Positions 1 through 64,000 of a stretch of DNA of 64,000 nt are shown piece after piece. The DNA comes from Phycisphaerae bacterium (lineage in GTDB: Bacteria; Planctomycetota; Phycisphaerae; JAJVII01): assembly GCA_022072085.1 (NCBI GenBank), contig JAJVII010000004.1, positions 1 through 64,000 on the forward strand, written 5' to 3'. A program made the translations under genes and the position numbers. The notes beneath the pieces are model-generated. The model was not told where the DNA came from. It did not search any database and worked only from the letters and a program-made list of their open reading frames with translations. Numbering within the stretch: the stretch's first letter is position 1; every line of letters starts with the position of its first letter.

Positions 1-259
1 TCGGCCGTCCAAATCCGTCGCTCAGCAGTCCCCGGCCACTCCGCAAGCCCACTCAAACCCGCCCTCGACCCGCCCTTCACGCCGCACACCGGCCAAAACT
101 CAGCACGTCATGAATAATCAGGGCTAGAGAGATGAGAAGTGTGTGCGGATCGGGGTTCACCCCGACCCGGGGTTTCATTCAGCGTGTTAACCGCGGCTGA
201 TACCGCGAACGGATGTACGAAGGCATCAGGATTCAGCTAATAGCTGAGGAGAAGCGATC

Positions 260-967
260 ATGGCGAGCAGGAGGGCAGGATTGGCCGTCGGGGTGCTGGC
301 GGCATGCGTGTTCGGTCTGACCGGCGCTGCCCATGCCGACAGCGTCACGTATACCACGAACTACGGCCCGCTCACGGTTCCCAATGCCACCACGCCGTTC
401 GCCCTGCCGTTGTTCGATCCGGCACTGGGCAACCTGGTCAAGGTGGAACTCCAGTTGGATGCCAACACGAGCAACGGTTCGATCGGCTGGGACAACGAGG
501 CCAACGTCTCCTCGACCGTTACTCTGGGCATCGGCTGCACGGTGACCGCGCAGGATCAGTTCAGCCTGATCAGTGCGCTGGTGGCCGTTCCCCTTCAGAC
601 CGGTGCGGGTTCGGTTGACGCCGACAACGATGGCGCCGCCGACTTCATTGGCAGCGACGCGTTCACCGTCAGCGGCGGGACCGGCAGCGACAGCGACAGC
701 GACTCGTCGACTGTCCCGGCGACGCTGCTCCAGTTCACGGGCACCTACGGGCACGGCACCAGCGAGACGTTCAACGTGAACGTGTCGTCCGTGGTTGAGA
801 CCTACCTGTCCACCAGCGGCGGGTACGGGCCGATCGATCCGGTCCCCGGCTCCACCAATGGCGTCCTGAAGGTCACCTACTACTACACCCCCGAGCCCGC
901 GACGCTGGGCCTGCTGGCGCTGGGCGGGCTGGGCGTGATGGCCCGCCGCCGTCGTCGCAGTGCGTAA
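260..967 (+). CDS. PEP-CTERM sorting domain secreted protein
   Basis: Signal peptide; C-terminus TPEPATLGLLALGGLGVMARRRRRSA is a PEP-CTERM tail. Confidence 0.9.
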   Translation: MASRRAGLAVGVLAACVFGLTGAAHADSVTYTTNYGPLTVPNATTPFALPLFDPALGNLVKVELQLDANTSNGSIGWDNEANVSSTVTLGIGCTVTAQDQFSLISALVAVPLQTGAGSVDADNDGAADFIGSDAFTVSGGTGSDSDSDSSTVPATLLQFTGTYGHGTSETFNVNVSSVVETYLSTSGGYGPIDPVPGSTNGVLKVTYYYTPEPATLGLLALGGLGVMARRRRRSA

Positions 968-995
968 AGTCCGATCGCTTTTTCCGCAAAGCACC

Positions 996-1022
996 AAGCC
1001 CAGGGCAGAACGCCCTGGGCTT
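996..1022 (+). terminator. Hairpin terminator after PEP-CTERM gene
   Basis: AAGCCCAGGGC / GCCCTGGGCTT 11-bp perfect stem followed by TTCTT. Confidence 0.8.
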
Positions 1023-1059
1023 CTTCGTGTACCGCGATTCGCGCGGACGCGGCCGCCGC

Positions 1060-2538
<1,479 letters not shown>

Positions 2539-2687
2539 TTATTACTGCTCCAGTCGAAGCGTCAGCCGGGAACAAAGATTATCATTATAGCAACTGACGC
2601 GACCGGGGAAACACGCCGGCTGGGCGCATGAAACAGGCCGCCGGCGGGTGCGGGCGGCCCGGAAACTTCCATCGCAGTGCAGCCGGT

Positions 2688-2873
2688 TCAGGGGACCAGC
2701 TTCGCACGCAACCGCTTGAGGCGGCCTTCCAGTTCCCCGATCTGGCGGTCGAGCACCTGCCGGTCCTTGTCGGTCCCGGCCGAGCCGCGCTTCTTGAGCA
2801 GTTCCTTCAGTTCGACTTCCACGCGCTCGACTTCTTCCAGCGTCTGGGCTTCCGGGTTGTACTCTTCAGACAT
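2688..2873 (-). CDS. Small coiled-coil hypothetical protein
   Basis: MSEEYNPEAQTLEEVERVEVELKELLKKRG...; AAGGAG RBS upstream of ATG. Confidence 0.6.
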   Translation of the reverse strand: MSEEYNPEAQTLEEVERVEVELKELLKKRGSAGTDKDRQVLDRQIGELEGRLKRLRAKLVP

Positions 2874-2981
2874 GGCGGGTCCGGCTCCTTTCAGTCGCAG
2901 GCGGGCCATCTCCGTGTCCAGGGGCTGCCGCGTCCCCACTACTCTACGATAGGCGCGCCGCTGGGGGCGGACAACGCGCCG

Positions 2982-3338
2982 TTACGTCCCCGGAGGGGCA
3001 CTGGATGTCACGACAATGTTATTGCGGACCAGCAGGACATAGTCCGGGTCTTCGGCCAGTTGGCCCGCACGTTCGCGCATCTCCTCGGTGGGGACCGTGC
3101 CCTGGAGGTAGACCACGCCGTCGCGGGCCTGCACCTCGACTAGAAACGGTCCGACCAGGTCGTCGGCGGCCAGACGGGCCTTGATGTCGCGGGCCAGCCA
3201 GGCGTCGCGATACTGAGCGTCGCCGGCTGCCGGCAGCGGCGAACTGTCGATCGGCGCGTCGCAGCCCCCCGCCAGCGCCGCGAGCAGCGCCATCCATCCA
3301 GCCGACAGAATCACGGACATTCGCGGTCGCATCAGCAT
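2982..3338 (-). CDS. BON domain lipoprotein
   Basis: Lipobox LAALAGGC; ARDIKARLAADDLV..VQARDGVVYLQGTVPTEEMRERAGQLAEDP resembles BON. Confidence 0.75.
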   Translation of the reverse strand: MLMRPRMSVILSAGWMALLAALAGGCDAPIDSSPLPAAGDAQYRDAWLARDIKARLAADDLVGPFLVEVQARDGVVYLQGTVPTEEMRERAGQLAEDPDYVLLVRNNIVVTSSAPPGT

Positions 3339-3381
3339 CAGTCAGGGCCTTTCGATCAGACGGTTTCGCGGATTCCCGGTG

Positions 3382-4122
3382 TCAGTAACCATCGGGCACT
3401 TGGGTCGGGGCGTCCTCCTCCCGCATTACGCCGTCCCTTCCGATCATAGGTACGAATCGGCATTGCAGCACGTCCCGGTTTACGAAATCTCGGGTGCCGC
3501 TTCCTCGCGTGATCTGCGTCAGCGTCTGGACCGACCCGCTGCCGATGGGCCCGACGAAGCGCCCGCCGACCGCCAGTTGCTCCAGCAGACCGGCCGGGGG
3601 GCGCGGGGCATAGGCGGTCAGCAGGATCGCGTCAAACGGCGCCTCCTCCGGCCAGCCGCCCGAGCCGTCGCCGACGCGGTAGGCTACGCGACGATAGCCC
3701 AGCCCGTCCAGGATCAGCCTGGCCTGCTGCTGGAGTTCGGACAGGCGTTCGACGGTGAACACGCAGCCGGCTGGTTTGTCGTCGCGGCAGCCGACCAGGT
3801 CTGCCAGCACCGCCGTCTGGTAGCCGCTGCCGGTCCCGATCTCCAGCACGCGGCTGCCGGGGGCGAGCGCGAGGAGCTGGCTCATGAGGGCGACCATGTA
3901 GGGCTGGCTGATGGTCTGCCCGCCTGCAATGGACAAGGCTGAATCGTCGTAGGCCCGGCTGCGCATGGGCGGGGCGACGAACCGCTCGCGCGGGACGAGG
4001 CTCATGGCCCGCAGCACACGCGGGTCGCGGATGCCCCTGGCCGCCAACTGCGACTCGACCATGGCGGCCCGCAGGCGGGCGTATTCGGCGTCCCAGTCGA
4101 GTTGTCGGCGGAGCAGAGCCAT
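3382..4122 (-). CDS. pcm: Protein-L-isoaspartate O-methyltransferase
   Basis: MVESQLAARGIRDPRVLRAMSLVPRERFV and VLEIGTGSGYQTAVLA motifs. Confidence 0.92.
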   Translation of the reverse strand: MALLRRQLDWDAEYARLRAAMVESQLAARGIRDPRVLRAMSLVPRERFVAPPMRSRAYDDSALSIAGGQTISQPYMVALMSQLLALAPGSRVLEIGTGSGYQTAVLADLVGCRDDKPAGCVFTVERLSELQQQARLILDGLGYRRVAYRVGDGSGGWPEEAPFDAILLTAYAPRPPAGLLEQLAVGGRFVGPIGSGSVQTLTQITRGSGTRDFVNRDVLQCRFVPMIGRDGVMREEDAPTQVPDGY

Positions 4123-4269
4123 GCGATAGGACCATTGTACATCCCCGGCGGCGCGACGGCCGACCGAATCGGCGCGTTGCCCTGACGGGCCGGGCGGTTT
4201 AGACTTACTCTCTCAGAGCGAACGTGTTGAGTTCTGGCGAAGCGCATCGCCGGTTCAAGAGCCCAAGAC

Positions 4270-5085
4270 ATGAGATTAGCCCGCCTGGAGAAACTCTCGG
4301 ACGCGCAGCGCTGCCAGTTTCTGCGCTCGCTGGTTCCCCAGGCCGAGTGGGACCAGGTCGGCCGACTCGGCGACCGTGCGGGCCCGGGCGTCGAGGACCT
4401 CCAGGTGATCCTCCGCCCGGAGCGCGGCGAGTTGAAGCTCCGCGTGCCAGCCAAGCGGATCGGCGGCGACTACGCGTTCCTGCTGGACCTCGACGAGCAC
4501 GGCCTGGGCGAGGTGGAGCTGGCGTTCATCCAGATCAACGACTTGGAGCGTCCGCGCTACAATATCGACGTGGACGAGCGCGGTCGGCCGACGCTGCTGG
4601 GCACAGCCAGGCGGAACATCCCCGAGGAAGTGCGGGCGATGGAGGCCGGCCTGGGCCCGGGCCAGGTCCGCCACGGGCTGCGGGCGTTCGACGATTTCTT
4701 CGAGAGGCTGTTGCGGTTCGCCGACACGGTCGGCTACGTGAACATCCTGCTCGAACCGCTGACCTATCACAACGCGCTGATGTACGAGCGGCACGGGTTC
4801 ATCTACATCCAGGGCCAGAAGGTCATGGAGGAAATCGACGAAGGCTTCCGGCCGGGCGGGCACTACGAGCGCCGGCTGGACGGCTCGACGCCGTTCCGCC
4901 GGCCGGGCAGCGGCGGCGACCAGCGGATGCGGAGCTGGGCGATTCACGACGGCATCCTCGGCCACCCGATGCCCGAACTGAAGATGGTCTACGTCCTGGG
5001 CCAGCCGACGCCGCGCGTTTCGACCTTCACTCAGACGCAGCCCGACGCCGCGACCGCCGGCGGGGCGGGGGGCAGCGAGCCATGA
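4270..5085 (+). CDS. Hypothetical protein (possible acyltransferase-like fold)
   Basis: 271 aa; stop overlaps next start as ATGA. Confidence 0.6.
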   Translation: MRLARLEKLSDAQRCQFLRSLVPQAEWDQVGRLGDRAGPGVEDLQVILRPERGELKLRVPAKRIGGDYAFLLDLDEHGLGEVELAFIQINDLERPRYNIDVDERGRPTLLGTARRNIPEEVRAMEAGLGPGQVRHGLRAFDDFFERLLRFADTVGYVNILLEPLTYHNALMYERHGFIYIQGQKVMEEIDEGFRPGGHYERRLDGSTPFRRPGSGGDQRMRSWAIHDGILGHPMPELKMVYVLGQPTPRVSTFTQTQPDAATAGGAGGSEP

Positions 5086-6071
5086 GAACCGGCTGGCTGA
5101 CCCATCCGCGATACATCGAGCACGACACCGGCCAGGGCCACCCCGAGCGGCCCGACCGGCTGCGGGCGATCTGCGCCGCGGTCGAGAAGGCCGGCCTGCT
5201 GGATCGGCTGACCGTCATCGAGCCGCGGGCGGCTGAGGAGGAGCACCTGCTCGCGGTGCACGAGAAGGACTACCTCGAGCGGCTGGAGGCGGCCTGCAAG
5301 ACCGGGGCCCGATACATCGACGTGCCGGACTCGGCTATCTGCCGCGACAGCCACGCGATCGCGCGGCTGTCGGCCGGGGCGGGCCTGGCGGCCATCGACG
5401 CGATCATGGACGGCCGCATCGACAACGCGTTCTGTGCGATCCGCCCGCCCGGCCATCACTGCGAAGTGGACCGGTCGATGGGGTTCTGCCTGCTGAACAA
5501 CGCGGCCATTGCGGCCCGCTACGCGCAGCGCGTCCACGGGCTGAGCAAGGTTCTGATCCTGGACTGGGACGTGCACCACGGCAACGGCACGCAACACATT
5601 TTCGAGAGCGACCCGACGGTCTTCTACTGCTCGCTGCACGAACACCCGAGCTTCTGCTATCCGGGCACGGGCTACGCGTGGGAAAAGGGCGAGGGCGCCG
5701 GCGAAGGCGCGACGCTGAACATCCCCATGCCGCCCAACTCGACCGACGCGGAGTACCAGGAGGCGTTCTTCAGCCGATTCCTGCCGGCGGCCCGGCAGTT
5801 CGACCCGGACCTGGTGATCGTGTCGGCGGGCTTCGACGCCCACGAGGACGACCCGCTGGCCAGTGAAGACCTCACGCAGGCGTGCTTCGACTGGATGGCC
5901 AAGCGGACCAAGGAACTGGCCCGCCAGTGCAGCGGCGGCCGCCTGGTCAGCCTGCTGGAAGGCGGCTACAACCTGGACGTCCTGGCGACCTGCGTCGTCT
6001 CGCACCTGCAAATCCTGTTGCAGGAGAGCGAGGAAGAGGACCTGATGCTGCTCAAGAGCGGACTGGGATGA
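5082..6071 (+). CDS. Histone deacetylase family protein
   Basis: GQGHPERPDRL, RPPGHHCEVDRSMGFCLLNNAAIAARYAQ, LDWDVHHGNGTQHIF, VSAGFDAHEDDPLA. Confidence 0.92.
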   Translation: MRTGWLTHPRYIEHDTGQGHPERPDRLRAICAAVEKAGLLDRLTVIEPRAAEEEHLLAVHEKDYLERLEAACKTGARYIDVPDSAICRDSHAIARLSAGAGLAAIDAIMDGRIDNAFCAIRPPGHHCEVDRSMGFCLLNNAAIAARYAQRVHGLSKVLILDWDVHHGNGTQHIFESDPTVFYCSLHEHPSFCYPGTGYAWEKGEGAGEGATLNIPMPPNSTDAEYQEAFFSRFLPAARQFDPDLVIVSAGFDAHEDDPLASEDLTQACFDWMAKRTKELARQCSGGRLVSLLEGGYNLDVLATCVVSHLQILLQESEEEDLMLLKSGLG

Positions 6072-6778
6072 CGGATTCCCGGCCTGCGCGTCGGCGGAGG
6101 TCGGAGGCGGTTTTCGGAGTGCAAGGCATGTTCGTCAGCGATCGAATGACACGTGACGTGGTGACTATCGACGAGAGCGGGACCGTCCGCGAGGCGGCCG
6201 AGCTGATCGCCGAGCGCCGCATCCATCAGCTTCCCGTCGTCCGCGAAAAGCAGTGTCTGGTCGGCATCGTCACCGATCGCGACCTGCGCAGCGTTCACGA
6301 CCCCGAGATGATGGCCGGTCCGGTGTCGGCCATCATGTCGCGCGACCCGATCACCGTCTGGCCCGGTTCGCCGCTGGAGGACGCCCTGCTGCTGCTCTAT
6401 CGCCACCGCTTCGGCGCCCTGCCCGTGACTGTGGCGGCGGCCCCGGACTGCTGCCTGGGCAAGGGCATGCACCGGCTGGTGGGCATCATCTCGCGGACCG
6501 ACATCCTGGCGGCGCTGATCGAGATGCTGGGCATCGAGGAGGCCGGCACGCGCATCGAAGTCGAATTGCCCGAACAGTCGGCCGTCGCCGTCGTCGGCGT
6601 CATCAACGCCGTCGCCCAGACGCAGACGCGCGTGGTCTCGCTGACGCTCTCGGGCCCGCGCGGCCGGCAGTCGCGGCGGCTCTACATCCGCCTGTCCACG
6701 ATCGACCCGCGGCGGGCCATCGACGCCCTGCGCGAGGCGGGCTACACGATCGCCCACCCCTCCTGCGACCTGATCTGA
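6068..6778 (+). CDS. Tandem CBS domain protein
   Basis: FVSDRMTRDVVTIDESGTVREAAELIAERRIHQLPVVREKQCLVGIVTDRDLR; ATGA overlap with HDAC gene. Confidence 0.88.
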   Translation: MTDSRPARRRRSEAVFGVQGMFVSDRMTRDVVTIDESGTVREAAELIAERRIHQLPVVREKQCLVGIVTDRDLRSVHDPEMMAGPVSAIMSRDPITVWPGSPLEDALLLLYRHRFGALPVTVAAAPDCCLGKGMHRLVGIISRTDILAALIEMLGIEEAGTRIEVELPEQSAVAVVGVINAVAQTQTRVVSLTLSGPRGRQSRRLYIRLSTIDPRRAIDALREAGYTIAHPSCDLI

Positions 6779-6806
6779 GCCTGAACTCGGAGTTGAAGCT
6801 GAAGGT

Positions 6807-7466
6807 TCATTCGGCCGGTTCTTGGTCGGTCGGCACCAGCTCCAGGCAGTGGAACTGGCCACGGCCTTTGTTGCGGGCGACCTCCAGCGCCTCGGCGGCC
6901 GATCGGATCAACGGCTCGCACGATTCGCCGATGTCTTCCGGGCGGCCGCTGGTGACGCCGATGGTTACCGTCATGGGAATGACCCGCTCGTTGACCATGA
7001 TGCGGTTGGATTCGACGGCTTTGAGGATGCGCTGGCTGAGCTGCTGGGGCCGGTTGGGCTGGCTGTTGTCCATGGCGATCGCGAATTCCTCCTCGCCGAA
7101 CCGCGCCAGCAGGTCGTAGTCGCGCACGATGGATCGCAGAATGTCGGCCAGGCCCGAAAGCACCAGGTCGCCGGCCATGTGCCCGTAACGCTCGTTGATC
7201 GAACGGAAGTCGTCGATGTCGACGATCGCCAGGCATACCATCTGCTTGAACCGCAACGCCCGACGCCACAGCCGCCCGAACGACGCGAAGAAGTAATCGC
7301 GGTTGGCCAATCCCGTCAACTGGTCGGTGATCTGCTGAAGCTCGATCTGCTCGCGCAGCCCGGTGACCTCGGCCTGGGCGTGGGTCAACTCGCGCAAGAG
7401 TTCCTCGCGGCTGAGTTCATCGAGCTTCCGGGAAGAGCGGGTATCCAACGTCATGGCAATTCCCAC
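6807..7466 (-). CDS. GGDEF domain protein with variant GEEEF active-site motif
   Basis: DQLTGLANRDYFFASFGRLWRRALRF, VDIDDFRSINERYGHMAGDLVL, RDYDLLARFGEEEFAI. Confidence 0.88.
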   Translation of the reverse strand: MGIAMTLDTRSSRKLDELSREELLRELTHAQAEVTGLREQIELQQITDQLTGLANRDYFFASFGRLWRRALRFKQMVCLAIVDIDDFRSINERYGHMAGDLVLSGLADILRSIVRDYDLLARFGEEEFAIAMDNSQPNRPQQLSQRILKAVESNRIMVNERVIPMTVTIGVTSGRPEDIGESCEPLIRSAAEALEVARNKGRGQFHCLELVPTDQEPAE

Positions 7467-7560
7467 CAGCTACGGCTATCCCCATGTGCGCATCGGGCGA
7501 TTGGGGTGGCGACTTTAGCTCCAGTCGGGGCGGCGGGAATCCGCGGCGGGGATGCGCGCC

Positions 7561-8631
7561 TTAACTGACGGACGTGAGAGGTTTTACATAGGATGACCGG
7601 ACGCTGCCGCTCTCGGAGGTGCTGCTCTTGAGGTCGCAGGGGTGGGCCTCGGGCGGCAGGTCGAAGTCGCGGCCGTACATCTCGGCGATGCAGGCCAACT
7701 CCTCAGCCGACAGATCCTCGGCCTCGGCGGCGGCGGCGAACTCACGGACCTCCGCCGGCGTGGTGATCGTCGGCAGGCAACTGGCCAGACCCGGCTGGGC
7801 CAGCAGCCACTTCAGCGCGAGTTGGCCGACCGTCATCCGCCGGTCGCCGGCGATCGGCCGAAGGGCCTCGACCTTGCGCAGCCCGAAGGTCAGCCAGTTG
7901 CGGTCGCGGAAGTTGCGGTGGTCGCCCTTCTCGAATTTCGTGTCGGCGGTGTAGATGTCCTTGAGGATGCCGGAGTGGTGCGGCACGCGGGCCAGCACCG
8001 CCCCGCCCGACTGGGCCGCCACTTCGCAGAACTCCCGCCCGGGATCCTGCTCCAGCATGTTGAAGACCGTCATCACGGCGTCCGCGCGGCGGTCGGCCAG
8101 CGCGGCGATGCCTTCCTCACGCCAGCCGATGGCCGGCCCCAGCGCCACGCCCCAGGCGCGGATCTTGCCCTCGTCGCGCAGCCGGTCCAGCGTCTCGAAC
8201 AGCTCGTCGCTGAACTGCGGCAGCTTGAGATTGTGCGTCTGGTAGAGGTCGATCACGTCGGTCCGCAGCCGTCGAAGCGAGTGCTCCAGGGCCTTGCGGA
8301 TGAACGGCGGGCTGAAGTCCTGCGGCCGCTCGCCGTGGCGGCTGCCGTCGCGCTTGGCTGGGGCGTTGTAGATGTCGTAGCCGAACTGCGTGCCCAGCGT
8401 GATGCGGTCGCGGCAGTCGGCGATGGCCTGGCCGACCAGTTCCTCGCTGCGGCCTTCGCCGTAGGCGTCGCCGGTGTTGATGAAAGTCATGCCCGCGTCG
8501 ATGGCGGCGCCGATCAGCGCCAGCGACTCGTCATCACTCCTGGCGCCCCACCAGCTCGTGCCCACGGTCCAGGATCCGAACCCGATCTGCGAGACCTTCA
8601 GGCCGCTGCGGGGCAGAATGTTGAACTTCAT
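7561..8631 (-). CDS. Aldo/keto reductase
   Basis: MKFNILPRSGLKVSQIGFGSWTVG..., FINTGDAYGEGRSEELVGQAI, DVIDLYQTHN. Confidence 0.9.
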   Translation of the reverse strand: MKFNILPRSGLKVSQIGFGSWTVGTSWWGARSDDESLALIGAAIDAGMTFINTGDAYGEGRSEELVGQAIADCRDRITLGTQFGYDIYNAPAKRDGSRHGERPQDFSPPFIRKALEHSLRRLRTDVIDLYQTHNLKLPQFSDELFETLDRLRDEGKIRAWGVALGPAIGWREEGIAALADRRADAVMTVFNMLEQDPGREFCEVAAQSGGAVLARVPHHSGILKDIYTADTKFEKGDHRNFRDRNWLTFGLRKVEALRPIAGDRRMTVGQLALKWLLAQPGLASCLPTITTPAEVREFAAAAEAEDLSAEELACIAEMYGRDFDLPPEAHPCDLKSSTSESGSVRSSYVKPLTSVS

Positions 8632-8643
8632 TACGCACACTCC

Positions 8644-8769
8644 GGGATCAGGGGTCAGGGGTCGGGGGTCGGGGGTCGGGGGTCAGGGGGCGGGGAGCGG
8701 GGGGTCGGGGAGGAATATACTTCAACGTCCGTTCTTCCCTAACCCCTCGGTCCCTGATCCCCGACCCCC
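8644..8769. repeat. Heptad-armed imperfect hairpin (GGGGTCN)n / (CCCNGAN)n
   Basis: Consecutive 7-mers GGGATCA GGGGTCA GGGGTCG GGGGTCG GGGGTCG GGGGTCA GGGGGCG...; opposite arm ccctgatccccgaccccc. Confidence 0.9.
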
Positions 8770-8810
8770 TTCTTCTCCGTGCTCTCCGCGCTTCCGTGGT
8801 GAACTTTGTT

Positions 8811-9617
8811 CTATCGCCGGCACTCGGCGTAGGTCTTGGCGGTCTCGTACAATCTTACGCAGGCCAGGCGGCTGCCCATGGCCGATTCGTCGGCCAGTTT
8901 GTCGAAGATCACCCGGGCGATGTTCTCCACCGTCGGGTTAAGCGACGCGAACTCCGGGCAGTCGAGGTTCAGGTGCTTGTGGTCGAAGGCGTCGACAACG
9001 GTCGATCGCACGGTCCGTTCAAATCGGCCGAGCGGCATCGCCCCCGGCTCGCCGCCGACGGTCACCTCCAGCAGGTAGTTGTGGCCGTGCCCGTTGGGAT
9101 TGGCGCACTTGCCGAAGGTGTCGCGGTTGTCCTGCTCGCTCAGTTGCGGCGACCAGAGCCGGTGGGCCGCGGCAAACTCGAACTGCTCGGTGAGGTAGAC
9201 CATCTTGCCTTCTCCCCGGTAGCTGATGTGGTGTTGAGGCGTCCAGCCCAGCGTCGCTGAGCCCAGACGACCGCCGCATGCGGTCCGAATCTCCGACTCC
9301 AGCATCGGCCAGGCCGACGCCAGCCATTGCCCCGGCTCGCGGTCGTTCTGCCGCACGCGGTCGGCGATCAGCGGGATCAGCCTGGCCCGGACGATCTCGT
9401 CGATGCGCTTGATGTTCATCAGGTAGCCGCTGGCCGGATCGGCGTGGCCGGCGATCTCCAGCGTCAGGCTGTAGTAGGGGGCCAGTCCGCTGGGCCGCGG
9501 CCATCCCGCGAAGCTGTTGGTCACTCCGCCGGAGATGGCTGCGTCCAGATCGTCAACCGGAAGGCTGAAGCGCACCTGCCTTCCCAGTCGGACAGTTCCG
9601 TCGGCCGATGGGTTCAT
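8811..9617 (-). CDS. 6-pyruvoyl-tetrahydropterin synthase / 6-carboxytetrahydropterin synthase (QueD-like), two PTPS-like domains
   Basis: C-terminal FEFAAAHRLWSPQL...FGKCANPNGHGHNYLLEVTVGG, DHKHLNLD..PTVENIA; N-terminal half shows a second PTPS-like pattern. Confidence 0.85.
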   Translation of the reverse strand: MNPSADGTVRLGRQVRFSLPVDDLDAAISGGVTNSFAGWPRPSGLAPYYSLTLEIAGHADPASGYLMNIKRIDEIVRARLIPLIADRVRQNDREPGQWLASAWPMLESEIRTACGGRLGSATLGWTPQHHISYRGEGKMVYLTEQFEFAAAHRLWSPQLSEQDNRDTFGKCANPNGHGHNYLLEVTVGGEPGAMPLGRFERTVRSTVVDAFDHKHLNLDCPEFASLNPTVENIARVIFDKLADESAMGSRLACVRLYETAKTYAECRR

Positions 9618-9675
9618 GGTGCCGCTATTGTAGATCGCCGGGCAGGGCCTTTCAAATTGCGGCGGAAAGAACGGC

Positions 9676-10710
9676 TCACTCGTTCGTTGCCGGCTGCGTG
9701 GTCGCGACGCGCTGCACGTCCAGCACGCCGCTGCGAATGTCGGCAACGGCCTTGTCCAGCCGCTCGACGGCGTCGGGTTTCAGCCGCGACCTGCCCGAGG
9801 GGGTGAGGTCGAACGCGACGCCGCCTTCGCGGAGCGAAAAGCGCAGTTTGTCCGGTGGGTCGCCCGCGCGGGCCCGGGCCAGGAGTTGCTGGAAGATGCG
9901 CCCCATGTCCACGCGGGCGGAGGCGACCAGTCGGCCGGTCGAATCCGCCGACGCCTGCCAGCCGTTGAGGACCAGGATGCCGGGACGCTCGGCGGCGGCG
10001 TCGATGGCCGACTGCGGCCAGGGCGTGAGGTTGAACAGCACGTCGGCGCCGGCGCGAATCTGTTCATCGGCGATCCGGCGGACGACGTTGGGCAGGGCCG
10101 GAAGCCTGGGCGAATCCAGGACCTGTACGGCCAGGCCGGCCGATCGAGCCCCATTGGCGAAAGCCGTGACCGCCTGCATGTCGTCGGGCGTGTTCATCGC
10201 CAGCGGCACGACGCGGCGGGTCTCGCTCAGGTGGGCTGCGATCAGCCCGCACAGGTAGCTCGGCTCGTCCAGGCGGATGTGGACGGAGTCAACCGGCACG
10301 CCGGTGTAGTTGGGCCCGATGCAGGCGATCCGGGCGGCGAACCGGGCGACGTCGCCGACCTGGAGCTCCGGCAGGTAGTCGGGAGTGAGCAGGACAATCA
10401 GGTCATGGCCGTCGCCGATCGCGTCGGCGATCGCCGGCTGAAGGGCCCCGACGGCCACCTCCCGCATGGACGTCGAAACGCCGGCGGTGTCAGCCAGGCG
10501 GTCCAGCCCCTCGCGGACGGCTGGGCCGATGCTCATCTCATCGAGCGGGCGCGGCGTGAACAGGATCACCTTGTCGACCTGACGCGGGGCGTAGCGTCGG
10601 GAGGCCGGCGCCGCGCTGGGCGGGCCGGCAGGCTTGCGCTGCTGCTGTTCGCGGCAGCCGCCCGACAAAGTCGCCAGCGCCAGGATCAGTGCCAGGCGGA
10701 GGGGCCGCAT
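9676..10710 (-). CDS. Lipoprotein, BMP/periplasmic-binding-protein-like
   Basis: Lipobox LATLSGGC; IGDGHDLIVLLTPDYL, YLCGLIAAHLSETRRV..., GADVLFNLTPWPQSAIDAAAE. Confidence 0.65.
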   Translation of the reverse strand: MRPLRLALILALATLSGGCREQQQRKPAGPPSAAPASRRYAPRQVDKVILFTPRPLDEMSIGPAVREGLDRLADTAGVSTSMREVAVGALQPAIADAIGDGHDLIVLLTPDYLPELQVGDVARFAARIACIGPNYTGVPVDSVHIRLDEPSYLCGLIAAHLSETRRVVPLAMNTPDDMQAVTAFANGARSAGLAVQVLDSPRLPALPNVVRRIADEQIRAGADVLFNLTPWPQSAIDAAAERPGILVLNGWQASADSTGRLVASARVDMGRIFQQLLARARAGDPPDKLRFSLREGGVAFDLTPSGRSRLKPDAVERLDKAVADIRSGVLDVQRVATTQPATNE

Positions 10711-10720
10711 CGGTCAGTCC

Positions 10721-11335
10721 TCAGGAACTCACGTGATTGTGCAGCAGGTTCATCACCTCGGCCCGCGTCGCCGGGTCGCTCTTGAACAGCCCGCGCAGCG
10801 CGGAGGTGACCATCAGGCTGCCCGGCTTCTTGACCCCGCGGATGGTCATGCAGGTGTGCGTCGCCTCCAGGACGACGGCCACGCCCTTGGGGTTCAGCTT
10901 GTCCATCAGCAGGTCGGCGACCTGCGTGGTGAGTTGCTCCTGGATCTGCGGGCGGCGGGCGAAAACCTCGACCACGCGGGCCAGCTTGCTCACGCCGACC
11001 ACCTTGTCGTTGGGCAGGTAGGCGACGTGGGCCTTGCCGGTGAACGGCAGCAGGTGATGCTCGCACATGCTGTGGAAGGGGATGTCGCGCAGCACGACCA
11101 TCTCGTCGTACTTCACGGTGAAGACGGCCTCGCCAAGCACCTGTGCCGGGTCCTCGTGCAGCCCGCCGAACAGCTCGCAGTACATCTTGGCGACGCGCTT
11201 GGGCGTGTCCAGCAGGCCTTCGCGCCCGGGGTCCTCGCCGACGGCCAGCAGGATCGTGCGGACCGCGTCGGACAGCCGCTCCAGGTCCATCTCTTTCGAG
11301 CACGGGACTTTAACTTTCGTTTGCGCCGATGCCAT
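10721..11335 (-). CDS. folE: GTP cyclohydrolase I
   Basis: [74 protein letters not shown]. Confidence 0.97.
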
Positions 11336-11370
11336 GGCCTCTTCCTTTCGCGCACCCCTGCGGGTGGTTT

Positions 11371-11811
11371 TCACTTGTACTTGTCGGCGATCGCCAGGTC
11401 GAATTCCCCGTGCCGCGGGTTAGGGGCGGCCCGCCGATAGATCGCCCCGCACTTGTAGCAGCCGGTCACCCGCGGCAGCACGTAGTAGAGTCCCAGGTCC
11501 GCGACTACCGACGCGGCCAGAACCGCCCAGGCCGCGATCACCATCCCGAAGTAGTAGAACGTCAGGCTCGCGATCGCCGCCGCCGCGACCAGCAGCACGC
11601 CCAGCCGCTGGGGGAAATCCTTGCGCCGATACATCTCGTGCGAGCCGCAGACGCAGCAGGCCTCGACCGGCCCGCCCGCGCGGATGTCCGGGCCGATGGC
11701 CAGGCTCACTTCCGCCTTGCAGTTGGGACAGGCGATGGTTTCCTCGCCGGTCTCCAGAGGATCGACCAGGATGCCGGCCGGGCAGCGCGAACACTGAAAC
11801 CGAAGCTCCAT
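11371..11811 (-). CDS. Membrane protein with N-terminal zinc-ribbon-like Cys pairs
   Basis: [13 protein letters not shown]...ACPNCKAEV...CCVCGSH; two TM segments. Confidence 0.6.
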
Positions 11812-11860
11812 GACACCATAGATAGTCGCTTGATGTGCCCAAATCAAGCCGCCGCTGCGC

Positions 11861-12664
11861 CTACAGCGCCAGCCCCGTCGCCCCCAGCAGGTAGAGGGCG
11901 CACAGTTCGCCCGCGGTCACCAGCACCAGCGCGGGGAAAAGGATCCCCGTCGCCGACTGCGTCGAGCGGATTTTCGCCGCCGATAACGCCATCCCGCCCA
12001 GCGCCAGGGGCGTGACCAGCCCGAACAGCACCCGCATCAGCACGAACAGCCAGGTCATTGACGCGACAGCCGACGGCGGCGCCGCGCCCGCGATCCGACC
12101 CAGATACCACGCGCCGAACATGCCGGCGACCCAGAACGTGCGGACGGCGGCGATCCCGATCAGCCATCGGCAAGCCGACACCAGCACGCGCGTCGGCAGC
12201 GCCGAGGCGGTCAGATACGCGTGGCCGACCAACATGCCCTGGAGCGTCGCCCCCAGCAGGATCGCTCCCAGCATGATCGAGACCGTGGCCGCCGAGAGTT
12301 GCCCGCCCAGCCCGCCGCCGGTGGTCAGTTTCGCGTAGGCTGCCGACGCCAGGAGCATGACCGCGCCCAGCACGCACAGCATGCCGGCCGCGGTCGGCCG
12401 ATTCCGCACGGCTGCCAGCCGCACGCCCAGCGTCGCCAGCACGCCAGCCAGAGGGAAGGCGGCCAGAACGACCCCGACGACCCAGCAGCTTCGACAGTAC
12501 TGTGGCGGCCAGTCGGCGATCCACAATGCCGTTCCGGCAAGGGTGAGCGTTGCGACGATCAGCGTGTGCAGGCGGAAGAAACGCGGGCCGATTGCCCGGC
12601 GGTCCAGCAGGAACCACATCATCAGCGAGCCGGCGGCGGACATGAACAGGTAGGTCTCGATCAT
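11861..12664 (-). CDS. Polytopic membrane protein, unknown function
   Basis: 267 aa, multiple hydrophobic helices. Confidence 0.6.
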   Translation of the reverse strand: MIETYLFMSAAGSLMMWFLLDRRAIGPRFFRLHTLIVATLTLAGTALWIADWPPQYCRSCWVVGVVLAAFPLAGVLATLGVRLAAVRNRPTAAGMLCVLGAVMLLASAAYAKLTTGGGLGGQLSAATVSIMLGAILLGATLQGMLVGHAYLTASALPTRVLVSACRWLIGIAAVRTFWVAGMFGAWYLGRIAGAAPPSAVASMTWLFVLMRVLFGLVTPLALGGMALSAAKIRSTQSATGILFPALVLVTAGELCALYLLGATGLAL

Positions 12665-12752
12665 GCGGACATTGCACAGCCGGCGGCGGCTCGCGGTCAA
12701 GGGCAAAAGCGCGGGCATGCGACGGCGGGCGCGGCGGCGTTCGCTTCGCGGG

Positions 12753-12854
12753 CTACGCGCCGGCGGCGGCGCTGGCGGCCATGAGCATCCCGGCGGCTGC
12801 TGCCACCGCGGCGATCCAGCGTGCGATCACGTGAGAGCAAACGACGTGATACAT
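12753..12854 (-). CDS. Candidate 33-aa hydrophobic microprotein
   Basis: MYHVVCSHVIARWIAAVAAAAGMLMAASAAAGA*; GGAGG Shine-Dalgarno 5 nt before ATG. Confidence 0.4.
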   Translation of the reverse strand: MYHVVCSHVIARWIAAVAAAAGMLMAASAAAGA

Positions 12855-13203
12855 GACAGCCTCCACGGACACCAATGTGCGAATTCAGGCGCGCCGGCCG
12901 CCTTGGATCGGCAGACGCCCCTCTGGTTGCTTCGGCACATGAGGCGGAACAGTTTAGGTATATGCGGTCACCAGACAGGTGCGGCCGGCGACTTGTCGCT
13001 TCGCGGAACGCCGGCTCGCAGGCAATGTCCCGCGGGGCCGCAAGCGTGCTGCGGCGCGGGAATCCGGGGCGATTTGGTGCCGATTGGCTCCGCCGGCCCG
13101 GCAGGCAGGGGTTGTAATTCGGGCGGCTGGCCGATAGTCTGGCCCCTGGTGGGTTGAGTCTGTCTGATGGAATCGAATATCATCGAATGGGAAGGAGCGT
13201 TCC

Positions 13204-14148
13204 GTGGGAACTCGTCCGAAGGTGAGCATCATCGGCGCCGGCAATGTCGGGGCGACCAGCGCGCACTGGATCGCGAGCAAGGAATTAGCCGATGTGGTAC
13301 TGGTGGACATCGTCGAGGGCATGCCGCAGGGCAAGGCCCTGGATCTGTTCGAGGCCTCGCCGATCGAAGGCTTCGACTGCCAGCTCGTCGGCAGCAACGA
13401 TTACGCGGCGACCGCGGAATCGGACATCGTGGTGATTACCTCAGGCCTGCCGCGCAAGCCGGGCATGAGCCGCGACGACCTGCTCGCGAAGAACGTCGCG
13501 ATCGCCAAGGAGGTGACGGCCAACGTCGCGAAGCATTCGCCCAATGCGATGCTGATCGTAGTGGCCAACCCGCTGGATGCGATCGTATACGCGGCCTGGA
13601 AGGTGTCGGGCTTCGCGACGCACAAGGTGATGGGGATGGCCGGCATCCTCGACTCGGCCCGCTTCCGCAGTTTCATCGCCGAGGAACTGAAGGTGAGCGT
13701 GAAGGACGTGACGGCGTTCGTGCTGGGCGGACACGGCGACACGATGGTTCCGCTGCCGCGCTACAGCGCGGTGGCCGGCATCCCGCTGCCGGACCTGGTG
13801 GCCAAGGACCGCCTGGAGGCCCTGGTGCAGCGGACCCGCGACGGGGGCGCAGAGATCGTGAAGCTGCTCAAGACCGGGTCGGCGTACTACGCCCCGTCGG
13901 CGGCGGTGGCTGAGATGGTCGAGGCCATCGTGAAGGACAAGAAGCGCATACTTCCTTGCGCCGCGTACTGCGACAAGGAGTACAATGTAGGCGGTTACTT
14001 CGTCGGTGTTCCGGTCCTGCTGGGCGCCGGCGGCGTGGAGCGAGTGATCCAGGTCCAGATGACGCCGGATGAGTCGGCGGCCTTCGCGCGGTCGGTCGAC
14101 CACGTCAAGGACCTGGTTAAGGCGACCGAGAAGTTGCTGGCGTCATAA
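13204..14148 (+). CDS. mdh: Malate dehydrogenase (GTG start)
   Basis: [62 protein letters not shown]. Confidence 0.95.
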
Positions 14149-14271
14149 CGCTGGGAACCGGGAGCGGCCGAGCGGTAAGGCCGCCGCGCCGGCAACGACA
14201 GATCGGGCGTGACGGTCCCCTTGTGTGTCGGGGGCAGCAGGGAAGCGTCGTTCCGCCCGGGGAGCGCAAGG

Positions 14272-14739
14272 ATGGTTCGTCTCCACGGAGGGTTCGCCCT
14301 CGCATTGGTAGGGCTGTCGGCGGTGCTGGCTGGATGCCAGTCTGTGCCGCAGCAGGTTTCCCCACCGCAGGCCGTTCAGGCGACCGATCAGGCGGCGGTC
14401 CTGTTTCCGCCCGAGGCGCTCTGCGCCGCCTGGAGCCGGGCCGGCGAAGTGACCATCGTCGCCCGGTCCGATGAAGCCGGCACGCTGCAAAGCCTTCTCG
14501 CCGGCGATCAGGATCTGCTGGCGATGGCGGCCCGCGACCGGCGCGACCCGGTCGGACTGCTGTCGGAACTGCTGCGCCGCACCGCCGGCCGGGCTCAGCA
14601 GGCCGGCCATCGCGGGCTCGTCGTCCACTACGATCTGGACGCCGGCTCGGCCCGTCGGCTGCTCGACGGACACCTGCCCATGACCGTGCAGCCGACCACC
14701 GACCAGCCGATGGTGTGCAGCATCGAAGTGGCCTGGTAG
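14272..14739 (+). CDS. Small lipoprotein, unknown function
   Basis: MVRLHGGFALALVGLSAVLAGCQ lipobox. Confidence 0.6.
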   Translation: MVRLHGGFALALVGLSAVLAGCQSVPQQVSPPQAVQATDQAAVLFPPEALCAAWSRAGEVTIVARSDEAGTLQSLLAGDQDLLAMAARDRRDPVGLLSELLRRTAGRAQQAGHRGLVVHYDLDAGSARRLLDGHLPMTVQPTTDQPMVCSIEVAW

Positions 14740-14795
14740 CGGCGCCGCGCATGGCCTGCGACGGCGGTTGAGAGCCGACAGGAGATTGCCCGCGC

Positions 14796-15626
14796 ATGCC
14801 TCGCGCAAAGCTCAGTTACAGCACGCAGGTTTTCGCCGCCGCGCCGCTGGCCGAGGCCGTTGCCTGGGCATCCGTGCTGGGGTTGGACGCGGTCGAGGTC
14901 GGCAAGGATCATGCCGCTGCGATCGGCGCCTCGCACGATGCGCTGGCCGACGCCCGTCGGCTGGCCGACGCGTCCGGCGTTCGCCTTGCCTCGCTTCATG
15001 CCTGGGGCATGACCGAGGTTCTTGACGACGTCTGCCGCACGACGGCCGAATTGGGCGCCGGGCTGATCGTCGTTCACTGCTCCCACGCGATGCTCACCGA
15101 CGACTTCGCGAACCAGGTCGCCATCCTCGCACGCTGCGACGCCTTCTGCCGCGACCGCGGCGTCGTCCTCACCGTCGAGAACTCCTCCAGCCAGCGGCTC
15201 GGGCCGTTCGTCGCTCTCTTCGACGCCGTTCCCTCGCTGCGGCTGACGCTCGACGTCAAGCACGCCTACAAGCCCGCTCGGTTCGGCTGCACGCACATCG
15301 ACTACATGGCCGCCCTGGGCGACCGTGTCGCGAACTTCCACATGCTCGGCATCGACCCGGCGCGCGACGACGATCTGGGCGACGGCATCCCGGCCGGCAA
15401 CAATCCCCCCGGTTTCTCCTGGCAGCAATTGGCCGACGACCTGGCCGACCGCCGATACGCCGGCCTGATCACCGCCGAGTGCTCTCTTCATGTCCAGCCC
15501 GCCGACGCGCTGCGACTCTACCCCGAACTCTTTCCGCTGGCCGACGACGAGCCGGGCCTGGCCCACGCCCTCTCGCGTCACAACGTCGAGTTCTTCGGAC
15601 GCACCTTCGCCGCGGTCCTCGCCTGA
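14796..15626 (+). CDS. Sugar phosphate isomerase/epimerase (xylose isomerase-like TIM barrel)
   Basis: LTVENSSSQRLGP, LTLDVKHAYKP, ITAECSLHVQPAD. Confidence 0.8.
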   Translation: MPRAKLSYSTQVFAAAPLAEAVAWASVLGLDAVEVGKDHAAAIGASHDALADARRLADASGVRLASLHAWGMTEVLDDVCRTTAELGAGLIVVHCSHAMLTDDFANQVAILARCDAFCRDRGVVLTVENSSSQRLGPFVALFDAVPSLRLTLDVKHAYKPARFGCTHIDYMAALGDRVANFHMLGIDPARDDDLGDGIPAGNNPPGFSWQQLADDLADRRYAGLITAECSLHVQPADALRLYPELFPLADDEPGLAHALSRHNVEFFGRTFAAVLA

Positions 15627-15710
15627 CGGCCTCACCGTGTTGACGCGGCCGTCCGTCGGCCTTAACTTCGAGCCGGTCAACTCACGGCGCCCTCTTGAGA
15701 GGATGACCCG

Positions 15711-17849
15711 ATGCGACGACACGCAAACCCGGCAGCGTCTTGCTTGACTCTTGCTCTGGCATTCCTGCTGGCGGCTGGAGGATGCGAAGCCGAGCGGCCC
15801 GGCGCCTGGCCTGTGGTGCGGGCGGACATGGCCCCCAACACGTGGGTCAGGCTCCAGGACCACACCCCCAAGAACACATGGGAGACCGGCGTCGCCTGGG
15901 ACCGCGACAGCGGGCTGATCGTCGAGCACGGCGGACACGTCCTCGGCAGTTATGCCCAGAGCAACTACACGTGGCTCTACGACCTGCGGACCAACAGCTT
16001 TCGCGAGTCGCACGCCGCGGCCCGCCCGCAGCGCCGCTGCCTGGTCGAACTGGACTACATCGACACGCTCGGCCGCGTCGTGACCACGCAGGGCGGCTCC
16101 GGCCACGGATCGGTGCCCCAGGGCGGCCTCGGCGGCGACTACAAGATGGTCTTCAAGGGCGACCCGCGCGGGCCGTGGCTCTACGATGCGTCGGCTGACC
16201 GCTGGGAGGACTGCCGCCTGCTGGGCAGGTGGCGTCGCCAGGCCCACTGCCAGACCGCCTACGACGCCTCCAGCGACGCCCTGGTCTGGATCGCCGGCGA
16301 CAAGCTCGGCGTCTTCGAGCCCTGGTCCAACCGCGTCGCCTATCGCGACCTGCCCGAATCGCTGCGCGGGCGGCTTAGCTACGCCATCGCCGCCGATCCG
16401 GTCAGCCGCCGCATCGTCCTCTTCGGCGGCACGGGCCCGCTGGGCTGGATCTGGGTCGGCGACAAGCCGCGGGCCCAGGCCTACCGCGAGAACGTCCGCG
16501 CCGACACCTGGCTCTACGACGTGTCGGCCGACCGGTGGAAGCAGGTCGTCTCCGACGTTCATCCCCCGCTGGGCCAGCCCCTGGACGACCATATCAAGTT
16601 GCCGATGGCCTACGACTCGGCCACCGGGACCTGCCTGCTGGTCATCAACCCGGTCAGCGAATACACGCCCGACCGGCGCACCTGGGGGCCGGCGCAGCTC
16701 TGGAGTTTCGACGTGGCGGCCGAACGCTGGACGCGGATCGAGACGAGCAATCCGCCGCCGCTGGGCGGGCTGACGACCTACGCCCCCGACGCCGACCTGC
16801 TGGTGCTCTTCGGCGGCGGCGACGACGGCAAGGTCGAGGGCAACGTCCGCCCGGCGCTCAGCCGCTGCCTCTATGTCTGCCGCCCGCGGCTGCCCGGCCG
16901 ACCGCCCGTGCCGCCGTCGCCTGTCGGCGGCGTTCGGGCCGAGCCCTACGCGATCCCGTTGCTCGCCGGCAGCGACGGCGACCCGAAAGTGAAGCACCCC
17001 TCGATCCGCGTGAGTTGGCGGTCGAGCTTCGACGGCGAGCACGAAATCTGGCGCGCCGACGCCGCGCCGCTGCCGGGGGCGTATCGCAAGGTCGGCATCG
17101 CCCCTGCCGGGGCGAAACAGTGGCTGGACCTGACCGTCGAGCCGGGCAGGGACTACGGCTACCGCGTCGTCGAAGCCGGCGGCCGTCGGCCGTCGGCTGT
17201 CGCGTTGACGCGGCCCTGCCGGCCGGGCGGGCTGGTCGCGTCGGTCGAGTCGGCCAACCGGGTCGTGCTGACCTGGGCCCGCGACGGTCAGCGCGAGCAC
17301 CTGCGCTACAACGTCTACCGGGCCCGCGGGGCCGAAGTCGAGACGGGCAAGGGCGAACGGCTGACCCCCGAGCCGGTGATGGCTCACACACTGACCGATG
17401 CAAAGGTCGATCTGTCCGACGGCGTGGCCCGGGCCTACTGGGTCTGCGCGGTGGACGGGCACGGCGTCGAGGGCGGCCCGTCGCCGCTGGCCTGGACAAT
17501 GCCCGACGCGCCGGCGTCGCTGAAGGCCGTCCGCAAGGGCGACACGATCGAACTGACCTGGCAGCCGCCGCCGGGCGTGAAGCTCGCCGGCGTGAACCTC
17601 TACCACCAGACGACCCATCTGAACACGCATGAGCAGCCCGCGGATGTGCTCAAGGCGTGGTGGGGCGGGTGGAAGAAGGTCAACGCTGAGCCGGTGGCCG
17701 ACGGGCGGTTCGTCTTCACGCGGCCGACCGGGGCGGCCAACCCGCACGACTACTTCTATCTGCGGGCCGAGAACCCGCTGGGGCAGGAGGGCTTCTACAC
17801 CGACATCGTGTCGGCGACCGATGCCCGCTTCCGCCCGGCCTGCGATTGA
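15711..17849 (+). CDS. Kelch-like beta-propeller lipoprotein with C-terminal Fn3-like region
   Basis: Lipobox AAGGCE; repeats such as RRIVLFGGTGPLGW..TWLYDVSADRW, LLVLFGGGDDG; then Fn3-like repeats. Confidence 0.7.
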   Translation: MRRHANPAASCLTLALAFLLAAGGCEAERPGAWPVVRADMAPNTWVRLQDHTPKNTWETGVAWDRDSGLIVEHGGHVLGSYAQSNYTWLYDLRTNSFRESHAAARPQRRCLVELDYIDTLGRVVTTQGGSGHGSVPQGGLGGDYKMVFKGDPRGPWLYDASADRWEDCRLLGRWRRQAHCQTAYDASSDALVWIAGDKLGVFEPWSNRVAYRDLPESLRGRLSYAIAADPVSRRIVLFGGTGPLGWIWVGDKPRAQAYRENVRADTWLYDVSADRWKQVVSDVHPPLGQPLDDHIKLPMAYDSATGTCLLVINPVSEYTPDRRTWGPAQLWSFDVAAERWTRIETSNPPPLGGLTTYAPDADLLVLFGGGDDGKVEGNVRPALSRCLYVCRPRLPGRPPVPPSPVGGVRAEPYAIPLLAGSDGDPKVKHPSIRVSWRSSFDGEHEIWRADAAPLPGAYRKVGIAPAGAKQWLDLTVEPGRDYGYRVVEAGGRRPSAVALTRPCRPGGLVASVESANRVVLTWARDGQREHLRYNVYRARGAEVETGKGERLTPEPVMAHTLTDAKVDLSDGVARAYWVCAVDGHGVEGGPSPLAWTMPDAPASLKAVRKGDTIELTWQPPPGVKLAGVNLYHQTTHLNTHEQPADVLKAWWGGWKKVNAEPVADGRFVFTRPTGAANPHDYFYLRAENPLGQEGFYTDIVSATDARFRPACD

Positions 17850-17889
17850 GCCGCGAGGGGAGATCCCCTTTCACCGCAAGGACGATCCG

Positions 17890-19314
17890 ATGCCTGAGGG
17901 GCGGCCGAACATCCTGTTCATCATGTCCGACGACCACGCCAGCCACGCGATGAGCTGTTACGGCAGCCGCATCAACCGGACGCCGAACCTCGATCGAATC
18001 GCCGAGGGCGGGATGCGTTTGGACAACTGCTTCTGCACCAATTCGATCTGCACGCCCAGCCGGGCGGCCATCCTGACCGGCACGCACAACCACGTCAACG
18101 GCGTGACCACGCTGGCCACGCACATGGACAATCGGCTGACGACGTTTCCCAAGTTGCTGCGCGACGCCGGGTACGCGACCGCCATTTTCGGCAAGTGGCA
18201 CCTGGGCACGGGCCCCGAGCACTGTCCGACGGGGTTCGACGACTGGGCGGTGCTCCCGGGGCAGGGGCTCTATCACAACCCGCAGTTCATCTTCGACGGT
18301 CCCGACGGCGGCACGCCGCGCGTCATGCGCGGCTACGTGACCGACATCATCACCGACCTCTGCCTGGACTGGCTCGGCCGCCGCGATCGGAGCAAACCTT
18401 TCTGCCTGCTCTACCACCACAAGGCCCCGCACCGTCACTGGGAGCCGGACGAGAAGCACGCCCACCTCTACCTCAACGAGGAAATCCCCGAGCCCGACAC
18501 GCTCTATGACGACTACGCCAACCGGGCCTCCGCGGCCGCTGCGGCCAAGACCCGCGTCGGCGTGCACATGAACGAGCGCGACCTCAAGTGCGACATCTCT
18601 CGCAATCTCGACGAGAGCGAGCTGCGCAAGTGGGCCTACCAGCGTTACATCAAGGACTACCTCCGCGTCATCGCCAGCGTCGACGACAACGTTGGCCGCG
18701 TGCTGGACTACCTCGACGCCGAGGGCCTGACCGACAACACGCTGGTGATCTACACGTCGGACCAGGGCTTCTTCCTGGGCGACCACGGGTGGTTCGACAA
18801 GCGGTTCATGTACGAGCAGTCGTTGCGGATGCCCTTCATTCTGCGCTACCCGCGCGAGGTGGCCGCCGGCAGCGTCAACGGCGACATCGTGACCAACGTG
18901 GATTTCGCGCCGCTGTTCCTGGACCTTGCCGGCCTGCCCGCCCCGGCCGACATGCAGGGCCGCAGCTTCCGGCCGCTGCTGGGCGGGCGGACGCCGGACG
19001 ACTGGCAGCAGTCGATGTATTACCGCTACTGGATGCACAAGGACAACCCGCACAACGTCTACGCCCACTACGGCGTGAGGACCAGACGCTACAAGCTGAT
19101 CTACTACTACGCCGACCCGCTCGGCCAGCCGGGCGCCAACGCCGGCTGCGAGGAGCCGGAGTGGGAGCTGTTCGACCTGGAGGCCGACCGCGACGAGATG
19201 CGCAACGTCTACGCCGACCCGGCCTACGCCGCGGTGGCACGCGATCTGAAGCGCGAACTCCATCGCCTCCAGGCGGAACTCGGCGACCAGCGCTACCCCC
19301 GGGACGTGGACTGA
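17890..19314 (+). CDS. Sulfatase (Cys-type)
   Basis: RPNILFIMSDDHASHAMSCYG..., CTPSRAAILTG sulfatase signature. Confidence 0.95.
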   Translation: MPEGRPNILFIMSDDHASHAMSCYGSRINRTPNLDRIAEGGMRLDNCFCTNSICTPSRAAILTGTHNHVNGVTTLATHMDNRLTTFPKLLRDAGYATAIFGKWHLGTGPEHCPTGFDDWAVLPGQGLYHNPQFIFDGPDGGTPRVMRGYVTDIITDLCLDWLGRRDRSKPFCLLYHHKAPHRHWEPDEKHAHLYLNEEIPEPDTLYDDYANRASAAAAAKTRVGVHMNERDLKCDISRNLDESELRKWAYQRYIKDYLRVIASVDDNVGRVLDYLDAEGLTDNTLVIYTSDQGFFLGDHGWFDKRFMYEQSLRMPFILRYPREVAAGSVNGDIVTNVDFAPLFLDLAGLPAPADMQGRSFRPLLGGRTPDDWQQSMYYRYWMHKDNPHNVYAHYGVRTRRYKLIYYYADPLGQPGANAGCEEPEWELFDLEADRDEMRNVYADPAYAAVARDLKRELHRLQAELGDQRYPRDVD

Positions 19315-19324
19315 CTGCGCGGCG

Positions 19325-19496
19325 GCCTGTATTTGCCTGCATTTGCCTGTGTTTTAAGGCTATGGCCGACAAGATGTTACAAAACGCGTCGGCCAATGCG
19401 ATCTGACGCATTTGGCCGGGTCGCCTCGACTCCGGGTCGACCAAATCGGCCGCGTCGATCTGGCCGAAGCAGAGCCCCCTTAGAACGCAAACGGTG
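19325..19496. repeat. 172-bp dispersed repeat, copy 1
   Basis: Ungapped match to 53592-53763; 3 tandem decamers GCCTGTATTT/GCCTGCATTT/GCCTGTGTTT; hairpin CGGCCAATGCG..CGCATTTGGCCG; shared end CCCCCTTAGAACGCAAACGGTG. Confidence 0.92.
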
Positions 19497-19653
19497 ATTC
19501 GCGGGGCGCTGTCCGCAGCGTCCGCGACGCCGCATCAGGACATGCCTCGCCCGGTGTCCGGGGGGCGCCCGATTGCGCCGACCCGCCGCGACGGGCCTCT
19601 TCTACAGAGGCGGCGGAGCGGTTACACTGTCCGTTCCTCTTTGGGAGCAGCAC

Positions 19654-20727
19654 ATGGGCCAGATCACGCCAATCACCTACAAGGACTCAGGCGTTGACAT
19701 CGACGCCGGCGACGAGATGGTCGAGCGGATCCGCAACAGCGTCCGCCGCACTTACTCCACGCGGGTCATGGGCCCGCACGATGCGTTCGCCGGTATGTTC
19801 CGCCTGGACTACAACGAGAAGCTCTTCAAGCGCAACTACACCGACCCGGTCCTGGTCGGCTGCACGGACGGCGTCGGCAGCAAGCTCAAGGTCGCCTTCA
19901 TGGTCGGCGACGTGACCACCGTCGGCATCGACCTGGTCGCGATGAACGTCAACGACCTGATCGTCTGCGGCGCCGAGCCGCTGTTCTTCCTGGACTACCT
20001 GGGCGTCGGCAAGCTGGAGCCCGGGCGGATGGCCGACATCGTCGCCGGCGTGGCCGAGGGCTGCGTCCGCGGCGACTGCGCCCTGCTGGGCGGCGAGACG
20101 GCTGAGATGCCCGACTTTTACAAGCCCGACGAGTTCGACATGGCCGGCTTCGCCGTCGGCGTCGCCGAGATGGGCCGTGTGATCGACGGCAAGCAGATCG
20201 AGCCCGGCGACGTGGTGCTCGGGCTGGCCAGCGACGGCGTTCACTCCAACGGCTACGCCCTGGTGCGGCGGATCGTCTTCGACCGCGCGAACCTGAAGGT
20301 GACCGACCACGTCGAGGAACTGGGCGAGACGGTCGGCGCGGCCCTGCTTCGCCCGACGCGGATCTACGTCAAGCCGGTCGTCCGAGTGCTGCGGAAATAT
20401 CGCGTGAAGCGTCCTGTTCGCGGCATGGCCCACATCACCGGCGGCGGGCTGGAGGGCAACGTGCCGCGCTGCCTGCCGGCCGGCACGGGCGTGGAGATCA
20501 AGAAGGGCTCCTGGCCGATCCCGCCGGTGTTCGACTGGCTCGCGAGACTCGGGCCGGTCGAGGAAGCCGAGATGTATCGCGTCTTCAACATGGGCATCGG
20601 CTACGTGATGATCGTGAGGCCGACCTTCGCCGACTCGATCGCCGCGCAGCTCGAGCGCGACGGCGAGCGCGTCTACCGCATCGGCCGAGTCGTCAAGTCG
20701 AAAACGCAGGAAGTCCGGTTCAAGTAG
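19654..20727 (+). CDS. purM: Phosphoribosylformylglycinamidine cyclo-ligase
   Basis: YKDSGVDIDAGDEMVERI, GCTDGVGSKLKVAF, VNDLIVCGAEPLFFLDY, LLGGETAEMPDFY, HITGGGLEGNVPRCLP. Confidence 0.97.
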   Translation: MGQITPITYKDSGVDIDAGDEMVERIRNSVRRTYSTRVMGPHDAFAGMFRLDYNEKLFKRNYTDPVLVGCTDGVGSKLKVAFMVGDVTTVGIDLVAMNVNDLIVCGAEPLFFLDYLGVGKLEPGRMADIVAGVAEGCVRGDCALLGGETAEMPDFYKPDEFDMAGFAVGVAEMGRVIDGKQIEPGDVVLGLASDGVHSNGYALVRRIVFDRANLKVTDHVEELGETVGAALLRPTRIYVKPVVRVLRKYRVKRPVRGMAHITGGGLEGNVPRCLPAGTGVEIKKGSWPIPPVFDWLARLGPVEEAEMYRVFNMGIGYVMIVRPTFADSIAAQLERDGERVYRIGRVVKSKTQEVRFK

Positions 20728-20735
20728 TCGCTCTT

Positions 20736-20770
20736 CACTTGTCACTCAGCACTCAGGACTCAGCACTTTC
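20736..20770. repeat. Heptad array, single arm (CACTCAG)n
   Basis: CACTTGT CACTCAG CACTCAG GACTCAG CACTTTC. Confidence 0.85.
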
Positions 20771-20772
20771 CC

Positions 20773-22740
20773 ATGTGCGGATTCGCCGGCATCGTGAGCC
20801 TGGGGGCGTCGCCGTCGCCGGCGATCGACGAAGCGACGCTTCGGCGGATGGCTGCCCCGATCGTCCACCGCGGACCTGACGGCAGCGGCCTGTACCTCTC
20901 GCCGGACAGGCGGATCGGCCTGATCCATCACCGCCTGGCGATCGTGGACATCCCCGGCGGCGCCCAGCCGATGGCCAATGAGGACGGCACGGTCCGCGTC
21001 GTCTTCAACGGCGAAATCTACAACCACGTCGAGATCCGCAAGGACCTGGCCAAGCTCGGCCATCGCTTCGCGACCGACCACAGCGACACGGAAGTCATCG
21101 TCCACGCCTACGAGGAATTTGGCCCGGACTTCCTGCCGCTGCTGCGCGGGCAGTTCGCGTTCGCCCTGGTCGACGCAGGCAAGGGCAGGCTGCTGCTCGC
21201 CCGCGACCGGCTGGGCCAGAAGCCGCTCTACTGGGCCCGCCGCGACGACGGGGCGATCGCCTTCGGCAGCAGCGTGCGATGCATCGAAGACCGCGGCGAA
21301 CTGAACCGCGCGTCGCTGGCTGACTATCTCCGCTACGGCTACGTCCCGCCGGCTGGGGGCATCTGGTCGCGGGCGGCACAGGTCGCACCGGGCGGGGCGT
21401 TCGAGTTCGTCGCCGACCCGGCCGGTGACCGGAGCATCAACTACTGGCGGCCGCCGGCGACGGAGGTCCGCCGCCCGCCGCTGGACAACGCCGTCGCCGC
21501 CGTGCGGGCGGCGCTGGTCGAGGCGACGGCGCTGCGGCTGCGGGCCGACGTAGAGGTCGGCTGCTTCCTCTCGGGCGGGATCGACTCGGCGATCGTCGCG
21601 GCGATCGTGCGCCGGGAACTCGGCCGCCCGCTGCACACGTTCACCGTCGGCACGGAAGACCCGGCCTACGACGAGCGCGAGCCCGCGCGGCGTGTCGCCA
21701 AGGAACTGGGCACGGTCCACAGCGAGATGGTGGCCGACCCGGCCCGGCTGACCGCGGCGCTGGACGACCTGGTCGAGACGGTCGGCGAGCCGTTCGCCGA
21801 CAGCTCGATCATCCCGACGTGGTTCGTCTCGGCGACGACGCGGCCGCAGGTGAAGGTCGCGCTCTCCGGCGACGGCGGCGACGAGGCGTTCGGCGGCTAC
21901 GCCCGCTACCAGGCGGCCCGACTGCACGGGCGACTGGGCTGGTCGCGTCCGCTGTGGGCGGCGACCTGGCCGATCTGGCGGCTGCTCGGCGGCGCCCGGC
22001 AGCGCAACCAATGGACGCGGCTGCGCCGATTGGCTGACGGGCTTCGCCGCCCGCTGGCCCGGGCGTATCGCGAGTGGGTCGGCCTGTTCAGCGAACGGCA
22101 GATGCGGCGGCTGCTTCGGCCGGCGTGGTACACCCCGCCGCCTGTTGCCCCCGGCGGCATCGAGGTGATAGGCGGCGGCGTCCGCGAGGCGTTCAGCATC
22201 GAGGGGTTCATGCAGTATCGCGAGACGCCGGTCGCCGGCCAGCCGGGCGTGACGCGGCTGGCCCGTTGGCCCGACCCGGTCGCGGCGGCCATCGGCGCGG
22301 ACTACCGCGGCTATCTGCCCGGCGACATCCTGACCAAGGTGGACCGGGCGTCGATGCGCGTGGGGCTGGAGGTGCGATCGCCGTTCCTGGATCACCGCGT
22401 CGTCGAACTGGCGCTCTCGTTGCCGGCCGAGTGGAAGTTGCACCAGGGGGTGGGCAAGTGGATCCTGCGCCAGGCGTTCGGCGATATCGTCCCGGCGCAT
22501 GTCTGGGAGCAGCCCAAACGCGGCTTCTCGCTGCCGCTGGACCGCTGGTTCCGGGAGGGCGACGGCGGCGGCCAGCTCGTCCCGCTGCTGCGCGAGTCGA
22601 TTGCGTTCCTGCCCGAGGATGCGTTCAACCGCCGCTTCATCGACCGCCTGCTCGCGCGGCATCAGTCCGGCCGCGAGGAGCATTCCCAGCGGCTCTGGGC
22701 GCTGTTGTGGCTGGGCCGATGGTGGAAGCGCTTCGTGTGA
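20773..22740 (+). CDS. asnB: Asparagine synthase (glutamine-hydrolysing)
   Basis: MCGFAGIV N-terminal Cys; VVFNGEIYNHVEIRKDL; VGCFLSGGIDSAIVAAI; LSGDGGDEAFGGY. Confidence 0.97.
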   Translation: MCGFAGIVSLGASPSPAIDEATLRRMAAPIVHRGPDGSGLYLSPDRRIGLIHHRLAIVDIPGGAQPMANEDGTVRVVFNGEIYNHVEIRKDLAKLGHRFATDHSDTEVIVHAYEEFGPDFLPLLRGQFAFALVDAGKGRLLLARDRLGQKPLYWARRDDGAIAFGSSVRCIEDRGELNRASLADYLRYGYVPPAGGIWSRAAQVAPGGAFEFVADPAGDRSINYWRPPATEVRRPPLDNAVAAVRAALVEATALRLRADVEVGCFLSGGIDSAIVAAIVRRELGRPLHTFTVGTEDPAYDEREPARRVAKELGTVHSEMVADPARLTAALDDLVETVGEPFADSSIIPTWFVSATTRPQVKVALSGDGGDEAFGGYARYQAARLHGRLGWSRPLWAATWPIWRLLGGARQRNQWTRLRRLADGLRRPLARAYREWVGLFSERQMRRLLRPAWYTPPPVAPGGIEVIGGGVREAFSIEGFMQYRETPVAGQPGVTRLARWPDPVAAAIGADYRGYLPGDILTKVDRASMRVGLEVRSPFLDHRVVELALSLPAEWKLHQGVGKWILRQAFGDIVPAHVWEQPKRGFSLPLDRWFREGDGGGQLVPLLRESIAFLPEDAFNRRFIDRLLARHQSGREEHSQRLWALLWLGRWWKRFV

Positions 22741-22771
22741 ACATTTCAGGCGAACACACAGGAGGTGTGAC

Positions 22772-24754
22772 GTGAAACGAGTCATGGGCCTGTTGGTTGT
22801 TGCCGGTCTGTCGGCTTTGGCTGGCTGCCAGCAGAAGGCCGAGACGCTGCTGAGCACGCACCCACGGCTGTTTGTCAGGCCGGCGGCGTGGGAGGGCGGG
22901 CCCTCGCTGGCGCAACTGCGGGCGCGGGCGAAGCAGTCGCCGTTCAAGGAACGGATGCACTTGCTGCGTGACACGCGGGCGGACCTGGCGCTCAAGTGGC
23001 TGATGCTCGGCGGCGACGACGCCGGGTCCGCGGCGCTGAAGGCCCTCAAGTCGATCCCGGCCGACGTGACGGCAAGCTACGAGGGCGTCGACCTGGTCGA
23101 TGCCGCGCTGGCCTACGACTGGCTGTTCAACTGGAAGGGGTTCACCGACGCGGACAAGCGGCTGGTCGAGGACCGCATGCTCTCGTTGGCTGGGCACGTG
23201 AAGGCGTCGCTGTTCAACGAGGGGGCCCACATCTTCCACACGCGGATGTACGCCTGGTGCGCGGGGCTGGGGATGACCGGCCTGGCGCTGCACGACCGGC
23301 GGCCCGAAGCACTGGCGTTGTGGACCGCGGGCCGGGACTACTACCGGAACGTCCTGATCCCCGCGCGGCGGATGCAGGGCGGGGCGATGCACAACGGCCT
23401 GAGCTACGGGCCCAACTACATGATGTTTCCACTGCTCCAGTTCCTGCTGGCCGCCCGCAGCGCCGCGAACGTCGACTGGTTTCACACCGCCGACCCAGCC
23501 GACAGCGACTGGCTGCGCGACATGTCCGACTACCTGATCTACGCGGTGCAGCCGGACCTGAACTTCATCAGCGTCGGCGACAACGCGGACCTGTCGGCGG
23601 CCAAGCAGATTCGATTCATGCTGGACATCTTCGCTGCCCAGTACGGCAGCGGCCAGGACGCCGAGTTGGCCTCGCGGATCAGCGACCGCCTCAAGACCAG
23701 CGGCTACCACGCCGAGTGGATCTACCTGTTCCTGACCCAGCACGACCCGAAGGTGGCGGCTGCGCCGCTTGACAGGCTGCCGCGGTTCCGCGTCTTTTCG
23801 CCGACGGGGCTCGGACACGTTTTCTATCGCAGCGACTGGAGTGACGACGGCATGTGCGTCAGCTTCCGCTGCGGGGACTACTTCGGCGATCACGGCCATT
23901 TCGACCAGGGCAACTTCACGATCTTTCGCGACACGCCGCTGGCGATCCAGGCCGGTTGTTATATCGGCTTCGACGTCGCCCACCGCCACCACTACTACAA
24001 GCAGGCCGTCGCATCCAACACGGTGATCTTCAACGACCCGGCCGACCCCGCCGACGAGGGCACGCAGCGGAACATCCACTACCAGGAGGCGTCCAGCGTC
24101 GCCGAGTACGAAGCCCACCGCAAGCTGGTCGAGACGGGCAACCTGCTGGCGGTCGACGATCCGGCGTGGGTCTCGGGCGACGGCGTGCATAGCGTCGTGG
24201 CCGACGTCACGCCCGCGTGGGACGCCGCCAAGGTGAAACGCTACGTCCGCACGATGGCGTTCACGGGCGAGCATGTCGTCGTCGTGGACCAGGCCCAGAC
24301 GATGCGCCCGGCCGTCCGCGCCCGCTGGCTGCTGCACGCGACGACCCAGCCGGAAGAGGTCGGCGGCGTCTGGCGGATCGGGCGGCCGCGGGCATCGCTG
24401 ATCGTCCAGCCGTTGCTGCCGCGGACAAGGCGCGTAACGCTGATCGGCGGGCCCGGCCACGAGTGCGACGTGAACGGCGTGAATTACACCTACATGGCCG
24501 TCGAGAAGAACAACAAGCGCAAGCCGCCCAAGTCAGTCGTGCCGGCGTGGGGCCTGTGGCGGATGGAACTGGAGGGCGAGGGCGTCGTCGGCGAGGACGG
24601 CGTGACGCACCGGCTCTATGTGACCGTGCTGACGGCCGCGGGCCCGGACGCGGCAGCGCCCAAGGCGGATGTCGGCTTCACCGACAGCGGCTGGCTGACG
24701 GTGACCGTCGACGGCAGGAAGATCACGTTCAACAAGGTCCAGGAACCCAAGTGA
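22772..24754 (+). CDS. Heparinase II/III-like lipoprotein (GTG start)
   Basis: Lipobox LSALAGCQ; STHPRLFV; FRCGDYFGDHGHFDQGNFTIFRDTPLAIQAG; SD GGAGG 6 nt before GTG. Confidence 0.82.
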   Translation: MKRVMGLLVVAGLSALAGCQQKAETLLSTHPRLFVRPAAWEGGPSLAQLRARAKQSPFKERMHLLRDTRADLALKWLMLGGDDAGSAALKALKSIPADVTASYEGVDLVDAALAYDWLFNWKGFTDADKRLVEDRMLSLAGHVKASLFNEGAHIFHTRMYAWCAGLGMTGLALHDRRPEALALWTAGRDYYRNVLIPARRMQGGAMHNGLSYGPNYMMFPLLQFLLAARSAANVDWFHTADPADSDWLRDMSDYLIYAVQPDLNFISVGDNADLSAAKQIRFMLDIFAAQYGSGQDAELASRISDRLKTSGYHAEWIYLFLTQHDPKVAAAPLDRLPRFRVFSPTGLGHVFYRSDWSDDGMCVSFRCGDYFGDHGHFDQGNFTIFRDTPLAIQAGCYIGFDVAHRHHYYKQAVASNTVIFNDPADPADEGTQRNIHYQEASSVAEYEAHRKLVETGNLLAVDDPAWVSGDGVHSVVADVTPAWDAAKVKRYVRTMAFTGEHVVVVDQAQTMRPAVRARWLLHATTQPEEVGGVWRIGRPRASLIVQPLLPRTRRVTLIGGPGHECDVNGVNYTYMAVEKNNKRKPPKSVVPAWGLWRMELEGEGVVGEDGVTHRLYVTVLTAAGPDAAAPKADVGFTDSGWLTVTVDGRKITFNKVQEPK

Positions 24755-24799
24755 CCGGGCGGCGGCCGGCGGTTGCGCCCCGCTCGTCCGAAGCGTGCC

Positions 24800-27700
24800 T
24801 CACTCGCCCGACCCGGAGGTCGCCTGGTCGGAGAGGGTCTTGAGGTATTCGCGGGCGAGGTCCTTGTAGCGCGGCGGCAGCTCGCTCTCGCTGGGGGCGA
24901 CAATGTCCTTGCGGGCGATGTCCGGCGGCTGGGCCGAGGTGTCGATCTCGACGTGGATGTCGCCGCGGAGCATCGACTGCTGGGCCTGGAGGTTGTTGAC
25001 CAGGACGGCCTTCTTCCGCAGGGCGTTCTGGTAGCGGTTGTTCTCCAGGTCGAACTGGACGTCGCGCATGATTTCGATGGCCTTGCGCAGGGCGAAGTTG
25101 TTGTAGTTGTTAGCGCGGAATCGGGCGTCGACGGCCTCGGCCTTGTTGCGGATGGCCGCCTGCTTCTGGGCCAGCCGCTGCATCTTCTGAACGTCGCCGG
25201 GCGTGGGGCCTTCGAGGCCTTCGCCGGCGGCGCCGGCCAGTTTGCCGCCGCCGGTCGCCCCGCCGGGCGGCTCCTTCGAGGTGTCGTTCACCTGGCCCTT
25301 CTGGAAGGGGTCCTCCGACAGCCGCGTCGGTGTGCGTCGCCCGCCCTTGCCGGTGGCGTCCTGCTCGACCATCTCGCCGCTGGCTTTGCCCTCGCGGCCT
25401 TCACCGGACCGCCCGCTGATCTCGCTCTGGTTGGGCAGCCGGTTGCCGGTGACGCCCTTGGCGCTCATGTTGGAGATCGGCCCGTCCATCGCGTCCCAGC
25501 CGGCGCCCTTGTCCAGGCTGTCGGTCCACTTGCTGGTCGCGTCCTCCATCTCCTGGAACAGGTCTTCCTCCTGCTCCATCAGGGGGCCCATCAGGTCCTC
25601 AAGCTCCTTGGGCAGTTCGGCCATCGGCACGTCCTGCTGCTCGGTCGGCTCCTCCATCGACCACTTCTCGCGGTCGGGCGTGTCGGGCAGCCACTTCTCG
25701 ATGTTGGTCACGGTCTCCTTGGCCAGTTCGGCGCCGGCCTCTTCGATCGGTACGGCGATCTCGACGGCCTTCTTGTTCAGCGCGTCCTTGGCCATCACCA
25801 CATCAGTCTTGATCTCGATCAGTTCCTTCAGCAGCGTCGGGTTGGAGAAGTCCTGCTCACTGAGCTTGGAGAAGTCGTGAATCTGCTCGTCGAGGAACTT
25901 CTCCCACTTGTCCTCCAGCGCCGCCAGCTTCTCCAGTTCCTTCTTGTCCGCGTCGCTCAGGTCGTCCACGGGCGTCTTGGCCAGCGACTGCGAGACGGCG
26001 ATCACCTTCTTCTGCTGGTCGATGAACTTGGTCAGCTCGCCGGCGAGGGCCTTGAGCTTGTCCCGCACGTCCTGCGGCAGGTCGGTTCCGCTGGTCCGCT
26101 GCGACTCGTCCTGGGCCCGCTGGAGCATCTCGCCGATCAGCCCGAGCATCGACTCCAGCGAGTAGATCACGCGGTCCTGGCTGGCGGTGAGCTGCTTGAT
26201 CGGGTCGGCGGCGGACTGGGCATCGGGGAACTGCGCCAGGTCGCCGGCCTGGTCGCGGGCCTGCCGCGAATCGTTATACGCCAGAACCTTGAGCTGCTCG
26301 CGGATCGTCCGCGTGGAGTCGTCGAACTCGATCACCTTGCCCAGCGCCAGCTTGAGCAGGTCGGTCGCGAAGGCGAACTGCCCGGCCTTGACCGCGCCCG
26401 CGGCCGCGGGGAACTGCGCGGCGGCGACGTTGTCGTGAACGAGGGCGACCGTCGCGGCCCGCACGTCCTTCTGCGCCTTGAGCAGCCGGAGCAACTCGGC
26501 CGTCAGCTTCTGGAGCGTGTCGGTGCGGGCGGCCAGCACCTCGGCGTGGTCTTCGACGGTCAGCAGGTAGCGGGCCGACGCCGCGGTCTGCGGGCCGCCG
26601 CTGTCGTTTGCCCCCAGCCCCAGCACGGCGGCGCGGGCACGCAGGTCGCGGTTGTCGGTCGCCTCGACCCAGTAAAACAGCCGGTCGCCCTTCTCGTACT
26701 TCGGCCCCTGGCGGAGGTCGAACACGTAGGTCACCGCGGCGTCGCGGCGCGGGTGGCCGTCCTTGTCCAGCAGTTCGGCGGCGGCTGCGGCGTGGCGGAC
26801 GGTCGGCTCCTCGGTCGCCAGGTCGCCGTTGGCTTCGCCCTTCACCTTCGCGGTCATCAGCCGGACCGCCGTCAGCCCGTGCCCATCGACGGCCTTGAAG
26901 CGAATCTCGATCGTGCCGCCTGGCTGGACGTAGTCGTCCTGGCCCGGCCGCGTGATCGAAATCGTCGGCGGCGTGTCGGGCAGGGCCCGGATCGAGTAGA
27001 ACCGCCCGGCGTCGTCGGCGGCGCCGGCGGCCGGCTCGGGCTGGCGGGCGATGACGCGGCCTTCGTGGTCGAGGCAGACGATCTGGTATTGCATCGGCTG
27101 GGTCACGACCAGCGAGCCGCGCCACTGCCGCCGCTCGGAGCCCTGCGGCGTCATGACGATGTTCTTGCGGTCGGAGGGGCGGTCCTCGCCGACGCCGGCC
27201 AGCACGATCATCGCCGACGCGATCGGCTGATCGGTCGTCAGGTCGATCTGTGCGTCGCTGCCGACGGGGGCCTCGAAGCTCCCGCCGACGGGCGGCTTGG
27301 CCGGCTGCTCCCAGGCGATGTACTTCGGCCAGGTGAGTGACACCGACAGGTCCTGCACGCGGGGCAGGGGCTGAACGCGGACGTGATAGACGCGGTCGCG
27401 ATCCACCGTCTCGCCGATCGAGACGTAGTAGTCGAAGCCGACGGCCACCGACGTGAAAGGCAGCACGTAAACGCCCGGCTGACCCGGCAAGGCCAGCGGC
27501 CGCGTCGCGCTCAGGCCCATCGGGACGAAATCGCTCTCACCCTCATGGCGGATCCAGAGGCGGGCGCGGGGTTCCTCGGCCAGCCGCGTGGTGGTCGAGG
27601 CGGTCACCTCGACGGTCATCCGCGCCCCGATCGGCAGCGTGACGTCGCCGGGCGAAACATGGTCGATGTGAATACGGCCGACCCAGCCCTTGAGGCCCGG

Positions 27701-28264
27701 GTGCAACAGCCGCTCCAGCCCATAGGCGAACCGCCCGCCGCCGAGCATCGCAAACAGCAGCATCACGACCGCGACGCCGCCGGCGGCCATCGCCGTCCAG
27801 CCCAGCCGACGCGTCGTGACCGCCCGGCTGACCGGCACGTCGGAGGTCGTCATGGCGATTTCGTGGATGACGCGGCTGACCAGCTCGCGGTCGAAGAGCG
27901 AGCCACTGTCGGCTTCGGCGGAGAGTTGAACGGCGTTGATGTAGCGATTTTCCAAGCCGTCCAGGCGGGTCTCGATCTGGCGGGCCGCCTCGGCCGGCGT
28001 CAGGCGATGGCGCAGCGGCCAGACGACCATCGACAGCAGGGCGGCGGCCGGGAGGACGATCAGCAGCGCGAGCATCATCCAGCGAGTCGTCGAACCCAAC
28101 GGCAGGAAGCCTGCGACGGCAGACAGGACAATCAGCAGGCCAGCCGACCCGGCCAGCCAGGCCAGCAGCCGCTCGCCCAGCTTGACCCACCACCATCGGC
28201 CGGCGACAAAGCGGAGGGCGGCGTGAACACGATCGACCTCGTGCGGTTGCTGAAGCGTGGTCAT
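24800..28264 (-). CDS. DUF4175-like large membrane-anchored coiled-coil protein
   Basis: 1154 aa; N-terminal TM helices, Ig-like mid-region, long coiled-coil C-terminal half. Confidence 0.7.
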   Translation of the reverse strand: MTTLQQPHEVDRVHAALRFVAGRWWWVKLGERLLAWLAGSAGLLIVLSAVAGFLPLGSTTRWMMLALLIVLPAAALLSMVVWPLRHRLTPAEAARQIETRLDGLENRYINAVQLSAEADSGSLFDRELVSRVIHEIAMTTSDVPVSRAVTTRRLGWTAMAAGGVAVVMLLFAMLGGGRFAYGLERLLHPGLKGWVGRIHIDHVSPGDVTLPIGARMTVEVTASTTTRLAEEPRARLWIRHEGESDFVPMGLSATRPLALPGQPGVYVLPFTSVAVGFDYYVSIGETVDRDRVYHVRVQPLPRVQDLSVSLTWPKYIAWEQPAKPPVGGSFEAPVGSDAQIDLTTDQPIASAMIVLAGVGEDRPSDRKNIVMTPQGSERRQWRGSLVVTQPMQYQIVCLDHEGRVIARQPEPAAGAADDAGRFYSIRALPDTPPTISITRPGQDDYVQPGGTIEIRFKAVDGHGLTAVRLMTAKVKGEANGDLATEEPTVRHAAAAAELLDKDGHPRRDAAVTYVFDLRQGPKYEKGDRLFYWVEATDNRDLRARAAVLGLGANDSGGPQTAASARYLLTVEDHAEVLAARTDTLQKLTAELLRLLKAQKDVRAATVALVHDNVAAAQFPAAAGAVKAGQFAFATDLLKLALGKVIEFDDSTRTIREQLKVLAYNDSRQARDQAGDLAQFPDAQSAADPIKQLTASQDRVIYSLESMLGLIGEMLQRAQDESQRTSGTDLPQDVRDKLKALAGELTKFIDQQKKVIAVSQSLAKTPVDDLSDADKKELEKLAALEDKWEKFLDEQIHDFSKLSEQDFSNPTLLKELIEIKTDVVMAKDALNKKAVEIAVPIEEAGAELAKETVTNIEKWLPDTPDREKWSMEEPTEQQDVPMAELPKELEDLMGPLMEQEEDLFQEMEDATSKWTDSLDKGAGWDAMDGPISNMSAKGVTGNRLPNQSEISGRSGEGREGKASGEMVEQDATGKGGRRTPTRLSEDPFQKGQVNDTSKEPPGGATGGGKLAGAAGEGLEGPTPGDVQKMQRLAQKQAAIRNKAEAVDARFRANNYNNFALRKAIEIMRDVQFDLENNRYQNALRKKAVLVNNLQAQQSMLRGDIHVEIDTSAQPPDIARKDIVAPSESELPPRYKDLAREYLKTLSDQATSGSGE

Positions 28265-28308
28265 CGGCCCTCCCCGGGCCCGCGGCGTGCGGTCCCTGAT
28301 TCGGTCAC

Positions 28309-28342
28309 ACCGATTATATCGGTCTGCGCGAGGTCCCTCCAA
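28309..28342 (-). promoter_or_regulatory. Candidate sigma70-type promoter for the DUF4175-like gene; -10 inside a 15-bp inverted repeat
   Basis: Minus strand TTGGAG-N18-TATAAT; ACCGAtatATCGGT inverted repeat around -10. Confidence 0.55.
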
Positions 28343-28349
28343 TCCCTTA

Positions 28350-28400
28350 GAGCGTGTATGAAAACCGACATGCGACCCGCGTAAGTTTTCATACACGCTC
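28350..28400. mobile_element. 51-bp MITE-like element with 16-bp perfect TIRs
   Basis: GAGCGTGTATGAAAAC-N19-GTTTTCATACACGCTC flanked by TTA direct repeats. Confidence 0.7.
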
Positions 28401-28916
28401 TTAGGAAGAACACCCTGGCCGGACAGGCGTTCCGATTCCATTGACGGTTGCGTGCGGCGACGGTCCGGAGCCGATCCGGCCCATGCGTCCGCCCCGGCTC
28501 TGTTTGACGAATCGGTCTGGTTTCGAGCGGCTGCGTTCGCCTCCGGCGGCGTTGGCCTGCACCGCCGTGGGGGAACGCGTGTCCGGTTTGCCGTCCCGCG
28601 CCTAACAAGGTGGAAGGCCGTTCCGCTCGGCATGATGCAATTTTGACTCAGGCTGAATGGCATATAAGAATTTTCGGACACATATCTTATGAACTACGCA
28701 TCCCAGATGGGGATTATTTTGTCGTCGCCGGACACCATTCATGTGCGGCGCCAATCTCTGACATTTGTTCTTGATAAGAAAGTAAGGCGCGTTGCAGCAA
28801 TTGGTTGTGTTTCTAGGTTTCGTCAGCATCCATGACTGGTACGCGGTTTGCTTCTCCTCCCCGGACAGTGACACTGCCGCTGTAGTCAGCCATGCGTTCA
28901 AGCAAAGGAGGAAGCG

Positions 28917-30299
28917 ATGAAGACAACAACTCTGGTGATGCTGGTCGCACTGGTCCTCTCCATCTGCCCGTCGATTCAGGCGGCGACGACATACACCGAC
29001 TGGGACGGTGACACCAGCATCGTCTGGTCGAACGGGAACAACTGGGTGGGCGGCAGCGCCCCGGTGTCGGCATCAGGCGCCGACAATCTGAATGTCGCCC
29101 GCTTCAACGATCCATCGGCGGCAACCTACCAGCCGACGATCACCGGCACGACCAGCGTGACGGGCGTCTCCTTCACCGTCGGCGGCTGGACGCTCGGCGG
29201 CGCGGGACAGACGCTGACCGTTGTTAACACCAGCGCCATCGGTTTTAGCGGCGGCTCCGGCGTAGTCAACGTCAACTGCAACGTATCCTATACCAAGGCG
29301 TCGATAACCACCAACGTGGCGGCCGGCGGCACGCTCATCTTCAACGGGACCACGAACAAGAGCGGCAGCACGCTCTGGGCCTTCCAGGGCGGCGGCACGG
29401 TGGTCTTCAACAACACGGTGACCTCGGCCGCCGAGTTGAAGGTCAACGCCTCGGCCATCATCTTCCGGCTCGGCGTCAATCTGGACGGGAGTTCCGGCGG
29501 ATTCTGGGTGGCGGATCCCGTTGGTTCCCTGACGCTGATGGCCGACAACAGCAGCCGCGACATCGGCTGCGGCATCCGCTCCGATCTAGGCGAGTCGCCG
29601 ACGATCGTCCTGGGCGACGCCAGCAACACGTACCTGGGAACGCTCTCGGTCAGCGGGGCGATCTCTTCCGCCCTGGCCATCTCCAAGGTCGGCAACAGCA
29701 CGTTGAACCTCAGCCGCGCGGTCGGCAACGCCTACACGGGCGGCACCGTGGTCAGCGCCGGGACGCTGCTGGCGACCAACACCAGCGGCTCGGCGACAGG
29801 CACGGGCGCGGTGACGGTCAAGAACGGGGCCAGGTTGGGCGGCGGCGGCTACATCACCGGCGCCACGACGGTCGAATCCGGCGGCCACCTGACCCCCGGC
29901 CAGAGCATCGGCACACTGCATCTGGGCAGCGTGAACTTCCAGGGCGGCGCTGTCCTGGATCTGGAGTATGACGAGACGACCGGCGACCTGGTCGAGGCGA
30001 CCAGCCTCTCCTTCGGGGCGACGGCAACGCTGAATCTGACCTGGGTCGGCGCCGGCGACGGGCCGACGACAGACCTGGACCGCGTCCTGTTCAACTTCGG
30101 CGGAAGCGCCCCGACCAACCCGACCTGGACGATCAACGGCCTGCCCACAGGCGCCACCGGGGAAGTGACGATCCAGGGCAGCCAGGTGATTCTGCATCTG
30201 ACGGCTGCGACTGTGCCGGAACCTGCCACGCTGGCGTTGCTGGCGCTGGGCGGGCTGGGGCTGGCCGGTTCGGCGGTCCGCCGACGTCATGCTCATTGA
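28917..30299 (+). CDS. Autotransporter-like beta-strand repeat protein with PEP-CTERM tail
   Basis: Signal peptide; LSRAVGNAYTGGTVVSAGTLLATN; VPEPATLALLALGGLGLAGSAVRRRHAH. Confidence 0.9.
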   Translation: MKTTTLVMLVALVLSICPSIQAATTYTDWDGDTSIVWSNGNNWVGGSAPVSASGADNLNVARFNDPSAATYQPTITGTTSVTGVSFTVGGWTLGGAGQTLTVVNTSAIGFSGGSGVVNVNCNVSYTKASITTNVAAGGTLIFNGTTNKSGSTLWAFQGGGTVVFNNTVTSAAELKVNASAIIFRLGVNLDGSSGGFWVADPVGSLTLMADNSSRDIGCGIRSDLGESPTIVLGDASNTYLGTLSVSGAISSALAISKVGNSTLNLSRAVGNAYTGGTVVSAGTLLATNTSGSATGTGAVTVKNGARLGGGGYITGATTVESGGHLTPGQSIGTLHLGSVNFQGGAVLDLEYDETTGDLVEATSLSFGATATLNLTWVGAGDGPTTDLDRVLFNFGGSAPTNPTWTINGLPTGATGEVTIQGSQVILHLTAATVPEPATLALLALGGLGLAGSAVRRRHAH

Positions 30300-30332
30300 A
30301 AACGTCCGGGCGAGAAAGTATGAAGTGATCGA

Positions 30333-30372
30333 CGCGGAGCAGCATCTCCTTCAAGGGGGATGCTGCTCCGCG
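30333..30372 (+). terminator. Strong hairpin after PEP-CTERM gene
   Basis: CGCGGAGCAGCATC/GATGCTGCTCCGCG 14-bp perfect stem; no clear U tract. Confidence 0.65.
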
Positions 30373-30481
30373 AGGTTAAGAAGCGACCGACCGTCGTGTG
30401 GCCGGCCCTCACGCATTACCGCTTGTCCGACCGGTTCGAGCCTGACGTCCCCGCGCTGCGGGGGTGAAGGAGATTCCAGAC

Positions 30482-33109
30482 ATGGATGTTCGCACGCTGC
30501 TCCGATCCGCGGGCGTTCTGCTGCTGGCCGGCCTGCCGTTGTCGGCTGCCCCGGTCCTCGCTCCACTGGACGTCCGCAAGACCGACCAGTCAAAGCTCGA
30601 CGGCCAGGTGGCCGTCGCCCGCGCGGGCGAGCAGGTGAAGATTTCGTTCACCGTGACTACGGCCAGCGACGTGGAGGTGGCGGTCCTGGACGCCCGGGGG
30701 CGGACAATCCGCCACGTGGCGGCCGGTCTGCTGGGCCCCAACGCGCCGGCGCCGCTGACGAAGGACTCGCTGGCGCAGGAGCTGACCTGGGACGGCCGGG
30801 ACGACGCGGGGCAGGCGGCCGCCGGAGGCCCGTTCAAGGTGCGCGTCCGCGTCGGCTCGCAGGCGAAGCTCGAGAAGTATCTCGGCCATGACCCGATGAC
30901 GCTGGCCGGCGACATCGACGCGATCACGGTCGGCGCCGACGGCGAACTCTACGTGCTGGTGGACGAAGGCTTCAAGTTCGGCCGGTCCGAGCTGCTCGTG
31001 CTCGACCGGAACGGAAAGTATCTGCGGACGATCATGCCCTATTCCGCCGACACGCCGGCGCAGCGGACCGAGTCGGTCGGGCATCTGATGATCGAAGGCC
31101 AGCGCGTGCCGATCCTCTTCAGCGGCCACTCCTTCAGCGTCTATCCGCTGGTCTGCGGCCTCCGCGGGCAGTCGATGGCCTGGCATCCGAAGGGCTACCT
31201 GATCGCGGCCAGTTCGACCGGGACGGCCCGCGAGCACGGCCCGCCGCGCTACCTGCTGGCGTTCGACCGGCGGGGCGGGGCCCCGGAAGGCGTGCCGTTC
31301 GTCGGCCCGAAGATCCTCGACGCCCGCGGCTTCCTCGGCGGCGGCGGCGAGCGGGCCGCGGTCGGCATGGACCGGCTGGCCGTCAGTCCCGACGGCCTGA
31401 CGGTCTACCTCAACCCGTGCGTCGGCAACGCCAAGGGGCTCGAGGCGTTCCGCAAGCACGGCATCTATCGGCTGAAGTGGAGCGACGCGAAGATCGGCCC
31501 GCTGTGGCTGGGCAAGGACGCGCCGGGGCAGGCCGACGGCGAGTTCAACGACCCGCAGGGCCTCGCGGCGGACCGCGAGGGGCGGGTCTACGTCTGTGAC
31601 CGCGGCAACAACCGCGTGCAGGTCTTCGACGCCGAAGGGAAGTTCCTGGGCAAGTTCGAAGCGCCCAGCCCCGAACAGATCGGCGTGCATGCCAGCGGCC
31701 AGATCTTCGTCCTCAGCCGGATGGCCGACAAGTCGGCGCCCAGCCGCCTGCTCGCGTTCGGCGCCTGGAAGGACGGTACCGCCGCCCGATTGGCCGACGT
31801 CGAAAGCCCGGGCGTCAAGTTCCTCGCGCTGGACCCGGCGGCTGAGCCCGTGCGGCTGTGGGCCGTCGTGCGCGACAAGGGCCAATGCCTGACGCCGGTG
31901 GCCTACGCCGATGGGAAGTTTACGCTGGGCGCGCCGATCCTGGGCGGGGCCGGGCTGGTCAATCCGAGTTTCCTGGCAGCCGACCCGGAGCGCGGCCGCG
32001 TCATCGTCAAGGAGCACCGCACGCTCCGCATGCGGCAGCCGTTCAGGTCGATCGACCTGGACAGCGGCAAGATGACTTCGCTCGACCTGACCGGCAGCGA
32101 CATCACGCTGGACGGCAAGGGCAACATCTACTGCACCGACGGATACGCGGAGACCTACATCGCGCGATACGATCCGTCGGGCAAGCCGCTGCCGTTCGCC
32201 GGGAGCGAGTCGAACCGGATTCCCGTGCAGTTCCGCTCCTACGGTCCGGACCAGGGCCTGCGCGGGCACCGCGTGGCCCCCGACGGCGACCTCTTCATCA
32301 TCCGTTCAGTGAACCACGGCGTGGGCGCGACGCTCGACCAGTACGGCCCGGACGGCAAGCTCAAGAAGGCCGGGCTGGTCGCCGGCATCGGCGGCGGCGA
32401 CAGCGGGCTGGGCGTGGACGCCGCGGGCAATCTCTACGTGGGGCTGAACCTCCGACCGGCCGACCGCCCGTTCCCGGCCGAGTTCGCCGGGGTCATGCCG
32501 GCCGACAACTGGCTGTGGTGGCGGAAGAAGCAGATGCCGCCGCCGTGGGGCTACATCTACATCAACCCCTACCTGTTTCACATGGGCGCGGTGTTCAAGT
32601 TCGGACCGGCCGGCGGCGTCATCTACGGCGAGCAATTGGCCAAGAAGAAGACGGACCAGATCACCTCGCCGGGATCGGAGTTGACCAACGCCCCAGCCGA
32701 CGCGGTGGCCTACAAGTCAGCGTATCTGCAATATGACGTCAAGGTGGCCGGCTCGATGTGGAGCTACGGCGGCATCGGGACGATCCCGGCCAGCATCGAC
32801 GGTCCCACTCCTGATCCCGGCTGCAAGTGCATGCCGTCGCACCTGGACGCCGACCTTTACGGCCGCGTGTTCGCGCCCGACCCGTTCCTGTTCGATGTGC
32901 AGATGATCGACTCGGCCGGCAACCGCATCGCCCGGATCGGCCAATACGGCAACAGCGACGACGCCGGGCCGGCCATCCGCTTCTCGGGCCCGGAGGCGTG
33001 CGACTTCGCCGAGGCCGACGGACGACTCTACGTCTCCGACATCGCCAATCGCCGGGTTGTCGTCATCCGGTTCGACTGGTCGGACGCTGCCGAGAAGGCG
33101 GTTCCCTGA
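30482..33109 (+). CDS. NHL-repeat / beta-propeller secreted protein
   Basis: Signal peptide; GEFNDPQGLAADREGRVYVCDRGNNRVQVFDAEGKFLGKF NHL repeat; AAGGAG RBS. Confidence 0.85.
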   Translation: MDVRTLLRSAGVLLLAGLPLSAAPVLAPLDVRKTDQSKLDGQVAVARAGEQVKISFTVTTASDVEVAVLDARGRTIRHVAAGLLGPNAPAPLTKDSLAQELTWDGRDDAGQAAAGGPFKVRVRVGSQAKLEKYLGHDPMTLAGDIDAITVGADGELYVLVDEGFKFGRSELLVLDRNGKYLRTIMPYSADTPAQRTESVGHLMIEGQRVPILFSGHSFSVYPLVCGLRGQSMAWHPKGYLIAASSTGTAREHGPPRYLLAFDRRGGAPEGVPFVGPKILDARGFLGGGGERAAVGMDRLAVSPDGLTVYLNPCVGNAKGLEAFRKHGIYRLKWSDAKIGPLWLGKDAPGQADGEFNDPQGLAADREGRVYVCDRGNNRVQVFDAEGKFLGKFEAPSPEQIGVHASGQIFVLSRMADKSAPSRLLAFGAWKDGTAARLADVESPGVKFLALDPAAEPVRLWAVVRDKGQCLTPVAYADGKFTLGAPILGGAGLVNPSFLAADPERGRVIVKEHRTLRMRQPFRSIDLDSGKMTSLDLTGSDITLDGKGNIYCTDGYAETYIARYDPSGKPLPFAGSESNRIPVQFRSYGPDQGLRGHRVAPDGDLFIIRSVNHGVGATLDQYGPDGKLKKAGLVAGIGGGDSGLGVDAAGNLYVGLNLRPADRPFPAEFAGVMPADNWLWWRKKQMPPPWGYIYINPYLFHMGAVFKFGPAGGVIYGEQLAKKKTDQITSPGSELTNAPADAVAYKSAYLQYDVKVAGSMWSYGGIGTIPASIDGPTPDPGCKCMPSHLDADLYGRVFAPDPFLFDVQMIDSAGNRIARIGQYGNSDDAGPAIRFSGPEACDFAEADGRLYVSDIANRRVVVIRFDWSDAAEKAVP

Positions 33110-33144
33110 AACCGCCCGCGGCCCGCGTTGCCGTCAGACACGCA

Positions 33145-33178
33145 AGAGGCCCACGGTCCCCGGGGACCGCGGGCCTCT
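33145..33178 (+). terminator. Hairpin terminator
   Basis: AGAGGCCCACGGTCCCC/GGGGACCGCGGGCCTCT. Confidence 0.75.
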
Positions 33179-33187
33179 GCGTTGAAC

Positions 33188-33262
33188 TGACCCCGTCGGG
33201 ATTTGAACCCGAGTTACCAGGATGAAAACCTGGTGTCCTAGACCTGGCTAGACGACGGGGCC
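33188..33262 (-). tRNA. tRNA-Glu (anticodon TTC)
   Basis: GGCCCCGTCGTCTAG...CCAGGTTTTCATCCTGG...TCGGGTTCAAATCCCGACGGGGTCA cloverleaf. Confidence 0.95.
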
Positions 33263-33270
33263 GACAAACA

Positions 33271-33365
33271 GTGCTGAATGTTCAGTGCTGAGTGCTGAGT
33301 GCTGAGCAGGAGGCGAGTCGCCCGTTCCTTCACCCAGCACTCAATACTGGGCACTCGTCACTTCC
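33271..33365. repeat. Heptad-armed hairpin between tRNAs (GTGCTGA)n / (CACTCAN)n
   Basis: GTGCTGA ATGTTCA GTGCTGA GTGCTGA GTGCTGA - spacer - CACCCAG CACTCAA TACTGGG CACTCGT CACTTCC. Confidence 0.9.
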
Positions 33366-33372
33366 TCTCCAT

Positions 33373-33446
33373 TGGGGGCGTTGGGACTTGAACCCAAGAC
33401 CTACTGATTAAAAGTCAGTTGCTCTACCAGACTGAGCTACGCCCCC
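33373..33446 (-). tRNA. tRNA-Lys (anticodon TTT)
   Basis: GGGGGCGTAGCTCAGTCTGGTAGAGCAACTGACTTTTAATCAGTAGGTCTTGGGTTCAAGTCCCAACGCCCCCA. Confidence 0.95.
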
Positions 33447-33517
33447 GCGTCCGCGCCATTATACGACCGTTGGTAACGCAGGGCTCGGTTTCTTTCCCGA
33501 CCGACCGGCCGACCCGG

Positions 33518-34084
33518 TCAGACCTCTTCGATCTCCCTTTCCTTGTCGGCCAGCAGATCGACGATCTTCTTCTCGTACTGCTCGGTCAGCTTCTGAATCT
33601 CGTCCTTGGCCCGTTTGGCGTCGTCCTCGCTGACCGGGTTGGACTTGTCCTTCTCGGCCTTGTCGATCTCCTTGTTGCCGTCGCGGCGGGCGTTGCGGAT
33701 AGCCACCTTCGACTGCTCGGACATCTCCTTGACCTGGTGGATGAGCTGCCGCCGCCGATCACCCGAAAGCGTCGGCACCGCCAGCCGAATCACCTTGCCG
33801 TCCGACTGCGGGGTCAGCCCGATGTCGCTGGCCTGGATCGCCCGCTCGATGTCCTTCAGCGAGCCGGGGTCGAACGGCTTGATGACGATCAGGTCGGCGG
33901 CCGGCGTCGAGATGGCTGCCAACTGCCGCAGTTCCGTGCTCGATCCGTAATACTCCACGTGCAGGTGATCGACCAGCCCGGTGTGGGCCCGGCCGGTCCG
34001 CACGCCGCGAAGCTCTTCCTTGAAGTAGTCCGCGGCCTTGGACATCTTGTCTTCGGCTTCCAGGAGAATCTCGTCCAGGTCCAT
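33518..34084 (-). CDS. frr: Ribosome recycling factor
   Basis: LRGVRTGRAHTGLVDHLHVEYYGSSTELRQLAAISTP; ALIGN with RRF tail DLLADKEREIEEV. Confidence 0.97.
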   Translation of the reverse strand: MDLDEILLEAEDKMSKAADYFKEELRGVRTGRAHTGLVDHLHVEYYGSSTELRQLAAISTPAADLIVIKPFDPGSLKDIERAIQASDIGLTPQSDGKVIRLAVPTLSGDRRRQLIHQVKEMSEQSKVAIRNARRDGNKEIDKAEKDKSNPVSEDDAKRAKDEIQKLTEQYEKKIVDLLADKEREIEEV

Positions 34085-34107
34085 CGGCGTCCTCCTGCGT
34101 TGGGGCC

Positions 34108-34833
34108 TCAACTGGCTGTGATCACGGTGCCGATCTTCTCGCCGCAGACGACTCGGGCGATATTGCCGTGCTTCTTGAGGTTGAACACGACGACCGGAAT
34201 CTTGTGCTCCATGCACAGGCTGATGGCGGCCAGGTCCATCACGCCGAGCTGGCTGGACAGGACCTGGCCGTGCGTCAGCCGATCGATGAACTTCGCCGAC
34301 TTGTCCGCGTTGGGGTCGGACGAATAGACCCCGTCCACCTTGGTGGCCTTGAGCAGCGCGTCGACGCCCAGCTCGGTCGCCCGCAGCGCGGCGGCCGTGT
34401 CAGTGGTGACAAAGGGGTTGCCCGTGCCGGCGGCCAGAATCACCACGCGGCCCTTGTCCAGGTGGCGGTCGGCCCGCCGGCGGATGTACGGCTCGCAGAC
34501 CGCTCGCATCTCGATGGCCGACTGCACCCGCGTCGGCTGGCCCATCGACTCCAGCGTGTCCTGGAGTGCCAGGGCGTTCATCACCGTCGCCAGCATGCCC
34601 ATGTAGTCCGCGGTCGCCCGCTGGACCCGCGAGCCGGAGGCGAAGGTCTTTCCGCGAATCAGGTTGCCCCCGCCGACGACGATCGCCAGCCGGACGCCGC
34701 GGTTGGAGACGTCGATGATCTCGCGGGCGATGCGGTCTACCTCGTCGCCCTCGATGCCGCCGCTGTCGGGCCGGCAGAAGCCTTCCCCGCTGATCTTCAG
34801 CAGCACGCGCTTGTAGACGGGCGAGTCGGGCAT
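34108..34833 (-). CDS. pyrH: UMP kinase
   Basis: YKRVLLKISGEGF, VVGGGNLIRGKTFASG..RATADYMGMLATVMNALALQDTLE. Confidence 0.97.
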   Translation of the reverse strand: MPDSPVYKRVLLKISGEGFCRPDSGGIEGDEVDRIAREIIDVSNRGVRLAIVVGGGNLIRGKTFASGSRVQRATADYMGMLATVMNALALQDTLESMGQPTRVQSAIEMRAVCEPYIRRRADRHLDKGRVVILAAGTGNPFVTTDTAAALRATELGVDALLKATKVDGVYSSDPNADKSAKFIDRLTHGQVLSSQLGVMDLAAISLCMEHKIPVVVFNLKKHGNIARVVCGEKIGTVITAS

Positions 34834-34849
34834 GGGAGACTCCGCGGAG

Positions 34850-34948
34850 TTTCAAGTGGCAAGATTCAAGTGGCAAGTGAACAGGAGGAGGGAACGTCCG
34901 ACCTCGTCATTCACTCGAAACTTGGAACTGGAAACTCGAAACTTGTCA
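34850..34948. repeat. Heptad-armed hairpin (CTTGNNA family)
   Basis: TTTCAAG TGGCAAG ATTCAAG TGGCAAG TGAACAG - spacer - CTCGAAA CTTGGAA CTGGAAA CTCGAAA CTTGTCA. Confidence 0.9.
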
Positions 34949-35545
34949 TCATCCGCCGACGACGAAGCGGGCGAAGCGGGCCACGCTGATGTTCTCGCCG
35001 GTCTTGCTGATCGCTTCCTTGATCAGGTCGCCGACGCTCTTCTTGTCGTCCTTGACGAACGGCTGCTCCAGCAGCGCCTGCTCGCTGAACCACTTGTCCA
35101 GCTTGCCGGCGATGATCTTGTCCTGGATGTTCGCGGGCTTGCTGGCGACCTCTTCGCGGTAGAAGGCCTTCTCCTTCTCCACCAGGTCGGCCGGCACTTC
35201 CTCGCGGCGGACGCAGCGCGGGGCGGCTGCGGCAATGTGCATGCACAGGTCGCTCATCAGCGTGGTGAACAGGTCGCCCTTGGCGACGAAATCCGTCTCG
35301 CAGTTGATCTCCAGCAGCACGCCCACCTTGCCGTTGTGGTGGATGTAGCTGGTGACGCGGCCTTCCTTGGTCTCGCGGACGGCCTTCTCGTCGGCCTTCT
35401 TCATGCCCGCCTTGCGGAGCAGTTCGACGGCCTTCTCGGTGTCGCCGCCGGCCTCGGCCAGCGCCTTCTTGCACGCCATCATGCCCATGCCCGTGCGGGC
35501 CCGAAGGGCCATGACGACCGATGCGGAAATCTCAGTCTCTGCCAT
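34949..35545 (-). CDS. tsf: Elongation factor Ts
   Basis: LRARTGMGMMACKKALAEAGGDTEKAVELLRKAG; NCETDFVAKG. Confidence 0.97.
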   Translation of the reverse strand: MAETEISASVVMALRARTGMGMMACKKALAEAGGDTEKAVELLRKAGMKKADEKAVRETKEGRVTSYIHHNGKVGVLLEINCETDFVAKGDLFTTLMSDLCMHIAAAAPRCVRREEVPADLVEKEKAFYREEVASKPANIQDKIIAGKLDKWFSEQALLEQPFVKDDKKSVGDLIKEAISKTGENISVARFARFVVGG

Positions 35546-35669
35546 TATCGTGTTCCTTCCGATTCCTGATCCCGCCGGGGCGGCCCGGCGGTTCATCTCG
35601 TGGGTCAGAAAACACTCGCGTTGCGTCGCCCCGCGCCCGGCCTCCGTCGGCCCGGGCCCGCGGAGGCGT

Positions 35670-36692
35670 TCAGCCCTGCTGCTCGCCCTGTCCGGCGGCC
35701 GGGGCTGCGGGGGCAGCCGGCGCGTCGGCGGCTGCGGGCTCGACCGGCGCCTCGGGGCCGGAGACCACGTCCAGCACGCTGGGGGCGGCGGCGTGAATCT
35801 TCTGCTCGGTCGGCGTCAGGACCTCCTCGAACTGCTCGCTGGTGGTCTTGCGGCGGGTGCGGCGGCGCTTCAGGGCGTCGTTCTCCTTGGCGGCCGCTTC
35901 CTGGGCGGCGGCGCGGTTGGCCTTGCCGACCAGCACCGCGTCGGCCAGTTCGCCGAGCACCAGGTCGATCGCCCGCATGGCGTCGTCGTTGCCGGGGATC
36001 GGCAGGTCGGCGAAGTCAGGGTCGCTGTCGGTGTCGATCAGGGCGACGGTGGCGACGCCGACCTTCTGGGCCTCGCGGACGGCGATGTGCTCGCGGCGGA
36101 CGTCGACCAGGACCATTACGCCGGGGATCTTGTCCATCGTGCGGATGCCGCCGAGGTTGCGCATGATCTTGCGTTTCTCGCGTGCCAGCGAGGAGGATTC
36201 CTTCTTGCTGCCGGCTTCGATCTTGCCGTTGGCCTCGAGGGCCTCGAGCTCCTCGAGGCGGCCCAGTCGGCTGCGGATCGTGCGGAAGTTGGTCAGCGTG
36301 CCACCCAGCCAGCGCTCGTTGACGTAGGGCATGCCGCAGCGGGTGGCGTGTTCGGCGATGGAGTGCCGCGCCTGCCGCTTGGTGCCGACGAACACGACGT
36401 CATCGCCGCCGGCGACGACCTGGCTGATGAATTTCTTGGCCCGCAACAGGCCCTTGAGCGTCTCGCGGACGTCCAGGATGTGAATCTTGTTCCGCTTGCC
36501 GTAGATGTACGGTTCCATCTTCGGGTTCCAGCGCGACGCGCGATGGCCGAAGTGGATGCCTGCGTCGATCAGTTCGCGGACCATGGTCCGCACGCCCTTG
36601 GCTTCGCCGGCCGACTCGATGCTCGGGGCGGCGGCCTCAGCCGGCGGCTGGACGGGCTGCTCTGACGAAGTCTGGGGAATTTCCTCGGACAT
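35670..36692 (-). CDS. rpsB: 30S ribosomal protein S2 with N- and C-terminal extensions
   Basis: LIDAGIHFGHRASRWNPKMEPYIYGKRNKIHILD; NERWLGGTLTNFRTI. Confidence 0.97.
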   Translation of the reverse strand: MSEEIPQTSSEQPVQPPAEAAAPSIESAGEAKGVRTMVRELIDAGIHFGHRASRWNPKMEPYIYGKRNKIHILDVRETLKGLLRAKKFISQVVAGGDDVVFVGTKRQARHSIAEHATRCGMPYVNERWLGGTLTNFRTIRSRLGRLEELEALEANGKIEAGSKKESSSLAREKRKIMRNLGGIRTMDKIPGVMVLVDVRREHIAVREAQKVGVATVALIDTDSDPDFADLPIPGNDDAMRAIDLVLGELADAVLVGKANRAAAQEAAAKENDALKRRRTRRKTTSEQFEEVLTPTEQKIHAAAPSVLDVVSGPEAPVEPAAADAPAAPAAPAAGQGEQQG

Positions 36693-36965
36693 GTGCTGAC
36701 TCCCGGCCCTGACGGGCCTGGCCGGTCTCGGAGTGCTCAAGGGCGCCCTTGCGCCAGTTGCGGCTTCCCGCATCGGGCCGATCCGGCACCGACGCAGGAC
36801 AGGGTCGCCGACTCCGCCGGCAGGTTGACGGTTTTCGCCGGCTGAACATCAGCCGACGCCTCCGGGCCGGTGTGAGCCGCGCCCGATAGGAAAAGTCCCC
36901 TAACTTAGCCTGCGGCCAAGGGTTCGTCAAGCAATTAAGCGATGTGTTCGAGGCGGCGGCGGGCT

Positions 36966-37361
36966 CTACCCGGCCAGGCCGAACCACGTCTGCAACTGCT
37001 CGCGGGTGGCGTCGGGCGTGGCGGCCGGGTCGTGCACTCCCACGCGGACGCTGATCGACTTGCCGTTGCCCCAGGGCCACCAGGCGGCGAAGACCACCGG
37101 GCCGGCGTCGGGGTGCGTGACGTAGAGGTGCTGGTCCTGGCGTATGCCGCCCAGGGCACGAGCTAGCGCCTGCACCGCCGACGGGGCTGCCTGAATGGAG
37201 TCGGCGCCCCAGCGGGTGGGAAAATGGACGCCCAGCAGGCGGGCGACGTCGTCGGCGTGCTCGGTGTCGAACACCGCCAGGGCGGACTTGATGTAGTCGT
37301 CCCAGGACCACTTGAGCAGATCGTGTCCGCCGCTGACCAGTCCCTGACAGCAACGCTGCAC
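36966..37361 (-). CDS. Hypothetical protein (start uncertain, possible GTG)
   Basis: Frame reads ...LVSGGHDLLKWSWDDYIKSALAVFDTEHADDVARLLGVHFP...FAAWWPWGNGKSISVRVGVHDPAATPD. Confidence 0.5.
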   Translation of the reverse strand: MQRCCQGLVSGGHDLLKWSWDDYIKSALAVFDTEHADDVARLLGVHFPTRWGADSIQAAPSAVQALARALGGIRQDQHLYVTHPDAGPVVFAAWWPWGNGKSISVRVGVHDPAATPDATREQLQTWFGLAG

Positions 37362-37574
37362 GTGGCTGTGAGTAGTGCTAATGGCCGAACCTCCGGCCCC
37401 CCGCAAAACAGGAAACAGACGTTCAGGTTCACAACTTACGTGACTATCGGCAGATGCGGGAATGAGCTTGAAAATGATTCTCACGCCTGCCTGCGTCCGG
37501 GTCAGGTGTGTCGGCCGCGGCGGCGGCCGTGCTACAATAGCCCGCTCAACTGTGGGCCGATCCGCGGAGGAACC

Positions 37575-38663
37575 ATGCCGGCACGTCGGAAGATTCTGGT
37601 GGCCATGAGCGGCGGGGTGGACAGCTCCGTCGCCGCAGCCGTCCTGCGCGACGGGGGGCACGAGGTCGTCGGCGTCTTCATGCGCATGGGCGTGGAGCAG
37701 GAGGAACCGGCAGCCGGGCACAAGAGCTGCTGCTCGGCGGCCGACGCTGCCGACGCGCGACTCGTCGCCGGGCGGCTGGGCATTCCCTTCTACGTGCTCA
37801 ACTTCGCCCAGCCGTTCGCCGGGCTGATCGACGAGTTCGTCGCCGAATACAATCGCGGCCGCACGCCCAACCCCTGCGTGACCTGCAACAGCCGCTTGAA
37901 GTTCGGCCGCCTGTTCGAGTACGCCGACCTGATCGGCGCCGACGCGGTGGCGACCGGCCACTACGCCCGCATCATCACGACCGACGAGGGGCCGGCGCTG
38001 GCCCGGGGGCTGGACACATCCAAGGACCAGAGCTACGTCCTGTTCGGCGTGCAGCCGGCGATGCTCGCCCGCATGGTCCTGCCGCTGGGCGAGTGGCGCA
38101 AGCCGCGCGTGCGGGCCCGGGCGGCTGAACTCGGGCTCGGCTGCGTCGCCGACAAGCCCGACAGCCAGGAAATCTGCTTCGTTCCTGACGACGACTACGC
38201 CCGGCTGGTGCGGGAGCGGTCGCCGGGCGCCGTTCGGCCGGGTTCGATCCTCGACCTCGCCGGCCGCGTGCTGGGCGAGCACCCGGGGCATCAGCATTTC
38301 ACGATCGGCCAGCGGCGCGGGCTGGGGGTGGCGCTTGGCAACCCGGCCTACGTGACGGCCATCGACGCAGCGGCCAACACGGTGACGCTGGGGCCGGCCG
38401 ACGCCCTGTTGAGCGATCGGCTGACCTGCACGGGCGTGAACTGGCTGAGCGAGAAATCGCGGGGCGAGGCGGAAGTCGGCCGACTTCGCGCCTACATTAA
38501 GATTCGTTACAAGGCCACGCCGGTCGCGGCGCGGGTGGCGTCCACCGGGCCGGCGGCCGCGTCGGTCGAGTTCGACCAGCCGGTCTCAGCGGCGACGCCG
38601 GGCCAGGCGGCGGTCTTCTACGACGACGCCGGCGTGGTCCTGGGCGGCGGGTGGATTGCCTGA
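37575..38663 (+). CDS. mnmA: tRNA-specific 2-thiouridylase
   Basis: ILVAMSGGVDSSVAAAVL; TPNPCVTCNSRLKFG; SKDQSYVLFGV; KPDSQEICFVPDDDYA. Confidence 0.97.
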   Translation: MPARRKILVAMSGGVDSSVAAAVLRDGGHEVVGVFMRMGVEQEEPAAGHKSCCSAADAADARLVAGRLGIPFYVLNFAQPFAGLIDEFVAEYNRGRTPNPCVTCNSRLKFGRLFEYADLIGADAVATGHYARIITTDEGPALARGLDTSKDQSYVLFGVQPAMLARMVLPLGEWRKPRVRARAAELGLGCVADKPDSQEICFVPDDDYARLVRERSPGAVRPGSILDLAGRVLGEHPGHQHFTIGQRRGLGVALGNPAYVTAIDAAANTVTLGPADALLSDRLTCTGVNWLSEKSRGEAEVGRLRAYIKIRYKATPVAARVASTGPAAASVEFDQPVSAATPGQAAVFYDDAGVVLGGGWIA

Positions 38664-38751
38664 CACGAAGGGGCACGAAGGGATTTTCAAGGTCTGAAAT
38701 TGAATTTGCCTTCGTGGCCCTGTCCCGAGATTCGTGGCCCTTCGTGTTAAA
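38663..38751. repeat. CACGAAGGGN repeat hairpin (about 10-bp unit spacing)
   Basis: ACACGAAGGGGCACGAAGGG ... CCTTCGTGGCCC...TTCGTGGCCCTTCGTGT. Confidence 0.85.
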
Positions 38752-38779
38752 CGGGATGCATATCGAACGGGAGGAACCC

Positions 38780-39730
38780 ATGGCGGAGCAGTTCGCGAGC
38801 AGGCGAATCGATCTTCCCAAGGTCGTCAGCGACGCCCAGGCGAAGTCGTTCGTCGAGGATGGCTTCCTCGTCGTCGAGGGGTTGGTGACTGGCGAGGAAC
38901 TGGAGGAGCTGAAGCGCGACGCGGCGGCCCTGGCCCGCGGCCGGTATCCCTGCAAGTCACTCTCGCCGCTGCCGGAGACGATGTCCGACGACGAGGTGCT
39001 GCGGAACATCCTGTGCATTCACCAGCCGCACCTCGTCAGCCCGGTGATCCTGAAGTACGTGAAGCATGCGGGCATCTGCGGCGTGCTCTCGCAGGTCGTC
39101 GCCGCTCATCTGCCGCACTGGGACGGCAGCGTGAAGTGCATGCAGAGCATGTTGTTCGTCAAGCCGCCGGGCTTCCAGGGGCAGGCCTGGCACCAGGACG
39201 AAATCTACATCCCTACGCGCGACCGCTCGCTGTGTGGGGCGTGGATCGCGATCGACCCGGCCACCGTCGCCAACGGCTGCCTCTGGGTCGTGCCGGGCAG
39301 CCACCGCAGCGGCTACCTCTATCCGCAGCGCGACCACGGCAACTACGAGGAGTTCGACACCGCCGCCGAAAGCTGGGGTTTCGACGCGTCGGACGAGGTC
39401 CCCGTCGAGGTGCCGGCCGGCAGTGTCGTCTTCTTTAACGGCCACCTGCTGCACCGCTCGGCCCGCAACCGCAGCAACATCTACCGCCGCGTGCTGGTCA
39501 ACCACTACATGAACGCCTGGTCGCGCCTGCCCTGGGGGCGGCAGGAAGACACCACTTTCGCCAAGTGCGATTCCCGCAAGGTCGTGCCCGTGGCCGGTGT
39601 GGACCCCTACGCCTGGATGGGCTACCAGGAGTCGGCCGGGGAAGTCTACCTGCGCACCTGCAAGCAGAACGACGCGGCCGTGGCCACGCGCCAGCGCAAT
39701 CCGCAACTGGCCCCCAGCGAGACCAATTAG
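38780..39730 (+). CDS. Phytanoyl-CoA dioxygenase family protein
   Basis: FVEDGFLVVEGLVTGEELEEL; QAWHQDEIYIP; GCLWVVPGSHRSGYL; GSVVFFNGHLLHRSARN. Confidence 0.88.
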   Translation: MAEQFASRRIDLPKVVSDAQAKSFVEDGFLVVEGLVTGEELEELKRDAAALARGRYPCKSLSPLPETMSDDEVLRNILCIHQPHLVSPVILKYVKHAGICGVLSQVVAAHLPHWDGSVKCMQSMLFVKPPGFQGQAWHQDEIYIPTRDRSLCGAWIAIDPATVANGCLWVVPGSHRSGYLYPQRDHGNYEEFDTAAESWGFDASDEVPVEVPAGSVVFFNGHLLHRSARNRSNIYRRVLVNHYMNAWSRLPWGRQEDTTFAKCDSRKVVPVAGVDPYAWMGYQESAGEVYLRTCKQNDAAVATRQRNPQLAPSETN

Positions 39731-39790
39731 GGGGCGGGGACTTTCGCTTTTCACCGGCTGCGGCTGTGGCTATGCTGTAAACATGAATTG

Positions 39791-39853
39791 AGGCGATGGA
39801 GTTCGCCTTCAACCGGCACGCGGGCCGCGAGGCCCGGCCTGATGACTCCTACC
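39791..39853 (+). ncRNA. Fluoride riboswitch (crcB motif)
   Basis: AGGCGATGGAGTTCGCCTTCAACCGGC...GGCCTGATGACTCCTACC matches the conserved aptamer core directly upstream of crcB. Confidence 0.93.
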
Positions 39854-39926
39854 TTCGCGAAAGCGGGCGGGAGTCTTCGTCTTTTCAGGCGGCCCCGGCT
39901 GCCGCCCCCGAATTCGGAGCCCGATC

Positions 39927-40310
39927 GTGATCCAGATACTATGGGTGGCGCTGGGCGGCGCGGTCGGCTCGGTCCTTCGCTACGGCGTGACGGCGTTGTC
40001 CAAGGTTCTGTTCGAGGGGCGGTTCCCCATCGGCACGCTGACGGTGAACTTGGTCGGCTGCCTGCTGATCGGCCTGCTCACCCCGCTGATGCTGAACAAG
40101 GGGCTGGTCAGCCCCAACGTGCGCCTGCTCGTGCTGGTGGGGGTGCTGGGCGGGCTGACCACCTTCTCGACATTCGGCTACGAGACGTTCATGTTCATCA
40201 ACGACGGGCAGTGGGCCCGCGCCGGCTGGAACATAGCCCTCAACAACGTCCTGGGCATCGCCCTGGTGCTGGTCGGATACCGCATCGCCGAGCGCGTCTT
40301 CGGCGCGTGA
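39927..40310 (+). CDS. crcB: Fluoride channel CrcB/Fluc (GTG start)
   Basis: LGGAVGSVLRYGVT, PIGTLTVNLVGCLLIGLL, GGLTTFSTFGYETF. Confidence 0.97.
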   Translation: MIQILWVALGGAVGSVLRYGVTALSKVLFEGRFPIGTLTVNLVGCLLIGLLTPLMLNKGLVSPNVRLLVLVGVLGGLTTFSTFGYETFMFINDGQWARAGWNIALNNVLGIALVLVGYRIAERVFGA

Positions 40311-40324
40311 GCAAGGAGCGACGA

Positions 40325-40675
40325 ATGACCATTCCCGAAAACGGCCTGCTGCTGCGGATCTTCGTCGGTGAGTCGGACCGCTGGGAGCACAAGCCGCTCT
40401 ATGAGGCCATCGTGCTGGCCGCCCGCGAGGCCCACTTGGCCGGGGCGACCGTCCTGCGCGGCGCGATGGGCTTCGGCCGGCACTCGCGGCTGCACACGGC
40501 CAAGATTCTTCGGCTGAGCGAGGACCTGCCCATCGTCATTGAGATCGTGGACTCGGCTGACAAGGTCAACGAATTCCTGCCGACGATCGACCGCATGGTC
40601 GACGAGGGCCTGGTGACGATGGAAGACGTCCGCGTGATCAAGTATCGCGGCGGCCGAGGCGAGCCGGCTGAGTAG
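40325..40675 (+). CDS. DUF190 domain protein
   Basis: LRIFVGESDRWEHKPLYEAIVLAAREAHLAGATVLRGAMGFGRHSRLHTAKILRLSEDLPIVIEIVD. Confidence 0.92.
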   Translation: MTIPENGLLLRIFVGESDRWEHKPLYEAIVLAAREAHLAGATVLRGAMGFGRHSRLHTAKILRLSEDLPIVIEIVDSADKVNEFLPTIDRMVDEGLVTMEDVRVIKYRGGRGEPAE

Positions 40676-40750
40676 CAATCACCTGCTCCGGGCGACGGCG
40701 TCCTGTGAAGCGACAAGCCGCCAGCCGCACGGGGCGGCATCGCCCGCGAA

Positions 40751-41965
40751 TCAGCTTTTCTCTTCCACCTCGTCCGGCTGCGTTGTGGCAGGCGGCGCCG
40801 GCCGCCAGCCGGCCGCCTTCAGCACTTCCGCGTTGCCGATGGTCAGGTCTTCCTTCGCGGGGTCTTTCAGTTTCGGATCGACGCCGGCCAGGCCGTCGGT
40901 TTCTCTCGCGGGCAGGTCGGGCCTGCTGGCGGCCGGCCTGTTCTCGCAGAACCAGACGTTGGCGGCGAAGGTGAACGACGCCGCCTCCGTGCCCGGCCCG
41001 ACGTTGACCGCGGTGTACATGTCGCCGGTCCGCCAGACGATGACGTTGTGCTCGATGACCCCGCGGCGGCTCTTGAGGAACCGCTCGTCCTTCGTCTCCT
41101 CGAGGATGCGGAAGGGGAACTTGCGAGGCCGATAGATCGTGTTGAAGCGGGCCGCACAGCCCTCCTGCGTAACGAACGCGACTGCCGCCTCGCCGCCGAT
41201 GAAGCGGTTGTTCTCGACCAGACAGTCGCGGGCCTCGTAGTAGGGCTTGTCCATCTTCTCCAGCGGCGGGCGGAAGAAGGGAATCCCCGTGCTCCCGCCG
41301 ACGTTCACGCCGCGCGACCCGGCCTCCACGAACAGGCAGTCCAGCACGTAGACGTGGCGGCTGCCGCCCTTCATCTGCACGCCGTCGTCCTGGCCGAACC
41401 CCTCCTTGCCGCGGAACGTGCAGCCGGTGATGTGCATGTCGTGGCAGCCGACCATGTCGATCGCCGACCCGCCCCAGCCGCTGACCGTGCAGCCGACCAC
41501 CTGCGACGCCTCCACGCCCGACAGCTTGATCCCGTCGTGGTTGCCTTTGGGCCCGACGTCCAGCACGGAGACCTTCTCCAGCCGCACGTCGTGGGCCGCC
41601 CCGTCGCGTTTGCCGCCGTCGTCGATGTTGATCCCGTTGTCCGAGCACTTGCGGACCCGCAGGCCGCGGAGCACGACATGCGCGGGGCTGACCATGTGGA
41701 TGCCGCCGGACCCGCCGCCGAACTCGGCCGGCCTGGCTGGATCAGCCGACTCGATGATGATCGGCGCCTTGAGCGTGCCGGCCAGCTTCTCGCTCCAGAG
41801 CGTCCCGTAGTGGCCCGGCGCCAGGCGGATCGTGTCGCCGGGTCTGGCCGACGCGAGGGCTGCGCGAAGTTGGCCGGCGTCCGCGACGTTGACGATGCGG
41901 CCGTCGTCGGCCAGGGCGGAGGCGGCAAGGATCAGGCAGAGCAGGGCAACGGCGGAGGTGCGCAT
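40751..41965 (-). CDS. Secreted right-handed parallel beta-helix protein
   Basis: Signal peptide; PGDTIRLAPGHYG; repeated GVNVGGSTG/CHDMHITGCTF turns. Confidence 0.82.
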   Translation of the reverse strand: MRTSAVALLCLILAASALADDGRIVNVADAGQLRAALASARPGDTIRLAPGHYGTLWSEKLAGTLKAPIIIESADPARPAEFGGGSGGIHMVSPAHVVLRGLRVRKCSDNGINIDDGGKRDGAAHDVRLEKVSVLDVGPKGNHDGIKLSGVEASQVVGCTVSGWGGSAIDMVGCHDMHITGCTFRGKEGFGQDDGVQMKGGSRHVYVLDCLFVEAGSRGVNVGGSTGIPFFRPPLEKMDKPYYEARDCLVENNRFIGGEAAVAFVTQEGCAARFNTIYRPRKFPFRILEETKDERFLKSRRGVIEHNVIVWRTGDMYTAVNVGPGTEAASFTFAANVWFCENRPAASRPDLPARETDGLAGVDPKLKDPAKEDLTIGNAEVLKAAGWRPAPPATTQPDEVEEKS

Positions 41966-42163
41966 GTCGGGCTTCCTTTCCATAGGGGTAAACCCGTTCG
42001 CGGCGGGAGCGGACCGGGCATCGCCCGGCGGGTCGGATCGTCCGGTTTCCATTTGTCCGCGGGGTCCCCGCGGAGTAAAGTGTAAGTACCACTTCGATCG
42101 CAGCGGTGTCTGAAGTCACGTCGCGGCCGACTGGCCGCCAACGCCAAGCCAAAGGATCACGCC

Positions 42164-43111
42164 ATGCTGGTTGCCATGATTCACTCCGGGGCGCTGGGAG
42201 ACCTGATCCTCACTCTGCCCGTGGCCCAGACGCTCTGCGCCGAGGAAGCAGAGTGCGTCGAGCTGTTCGCGGTCGAAGGCCGGGCCCTGTTCCTTGCCGG
42301 CCGAAGCGCCGTCACCGCCGGCCACTCGCTCGAGGGCCTGCCGCTGACCGAGCTGTTCCGCGACGACTTCGATTCGTCCCGCGCGCCCGAGATCGTCCGC
42401 GCGACCTTCCGCGGCTTCGAGGACGTGATCAATGCCTATCCCAGCGAGAAGTTCGCCCGTAACCTGGCGGCCGCCTCGATGACCCACATCCGTTCGCTGG
42501 ACACGCGTCCGACTTCCATTGAGCACGGCGGCGTTCACGCGACCGAGTTTCTCCATCGCCAGCTCTTCGGCAACTTCGTCCAGGTTCCCACCCCGTCGGT
42601 GACCCCGACGGATGAGGACCGCGCCTACGGCCTGTCCGCCCTGGCGGCGCTGGGAGACAAGCCCAGGCTGCTGATCCATCACGGCTCGGGTTCGCCGGCC
42701 AAGTGCTGGCCGCTGCCGCAATATGTGAAGTTGGCCGAGCAGATGCAGGCCGACGGCTGGGGCGCCGCGTTCGTCCTGGGCGAGGCCGAGCACGAGACCA
42801 TCGGCGACGACGACTGGAAGATGCTCCAGGACCGCTTCACGACGTTCACCGGGCTGGACCTGGAGCAACTGGGGGGTCTCATCGCCGCCTCCGACGCCTA
42901 CATCGGCAACGACTCGGGCCCCAGCCACCTGGCCGCCGCGATCGGCACCCCGACGTTCGCCATCTTCGGTCCGACCAACCCGGAGGTCTGGGCCCCGCGC
43001 GGCCGAAGCGTGAAGGTCATTCGCGGCCTGCCCAGCGAGCCGGAGCGCTGGCGGGTCGACCCGGCCCGCGTGGCCGTCGCCATCCAGTCGACCGTCGGCG
43101 CCAAGGCGTAG
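42164..43111 (+). CDS. Glycosyltransferase family 9 (heptosyltransferase-like)
   Basis: SGALGDLILTLPVAQTL; LLIHHGSGSPAKCWPL; IGNDSGPSHLAAAIGTPTFAIFGPTNPEVWAPRG. Confidence 0.9.
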   Translation: MLVAMIHSGALGDLILTLPVAQTLCAEEAECVELFAVEGRALFLAGRSAVTAGHSLEGLPLTELFRDDFDSSRAPEIVRATFRGFEDVINAYPSEKFARNLAAASMTHIRSLDTRPTSIEHGGVHATEFLHRQLFGNFVQVPTPSVTPTDEDRAYGLSALAALGDKPRLLIHHGSGSPAKCWPLPQYVKLAEQMQADGWGAAFVLGEAEHETIGDDDWKMLQDRFTTFTGLDLEQLGGLIAASDAYIGNDSGPSHLAAAIGTPTFAIFGPTNPEVWAPRGRSVKVIRGLPSEPERWRVDPARVAVAIQSTVGAKA

Positions 43112-43120
43112 CTCTCCCTG

Positions 43121-44257
43121 TCAGTCGAACAGCGTCATCTGGGGGTCGTCGCCTGACTTCTTCGGGCGGCGGGGGGAGGCCTTCGGCTTGCGCCCGGCGG
43201 GGCGGGGCTTGCTCTTGCCGTCGGCCGACGTGGCGGGGAAGGGCTCAGCCGGCTCGGCGAACGACTGCACCTGCGGGTAGGCGGCGAGCATCGGCGCCGG
43301 CAGTTTCACGCGGCGGTTGGTCAGCAGGTGGGCTAGCTGAAGCACCGTGACCAGCGCCTTGCCGCGGTAGTGATTGTTGCCGACGACCGCGACGCGCTTG
43401 GTGCGGTCGGCCAGCGTGCGGATGCGCCCGGCCAGGTCGGCCAGTTCCTCGTCGCGATAGAGGTAGTTGTATTTCTCGTGGACGGGGGCCTTGCGGTCGA
43501 ACCATGCCTGGTCGTTTCGCCCGTGCAGCCGCAGATAGCCCACCGGTCCGGTCGCGACCACCTCCGGCGGGAACGCGTTGGCGTCGCTGCGGGCTTCGCC
43601 GTCCGGCGCGGGTGCGGCGGAGGGGCCCGCGTCGCCAAAGCGGCCCGGCCGAGGCGAACCGGCGGGCAAGTCGATGTTCGCCAGCGAGAAGCCCAGCCGC
43701 CGCAGCCAACTGTAGGCCACCGGGCGAGCCCAGCTCTTGTGCCGCAGTTCGATCACCTTGTCCCAGTCGGCGAAGTCCTCAGCCAGCCGCTCGATCCGCT
43801 GCGTGTTCTCCGGCGTGAGGCGGAAGAAGTGCGGGAACTGGAGCAGCAGCGCCAGCAGCCGCGGCTGCTCGACGCCGTTGGCGTCCACGACCGCGCTGTC
43901 GTCCAGCGGGGCCAGCGCCTCGCGAGCGGCCTTCACGTCGGCGGCGGAGTAGTCGGGGTCGTGGCTGAAGACGCGGCAGAGCTTGATGACCAGCCGATTG
44001 CCCAGCCCCGCGCGGTCGAGGCGGCGGGCCCAGGCGGCCGTCACGCCCGGCGCGGGCGTGGAGTAGAACGTCGTGTTGACCTCCAGCAGGTCGCAGGCGG
44101 CGGCGACCGAGAGCATCTTGGTCGCCCCGTCGGCGCCCGCGGGGTAGACCATCCCCTCCCAGTCCTTGTAGCTCCACCCTGCGACGCCGAACAGCAGATC
44201 GGCGCTGCCGGCGGCGGGCGGGGCGTCGTTGTCGGTCGGCTTGACCATGACGTGCAT
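43121..44257 (-). CDS. DUF72 domain protein
   Basis: FGVAGWSYKDWEGMVYPAG, LLEVNTTFYSTP, YLRLHGRN..., VVGNNHYRGKAL. Confidence 0.92.
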   Translation of the reverse strand: MHVMVKPTDNDAPPAAGSADLLFGVAGWSYKDWEGMVYPAGADGATKMLSVAAACDLLEVNTTFYSTPAPGVTAAWARRLDRAGLGNRLVIKLCRVFSHDPDYSAADVKAAREALAPLDDSAVVDANGVEQPRLLALLLQFPHFFRLTPENTQRIERLAEDFADWDKVIELRHKSWARPVAYSWLRRLGFSLANIDLPAGSPRPGRFGDAGPSAAPAPDGEARSDANAFPPEVVATGPVGYLRLHGRNDQAWFDRKAPVHEKYNYLYRDEELADLAGRIRTLADRTKRVAVVGNNHYRGKALVTVLQLAHLLTNRRVKLPAPMLAAYPQVQSFAEPAEPFPATSADGKSKPRPAGRKPKASPRRPKKSGDDPQMTLFD

Positions 44258-44302
44258 CCGGATCCCCGTCGCAGGCGGCGGGGCTTGGCCGATGTCGCGT
44301 CG

Positions 44303-45685
44303 TCAGTAGGGCCAGACGCGCGGAATCGGACGCTCGATCTCGACAAGCTTGTTCACCATCGCCCGGCGGCACTCGCTCAGATCGGCGGCGCGGCCGGGGT
44401 CGGCGGACAGGTCATTGTATTCGCCCGGGTCGGCCTGCACGTCGATCAGCGTCTCGCCGCCGTCGGCGCGGGCGATGTAGCGGTAGCGGCCGGTCCGCAG
44501 GGCCTTCCAGCCGTGGTGCTCGGTCAGGGCGGCCGGCTTGCCCGGCGCCCCGGCAGCCGGCAGCGGCGAGCCCTGGAGGTGCGGCGGCACGGGTATGGCC
44601 GCCCAGTTCAGCAGCGACGGCGCCAGGTCCACCGACTCCACCAGGCCAGTGCAGGTTGCGCCGGCTGCCCCGCCCGGTCGGCGGACGATCATCGGCACGC
44701 GGCTGATGCAGTCCGGAGCGGGGTAGCCCTTGCCGTAGGCCAGGTGCTCGCCGAGGAATTCGCCGTGGTCGGAGGTGTAGACGACGATCGTCTCGTCCGC
44801 GACGCCCAGCGTGTCCAACTCGTCCAGCAGCCGCCCGACGTGATGGTCCAACTCGGTAATCATGCCGTAGTAGCCGTGCCGTGCGGAACGCAGCTCCGCA
44901 TCGTCGCACAGGCCCGGCCCGCGGCGGGCGTCCACTCCCGGCGGAAACTTCGGCAGTGCGAAGGCGGCTGGGTCGTAGCGGTCCAGGAACGGCTGGGACA
45001 CGACCCACGGCGAGTGCGGACTGTAGAAACCGGCGATGCAGAAGAAGGGCCCGTCGCGATGGGCCCGCAGGTATTCGATGGTCTGTTCGGCGACGAACGC
45101 CGAGTGGGTCAGGTCCGTGCCCGGTTTGAAGACGACCGGCTTGGGCTCGTGGCGGACCTCCGGATGCACGATCCCATCCTTGATCCGCATCGCCTTCTGC
45201 CAGGCCTCGGTCTGCGGAGGCAGGCCCGGGCTGATGTGGTCCAGCGCCTCGGGCACCCGCGCCCGCACCCACGCGCGGTAGTTGTCCTCGTAGCAGCCGG
45301 GCTCGTCGCTGATCTCCGCGTGGTCGAAGCCGTAGGCCGGGTGCACCTCGCGGTGGTCGCGGTTGGCGTGCGGAAGGAAGTGCAGCTTGCCGATGTTGGC
45401 TGAATGATAGCCGTAGTTGCCCAGCATCTTCGGCAGCGTCGGCAGGTCCTGCGGAACCGGCACGCCCATGTGCGTGATGCGCAGCGTCGAGGGGTACAGC
45501 CCGCTGAGCATGCTGACCCGGCTGGGCATGCAGACGGGATTCTGACAGATGCAGCGGTCGTAGCGCGTGCCGCCGGCGGCCAGGCGATCGAGGTGGGGCG
45601 TCTGCACGTCCGGGTGGCCGGCTGACCCCAGGCAGTCGCCGCGATGCTGATCGGAGTAGATGAGCAGGATATTCGGCCGCTTCAT
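44303..45685 (-). CDS. Sulfatase (Cys-type)
   Basis: RPNILLIYSDQHRGDCLG; CMPSRVSMLSG; VVYTSDHGEFLGEH. Confidence 0.95.
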   Translation of the reverse strand: MKRPNILLIYSDQHRGDCLGSAGHPDVQTPHLDRLAAGGTRYDRCICQNPVCMPSRVSMLSGLYPSTLRITHMGVPVPQDLPTLPKMLGNYGYHSANIGKLHFLPHANRDHREVHPAYGFDHAEISDEPGCYEDNYRAWVRARVPEALDHISPGLPPQTEAWQKAMRIKDGIVHPEVRHEPKPVVFKPGTDLTHSAFVAEQTIEYLRAHRDGPFFCIAGFYSPHSPWVVSQPFLDRYDPAAFALPKFPPGVDARRGPGLCDDAELRSARHGYYGMITELDHHVGRLLDELDTLGVADETIVVYTSDHGEFLGEHLAYGKGYPAPDCISRVPMIVRRPGGAAGATCTGLVESVDLAPSLLNWAAIPVPPHLQGSPLPAAGAPGKPAALTEHHGWKALRTGRYRYIARADGGETLIDVQADPGEYNDLSADPGRAADLSECRRAMVNKLVEIERPIPRVWPY

Positions 45686-45738
45686 GATTGGCTTCCTTCC
45701 CATTGACGCGGGCCGGCATTATAGCACCAGGGTTGCCC

Positions 45739-46020
45739 ATGGACCGATCCAAAAACGCCGCGCCGGCTGCGTCGATCCTTGCCGTCGTCACCGGCCTGGC
45801 CCACAGCGGATCGACCCTGCTGGGCCTGTTGCTGACAGCCCAACCCCTGGTCTGCAACGTCGGTGAGATTCGCGGGCTCGCCTACTGGGCCGAGGAAAAT
45901 CGCGCCTGCTCCTGCGGGCGCTGGGGCCGTCCTGACGGCCGATCGGCCATGGCGGCGATGCCGCAGAACTACGAGCGTCTGCGGATTCCGCGCATGCGCG
46001 GACTGGACTACGGCGACTGA
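45739..46020 (+). pseudogene. Truncated sulfotransferase (N-terminal fragment)
   Basis: VTGLAHSGSTLLGLLLTAQPLVCNVGEIRGL...RACSCGRWG matches N-terminal PAPS-binding region; stops after ~93 aa. Confidence 0.65.
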
Positions 46021-46055
46021 ATCTCAGCGGGCGATGCTGCCGGGGAAGACTGAAA

Positions 46056-46988
46056 CTACACCGCCTCGTTCACCTGCGCAACCAGGTCGCTGAAGGCGTT
46101 GACGTCGTCCGTGCGGGCGTCGAAGGGGACCACGCCGGTGGCGACGTAGAGCGCCGCCTCGCCGCGGGCCAGCCGGGCGAGATTCTCCAGCGCCTGGTGG
46201 GCCTCGATCCGGTGGTCGGGCAGCAGGTAGTTGGCCGGCAGGTTCACGCGCAGGTCCGCGCCGGCGGCGCGGCAGTCGGCCAGGAACCGCCGGGCGTCGT
46301 TGACCGGGTCGCAGATCAGCAGCGCCGGCGACAGGGCCAGCAGGTGCGGCAGTATCTTTTCGGTGTGCCCGCCCATGATCAGTTCAGCCGCCCGGCCGGT
46401 CACCGCGCGGGCCTGGTCCATCATTGCTTCCAGCCGACCGGCTGCCAGCCGCTCGAAGTCGCGCGGCGGAACCAGCGGCGGGGCGGCGGCCGACTCGAAG
46501 ATCGTCACCCCGCAACCGGCCGGCACGCGGGCGATGTAGTGGCACTGCACCTCGGCCAGCCGATCCAGCGCCGCCGCCACCCGCTCGGGCCCGTCGATCA
46601 GTGTCATCAGCACCGTCTCGAAGCCCGCCAACTGCGTCGCCAGCGACAGCGGACCGACCACGGGGACCTGGACGGTGACGGCCTGGCCGATCCGCTCGGC
46701 CAGCCGCCGGGCGGCCGACAGGATGTTCCGCTGCGGGCCGGCTGGAAAACGGCCCGGGTCCAGGGCGGCGGCCTGCTCCAGGGTCAGCCGCCCGTCGAGT
46801 TCGCCGGACAGGGCGGTCACGTCGGCGCCGTAGATGTCGGTCGCGACGACGACATGCGACAGGCCGTATCGCTCGTGGGCAGCCTGGTGGGCCTCGACCA
46901 GCAGGTCGGCGTCGGCGAAGACCTCAGCCGGCAGTCGGCCGATCAGCGCGGCGGCGTGCTCATAGACGGCGGGGCGGTGAACAAGCAT
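46056..46988 (-). CDS. Uroporphyrinogen decarboxylase family protein
   Basis: VVATDIYGADVTALSGELDG, VQVPVVGPLSLATQLAGFE, IFESAAAPPLVPP, ELIMGGHTEKILP. Confidence 0.75.
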   Translation of the reverse strand: MLVHRPAVYEHAAALIGRLPAEVFADADLLVEAHQAAHERYGLSHVVVATDIYGADVTALSGELDGRLTLEQAAALDPGRFPAGPQRNILSAARRLAERIGQAVTVQVPVVGPLSLATQLAGFETVLMTLIDGPERVAAALDRLAEVQCHYIARVPAGCGVTIFESAAAPPLVPPRDFERLAAGRLEAMMDQARAVTGRAAELIMGGHTEKILPHLLALSPALLICDPVNDARRFLADCRAAGADLRVNLPANYLLPDHRIEAHQALENLARLARGEAALYVATGVVPFDARTDDVNAFSDLVAQVNEAV

Positions 46989-47111
46989 GGAAGGACAATT
47001 TCCTGGAAGCCCGGTGCGAGTTGCCCGGCCGCGACATGCGGCTGCGGGCTTCAGCAGTATAGCTTCTTCCGCGCCGGTTTCACGGCTTCCGGTGCTCGCG
47101 GCGTGCGCCGT

Positions 47112-47561
47112 TCAGAACTCGCGCGGTGCGGTCGTTGGCGCTGTCGTGGGGGTCGGGAACCAGAGTTGCGGGGCGAGCCGCTCGACGGTCCGCGGGCCGA
47201 TGCCCGGGACGGCGGCCAAGTCCTCGGCCCGCGTGAAGGCCGGGCCGCAACCGGGGTGCGAGCTGGACCATTGCTCGCGCCAGGCGACGATGGCCTTGGC
47301 CTTGCCCTCGCCCAGGCCGGGCAGCAGTCCCAGCATCTGCCAACTCGCGGTGTTGGGGTCGAGGCGGTTGACGCCCGCCTGGTCGGCGTAGTGCCCGGGC
47401 GGCTGGAAGGAGACGTCCATCCGGTCCTCGCGCCATCCGCCGAATCGCGTCAGCCAGAGTCCGAAGAGCCCGGCCACGACCAGCAGCAGCAGGATGAACA
47501 GGCCGCGCTCGGCTGCCGACATTCGGCGGCCGTCGTCCGGGGGCGGGGAGGGTTCGCTCAT
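47112..47561 (-). CDS. Membrane-anchored helix-hairpin-helix protein
   Basis: TM helix GLFILLLLVVAGLFGLWL; VNRLDPNTASWQMLGLLPGLGEGKAKAIVAWRE; DLAAVPGIGPRTVERLAP. Confidence 0.8.
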   Translation of the reverse strand: MSEPSPPPDDGRRMSAAERGLFILLLLVVAGLFGLWLTRFGGWREDRMDVSFQPPGHYADQAGVNRLDPNTASWQMLGLLPGLGEGKAKAIVAWREQWSSSHPGCGPAFTRAEDLAAVPGIGPRTVERLAPQLWFPTPTTAPTTAPREF

Positions 47562-47569
47562 GGCGCCGC

Positions 47570-49207
47570 TCACTCGTCAACGGGCAGGGCAGCCGGCGGC
47601 ATCGGAGGCTTGGGGGCGCGGGGGCTGGCGCCGGTGAAGATGCGAAGCCCGCCCGAGGCGCTGCCGCCCAGGTCCAGCGGCGTCAGGCCCAGGGAGACGA
47701 CGCCCTGCCGCTGGTGATAGGCCTTGCGGAATTCGCGGCAGGCGGCGAACGCCGGCTTGGGGCTCAGGTCCGAGTGGCAGAGCCCGCCGTGGCTGAGGAA
47801 GTGCCCCTCGTAGTCGGCCAGGTCGCGCCAGGCGACCGTGCGGACGTAGGGCTTGCTCAGGGCGGTGGAGTAGAACAGCCGCAGCCAGTCGGCCTGGAGC
47901 TGCTCGTCCCAGTCGCGCCGCCAGTTGCCGCCGTCGCGGACGCTCTTGGCGCCGCCCCAGGCGTCCCACGGGTCGACGGTCGTGTCGCTGGGGACCTGGA
48001 CGGCCGTGACGTGCAGCGGCTTGGCGAAGTTGGCGAACTTGTCCAGCAGGGCGCTGATGCTCATCAGGTCGCGAACGAACAGGCCGTCGTCGCCCAGCCC
48101 GAAATAGAACTGGAGTCCGATGCCGTCGAAGTTGGTTCCGCTCTGCACGACCATGTCGGCGTAGAGCAGCGGCGGGATGGTCCGCAGGTTGCGGGCGTGA
48201 TATTCGCCCCACGGCATGGTCACGTCGATCAGCGATTTGGCCTTGGGGTCTTCCTGCTTGGTCCGCGTGCAGGCCATCCGCGTCATTTCGATGAGCTGGT
48301 CGAAGGTCAGGTTGAAGCAGTTGTCCGCGGCGATGCCGCTGGTCACCGTCCAGGTGTGGATGTAGTTGCGGTATCGCCCGACGACGCGGCTGATGTGTTC
48401 GTAGATCAGGTCGCGGATGGCGTCGAAGTCGTGCTCCCACAAGAACAGCCAGTCGGGGATGAACTGCGGGTTGAAGCTGACCAGCGGGCCGGCCCAGATC
48501 GGCAGCCGCTTGCGCACCGCCCATTCGACCCAGTTGTCCAGCCGGCTCCAGTTCAGTTCCTTTTCCTTCGGCTCAATCTGCTTCCACGAGACCGGCAGCA
48601 GGACGTAGTCGAAGCTCTCGGCCAGCCGCGTGCGGTATTCCTCCCCGATGCTCAGCAGGTCGACCGAGCAGCCGAAGGTCGGCTCGCGGCGGTGCGGCCC
48701 GCTGGTCATCAGCCGCCGGCCGAGGAACAGCGAGGCATGGTAGAGAGCGGCCCGCTCGGCCACATGCAGCGCCGCCGACAACCCGCGGAGGGCCGACTCG
48801 TGGGCGGCCTTGGGGTCGTCCAGCGCGGAAAGGGCCTGGATGAAACTGGCGGTCACGTCGGCCAGCCCGTTGGTGAGCGGGGCGGCCTCGGCGTAGTCGA
48901 TCAGGCCCCAGTCCTCGAACTTGCCGTTGAGCAGGAAGAGCTGCTGGCGGAGCAACTCGAGGCTGAGCAGGTAGGGCTTGTCACGCTCGGGCAGGCGGGT
49001 CGTCTGCAACATCACCTGGCCGAACTCGGGCACGTCATAGAGCAGGCAGAGCGCCACGGCCGACTCGGCCCGCACGCGGACCGTCAACTCGCCGCGCTGC
49101 TCCTCGAACTGCGCGCGTGCCGGCACGCCGTCCTGACCGACGACGTAGGCCGAGTTCACGTCCGGCACCGATGCCGGCTGACCGTTCTTGTAGACCTGAA
49201 ACTTCAA
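47570..49207 (-). CDS. GH10-fold (xylanase-like) protein, probably non-catalytic
   Basis: GH10-like barrel (FDYVLLPVSWKQIEPKEKELNWSRLD, GTNFDGIGLQFYFG); acid/base and nucleophile motifs altered. Confidence 0.72.
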   Translation of the reverse strand: MKFQVYKNGQPASVPDVNSAYVVGQDGVPARAQFEEQRGELTVRVRAESAVALCLLYDVPEFGQVMLQTTRLPERDKPYLLSLELLRQQLFLLNGKFEDWGLIDYAEAAPLTNGLADVTASFIQALSALDDPKAAHESALRGLSAALHVAERAALYHASLFLGRRLMTSGPHRREPTFGCSVDLLSIGEEYRTRLAESFDYVLLPVSWKQIEPKEKELNWSRLDNWVEWAVRKRLPIWAGPLVSFNPQFIPDWLFLWEHDFDAIRDLIYEHISRVVGRYRNYIHTWTVTSGIAADNCFNLTFDQLIEMTRMACTRTKQEDPKAKSLIDVTMPWGEYHARNLRTIPPLLYADMVVQSGTNFDGIGLQFYFGLGDDGLFVRDLMSISALLDKFANFAKPLHVTAVQVPSDTTVDPWDAWGGAKSVRDGGNWRRDWDEQLQADWLRLFYSTALSKPYVRTVAWRDLADYEGHFLSHGGLCHSDLSPKPAFAACREFRKAYHQRQGVVSLGLTPLDLGGSASGGLRIFTGASPRAPKPPMPPAALPVDE

Positions 49208-49461
49208 CTCCGACCTTCCACTCCGCCCGCCGGCGGCGATGAACTATGTATGATAGCAGACCGATGGCCTGGCCGCGCGGGCGGGGTCTCACTCCCGGGT
49301 GCCGTCCCAATGATCGCCGGGCCGTCGCTTCGGCCCGTGGGTCGCCCCAATATACGCCATCGCGGCGGTTTGGCAAATCCCTAATAGCAAAACACTCCCC
49401 GCGGCGGCCGGTTCTGCCCGGCCGACCCGACGCCCGCAGCAGCCGATTCGCGGGAGTCCCC

Positions 49462-50751
49462 CTACGCCTTCTTCCAGGGCCCGCACTTGGTGGCGATCGG
49501 ACGCCGGGCGAAGCGCGTGAACACCGGCAGCCCGTCGTCGCCCACCTTCACCTTCGCTTCGCCGGCGACCAGCGGACGCAGGTAGGCCTTGAACGCCTCG
49601 GTCACGCCGTTGCCCGCGGCGTTGATGAACTCGCGCGGGACCATCTTCTCGCCGTTGGCCACCACCGACAGGTCGGCCAGCCCGGTCGAGCACGTGTAAC
49701 GCCCGTTGCGCGAGCCGCGGACGAGCGTGACCATCTTGCCGCGGACGCCGCGGACGGCGGCCTTGACCGCAGCCGACCCGGCCATCCAGGCCTCCTTCAC
49801 GTCGGTCGCGCTGGCCCAGTGGGCGGCGGCCCGCTGGCTCTGGCCGAGCATGATGTGCCGGCACTTCACGCCGCAGCGGTCCTTGACCACGCCCGACAGC
49901 GTCTGGGCGACGCCGCCCAACTGAACGTGGCCGAAGCTGTCCTTGGCGAACGCCCCCTTGGCCTCGCTGAGGTAGTTGCCTTCCGCGTCGCGCAGCCCCT
50001 CGCCGACGACCACGAAGCACCGCCCCACGCGGGCCAGCGTCGCCTTCACGTCGGCGACGAACTGGTCGATCGTGAAGGGGATCTCCGGCATGTAGACCAG
50101 GTGCGGCTGGTCGAGGTGGTTGTCGCGGTTGGCCAGGCCGGCCGACGCGGCGATCCATCCGGCGTTGCGGCCCATGACTTCCATGATCGTCGCGGTGTCC
50201 GCGGTGTAGAGGGCCTCGGTGTCGCGGCCGGCTTCCATCGCGGTGGTCGCGATGAACTTGGCCACGCTGCCATAGCCGGGGCAGTGGTCGGTCTCCGCGA
50301 GGTCGTTGTCGATGGTCTTGGGCACGCCCACGGCGATCAGGTCGTAGCCGGTCTGGGCGGCCAGCTTGGCCACCTTGTCGGCGGTGTCCATGCTGTCGTT
50401 GCCGCCGATGTAGAAGAAGTAGCGGACGTCGTGGGCTCTAAAAACCTCGAGGATCCGCTCGTAGTCGGTGCGGTCGGTCTCAAGCGGCTTGAGCTTGTAG
50501 CGGCAACTGCCCAGGGCGGCCGCCGGGGTGTTCTTCAGCAGTTCGATCTGCTCGCTGCTTTCGTTGCCCAGGTCGAACAGTTCCTCGCGCAGCACGCCGA
50601 GGATGCCGTTGATGCCGGCATAGCAGCCGGTGATGATTTCGCTGTTCTTCATCGCGGTCTGGATGACGCCGCAGGCCGACGCGTTGATCACCGCCGTCGG
50701 TCCGCCGCTCTGAGCCACCACGCACTTGCCGATCAACCTGGCCTTTGCCAT
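49462..50751 (-). CDS. 6-phosphofructokinase, predicted PPi-dependent
   Basis: VAQSGGPTAVINASACGV; YIGGNDSMDTADKVAKLA; VGVPKTIDNDLAETDHCPGYGSVAKFIA. Confidence 0.92.
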   Translation of the reverse strand: MAKARLIGKCVVAQSGGPTAVINASACGVIQTAMKNSEIITGCYAGINGILGVLREELFDLGNESSEQIELLKNTPAAALGSCRYKLKPLETDRTDYERILEVFRAHDVRYFFYIGGNDSMDTADKVAKLAAQTGYDLIAVGVPKTIDNDLAETDHCPGYGSVAKFIATTAMEAGRDTEALYTADTATIMEVMGRNAGWIAASAGLANRDNHLDQPHLVYMPEIPFTIDQFVADVKATLARVGRCFVVVGEGLRDAEGNYLSEAKGAFAKDSFGHVQLGGVAQTLSGVVKDRCGVKCRHIMLGQSQRAAAHWASATDVKEAWMAGSAAVKAAVRGVRGKMVTLVRGSRNGRYTCSTGLADLSVVANGEKMVPREFINAAGNGVTEAFKAYLRPLVAGEAKVKVGDDGLPVFTRFARRPIATKCGPWKKA

Positions 50752-50944
50752 CGAAGCATTCTCCCGTTGTAGGGTCGTGTTACCGGTTCCCGAAACGCGG
50801 ACATTATAGAATTCTTCCCACACGTTTCCAGACCGGTGAACGCCGGCGATGGGCCCCGCAGCTGGCCGATGCTTTCCCCCGGGCAGCAGTGAGCGCTCGC
50901 GCCCCTGACTCTCCTTATTCTCAGACAGCGCCCGGCTGGTCGGG

Positions 50945-52246
50945 TTAGGGGGCAGCCAGTTCCACCACGCGGCGCTCGCGCATCGCGGTGTCGGCGGCGA
51001 AGGCGATCTGGTGGCCGGTGTAGCTGTCCTCGATCCGTGTGACGGCCCGCGACGCCGACTCGCCGCGCAGCGTCGCGACGAAATCCGCGATCAGCCGCTC
51101 GTCGCCGCCGCCGTGGCCGCCGCCTCCGCCGCCGGCCTGGTTCACGTCGATGACCTCCTCGTCGCAGTCCTGGCGCGTCGCGGCGAAGCTCGGCGTCCGC
51201 ACGCGGATGATCCCGCTCTCCATGTCGCCTTCCAGTTCCGCGAGCGTGCCCATCAGGTGAATCTGGCGGGTCGGACGCATCGCGCCGCCCCACATTTCGT
51301 GCGTCGCGGTCGTCCCGTCGGCGAAGTCCACCACCACCGTCTGGTGGTCGGCCACGTCGTTGTCGCAGTGCCAGACGCATCGGCCGAACGGGTTGTCCGT
51401 GCGGAGCGACTCGAGCTTCTGCTCGGCGGTCGCCTTCTCGCCGCCGAGGTGCTCGATGCACTCCCACGCGTAGAACCGCCACAGGCCCTTGTCGAGGTAG
51501 TGCAGCTTCGCGGAGTAGGGGCACTGCGGCTCGATGCGGCAGTCGGTCAGGCATCGCTTGCCCGCGCCCGGCGGGGCGTTCTCGGGGCGGAAGTATGTCA
51601 GCCCCCCGAAGCTCGCGACGCGCGTCGCCGGCACGCCGCTCTTGAGCCAGGCGATGATGTCGAGGTCGTGGCAGCACTTCGCGAGCAGCATCGGGTTCAC
51701 CTCGCGCCGCCGCCACCGGCCGCGGATGAACCCGACGGCCATGTGGTGATAGCTCACCGCCTCCAGCGTACGGACCGCGGTCAGGTTGCCCAGCCGTCCT
51801 TCGTCCAGCAGCCGCCGCACCGTCGTGTAGAACGGCGCGTAGCGGAGGACGTGGCAGATCATCACCGTGCAGCGATTGGCGGCGGCCGCGTCGATCAGCT
51901 CGCGGACCTGGGCGTCGGTCCGGGCGATCGGCTTTTCCAGCAGCAGGTGATATCCGCGTTGCAGCAGCGGCATCGACGACGGGTGGTGCATCGGATCCAT
52001 CGTGCCGTTGATGGCCGCGTCGGCCAGCCGCGGGCGGTCGGCCAGTTGCTCGTAGCCCGCGAACTGGGCGTCGACCGGGATGCCGAACATCTCGGCGGCC
52101 CGGCGGCGGCGCAGGGCGTCGGGCTCGGCGACGGCGACGACCTTCAGGCGGTCGGCGTGCGACAGGGCGTAGCGGGCGTAGCCGATCGTGCGGTGGCCGG
52201 CGCCGATCAGTGCGACGGTGACCGGGCCGTTGGCGGAATCGGACAT
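50945..52246 (-). CDS. Gfo/Idh/MocA family oxidoreductase
   Basis: VTVALIGAGHRTIGYARYA; HLLLEKPIARTDAQVRELIDAA. Confidence 0.9.
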   Translation of the reverse strand: MSDSANGPVTVALIGAGHRTIGYARYALSHADRLKVVAVAEPDALRRRRAAEMFGIPVDAQFAGYEQLADRPRLADAAINGTMDPMHHPSSMPLLQRGYHLLLEKPIARTDAQVRELIDAAAANRCTVMICHVLRYAPFYTTVRRLLDEGRLGNLTAVRTLEAVSYHHMAVGFIRGRWRRREVNPMLLAKCCHDLDIIAWLKSGVPATRVASFGGLTYFRPENAPPGAGKRCLTDCRIEPQCPYSAKLHYLDKGLWRFYAWECIEHLGGEKATAEQKLESLRTDNPFGRCVWHCDNDVADHQTVVVDFADGTTATHEMWGGAMRPTRQIHLMGTLAELEGDMESGIIRVRTPSFAATRQDCDEEVIDVNQAGGGGGGHGGGDERLIADFVATLRGESASRAVTRIEDSYTGHQIAFAADTAMRERRVVELAAP

Positions 52247-52373
52247 GCGGCGTCTCCTGCCGATGGGTTAGTGTCGCGAAGGAACGGATTATACGACCGG
52301 CGGTGACGCGTGCCAGCCACTTGCCCGGGCGGCTGATCGCGGCGGCTGCGGCGGTTGCGTGCTGGTCGCCCGG

Positions 52374-53432
52374 TCAAGGCGTGTCCAACCGATTCCAGGC
52401 GCTGTCGCCGGCGCGGACTTGATCTTTGGCATTTTGAAGCCGGGCGACGCTGGCGCGGGCTTCGACCTTTGTGACGACGGCTTCGGCCAGATACTTGCTA
52501 CCGCGGAAAACCGTGAACCTCATGCCGACCGTCACGCCGTCGGCTGCGCCCTTGTCCAGCGTGACGGCGTCCTGTTCGACGACCTTCACGAGGGCCTTTA
52601 TGGGGGAGTTGTCTGACGCAGGGGAGGCGGGCCCGGCCGCGGGACCAGCCGACGCGTTCAGCGCCTCGACGGCGGCGGCTGCGTCCTCGGCGACCACGAC
52701 GAACATGCCCGGCCGAATCGCGGCCGCGTCGTCGGCGGCGATCGTGAGCGTCGCTCGCCTGGCGTCTCCGTTCGCCGTGTCGGCCTGCGTCACCTTGCCC
52801 ACGACGACGATCGGCGGGGGCGGGCTGACGGCCGAGTCGCCGACCTTCACCTCCAGGCCGTACCGGGGCAGGACGCAGACGGCGGAGTCGTCCAGGACGG
52901 CGGTCACCTTCACCCGCGCGACAATCTGGCCGTCACGGCCGATGGCGAATTCCTGGTCGCGCCGCACGCCGTCGCGCATCCCCTTGTCCAGCGTGACGTG
53001 CGTCCGCGTGGCGGCGGTTACCTTGGCGGTCAGTTTGGGTTTGGCGGGCGAGGGGGAGGCGGGCCGCTTGTCGGGCGGGGCGTCGCCATTCAGCCGGCGC
53101 TGCAACTCGGCGATCGCTTCCTGCTGGAGCTTGACCTGCCTGAGGAGGTATTCCTTCTCGGCCTGTGCCTGTGCCGACGCCTGTTGAGCGTCCATGCACT
53201 TGGCTTGAATGCCGGCCAATCGAGCGTGAGCTTCTCTCGACTTCTCCTGAAGCTCGTTCACGATTGCATTGCTCTGAGCCAGCGCGGCGTTGGATGTCCT
53301 GCAATCGTCCTTGGCCTTGGCCAGTTGTTGTTCCAGCGCCGCGATGCGGTCGTCCTTCTCCTCCGCGCGGGCGAGGGCAGGGCAGAGGAGGGCGGCCGCG
53401 GCGGCCAGCGCGAGTGTGCGTCCGAGTGTCAT
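52374..53432 (-). CDS. Secreted coiled-coil protein with duplicated C-terminal beta domain
   Basis: Signal peptide; coiled coil; THVTLDKGMRDGVRRDQEFAIGRDGQ and DAVTLDKGAADGVTVGMRFTVFRGSK repeat. Confidence 0.65.
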   Translation of the reverse strand: MTLGRTLALAAAAALLCPALARAEEKDDRIAALEQQLAKAKDDCRTSNAALAQSNAIVNELQEKSREAHARLAGIQAKCMDAQQASAQAQAEKEYLLRQVKLQQEAIAELQRRLNGDAPPDKRPASPSPAKPKLTAKVTAATRTHVTLDKGMRDGVRRDQEFAIGRDGQIVARVKVTAVLDDSAVCVLPRYGLEVKVGDSAVSPPPPIVVVGKVTQADTANGDARRATLTIAADDAAAIRPGMFVVVAEDAAAAVEALNASAGPAAGPASPASDNSPIKALVKVVEQDAVTLDKGAADGVTVGMRFTVFRGSKYLAEAVVTKVEARASVARLQNAKDQVRAGDSAWNRLDTP

Positions 53433-53591
53433 GGGGCCCCTTTCATCATGGGCGGTCCGAAGGCGGATCCGCGATTCACATTGTCCGTCGAGTTGGCCGG
53501 CGTGCCAAGCTCGCAAGCGGAAAAGCCGTCAAGCAGACAGACGTCGTCGGGCCCCGGGAGTTCCGGCGCGGCCCGGAGGCAGTCTGTAAGA

Positions 53592-53763
53592 GCCTGTGAT
53601 GGCCTGTATTTGCCTGTATCGTAAAGCTATGGGGTGCAGCGTGTTGCATCGGAGCCCGGCCAATGCGATTAGACGCATCCGGCCGGGTTGCATTGACTCC
53701 GGGTCGACCAAGTCGGCCTCGTCGATCCTGCGCAAAGGAAACCCCCTTAGAACGCAAACGGTG
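53592..53763. repeat. 172-bp dispersed repeat, copy 2
   Basis: Ungapped match to 19325-19496; decamers GCCTGTGATG/GCCTGTATTT/GCCTGTATCG; hairpin CGGCCAATGCG..CGCATCCGGCCG; same 3' end. Confidence 0.92.
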
Positions 53764-53801
53764 CTGTGGAGGAGGCCGTCGTGGCGCACACCCGGCGGGC
53801 G

Positions 53802-55016
53802 TCAGCCGACGCGCTGTTTGCCCTTGTAGGTCGTGCCGCGCCAGGTGACGGCCGAGCGGCCGCCCACTTTGCGGATCGCGTTGATGATGATCGCGGTGCA
53901 GATGAAGGCGGCCAGGATGTAGGTCACGACGTAGCGCGTCGGGATGCCGGTCAGCGGGTAGAACCGCAGCAGGACCGTCTGCTGGAAAAACGCCGACGCC
54001 CCGCCGGCGATCAGGAACCCCCAGGCCAGCGGACCGGTCGCGCCCGCGAGCACGGCGATCAGCCCGCCGATGAACGACAGATAGGGAAACACGCCCATGA
54101 GCACCATCATCGCCAGCGAGGCGAACAGCCGCCCGCGGCTGACGAACGAGCCGTAGAAAATGCGGGTCCAGCCTCGCCAGGTCGCTTTGAAGCCGTGATA
54201 CATGTGCGTGGTGTAGAGCCCCTGGTTCTGCACGACGCGCAGGCGGATGCCGTCGGCCTTGGCCAGGCGGGCCATGTGGATGTCCTCGTTCACCTCGGCC
54301 TTCACCGGCTCGTGGCCGCCGATCTGCCAGTAGGCCTTCTTGTCCATGAGCATGAACGCGCCGTTGGCGTAGGCGGCCCGCGACTTCGGGTTGTTCACCC
54401 GCTTGGGACGGAACCAGAAGACCATGATCCCGCCGCAGACCGGCTGGAGCACCTGCTCCCAGAACCCGTCGGCGACGAGCTGCGGCAGGACAGAGAGAAA
54501 GGGCGAACCGTGCTCGCGGGCGTGCTGGTAGGCCAGACTCAACGACTGCCGCGAAACCTGCGTGCAGTCGGCGTCGATGAAGCAGAACCAGTCGCCGCGG
54601 GCCGCCTCGACGCCCAGACGCATGGCGTTGTTCTTGCCGAACCAGCCGTCGGCCAACTCGGTCACGTGGACGACGCGCAGCCGCTGATCGGCGGCGGCGA
54701 TCGAATCGGCGATGCGGCCGGTATCGTCGCCGCTACGGTCGTTGATGCAGATGACCTCGAAGTTGGGATAGTCCTGGTCGAGGACCGTGCGGAGGCATTT
54801 CTCGATGACGGCCTGCTCGTCCTTGGCGGCCACCAGGACGGAGATCATCGGCCAATCGGCGGTGTCGCACTCGGCGGCCGGCCGATAGTCGCCGGGGCGA
54901 AGCGGCGGATCCTCGCGGACGGCCAGGCTGACTTCGCGGTGACGGACCAGCCAGACCAGGGCGGTCAGCGATACCAGGCCGACCGCGAACCAGGCGAGCG
55001 AATAGAGCAGGATCAT
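53802..55016 (-). CDS. Family 2 glycosyltransferase (HpnB-like)
   Basis: ISVLVAAKDEQAVIEKCLRTVLDQDYPNFEVICINDRSGDDT; FCFIDADC; C-terminal TM helices. Confidence 0.85.
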   Translation of the reverse strand: MILLYSLAWFAVGLVSLTALVWLVRHREVSLAVREDPPLRPGDYRPAAECDTADWPMISVLVAAKDEQAVIEKCLRTVLDQDYPNFEVICINDRSGDDTGRIADSIAAADQRLRVVHVTELADGWFGKNNAMRLGVEAARGDWFCFIDADCTQVSRQSLSLAYQHAREHGSPFLSVLPQLVADGFWEQVLQPVCGGIMVFWFRPKRVNNPKSRAAYANGAFMLMDKKAYWQIGGHEPVKAEVNEDIHMARLAKADGIRLRVVQNQGLYTTHMYHGFKATWRGWTRIFYGSFVSRGRLFASLAMMVLMGVFPYLSFIGGLIAVLAGATGPLAWGFLIAGGASAFFQQTVLLRFYPLTGIPTRYVVTYILAAFICTAIIINAIRKVGGRSAVTWRGTTYKGKQRVG

Positions 55017-55202
55017 GCGGCGTCTCTCGTGTGTCAGGCGGCGGGGCGGACCGGTCTGTCTGCGCGGGGCGGCCGCCGGGAATCGGCTTGAGAGCTTACC
55101 CGTGGCGGCGCGCGGCGGCAAGGGGCAGCAGCCCTCGATCATTCCGAGGCGGCGCCAGCGGAGGCCGGCGCAGGCTTGTCGTCCAAACGGGTTGAGCGGG
55201 CG

Positions 55203-55523
55203 CTACTGGGCCACGTGGCGCGACGAACCGGAGGGACCGGAGACCGGCTTCTCGCGGACCATCTTCATCAGCAGCTTGCCGGGCGTGAAGGAGACGACGT
55301 TGCGCGGCGGGACCGCGACTTCCTGGTTGGTGCGCGGGTTGCGGGCCTTGCGGGCGGCACGCTTCTTGATCTCGAACACGCCGAAATTCCGCAGTTCGAT
55401 GCGTCCCTCCGCGCAGATGACCCGGCGGATTTCGGTCAGGACCATCTCAACCGCCTCTTTGGCCAACGCCTGGTTGAGCCCGAGGCGGTCGCTCACCGTT
55501 CGCACGATGTCCTTCTTAGTCAA
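55203..55523 (-). CDS. HU-family DNA-binding protein
   Basis: MTKKDIVRTVSDRLGLNQALAKEAVEMVLTEI...IELRNFGVFEIKKRAARKARNPRTNQEVAVPPRNVVSFTPGKLL. Confidence 0.95.
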   Translation of the reverse strand: MTKKDIVRTVSDRLGLNQALAKEAVEMVLTEIRRVICAEGRIELRNFGVFEIKKRAARKARNPRTNQEVAVPPRNVVSFTPGKLLMKMVREKPVSGPSGSSRHVAQ

Positions 55524-55782
55524 TTCAAGACCTCCTCACTTAGCGTGCCACGTCCATGGCTGGCCCACGATGAGGCCGAGCCCCCCAGCAACGTCAGACC
55601 TGACGCCCCCCTGGCAGTGTATGAACATCGTTCCTTACACACGCGCCAACGGGCAGAGGGTCTTTGATCGACAAAACTCAAATGAAGCCCCCATGAGACT
55701 CCGTGAGAAATCACAAAAACGGATCCCCGGCAGGACACACCTATTATCGAGATAGCGGTTCGGCAAAGCAAGAAGAATTTCG

Positions 55783-56331
55783 TTAACGTCTTGTGGGGGA
55801 AGGACTAATAAGACCCCTTTTGAACAGCAGAATCAGCGATGCTCGCCACTCGACATAAGCGTATGGCAGCGAACACGTTCGGCACGCGTCTTGCAGACGC
55901 CCCTGGAGCCGCTCGTACAGCGGCCGGCTGCACCGGTCCCAGCCTTGCTGGCAGTAAAATATCCGACAGCCCAGCGGCCTGATCGCGTGCACCGTACACA
56001 GGCCGCCCGACTGGAGCGGGCAGGCGTCGGGCAGGGCGGCATCGGCTGGATCGGCCGGCGGCGCAATCGGCCCGCCCGGGAACGCCGATGCCGCCGACGC
56101 GGCGACCGCGGGCCAGCCGCTCAGAAAGTAGACCAACTCGGGCGTGGTCACATAGAGCCGGTGCCCCCACGCGGCGAAGTTGCAGCACCGTCCGCTGCGG
56201 CGGCAAAGCGGCTGCTCGCGGGCGACGACGTCGGCCAGTTCGGCGTAGACCGACTCGACGACGTCGAGGATGGCGCGGTCGCCGATGCGCTCGGCCAGCG
56301 CCGCGGCCAGGTTGTCATTCGGCGGCCTCAT
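55783..56331 (-). CDS. YkgJ-like cysteine cluster protein
   Basis: CRRSGRCCNFAAWG, ACPLQSGGLCTVHAIRPLGCRIFYC. Confidence 0.8.
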   Translation of the reverse strand: MRPPNDNLAAALAERIGDRAILDVVESVYAELADVVAREQPLCRRSGRCCNFAAWGHRLYVTTPELVYFLSGWPAVAASAASAFPGGPIAPPADPADAALPDACPLQSGGLCTVHAIRPLGCRIFYCQQGWDRCSRPLYERLQGRLQDACRTCSLPYAYVEWRASLILLFKRGLISPSPTRR

Positions 56332-56779
56332 CGCGATCGTCCTCGGGCAGGGTGTACCATTGCGGCGACTTGCGGATCGTCTCGATCTGCACGAAGTCGT
56401 AGTGTGTGCCGTTGTCCATGCCGGGGCAGGGGGTGCGGGCCTTGGCGTCGTCCCAGGCGGCGCGGCTGCGGAGGTTCATCGACCAGAACGGCCAGGTTCG
56501 GCACTGCTGCGGGCGGATCGGGTAGATGCCGCAGACCCGCCGCCCGTCGTCGGTGCGTTTGAGGAAGACGCAGTCGAAGTTCGGCCGCTCGACGATCGTC
56601 ACGCGGCTGCCCTCGCGGCGGAGGATCGGGCCCCACAGGTCGTCGGGGTGCATGTGGATGAACTCGGCGATGCGGCGGATCTCCTCCTTGTCCACCCAGA
56701 CCACGCCGGGCCCGCCGGTGCAGCAGTTGCCGCAGCCGGTGCACTTGAAACTCAGCCCGTCCTGATACCATGCGGCCAT
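56315..56779 (-). CDS. YkgJ-like cysteine cluster protein
   Basis: FKCTGCGNCCTGGPGVVWVDKEEIRRIAEF, RRVCGIYPIRPQQCRTWPFW. Confidence 0.88.
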   Translation of the reverse strand: MAAWYQDGLSFKCTGCGNCCTGGPGVVWVDKEEIRRIAEFIHMHPDDLWGPILRREGSRVTIVERPNFDCVFLKRTDDGRRVCGIYPIRPQQCRTWPFWSMNLRSRAAWDDAKARTPCPGMDNGTHYDFVQIETIRKSPQWYTLPEDDRDEAAE

Positions 56780-57137
56780 GAGACTGCCTCCGCGGTAACA
56801 AAGCCAATCCCGCCAGCCTATCGGCCCGGCCGCGGAGCGTAAAGCCCAAGTTCGAGTTTGTTCCGGGTTCGGGCGGACTGCGATTTGCCCGTTCCGCCGG
56901 CGAATCTTACGTTTGAATTGCAGTGATCGCCGGGAATGTGATGGCGCATGCAACCCTGGACTGTACAACTGCGCGTCCGCCGTTGCCGGCGATTGGCCTG
57001 GGTGATCGGGTTGGTCGTCCTGATCGTGCTGATCATGACCGCGCCGGAGGCGGTCGGGTCGCCCGGCTGACCGAACGGACAAATCCCACTTGCCGCGCGT
57101 CTCCGACGCTTCGCCGGGACGCCAGTGAGTGACCATA

Positions 57138-57166
57138 GAGCCGACCTTGCTGTCGCGGGTCGGCTC
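57138..57166 (-). terminator. Hairpin terminator candidate
   Basis: GAGCCGACC/GGTCGGCTC stem just past stop of the minus-strand Cys-rich gene. Confidence 0.6.
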
Positions 57167-57169
57167 ACT

Positions 57170-57376
57170 TCATGCGCCGGACGCGGCCCGCCAGTGGCAG
57201 GGGCGGTTGCGGTCGACGAGCCGGCGGAGCTTGCGGCAGTAGACGGCTGACATCGTGCGGCAGGCGCCGGCGGTGTAGGCGGGCGGGAAGTCGCTGTAGG
57301 GGCAGTTGAACGAACAGATTTCCGGCGGCGCGGGCTGGGAACTTCGTCGGGCGAGCTTGCGTTTTCGCTTGGCCAT
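57170..57376 (-). CDS. Small Cys-rich protein (possible zinc binding)
   Basis: MAKRKRKLARRSSQPAPPEICSFNCPYSDFPPAYTAGACRTMSAVYCRKLRRLVDRNRPC; four spaced Cys. Confidence 0.6.
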   Translation of the reverse strand: MAKRKRKLARRSSQPAPPEICSFNCPYSDFPPAYTAGACRTMSAVYCRKLRRLVDRNRPCHWRAASGA

Positions 57377-57506
57377 GCGGGCACTCTATCGGCCAGCGGC
57401 GGCGCGGGCAAGTCGGGCTTGTCGGGGCGGGGGAATTCTGGCACAATGCAGGCGGCGGGGCGATGCCCGTCGAACAGCCTGTTTTACAACCGGAAAAGGA
57501 GCACCC

Positions 57507-58547
57507 ATGGCTGAGAAGGCGACCGTTGCGGTGATCGGATGCGGGGGCGTGGCTGGCTATGCCCACCTGCCGGCACTGGTCAAGATGGACAACGTCCAAC
57601 TCGTCGGCGTCTGTGATATCGACGCCGCCAAGGCCAAGGAAAAGGCCGACCGCTTCGGCGGCAAGGTCTACACCGATTACCGCAAGATGCTCGCGGAACT
57701 CAAGCCGCAACGCGTCCACGTGCTGACGCCCGAGTCCGTTCACGTCGCCCCGGCCCTGGACGCGCTCAAGAGCGGCGCGGATGTGCTGATCGAGAAGCCG
57801 CTGGCCGAGTCCGTCGCCTCCTGCCGCAAGCTGACCGGCGCCGCCAACGGCGAGCGGCTGATCGGCATCGACTACAATTATCGCTTCATCCCCGTCATGG
57901 AGAAGGCCCACGAGGTCGTCCGCGACGGCGGCATCGGCGACCTGCTGGGCATCAGCCTGGCCTGCCACAATTTCTGCTGGCATCACTGCCTCGACCTGTC
58001 CCGCTGGCTGGCCGGCCCGGTCACGCGCGTCCGCGCCACCGAAGGCCGCAAGGCCCAGGCCGATCCGGGCGCACCCCTGCGGGCGTTCCCTTCGCACCAT
58101 CCGACGGTGATGCTCGGCCATCCGATGGTCGCCTCGGCCCAGCTCGAGCACGAGCACGGCGCGATCACGCACATCACGACCACCTCACAGTTCGACCTCC
58201 AGGACCTGATGTTCGAGATGCGGCTGATCGGCACGCACGGCTGGCTGCGGATCGACCAGGTGCGGATCGAGGACGTGGTCGGGCGGCTGCGCCGGTTCCG
58301 TACGCGGCACGAAGAGGGCGGCGTGACGCCGGCCTCCAACGGCGAACTGATCGAGTTTTATCCGGCCAGCCGCGGCGGCCTGCCGATCAGCTTCAGCGCG
58401 TCGATCCGGGCGTTCCACCGGGCCGCCGACAGCCGGCTGGCCGCCCCGACGTCGGCCGAATACGGCGCGGAGATCGTGGCCATCGAGACGGCCGCCCGCA
58501 AGGCAGTCGACGAAGGCCGGGCCGTCAAGCTGTCCGAAGTGATGTAG
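57507..58547 (+). CDS. Gfo/Idh/MocA family oxidoreductase
   Basis: VAVIGCGGVAGYAHLPALVKMDNVQLVGVCDID; VLIEKPLAES; AAAGGAG RBS. Confidence 0.92.
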   Translation: MAEKATVAVIGCGGVAGYAHLPALVKMDNVQLVGVCDIDAAKAKEKADRFGGKVYTDYRKMLAELKPQRVHVLTPESVHVAPALDALKSGADVLIEKPLAESVASCRKLTGAANGERLIGIDYNYRFIPVMEKAHEVVRDGGIGDLLGISLACHNFCWHHCLDLSRWLAGPVTRVRATEGRKAQADPGAPLRAFPSHHPTVMLGHPMVASAQLEHEHGAITHITTTSQFDLQDLMFEMRLIGTHGWLRIDQVRIEDVVGRLRRFRTRHEEGGVTPASNGELIEFYPASRGGLPISFSASIRAFHRAADSRLAAPTSAEYGAEIVAIETAARKAVDEGRAVKLSEVM

Positions 58548-58572
58548 GATGGGCTGGACGGGCGCATGAAAT

Positions 58573-58600
58573 CGGGCCCGGGGCGCCTGCCCCGGGCCCG
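58573..58600. terminator. Bidirectional hairpin terminator between convergent genes
   Basis: CGGGCCCGGGGC-gcct-GCCCCGGGCCCG followed by TTGTGTTT. Confidence 0.85.
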
Positions 58601-58613
58601 TTGTGTTTCGCGG

Positions 58614-60188
58614 TCAGTGCGTTTCGGGCTTGCCCAGCAGGGGGGTCAGTTCGGCCAGTTTCTCTTCCAGCAGTTTCTGCGTCGCGGCCTCGGCGTTCAG
58701 CCGAAGCAGCGGCTCGGTGTTGCTCTTGCGGACGTTGAACCACCAGTCGTCGAAGTCGATGCGGATGCCGTCCTGGCGGTCGATCTCGCCCTGGCCGTAT
58801 CGCTCGGCCAGCTTGTCGATGGTCTCGTCCTTCTTCTCGTTGCGGAAGTTGAGTTCGCCGCTGGAGGCGTAGCGGCTCAGCGGCTTGAGCAGTTGCGACA
58901 GCGGCACGTTGCGGCGGCTGAGCAGGTTGAGCATCTGGATGAAGACCATCGCCCCGCTGTCGGCGAAGAAGTAGTCCTTGAAGTAGAAGTGCCCTGAGCC
59001 CTCGCCGGCGAAGACGCCGTTGGCTTCGGACAGGGCCTTCTTGATGTAAGCGTGTCCGACGCGCTCGCGGCGCGGCACGCCGCCGGCCCGGGTGATTTCC
59101 TCGACGACCACGCGGCTGGTCCGCACGTCGTAGACGACGGTCGAGCCCGGCTCGCGGGCCAGGAACACCGGCACCAGCAGGGCGGTGATCAGGTCGCTGT
59201 GAACGGGCCGCCCGGTCTGGTCGACGAAGACGCAGCGGTCGGCGTCGCCGTCGAAGCAGACGCCGAAGTGGGCCTTCTCGGCCACGACCGCGCGGCGCAG
59301 CTCGCGCAGGCTGGATTCGAGCATCGGGTTGGGCTCGTGCCTGAACTCGCCCAGCGGGGCGAAGTTCAGGGGGACGATTTCCACCGGCAGGTCGTCGAAG
59401 ACGGCCGGGACCATCTTGCCCGCGCTGCCGTTGGAGGCGTCGACGACGACGCGCAGCGGCCGCAGGCCTTCGTCCATGAACCCGCGCAGGAAGTCGCGGT
59501 ACGGGCCCCACAGGTCTTCGCGGTGCCGCGTCGCCCCGACGGTCACCTTGTGGATGGCGATGGCCTCGGCGATCCGCTTGAGTTCCCATAGCCCGGTGTC
59601 CTGGCCGATCGGACGGGCCTTCTGCCCGCTGATCTTGAACCCGTTGTACTGCGCCGGATTGTGGCTGGCCGTCACCTGCACCCCGCCGCACGTGCCCAGG
59701 TGGTTGATTGCGAAGTAGATCATCGGCGTGTCGCACAGACCGATGTCGATCGTCTCGGTGTTCGTCGAGCTGATGCCGGTGACCAGCGCGTCGGTCAGCG
59801 CCGGGCTGGACTGCCGGGCGTCGCAGCCGACCACCAGGCGATTGGCCGACTGCTCGCTGCGGCTGTAGCCGGTCAGCAGCGACCGCAGGAAGCTGGCCGA
59901 CGCGTGGCCGACCTTCCACGCGACGTCCTCGTTCAGCGGCTCGGGGTAGGTCCCGCGAATGTCGTAGGCCTTGAATATCTGGTCCATCACCGGGGAGGGC
60001 TTGGGTTTCTCTGGCATCGGGCGACTGTCCTGTTGGGGGGGCGGTTGGGTCAGGTTAACGTCCGCGTATTCGCAGTTGGGACACTTGAAGAACCCGGCCG
60101 CCTGCCGGGCGCGGCAGACGGCCTGGGATATTGTATAGCTCTGCCCGGGGCAGCGCCGAGATTCCGCCTGGTCTTCGTCTCTGTTCAC
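58614..60188 (-). CDS. Phosphomannomutase/phosphoglucomutase with N-terminal zinc-ribbon extension (GTG start; alternative ATG at 60017)
   Basis: IFKAYDIRGTYPEPLNEDVAWKVG; VTASHNPAQYNGFKIS; CFDGDADRCVFVD; N-terminal CPG..C..CPNC. Confidence 0.88.
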   Translation of the reverse strand: MNRDEDQAESRRCPGQSYTISQAVCRARQAAGFFKCPNCEYADVNLTQPPPQQDSRPMPEKPKPSPVMDQIFKAYDIRGTYPEPLNEDVAWKVGHASASFLRSLLTGYSRSEQSANRLVVGCDARQSSPALTDALVTGISSTNTETIDIGLCDTPMIYFAINHLGTCGGVQVTASHNPAQYNGFKISGQKARPIGQDTGLWELKRIAEAIAIHKVTVGATRHREDLWGPYRDFLRGFMDEGLRPLRVVVDASNGSAGKMVPAVFDDLPVEIVPLNFAPLGEFRHEPNPMLESSLRELRRAVVAEKAHFGVCFDGDADRCVFVDQTGRPVHSDLITALLVPVFLAREPGSTVVYDVRTSRVVVEEITRAGGVPRRERVGHAYIKKALSEANGVFAGEGSGHFYFKDYFFADSGAMVFIQMLNLLSRRNVPLSQLLKPLSRYASSGELNFRNEKKDETIDKLAERYGQGEIDRQDGIRIDFDDWWFNVRKSNTEPLLRLNAEAATQKLLEEKLAELTPLLGKPETH

Positions 60189-61018
60189 TAGGTAACCGTC
60201 GATTCAGCCTCCGTGGCCGGGACGCGGAACTTAAAGTTGGGGCTCATCCCCATCCACCCGGCCGGGTTGTCGAACGTGATCGCCCGAACGACCTCCTCGC
60301 CCAGACCGAGCTTGCGGACCGCCTCGGCTGCCCGCAGCAGGCTCAGCGGGTCGGACGGGCCCCAGTCGGCTGAACTGTTCACCAGCATCCGCCGGCTGCC
60401 CCACTGCTTGAGGATCTTGGCTGTCCGCTCGGGGCTCAGCTTCGTCGGGTAGACTGTCATGCCGCACCAGCAGCCCTCGAAGCCTCGGCTGACAGGCATC
60501 GTCTCTTCGGTGTTGTGGTCGATGTCCACAAGGTGCGGCGGGACTTTCATCTCACGCAGGATGTCCACCGTGCGCTTTGTCCCCCGCAGTTTGTCCACGT
60601 GCGGCGTGTGGATCATGATCGGCATGTTCCGCTCGACCGCGATCTGAAGCTGTGCGCGGAACGCCTTCTCCTCGTTGGGCGTGATGTTGTTGAAACCGAT
60701 CTCGCCCAGCGCGACGACGTTCGGCCGGTCCAGATATTCGCCCATGCCGGCCAGCGTCTCCTCGGCCAGCCTGGCGTCCTCGGACTCCTTGGGGTTCACC
60801 GCGATCGCGCAGTAATAGTCGATGCCGACCTTCGCCGCCCGCTGGCCCTCCCACGTCGTCAGGTGATTGAAATAGTCCCAGAAGGTTCCGGGGTAGCGGC
60901 GGGCCGATCCCAGCCAGAACGCCGGTTCCATGATCGCCACGATCCCCGCCGCCGCCATCCGCTCGTAGTCGTCGGTCGTGCGGGAATACATGTGTATGTG
61001 ATGGTCGATCGCTCGCAT
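60188..61018 (-). CDS. TatD-like metal-dependent hydrolase
   Basis: MRAIDHHIHMYSRTTDDYERMAAAGIVAIMEP; VVALGEIGFNN; MIHTPHV; RRMLVNSSADWGPSDP. Confidence 0.82.
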   Translation of the reverse strand: MRAIDHHIHMYSRTTDDYERMAAAGIVAIMEPAFWLGSARRYPGTFWDYFNHLTTWEGQRAAKVGIDYYCAIAVNPKESEDARLAEETLAGMGEYLDRPNVVALGEIGFNNITPNEEKAFRAQLQIAVERNMPIMIHTPHVDKLRGTKRTVDILREMKVPPHLVDIDHNTEETMPVSRGFEGCWCGMTVYPTKLSPERTAKILKQWGSRRMLVNSSADWGPSDPLSLLRAAEAVRKLGLGEEVVRAITFDNPAGWMGMSPNFKFRVPATEAESTVT

Positions 61019-61350
61019 GGACAAACTCCCAGTTCCGGGGGTTGCTGCTTCTGTATACCGCTGTCGGTGGGGCGAGTCAAGCCGACCCGGAATCCGCAAA
61101 CTCGCCCCGCCGAACACGCTCGGCCCAGCCGATCGGGCCGGTGCAATATCCAACCTGGACTGCGCGTGCAAACGGCGTACCAGGCTCACGCCCGTGACGG
61201 AAACGCCATATCTGATTACGCCTCAAATGTTTGCAGTATGACCGCTCGCAACGACCCGCCGACCGCCTGCACAACGGCCGTGCAAACCGCCCTGAGCTTA
61301 TGCAGTCCCTCGCAAACTTGGTCGCTGACGAAATTGCCAAATAATCCACC

Positions 61351-61393
61351 TTGACACCCGCAGGAACATAAATATAGTACCGTGTGCATACTA
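61351..61393 (+). promoter_or_regulatory. Promoter of Rrf2 gene with overlapping inverted repeat (putative autoregulatory operator)
   Basis: TTGACA-N16-TATAGT; TAGTA-N9-TACTA at 61375-61393. Confidence 0.6.
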
Positions 61394-61427
61394 AATTGGT
61401 CCACAGCTATCCACCGAGGATTCAAGG

Positions 61428-61925
61428 ATGCTTTCGCTCACCAAAAAGACGGAGTATGCCCTGATCGCCATGTCGCACCTGGCGCGACGGGATGGCAAGC
61501 TGGCGTCGGCCCGCGAGATCGCGGAGCGCTACTCGCTTCCGCTGCCGGTGCTGATGAACATCCTCAAGAAGCTCAACCACGAGAATCTCGTCGATTCGGT
61601 CCGCGGCGCCAAGGGCGGCTACCGGCTGGCCGTCCGGTCGGAGGATCTCTCGCTGACGCGGCTGATCGAGGCCATCGAAGGTCCCGTTCGGCTTATCGAT
61701 TGCGCGGACTTCGATCACGACCGCGGGACCGATCACGGCGACATGTGCGTGCGGATGGGCGGCTGCCCCATCCGCGGACCGGTGATGAAGGTGCATCGCC
61801 GGTTGCAGGAATTCCTCAGCACGATCACTCTGGCCGACATCGTCCGCCAGACGATTCCAGGGGAGCCCCTGGCTGTGCAACTCGCCCCGGCGCAGCCCGG
61901 CACGCAGGGCATGACGGGGGCGTAG
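61428..61925 (+). CDS. Rrf2 family transcriptional regulator
   Basis: MLSLTKKTEYALIAMSHLARRDGKLASAREIAERYSLPLPVLMNILKKL...VRGAKGGYRLA; three Cys in CADFDHDRGTDHGDMCVRMGGC. Confidence 0.95.
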   Translation: MLSLTKKTEYALIAMSHLARRDGKLASAREIAERYSLPLPVLMNILKKLNHENLVDSVRGAKGGYRLAVRSEDLSLTRLIEAIEGPVRLIDCADFDHDRGTDHGDMCVRMGGCPIRGPVMKVHRRLQEFLSTITLADIVRQTIPGEPLAVQLAPAQPGTQGMTGA

Positions 61926-62036
61926 ACGGCGAAGGAACGGGTCGGACCGGCGCGTGGCCGGCCCGGTTGACGAGATAGTGCTGTTCGCATTTTACGCAAT
62001 CGCACCGGACCGTGGTCCGGAGGGAGTTGACCAGAG

Positions 62037-62366
62037 ATGGCGATCGAGTTGACTGAGAGAGCGGCCGAGGAAGTCAAGACGATCCTCAAGCAGCAGAGCC
62101 TGTCCGATGAGACCTGCCTGCGCGTCGGTGTGCGCGGCGGCGGGTGCTCGGGTTTCAGCTATATGCTCGACCTGGTGGAGAAGGCGTCCGACGAGGACGA
62201 GGTGCTCGACAGCCACGGCGTCAAGCTGGTGTGCGACTCCAAGAGCTATCTCTATCTCAACGGCACGACCATTGACTTCCGCGACGAGGTGATGGGCCGC
62301 GGGTTCGTCTTCAACAACCCCAACGCGACCAGCACCTGCGGCTGCGGCAGCAGCTTCACCGCCTGA
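62037..62366 (+). CDS. A-type iron-sulfur cluster carrier (IscA/ErpA family)
   Basis: LRVGVRGGGCSGFSYMLDL; FNNPNATSTCGCGSSF. Confidence 0.95.
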   Translation: MAIELTERAAEEVKTILKQQSLSDETCLRVGVRGGGCSGFSYMLDLVEKASDEDEVLDSHGVKLVCDSKSYLYLNGTTIDFRDEVMGRGFVFNNPNATSTCGCGSSFTA

Positions 62367-62397
62367 ACGACCACAGGCAGCAATGCCTGCCTTCGAA

Positions 62398-62426
62398 ACG
62401 GGCCCCGTCGGCGCGGGGCCCGTTTG
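62398..62426 (+). terminator. Hairpin terminator
   Basis: ACGGGCCCCG/CGGGGCCCGT then TTTG. Confidence 0.8.
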
Positions 62427-62444
62427 TCATGTACGGGTTGAAGG

Positions 62445-63758
62445 TCAGTCCCGCTCGTGAGCGATCAGGTCGTCGTAGCTCTCGCGGCGGCGGATGATCC
62501 GGTAGCCCTCGCCGTCGACGAGCACCTCGGGGGGGCGCGGCCGGGCGTTGTACTGGCTGGCCATCGCGAACCCGTAGGCCCCCGCGCTGAAAATCGCCAG
62601 CCGGTCGCCCCGCGCCACCGGCGGCAGCGGACGGTCCTTGGCGAAGAAGTCGCCGCTCTCGCAGATTGGGCCTACCACGTCCACAGCCGAGAGGCCGGGC
62701 AGGTTCGCCGCCTCGGTCCGCACCGCCGGCGGGACGAAGCTCGCCTTCACGCGCGTCGGCCAGATGAAGTGGAACGCCCCGTAGAGCATCGGCCGAATCA
62801 GGTCGTTCATCGCGGCGTCGACAATGACGAACCGCCGGTCCCCGCCGCTCTTGACGTACTGCACCTGCGTCAGCATCACGCCGGCGTTGCCTGCGATGAA
62901 CCGCCCCGGCTCCAGCGTGATCCGCAGCCCGCGGCCCCGGAGCATCGGGACCAGGGCCTCGGCGAACGCCGACGCGGGCAGGGCCTCTTCGGCCTGGTAG
63001 TTGATGCCGAACCCGCCGCCGAGGTCCAGCGAGTCGATTGCGAACCCCTCGCCGCGCAGACCGTCGATCAGCGCCAGCGTCTTGGCCGTCGCGTCCACGT
63101 AAGGCTGAACGGTCGTGATCTGCGAGCCGATGTGCAGGTGGATGCCGCGCAGGTGCAGGCCAGGCCGATCGGGCGCAGCCGCCCGGTTGCCGAGCCGCCG
63201 GGCGTGGGCCCGGAAGATGGCCATCGCCCGCTCGATGTCCACGCCGAACTTCGTCTCCTTCTTGCCGGTCGTGATGTAGGTGTGCGTCCTGGGGTCCACG
63301 TCCGGGTTGACGCGCAGCGCCCCGCGAGCCGGTCGGCCCATGCGGCCGGCTATGCGGTCTATGTTCTCCAGTTCCGGCTCGCTCTCGACGTTGAACAGGC
63401 CGACGCCGGCCTCGATGGCCTCGGCGATTTCGCGGTCGCTCTTGCCCACGCCGGCAAAGACGATCCGGGCCGGGTCGCCGCCGGCGGCCAGGGCCCGGTG
63501 GATCTCTCCGCCGCTGACCACGTCGAAGCCCGCGCCGGCTTCAGCCAGCACGCGGCAGATGTGCAGATTGCCGTTGGTCTTGACCGCGTAGCAGACCGTC
63601 GCGTCCAGCGGGGCGAAGGCCTCGACGATCTGACCGAAGTGGTGCAGCAGCGTCGCCTTCGAGTAGACGTAGACCGGCGTGCCGACCTCTTGCACGATCC
63701 GGTCAGCCGACACTCCCTCGCAGTAGAGCTGCCCATCGCGATATTCAAAGTGATCCAT
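62445..63758 (-). CDS. lysA: Diaminopimelate decarboxylase
   Basis: TPVYVYSKATLLHHF; CYAVKTNGNLHICRVLAEAGAGFDVVSGGEIHRAL; GGGFGINY; PICESGDFFAKDR. Confidence 0.96.
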   Translation of the reverse strand: MDHFEYRDGQLYCEGVSADRIVQEVGTPVYVYSKATLLHHFGQIVEAFAPLDATVCYAVKTNGNLHICRVLAEAGAGFDVVSGGEIHRALAAGGDPARIVFAGVGKSDREIAEAIEAGVGLFNVESEPELENIDRIAGRMGRPARGALRVNPDVDPRTHTYITTGKKETKFGVDIERAMAIFRAHARRLGNRAAAPDRPGLHLRGIHLHIGSQITTVQPYVDATAKTLALIDGLRGEGFAIDSLDLGGGFGINYQAEEALPASAFAEALVPMLRGRGLRITLEPGRFIAGNAGVMLTQVQYVKSGGDRRFVIVDAAMNDLIRPMLYGAFHFIWPTRVKASFVPPAVRTEAANLPGLSAVDVVGPICESGDFFAKDRPLPPVARGDRLAIFSAGAYGFAMASQYNARPRPPEVLVDGEGYRIIRRRESYDDLIAHERD

Positions 63759-63797
63759 GTCTCGCAACCTCAGGAGAACGAGGAGAGGCAGAGGGGA

Positions 63798-63900
63798 ATT
63801 TCAGATTGAGGATTTTCGATTGTAGATTGAAGAGGGCAGGCGACAGGTCTCGTGGCACTTCCCTTCTTGAATCTACAATCTGAAATCTGCAATCTGAAAT
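63798..63900. repeat. Heptad-armed hairpin (CTNNAAT family), five units per arm
   Basis: ATTTCAG ATTGAGG ATTTTCG ATTGTAG ATTGAAG - spacer - CTTGAAT CTACAAT CTGAAAT CTGCAAT CTGAAAT. Confidence 0.92.
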
Positions 63901-63947
63901 TGCCTTTCTCTGTCCGGCCTCTGTCTCTCTGCACCTCTGCGTTAGAC

Positions 63948-64000
63948 TCAGAACCCGTACCTCGCCAGAAACGTCTTCGCCTGCTTGGCCGCCGCCTCGG
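63948..64000 (-). CDS. C-terminus of a gene truncated by window end
   Basis: Minus frame ...EAAAKQAKTFLARYGF*. Confidence 0.5.
   Translation of the reverse strand, partial: EAAAKQAKTFLARYGF

Follow-up and report, generated by a model that had tools for sequence, protein, structure and literature searches.

A lineage-restricted family of mosaic intergenic repeats with a helically phased decamer array in a Phycisphaerae bacterium

The window analysed here, a stretch of 64,000 nucleotides at the start of contig JAJVII010000004.1 of a Phycisphaerae bacterium (assembly GCA_022072085.1), contains two copies of a dispersed repeat, one located between a sulfatase gene and a purM-like gene and the other between two minus-strand genes. 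A preliminary description of this DNA had reported a gapless repeat of 172 bp with about three quarters of its positions identical, and this holds: 19325-19496 and 53592-53763 align without gaps with 130 of 172 identities (75.6%; BLAST E 2.2e-29), and mismatches cluster, as had also been reported, in a single block around alignment positions 46-70, where identity is 52%. All the shared parts named there, namely the decamers, AAGGCTATGG / AAAGCTATGG, the CGGCCAATGCG-N6-CGCATNYGGCCG hairpin, the GACTCCGGGTCGACCAA segment and an identical tail of 22 bp, are present in both copies; the tail word occurs twice in the window, compared to 0.04 occurrences expected from shuffles. Both copies are real but slightly longer than described, extending over about 19316-19501 and 53583-53769 (Table 1), and the count of three decamers per array has to be revised, as the canonical number is four: copy 2 has four good units, while copy 1 starts with a degenerate unit. 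Elsewhere in the window, we noted a fluoride riboswitch (RF01734, 47.3 bits) at 39783-39858 on the plus strand, just upstream of two small genes (39927-40310 and 40325-40675) that probably encode a split CrcB-type fluoride exporter, and two adjoining tRNA genes on the minus strand (33188-33262 and 33373-33446).

Table 1. Parts of the two repeat copies, in coordinates of the window.
Feature	Position	Strand	Remark
Copy 1, phased decamer array	19316..19352	+	degenerate first unit, then three CTGYR units, exact 10-bp spacing
Copy 1, variable block (TTAAGGCTATGG ... ACAAAACGCGT)	19353..19389	+	least conserved part between copies
Copy 1, palindrome CGGCCAATGCG-ATCTGA-CGCATTTGGCCG	19390..19418	+	
Copy 1, conserved core segment CTCGACTCCGGGTCGACCAAATCGGCCGCGTCGATC	19425..19460	+	nested palindromes
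Copy 1, tail CCCCCTTAGAACGCAAACGGTGATTCG	19475..19501	+	
Copy 2, phased decamer array	53583..53619	+	four CTGYR units, exact 10-bp spacing
Copy 2, variable block	53620..53656	+	
Copy 2, palindrome CGGCCAATGCG-ATTAGA-CGCATCCGGCCG	53657..53685	+	
Copy 2, conserved core segment (ATTGACTCCGGGTCGACCAAGTCGGCCTCGTCGATC)	53692..53727	+	
Copy 2, tail CCCCCTTAGAACGCAAACGGTGCTGTGG	53742..53769	+	

These two copies are only two of about 37 in the genome. A BLAST search with copy 1 against its own genome (5.49 Mb in 72 contigs) gave 23 matches; a first sequence profile, built from 18 copies, added further ones, and a wider profile from 35 copies identified 37 distinct places at E < 1e-6. The same profile found four copies in G001, a genome of a second genus and the sole other representative of the taxonomic family among the genomes searched; in all four the array consists of four C[TA]GYA words spaced 10 bp apart. 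In the class (about 400 genomes) and the phylum (399 genomes), profile scans yielded borderline matches only, with few candidates scored per genome, so that weak relatives could be missed; of the weak class-wide model matches (E 1e-4 to 1e-3) two were read, and both lack the array. Collections of phages, plasmids and viral contigs contained no match to the element, the exact tail word gave six single matches in named genomes, none with the element, and literature searches turned up nothing relevant, either on the element's words or on comparable planctomycete repeats.

The members are intergenic and non-coding: none overlaps a called gene, and the sole apparent overlap (L128) falls in a non-coding stretch. 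They lie at unrelated loci with non-homologous flanking sequences, among ordinary chromosomal genes. In a set of 39 arrays or elements with called genes on their flanks, which includes four arrays without the A or B core described below and one G001 copy, 28 are codirectional with their neighbours, six divergent and five convergent. Two copies of the B type, L103 on contig C6 and L144 on contig C42, have several hundred bp of flank in common, pointing to either a segmental duplication or an assembly effect.

Each element forms a single, oriented unit of about 150-205 bp. From left to right, it starts with four CTGYRNNNNC units at exact 10-bp spacing, an array with CTGYATC at its end. A variable block follows, then the palindrome CGGCCAAYGCG..CGCATTCGGCCG, a core segment centred on TCCGGGT and CGGCCG, and a tail, in many copies with GCATTCTGTGA or GCAAACGGTGA at its end. 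Subtype A, to which both window copies belong, shows this full order, while subtype B (e.g. L113, L119, L120, L144) lacks the variable block and has a different centre and the tail CCCCTTGGCCCCCGGCCAAACGCATTCTGTGA. Intermediate forms exist (L111, L114, L143), and L135 and L140-L142 have a different left block. The family is thus a mosaic: array and palindrome are common to A, B and the intermediates, whereas left block, centre and tail vary among them. One copy, on contig C16 of this genome (L016, L023), is interrupted at ~113065-113359 by a MITE-like insert of nearly 300 bp. The insert has inverted ends of its own, 25 bp long (GGGGCTCTAACAGAACCTACGCGGG), and what looks like a duplication of CTTAG, so the element was in place before it arrived. 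Upstream of the arrays in L107, L119, L120 and L136 there are 7-bp periodic stretches such as CATTCGACATTCGACATTC, which at 4 of 35 elements, compared to 1 of 73 control windows, are too few to be claimed as a feature.

The array is the most strictly patterned part of the element. Allowing one mismatch, the pattern CCTGYRNNNNCCTGYRNNNNCCTGYR has 62 matches in the genome, compared to two for a reversed control, and read by eye the matches represent 38 arrays, of which 32 are joined to an A, B or intermediate core. When 34 elements are superimposed by their last unit without gaps, information amounts to 1.8-2.0 bits in the CTG columns of units 2-4, compared to 0.3-0.7 bits in the spacers, and drops to background immediately left of unit 1, giving the array a sharp edge. 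CTG is followed by a pyrimidine-purine step in 99 of 100 units (TA 53, CA 30, TG 11, CG 5), with Y and R varying independently of each other. When A copies, which were found by core similarity, are compared with their nearest relatives, 2.5% of CTG positions have changed, against 56% of spacer, 42% of Y/R and 19.5% of core positions; the respective values for B are 1.2%, 43%, 28% and 7.9%, where array conservation is partly ascertained, since B copies were found partly via the array pattern. Changes at Y/R are exclusively transitions, without a single switch of purine/pyrimidine class in 108 A and 54 B comparisons (0/162 in total).

Array and core distances are uncorrelated in A (r -0.04, p 0.57), and the two halves of the core agree with each other (r 0.46, p 0.03). 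The free array positions are saturated, differing at 0.47 compared to 0.47 expected, and units are no more alike within an array than between arrays. As this leaves no signature of slippage, tandem slippage can be ruled out as the source of the present pattern. Taken together, the near-invariant CTG, the transition-only Y/R positions, the saturated spacers, the independence of array and core distances and the missing likeness within arrays indicate a constrained phased motif; judged by these substitution patterns, the array looks like a helically phased binding site rather than a decaying tandem repeat. The suggestion that the repeat might be a passive element does not fit such strict constraint.

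The same array is also joined to other conserved segments. Six arrays lack the A/B core and fall into pairs: L106 (C15) and L108 (C25) have a 152-bp segment in common at 93% identity, right of the array and ending CGCGACCCTATATACGGAGGG; L104 (C8) and L105 (C13) have a segment of about 250 bp in common at 76% identity, left of a short array; and L109 (C31) and L110 (C40) each have two parS-like TGTTCCACGTGGAACA sites about 200-300 bp left of the array. The genes flanking L109 and L110 include truB, a phosphorylase-like gene and one for a DUF4159 protein. Coreless intergenic arrays of CTGYG words at 10 bp (…TATCTGTGTTCATCTGTG…; type TATCTGTGTTCATCTGTGTCCATCTGTGGTTA) are widespread in other genomes of the class and also occur on contig C9 of the window's genome (L203-L214, L218-L220). 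They resemble the arrays of the element in their 10-bp phase and CTGYR words, but have no common core, end CTGYGGYTA and have nearly fixed spacers (TNCAT); we found no paper on their words. A separate observation concerns G001, where a long, nearly perfect inverted repeat (L149:245-411) matches a miRNA model on both strands. Partial matches to it lie at L125 ~606-813, L112 ~723-925 and L109 ~3401-3534, and parts of it seem to recur at other loci of the window's genome, so that it may represent another repeat family, present in both genera.

A stem-loop had been noted from the outset, and it seemed conceivable that the element is a structured non-coding RNA, either a multi-copy sRNA gene or a cis element, with functional hairpins and with decamers serving as words for RNA pairing or protein binding. 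The folding energy (MFE z-score about -3.5), the retention of the stem-loop in most copies (helix 1 is paired in 91% of cells), a few compensatory changes and the G-U-compatible, transition-only variation at Y/R would be in keeping with this. However, the reverse strand folds equally well (z -3.7), because the core is palindromic, the RNAalifold covariation term is about zero, and neither the covariation score nor the number of double changes stands out from shuffles (56/500 and 174/500). The preliminary description had named a lack of further copies and a lack of covariation among its grounds for refutation, and the outcome is split: further copies do exist, but covariation is absent from the proposed helices. 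APC-corrected covariation in the combined A+B alignment is dominated by subtype differences and was excluded as RNA evidence. Rfam gave no match at gathering or relaxed thresholds, only sub-threshold ones, such as Brucella sRNA 115 on copy 1, whose 22.5 bits fall far short of the cut-off of 115. Mixed orientation to genes also disfavours an RNA, with the reservation that an independent sRNA gene could take any orientation. With paired columns behaving like shuffled ones and both strands folding alike, the structured-RNA option is not supported, and we consider it decidedly unlikely.

A different possibility is that the family is purely selfish, a MITE-like or REPIN-like repeat that was mobilised in trans by a transposase and has since decayed, its constraint reflecting only what the transposase needed. 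Dispersal among non-homologous flanks, together with the observation that proteins flanking three of the G001 copies have no match around the elements of this genome, does point to past movement or duplication, and confinement to one lineage, star-like divergence and the presence of three Y1 transposase genes in the genome are compatible with such an origin. Against it, the absence of terminal inverted repeats (TIRs) and flanking duplications reported for the two window copies extends to 31 copies, where direct flank matches (4.23, compared to 4.33 +/- 0.18 in shuffled flanks) and inverted ones (4.48 compared to 4.44) are at background. No transposase is found among the recurrent Pfam families listed (25 of 107) for 66 flanking proteins, and as no element lies beside any of the three Y1 genes, a Y1/RAYT association is ruled out. 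Moreover, passive decay predicts equal change everywhere, whereas CTG is near-fixed and spacers are saturated even between nearest copies. We therefore regard this scenario as rather unlikely, if a serious contender. The recombination site that had been suggested earlier, be it integron attC-like, a phage att site or a transposon end, finds some backing in the imperfect palindromes and the conserved right end, but no recombinase, target duplication or link to phages, plasmids or viral contigs was found, the neighbours are ordinary chromosomal genes, and in most copies the tail, read by eye in the alignment, lacks the attC pair GTTRRRY / RYYYAAC, which makes this option highly improbable.

The explanation we favour, with moderate confidence, is that of a lineage-restricted, mosaic family of interspersed repeats that would act as DNA through a phased protein-docking array. 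Lying one helical turn apart, the decamers could all face a candidate DNA-binding protein from the same side of the helix and so serve as its docking site, with the pyrimidine-purine steps, two in each turn (TG and YR), as putative contact or bend points. The palindromic core may be a second recognition or extrusion element, and copies would have been dispersed earlier by an activity that acts in trans and leaves no target duplication. The docking may serve the host, as in BIMEs, which bind gyrase and IHF, or only the spread of the element itself; that constraint persists even among the closest copies favours, if anything, ongoing selection at single loci. Against the docking explanation, a wobble-tolerant RNA pairing partner (5'-UGCAG-3') would allow the same transition-only changes at Y/R. 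Spacer saturation could also reflect arrays of greater age than the adjoining cores; the array would then perhaps be a target, or a module open to exchange, and not a part of the element. One can also ask whether these are host-maintained chromosomal sites, at which a candidate nucleoid- or chromosome-organising protein would wrap or polymerise on the four phased CTG-YR words, with the cores specialising each site. The joining of the array to other segments, including the parS-like loci L109 and L110, and the related phased arrays of the class agree with such a role, which we nevertheless think unlikely.

Dispersed intergenic repeats occur in many bacteria. While it is usually unclear what keeps them in place, fixed and free positions are here separated base by base, and the docking explanation turns this separation into a prediction: strict CTG, YR-only variation, free spacers and exact 10-bp phase specify a particular binding mode. 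Identification of the protein might further explain what the coreless phased arrays of other genomes in the class do.

Among known repeats, the enterobacterial repetitive intergenic consensus (ERIC) is of similar length, intergenic and present in both orientations, and the enzyme of its dispersal is unknown; by description, its sequence and hosts are unrelated to ours. To our knowledge, no phased array has been described for ERIC, and we know of no BOX module that contains a helically phased decamer array. Like BOX, with its modules boxA, boxB and boxC and more than 100 copies, the family described here is modular, short, intergenic, lineage-restricted and rich in hairpins (PMC3049150). BOX elements of Streptococcus pneumoniae, however, have TIRs and make target duplications (PMC3049150), both of which our family lacks, and for the same reason it does not qualify as a classical MITE. 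REPs are palindromes of 20-40 bp that carry a GTAG or CGTC tag and frequently form inverted doublets, the GTAG types often lying beside RAYT genes (PMC3733652). Our elements resemble REP, BIME and REPIN (PMC3116915, PMC3733652) as intergenic palindromic repeats in mosaic combinations, but differ from REP and REPIN in being single, oriented units of 150-205 bp that have no tagged short palindrome and flank no Y1 gene. The family works like BOX, ERIC and BIME and falls into the same broad kind, being neither a REP/REPIN, nor a classical MITE, nor, by the covariation test, a structured RNA; within that kind, it is best read as a new, lineage-restricted mosaic interspersed repeat.

Follow-up and report, generated by a model that had tools for sequence, protein, structure and literature searches.

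The stretch of DNA analysed here (64,000 nt, hereafter the window) carries at 63798-63900 a long hairpin whose arms each consist of five 7-nt units, which raises the question of what kind of element it represents and how it came to lie there. The initial annotation described the arms as imperfect complements in register with a spacer of about 33 nt, and both the sequence (Table 1) and the inverted repeat 63794-63845/63853-63904, with 79% complementarity, agree with this description. As RNA, positions 63794-63904 were predicted to fold with -58.5 kcal/mol (z = -10.4), and none of 200 dinucleotide shuffles was equally stable; folding, which had been suggested as a check, thus set the hairpin well apart from shuffled DNA. 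The inverted pair that had been proposed outside the hairpin was found as well, at 63777-63793/63927-63943. This outer pair is probably an older period-8 element in which the period-7 hairpin is nested. The adjoining lysA gene served both as bait for relatives and as control locus; its best matches came from MAGs of Phycisphaerae and Planctomycetota, in line with a Phycisphaerae (Planctomycetota) metagenome-assembled genome as host.

Table 1. Components of the hairpin at 63798-63900, its neighbourhood and its companions in the window.
Feature	Position	Strand	Description
Outer left arm	63777..63793	+	GAGGAGAGGCAGAGG
Left arm	63798..63832	+	ATTTCAG ATTGAGG ATTTTCG ATTGTAG ATTGAAG (five 7-mers)
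Spacer (loop), 33 nt	63833..63865	+	5' side purine-rich, 3' side pyrimidine-rich; lengthens the stem in the fold
Right arm	63866..63900	+	CTTGAAT CTACAAT CTGAAAT CTGCAAT CTGAAAT (five 7-mers)
Outer right arm	63917..63943	+	8-nt period: CCTCTGTC TCTCTGCA CCTCTGCG
lysA (diaminopimelate decarboxylase-like)	62445..63767	-	Adjoins the 63798-63900 hairpin; identity read from the sequence
Hairpin, GGGGTCG/A arms	8644..8770	+	z = -5.0; followed by CTCCGTG-type 8-nt repeats, about 8772-8803
Single arm, GAGTGCT class	20735..20767	-	Fills the gap between a stop codon and a start codon
Hairpin, GAGTGCT arms	33270..33362	+	Between tRNA-Glu and tRNA-Lys genes; z = -4.0
Hairpin, AAGTTTC/AAGTGGC arms	34848..34943	+	z = -4.4

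A similar geometry had been noted at 8644, 33271 and 34850 and, as one arm only, at 20736; three hairpins and one single arm were confirmed at these places. The window copies are intergenic and do not lie in a 23S rRNA helix. The units differ between loci, as had been stated, but they are only partly homogeneous within a locus: in the arms at 63798-63900 some four positions stay the same (GATT, for example), and the other three change along the arm (GAG, TTC, GTA, GAA). Comparing identity within and between hairpins is a weak test, since the hairpins were picked by complementarity. Loops of period-7 hairpins are rich in purines on the 5' side and in pyrimidines on the 3' side, while the proposed loop motif GRGG..CGT..TTC proved loose and was clearly conserved within one unit family only. 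A single unit grammar, RRKK-NNN, was too narrow, as AATTTCC, GTAATTC and others fall outside it. A fixed strand polarity of all arms, with a G/T-rich left arm, held in the first loci and failed in the related genome G042; polarity seems to be fixed only within a unit class.

Other repeats were observed as well. Period-8/9 repeats of the CTCCGTG / GCAGAGAAC type occur at 8772-8803 of the window and at two further loci (L168, 3733-3975; L221, near 6663-6917); they also form inverted pairs, vary between congeners and appear to be a sister class to those of period 7. Palindromic families of the forms GGGGACTGGTCCG..TTTCGCG and CCCTCTCCCTCGCGAGGGAGAGGG..GGGTGAGGG adjoin heptamer hairpins at five loci (L013, L024, L017, L066 and L048).

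The excess of period-7 tracts over shuffled DNA that the initial annotation had proposed to look for was present. Five tracts were counted in the window against none in five shuffles, 39 in a 426-kb sample of this genome against one in block-shuffled sequence, and 21 in 513 kb of other Phycisphaerae (one run of N left out) against none after shuffling. The GTGCTGA unit class alone gave 106 matches in the 5.49-Mb genome and 0 for the reversed pattern. Of 400 genomes from the class, 243 contain the pattern (GAKTNNN)3GAKT; the reversed-pattern control is not a clean null here because some units (TTAG-type) match it. Both this genome and many relatives thus support the notion of a single class of elements whose period-7 arms are paired and locus-specific.

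What the initial annotation missed was a link between the heptamer hairpins and genes for four-helix-bundle proteins of the '23S rRNA intervening sequence protein' family (IVP; PF05635/TIGR02436). In a unit that only G042 of the two congeners G042 and G147 possesses, a gene lies between the arms, and the same site in G147 holds a mini-hairpin of the same unit. The G042 product and a similar protein encoded between GTGCTGA arms in the window's genome both matched PF05635 and TIGR02436; one of these two first-found proteins also showed weak similarity to bAvd/DGR Avd, below the cut-offs of those models. There is no IVP gene in the 64-kb window itself. The window's genome has eight IVP genes, seven of them away from contig ends, and six of these seven are enclosed by inverted period-7 arms with the units AGTGGCT, AGAGGCT, GGGGTCG, GAGTGCT, GAATGTC and GATTTCA (one each). 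With the exception of AGTGGCT, these unit classes recur in short hairpins of the same genome (5/6). In other Phycisphaerae, inverted arms with a period of 7-9, which defined a positive result, were found at 19/24 IVP genes of a first set and at 19/27 of a second, where a further (20th) gene had inverted arms just below the periodicity threshold. The total for Phycisphaerae is 44/58 (25/31 in the first set including the window's genome, plus 19/27), the loci being the best-scoring ones and not a random draw; about a quarter of the IVP genes lacked arms in this test. Arms of period 7-9 were found at none of 48 lysA control loci and in none of 31 windows shifted 600 bp outwards. These results demonstrated that IVP genes are linked to inverted arms of period 7-9.

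The association was also visible at the level of whole genomes. The 93 genomes of the class without an IVP match had on average 0.28 heptamer matches (maximum 5), and at least five matches were present in 151 of the 307 genomes with IVP. Over the 400 genomes, IVP and heptamer matches were strongly associated (Fisher p 4e-20, Spearman 0.61), kinship being allowed for only by tests within three families (f4, f14 and f21), in each of which the association was positive too. Other candidate enzymes were searched for in heptamer-rich genomes. No RVT_1 match was found in G373, G202 and G269, that is in 3 of the 13 heptamer-rich relatives tested, which argues against a reverse transcriptase as obligatory partner, and G373 had no Y1 transposase match; neither enzyme thus seems to be obligatory in the same genome.

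The mobility of the short hairpins was examined by comparing the congeners G147 and G042, whose orthologous DNA is mostly 80-90% identical. In orthologous intergenic regions, one congener has hairpins of about 70-140 nt that the other lacks (L200/L234 and L175/L218), as is the case at another pair of loci with 86% identity (L066 vs L079), and in one species only a second hairpin is nested in the loop of the first (L237 vs L184). Moreover, four dispersed hairpins of G147 have the loop CCAACAAGTCAGCGAGTGCATGG in common, differing in it by one or a few changes at most, so that an independent local origin of these four is hard to argue. The claim that the stem repeats change in concert received limited support. 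At one orthologous site (L169/L211) both arms have a different unit in each species (GTAATTC vs GTAGTCG), and both arms of a Nostoc plasmid element vary in repeat number; the fully alignable orthologous hairpin L201/L232 shows one compensatory change but two uncompensated ones. The few insertions that could be resolved in the congeners and the Nostoc plasmids showed no clear duplication of the target site.

Plasmid records contain IVP genes outside Planctomycetota, in cyanobacteria, Gemmatirosa (Gemmatimonadota) and Azospirillum, and 8 of 16 such genes are flanked by strong inverted arms with a 7- or 8-nt period, one of them inside a 23S rRNA gene. On a plasmid of Azospirillum lipoferum (L291), IVP and period-7 arms (AGAGGAC GGATGAC AGAGGAC GGAGGAC) lie within 23S-rRNA-like sequence; judged by these flanks, this is a classical 23S rRNA intervening sequence (IVS). 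IVP genes were also located between cas6 and cas4 (Anabaena), nrdB and nrdA (Nostoc edaphicum) and cas10 and cmr3 (Picosynechococcus). In one Nostoc operon, the IVP unit is present on some plasmids and missing from others with more than 90% identical flanks. Empty sites read ...TTCTAG-(G/A)TT-ATG..., with a stop-start gap of 3 nt, and filled sites read ...TTCTA(A/G)-ATCAGGAGTCAGG...IVP...TTCTGATT-ATG...; a target duplication of more than 2-3 nt was not seen in this comparison. As the empty site has no hairpin, the arms and the gene arrived together. Two plasmids (L281 vs L300) differ in the number of heptamers, in both arms of one element, and a plasmid with the empty site (L294) carries another IVP gene one junction downstream. 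On the Nostoc N6 plasmid pNPM1 (L299, 780-1344), a truncated IVP element has duplicated arms inside, which gives the impression that an element inserted into another one or recombined with it. A separate observation is that three loci on cyanobacterial plasmids (L278, L286 and L288) have IVP genes inside CRISPR-Cas operons (cas6/cas4, cas10/cmr3).

Paired heptamer arms had been considered undescribed. This did not stand, as the geometry is partly published already: in the Nostoc trnL(UAA) intron, the P6b hairpin consists of base-paired degenerate heptanucleotide repeats of two classes differing in unit (PMC3488679); in Xanthomonas, intergenic GGGAATC arrays of period 7 form 70-75 inverted pairs per genome (PMC4692102); and the IVS of Coxiella 23S rRNA has heptameric repeats in variable number in the stem region upstream of the S23p gene, its stem being cut by RNase III in vitro and IVSs having been suggested to be mobile (PMC4990558). 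The Nostoc repeats lie within a group I intron, whereas the present hairpins are intergenic and from Planctomycetota. The two Nostoc P6b classes are reportedly TDNGATT and NNTGAGT, which match the GATT- and GAGT-type units found here. The Xanthomonas repeats are of one unit type per genome and were read as G-quadruplex repeats, and no link to IVP was made there; Xanthomonas does have an IVP-family protein with a solved structure (2GSC, XCC0516). A long stem made by inverted arms is common to the window copies and the 23S rRNA IVSs (Coxiella burnetii, Leptospira), in the full elements of which the IVP gene lies in the loop. The window copies differ from these by being intergenic and without a gene, by their very high copy number and by their differing units. 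In IVSs the IVP (S23p) gene lies between the arms and is absent from short ones; the window copies carry no such gene, and six elements with arms elsewhere in the genome do.

Tandem 7-nt units that lie between genes in multiple copies, as in STRR-type heptameric repeats, are found here as well, and cyanobacterial STRRs, the TAACTGA repeats of Beggiatoaceae and the heptad sites of Geobacter metallireducens are intergenic heptamer direct repeats like the present ones; Geobacter class 3 sites even consist of five heptamers and are drawn as inverted pairs. Unlike the present hairpins, these were described as single unit families, were read as regulatory sites and were not tied to IVP. As regards MITEs, empty sites were found, no clear target duplication was seen, and the hairpins share unit classes with IVP elements, IVP being no known transposase. 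In our (incomplete) literature collection, no work linking intergenic heptamer hairpins with IVP genes was found.

The occurrence of the same arm type in hairpins and around IVP genes suggests that one widespread mobile element made both, and the hairpin at 63798-63900 is best explained, with good though not high probability, as a non-autonomous member of an IVS-type mobile element family. A full element would be a gene for the small four-helix-bundle protein between inverted arms of direct repeats with units of 7 nt or at times 8 nt; short members, the four window hairpins among them, would have kept the arms and a short spacer and lost the gene, or never had it. Elements would settle in intergenic gaps, between genes of operons, in 23S rRNA loops and in loops of other elements. 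In transcripts the arms would form a long hairpin that RNase III could cut, as others showed for rRNA IVSs, making the insertion tolerable. The repeats would drift and become homogeneous again through 7-nt slippage and arm-to-arm copying, leaving units that are locus-specific and still paired. IVP is related to Avd, an accessory protein of retroelements, and has no known catalytic domain; it may bind the hairpin and drive its movement, helping it to spread both in cis and in trans. What we infer includes the chemistry of transposition, the processing of these copies by RNase III and the turnover of units by slippage and arm-to-arm copying.

Some of the same features could be accounted for by local simple-sequence-repeat dynamics, in which slippage of the polymerase by 7 nt lengthens existing hairpins (terminators, for example), template switching between the arms keeps them paired, nothing moves, and IVP genes do no more than tolerate or favour these sites. 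An excess of period 7 is known from many bacteria, and slippage across a length contacted by the polymerase has been proposed (PMC4679880; PMC4692102), and repeat number indeed varies between orthologous Nostoc plasmid copies and between Coxiella strains. This explanation is nevertheless unlikely, because hairpins and IVP units are either there in full or missing, as discrete blocks, sites with and without the unit, flanks intact, have already been seen in the case of Nostoc IVP, loop-identical copies are scattered in one genome (G147), and arrays are almost missing from genomes without IVP. It is quite unlikely, too, that the role of IVP genes is that of passengers or of specialised inserters, with hairpins spreading otherwise and IVP elements targeting, or being captured by, existing period-7 hairpins. 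That short hairpins far outnumber IVP genes and that nested insertions in hairpin loops exist would fit such a scenario; the Nostoc empty site without a hairpin, which indicates that the arms came with the gene, and the arms of each IVP gene, which match each other and differ from gene to gene, speak against it.

A role as functional regulatory or terminator RNAs under selection at gene ends would agree with the intergenic location, the strong folds and the replacement of one hairpin by a different one at the same orthologous spot. It is very unlikely, since units and loops are unconserved between loci, sites are empty in relatives, the Rfam search matched no family to the window hairpins, and the U-run that follows the stem of an intrinsic terminator is missing (no T-run 3' of the right arms at 63900, 34943, 33362 and 8770). 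Movement by Y1 (RAYT-type) transposases is highly improbable and was rejected after the Y1 test. REPINs share the hairpin geometry (PMC3116915), being small non-autonomous extragenic elements as well, and Y1 genes occur in most genomes of the class. REPINs, however, have a fixed REP sequence and a Y1 transposase: no fixed REP sequence is common to the present loci, and heptamer-rich G373 has no Y1 match. The flanks of Y1 genes were inverted at 11/22 and were aperiodic, REP-like palindromes, with period 7-9 arms at 0/22, which largely contradicts this origin; flank type therefore cleanly separates the IVP and Y1 systems.

Heptameric intergenic repeats and 23S rRNA IVSs have been known for decades with no agreed origin, and IVP-family proteins are common with no function assigned. 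The link between heptamers and IVP merges two open questions into one that can be tested, namely whether IVP moves heptamer-armed hairpins. If it does, the abundance of locus-specific hairpins in many bacterial genomes would have an explanation, and a very common protein family with kinship to a retroelement accessory protein would gain a function. We propose tentatively, as a possibility rather than an expectation, that IVS/IVP elements are a general and very widespread mobile class that relies on no known transposase and on no reverse transcriptase of its own, in which a four-helix-bundle protein recognises self-complementary 7- or 8-nt arms that it or its copying keeps generating, and that most bacterial heptamer families (STRRs, trnL P6b, Xanthomonas, Geobacter) are footprints of them.

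Two further observations were made in the course of the analysis. Strong aperiodic palindromic flanks at the Phycisphaerae Y1_Tnp loci L306-L308, L319 and L325 appear to represent undescribed REP families. Finally, positions 39783-39858 (+) of the window match the fluoride riboswitch (crcB motif) with a score that exceeds the Rfam gathering cut-off.
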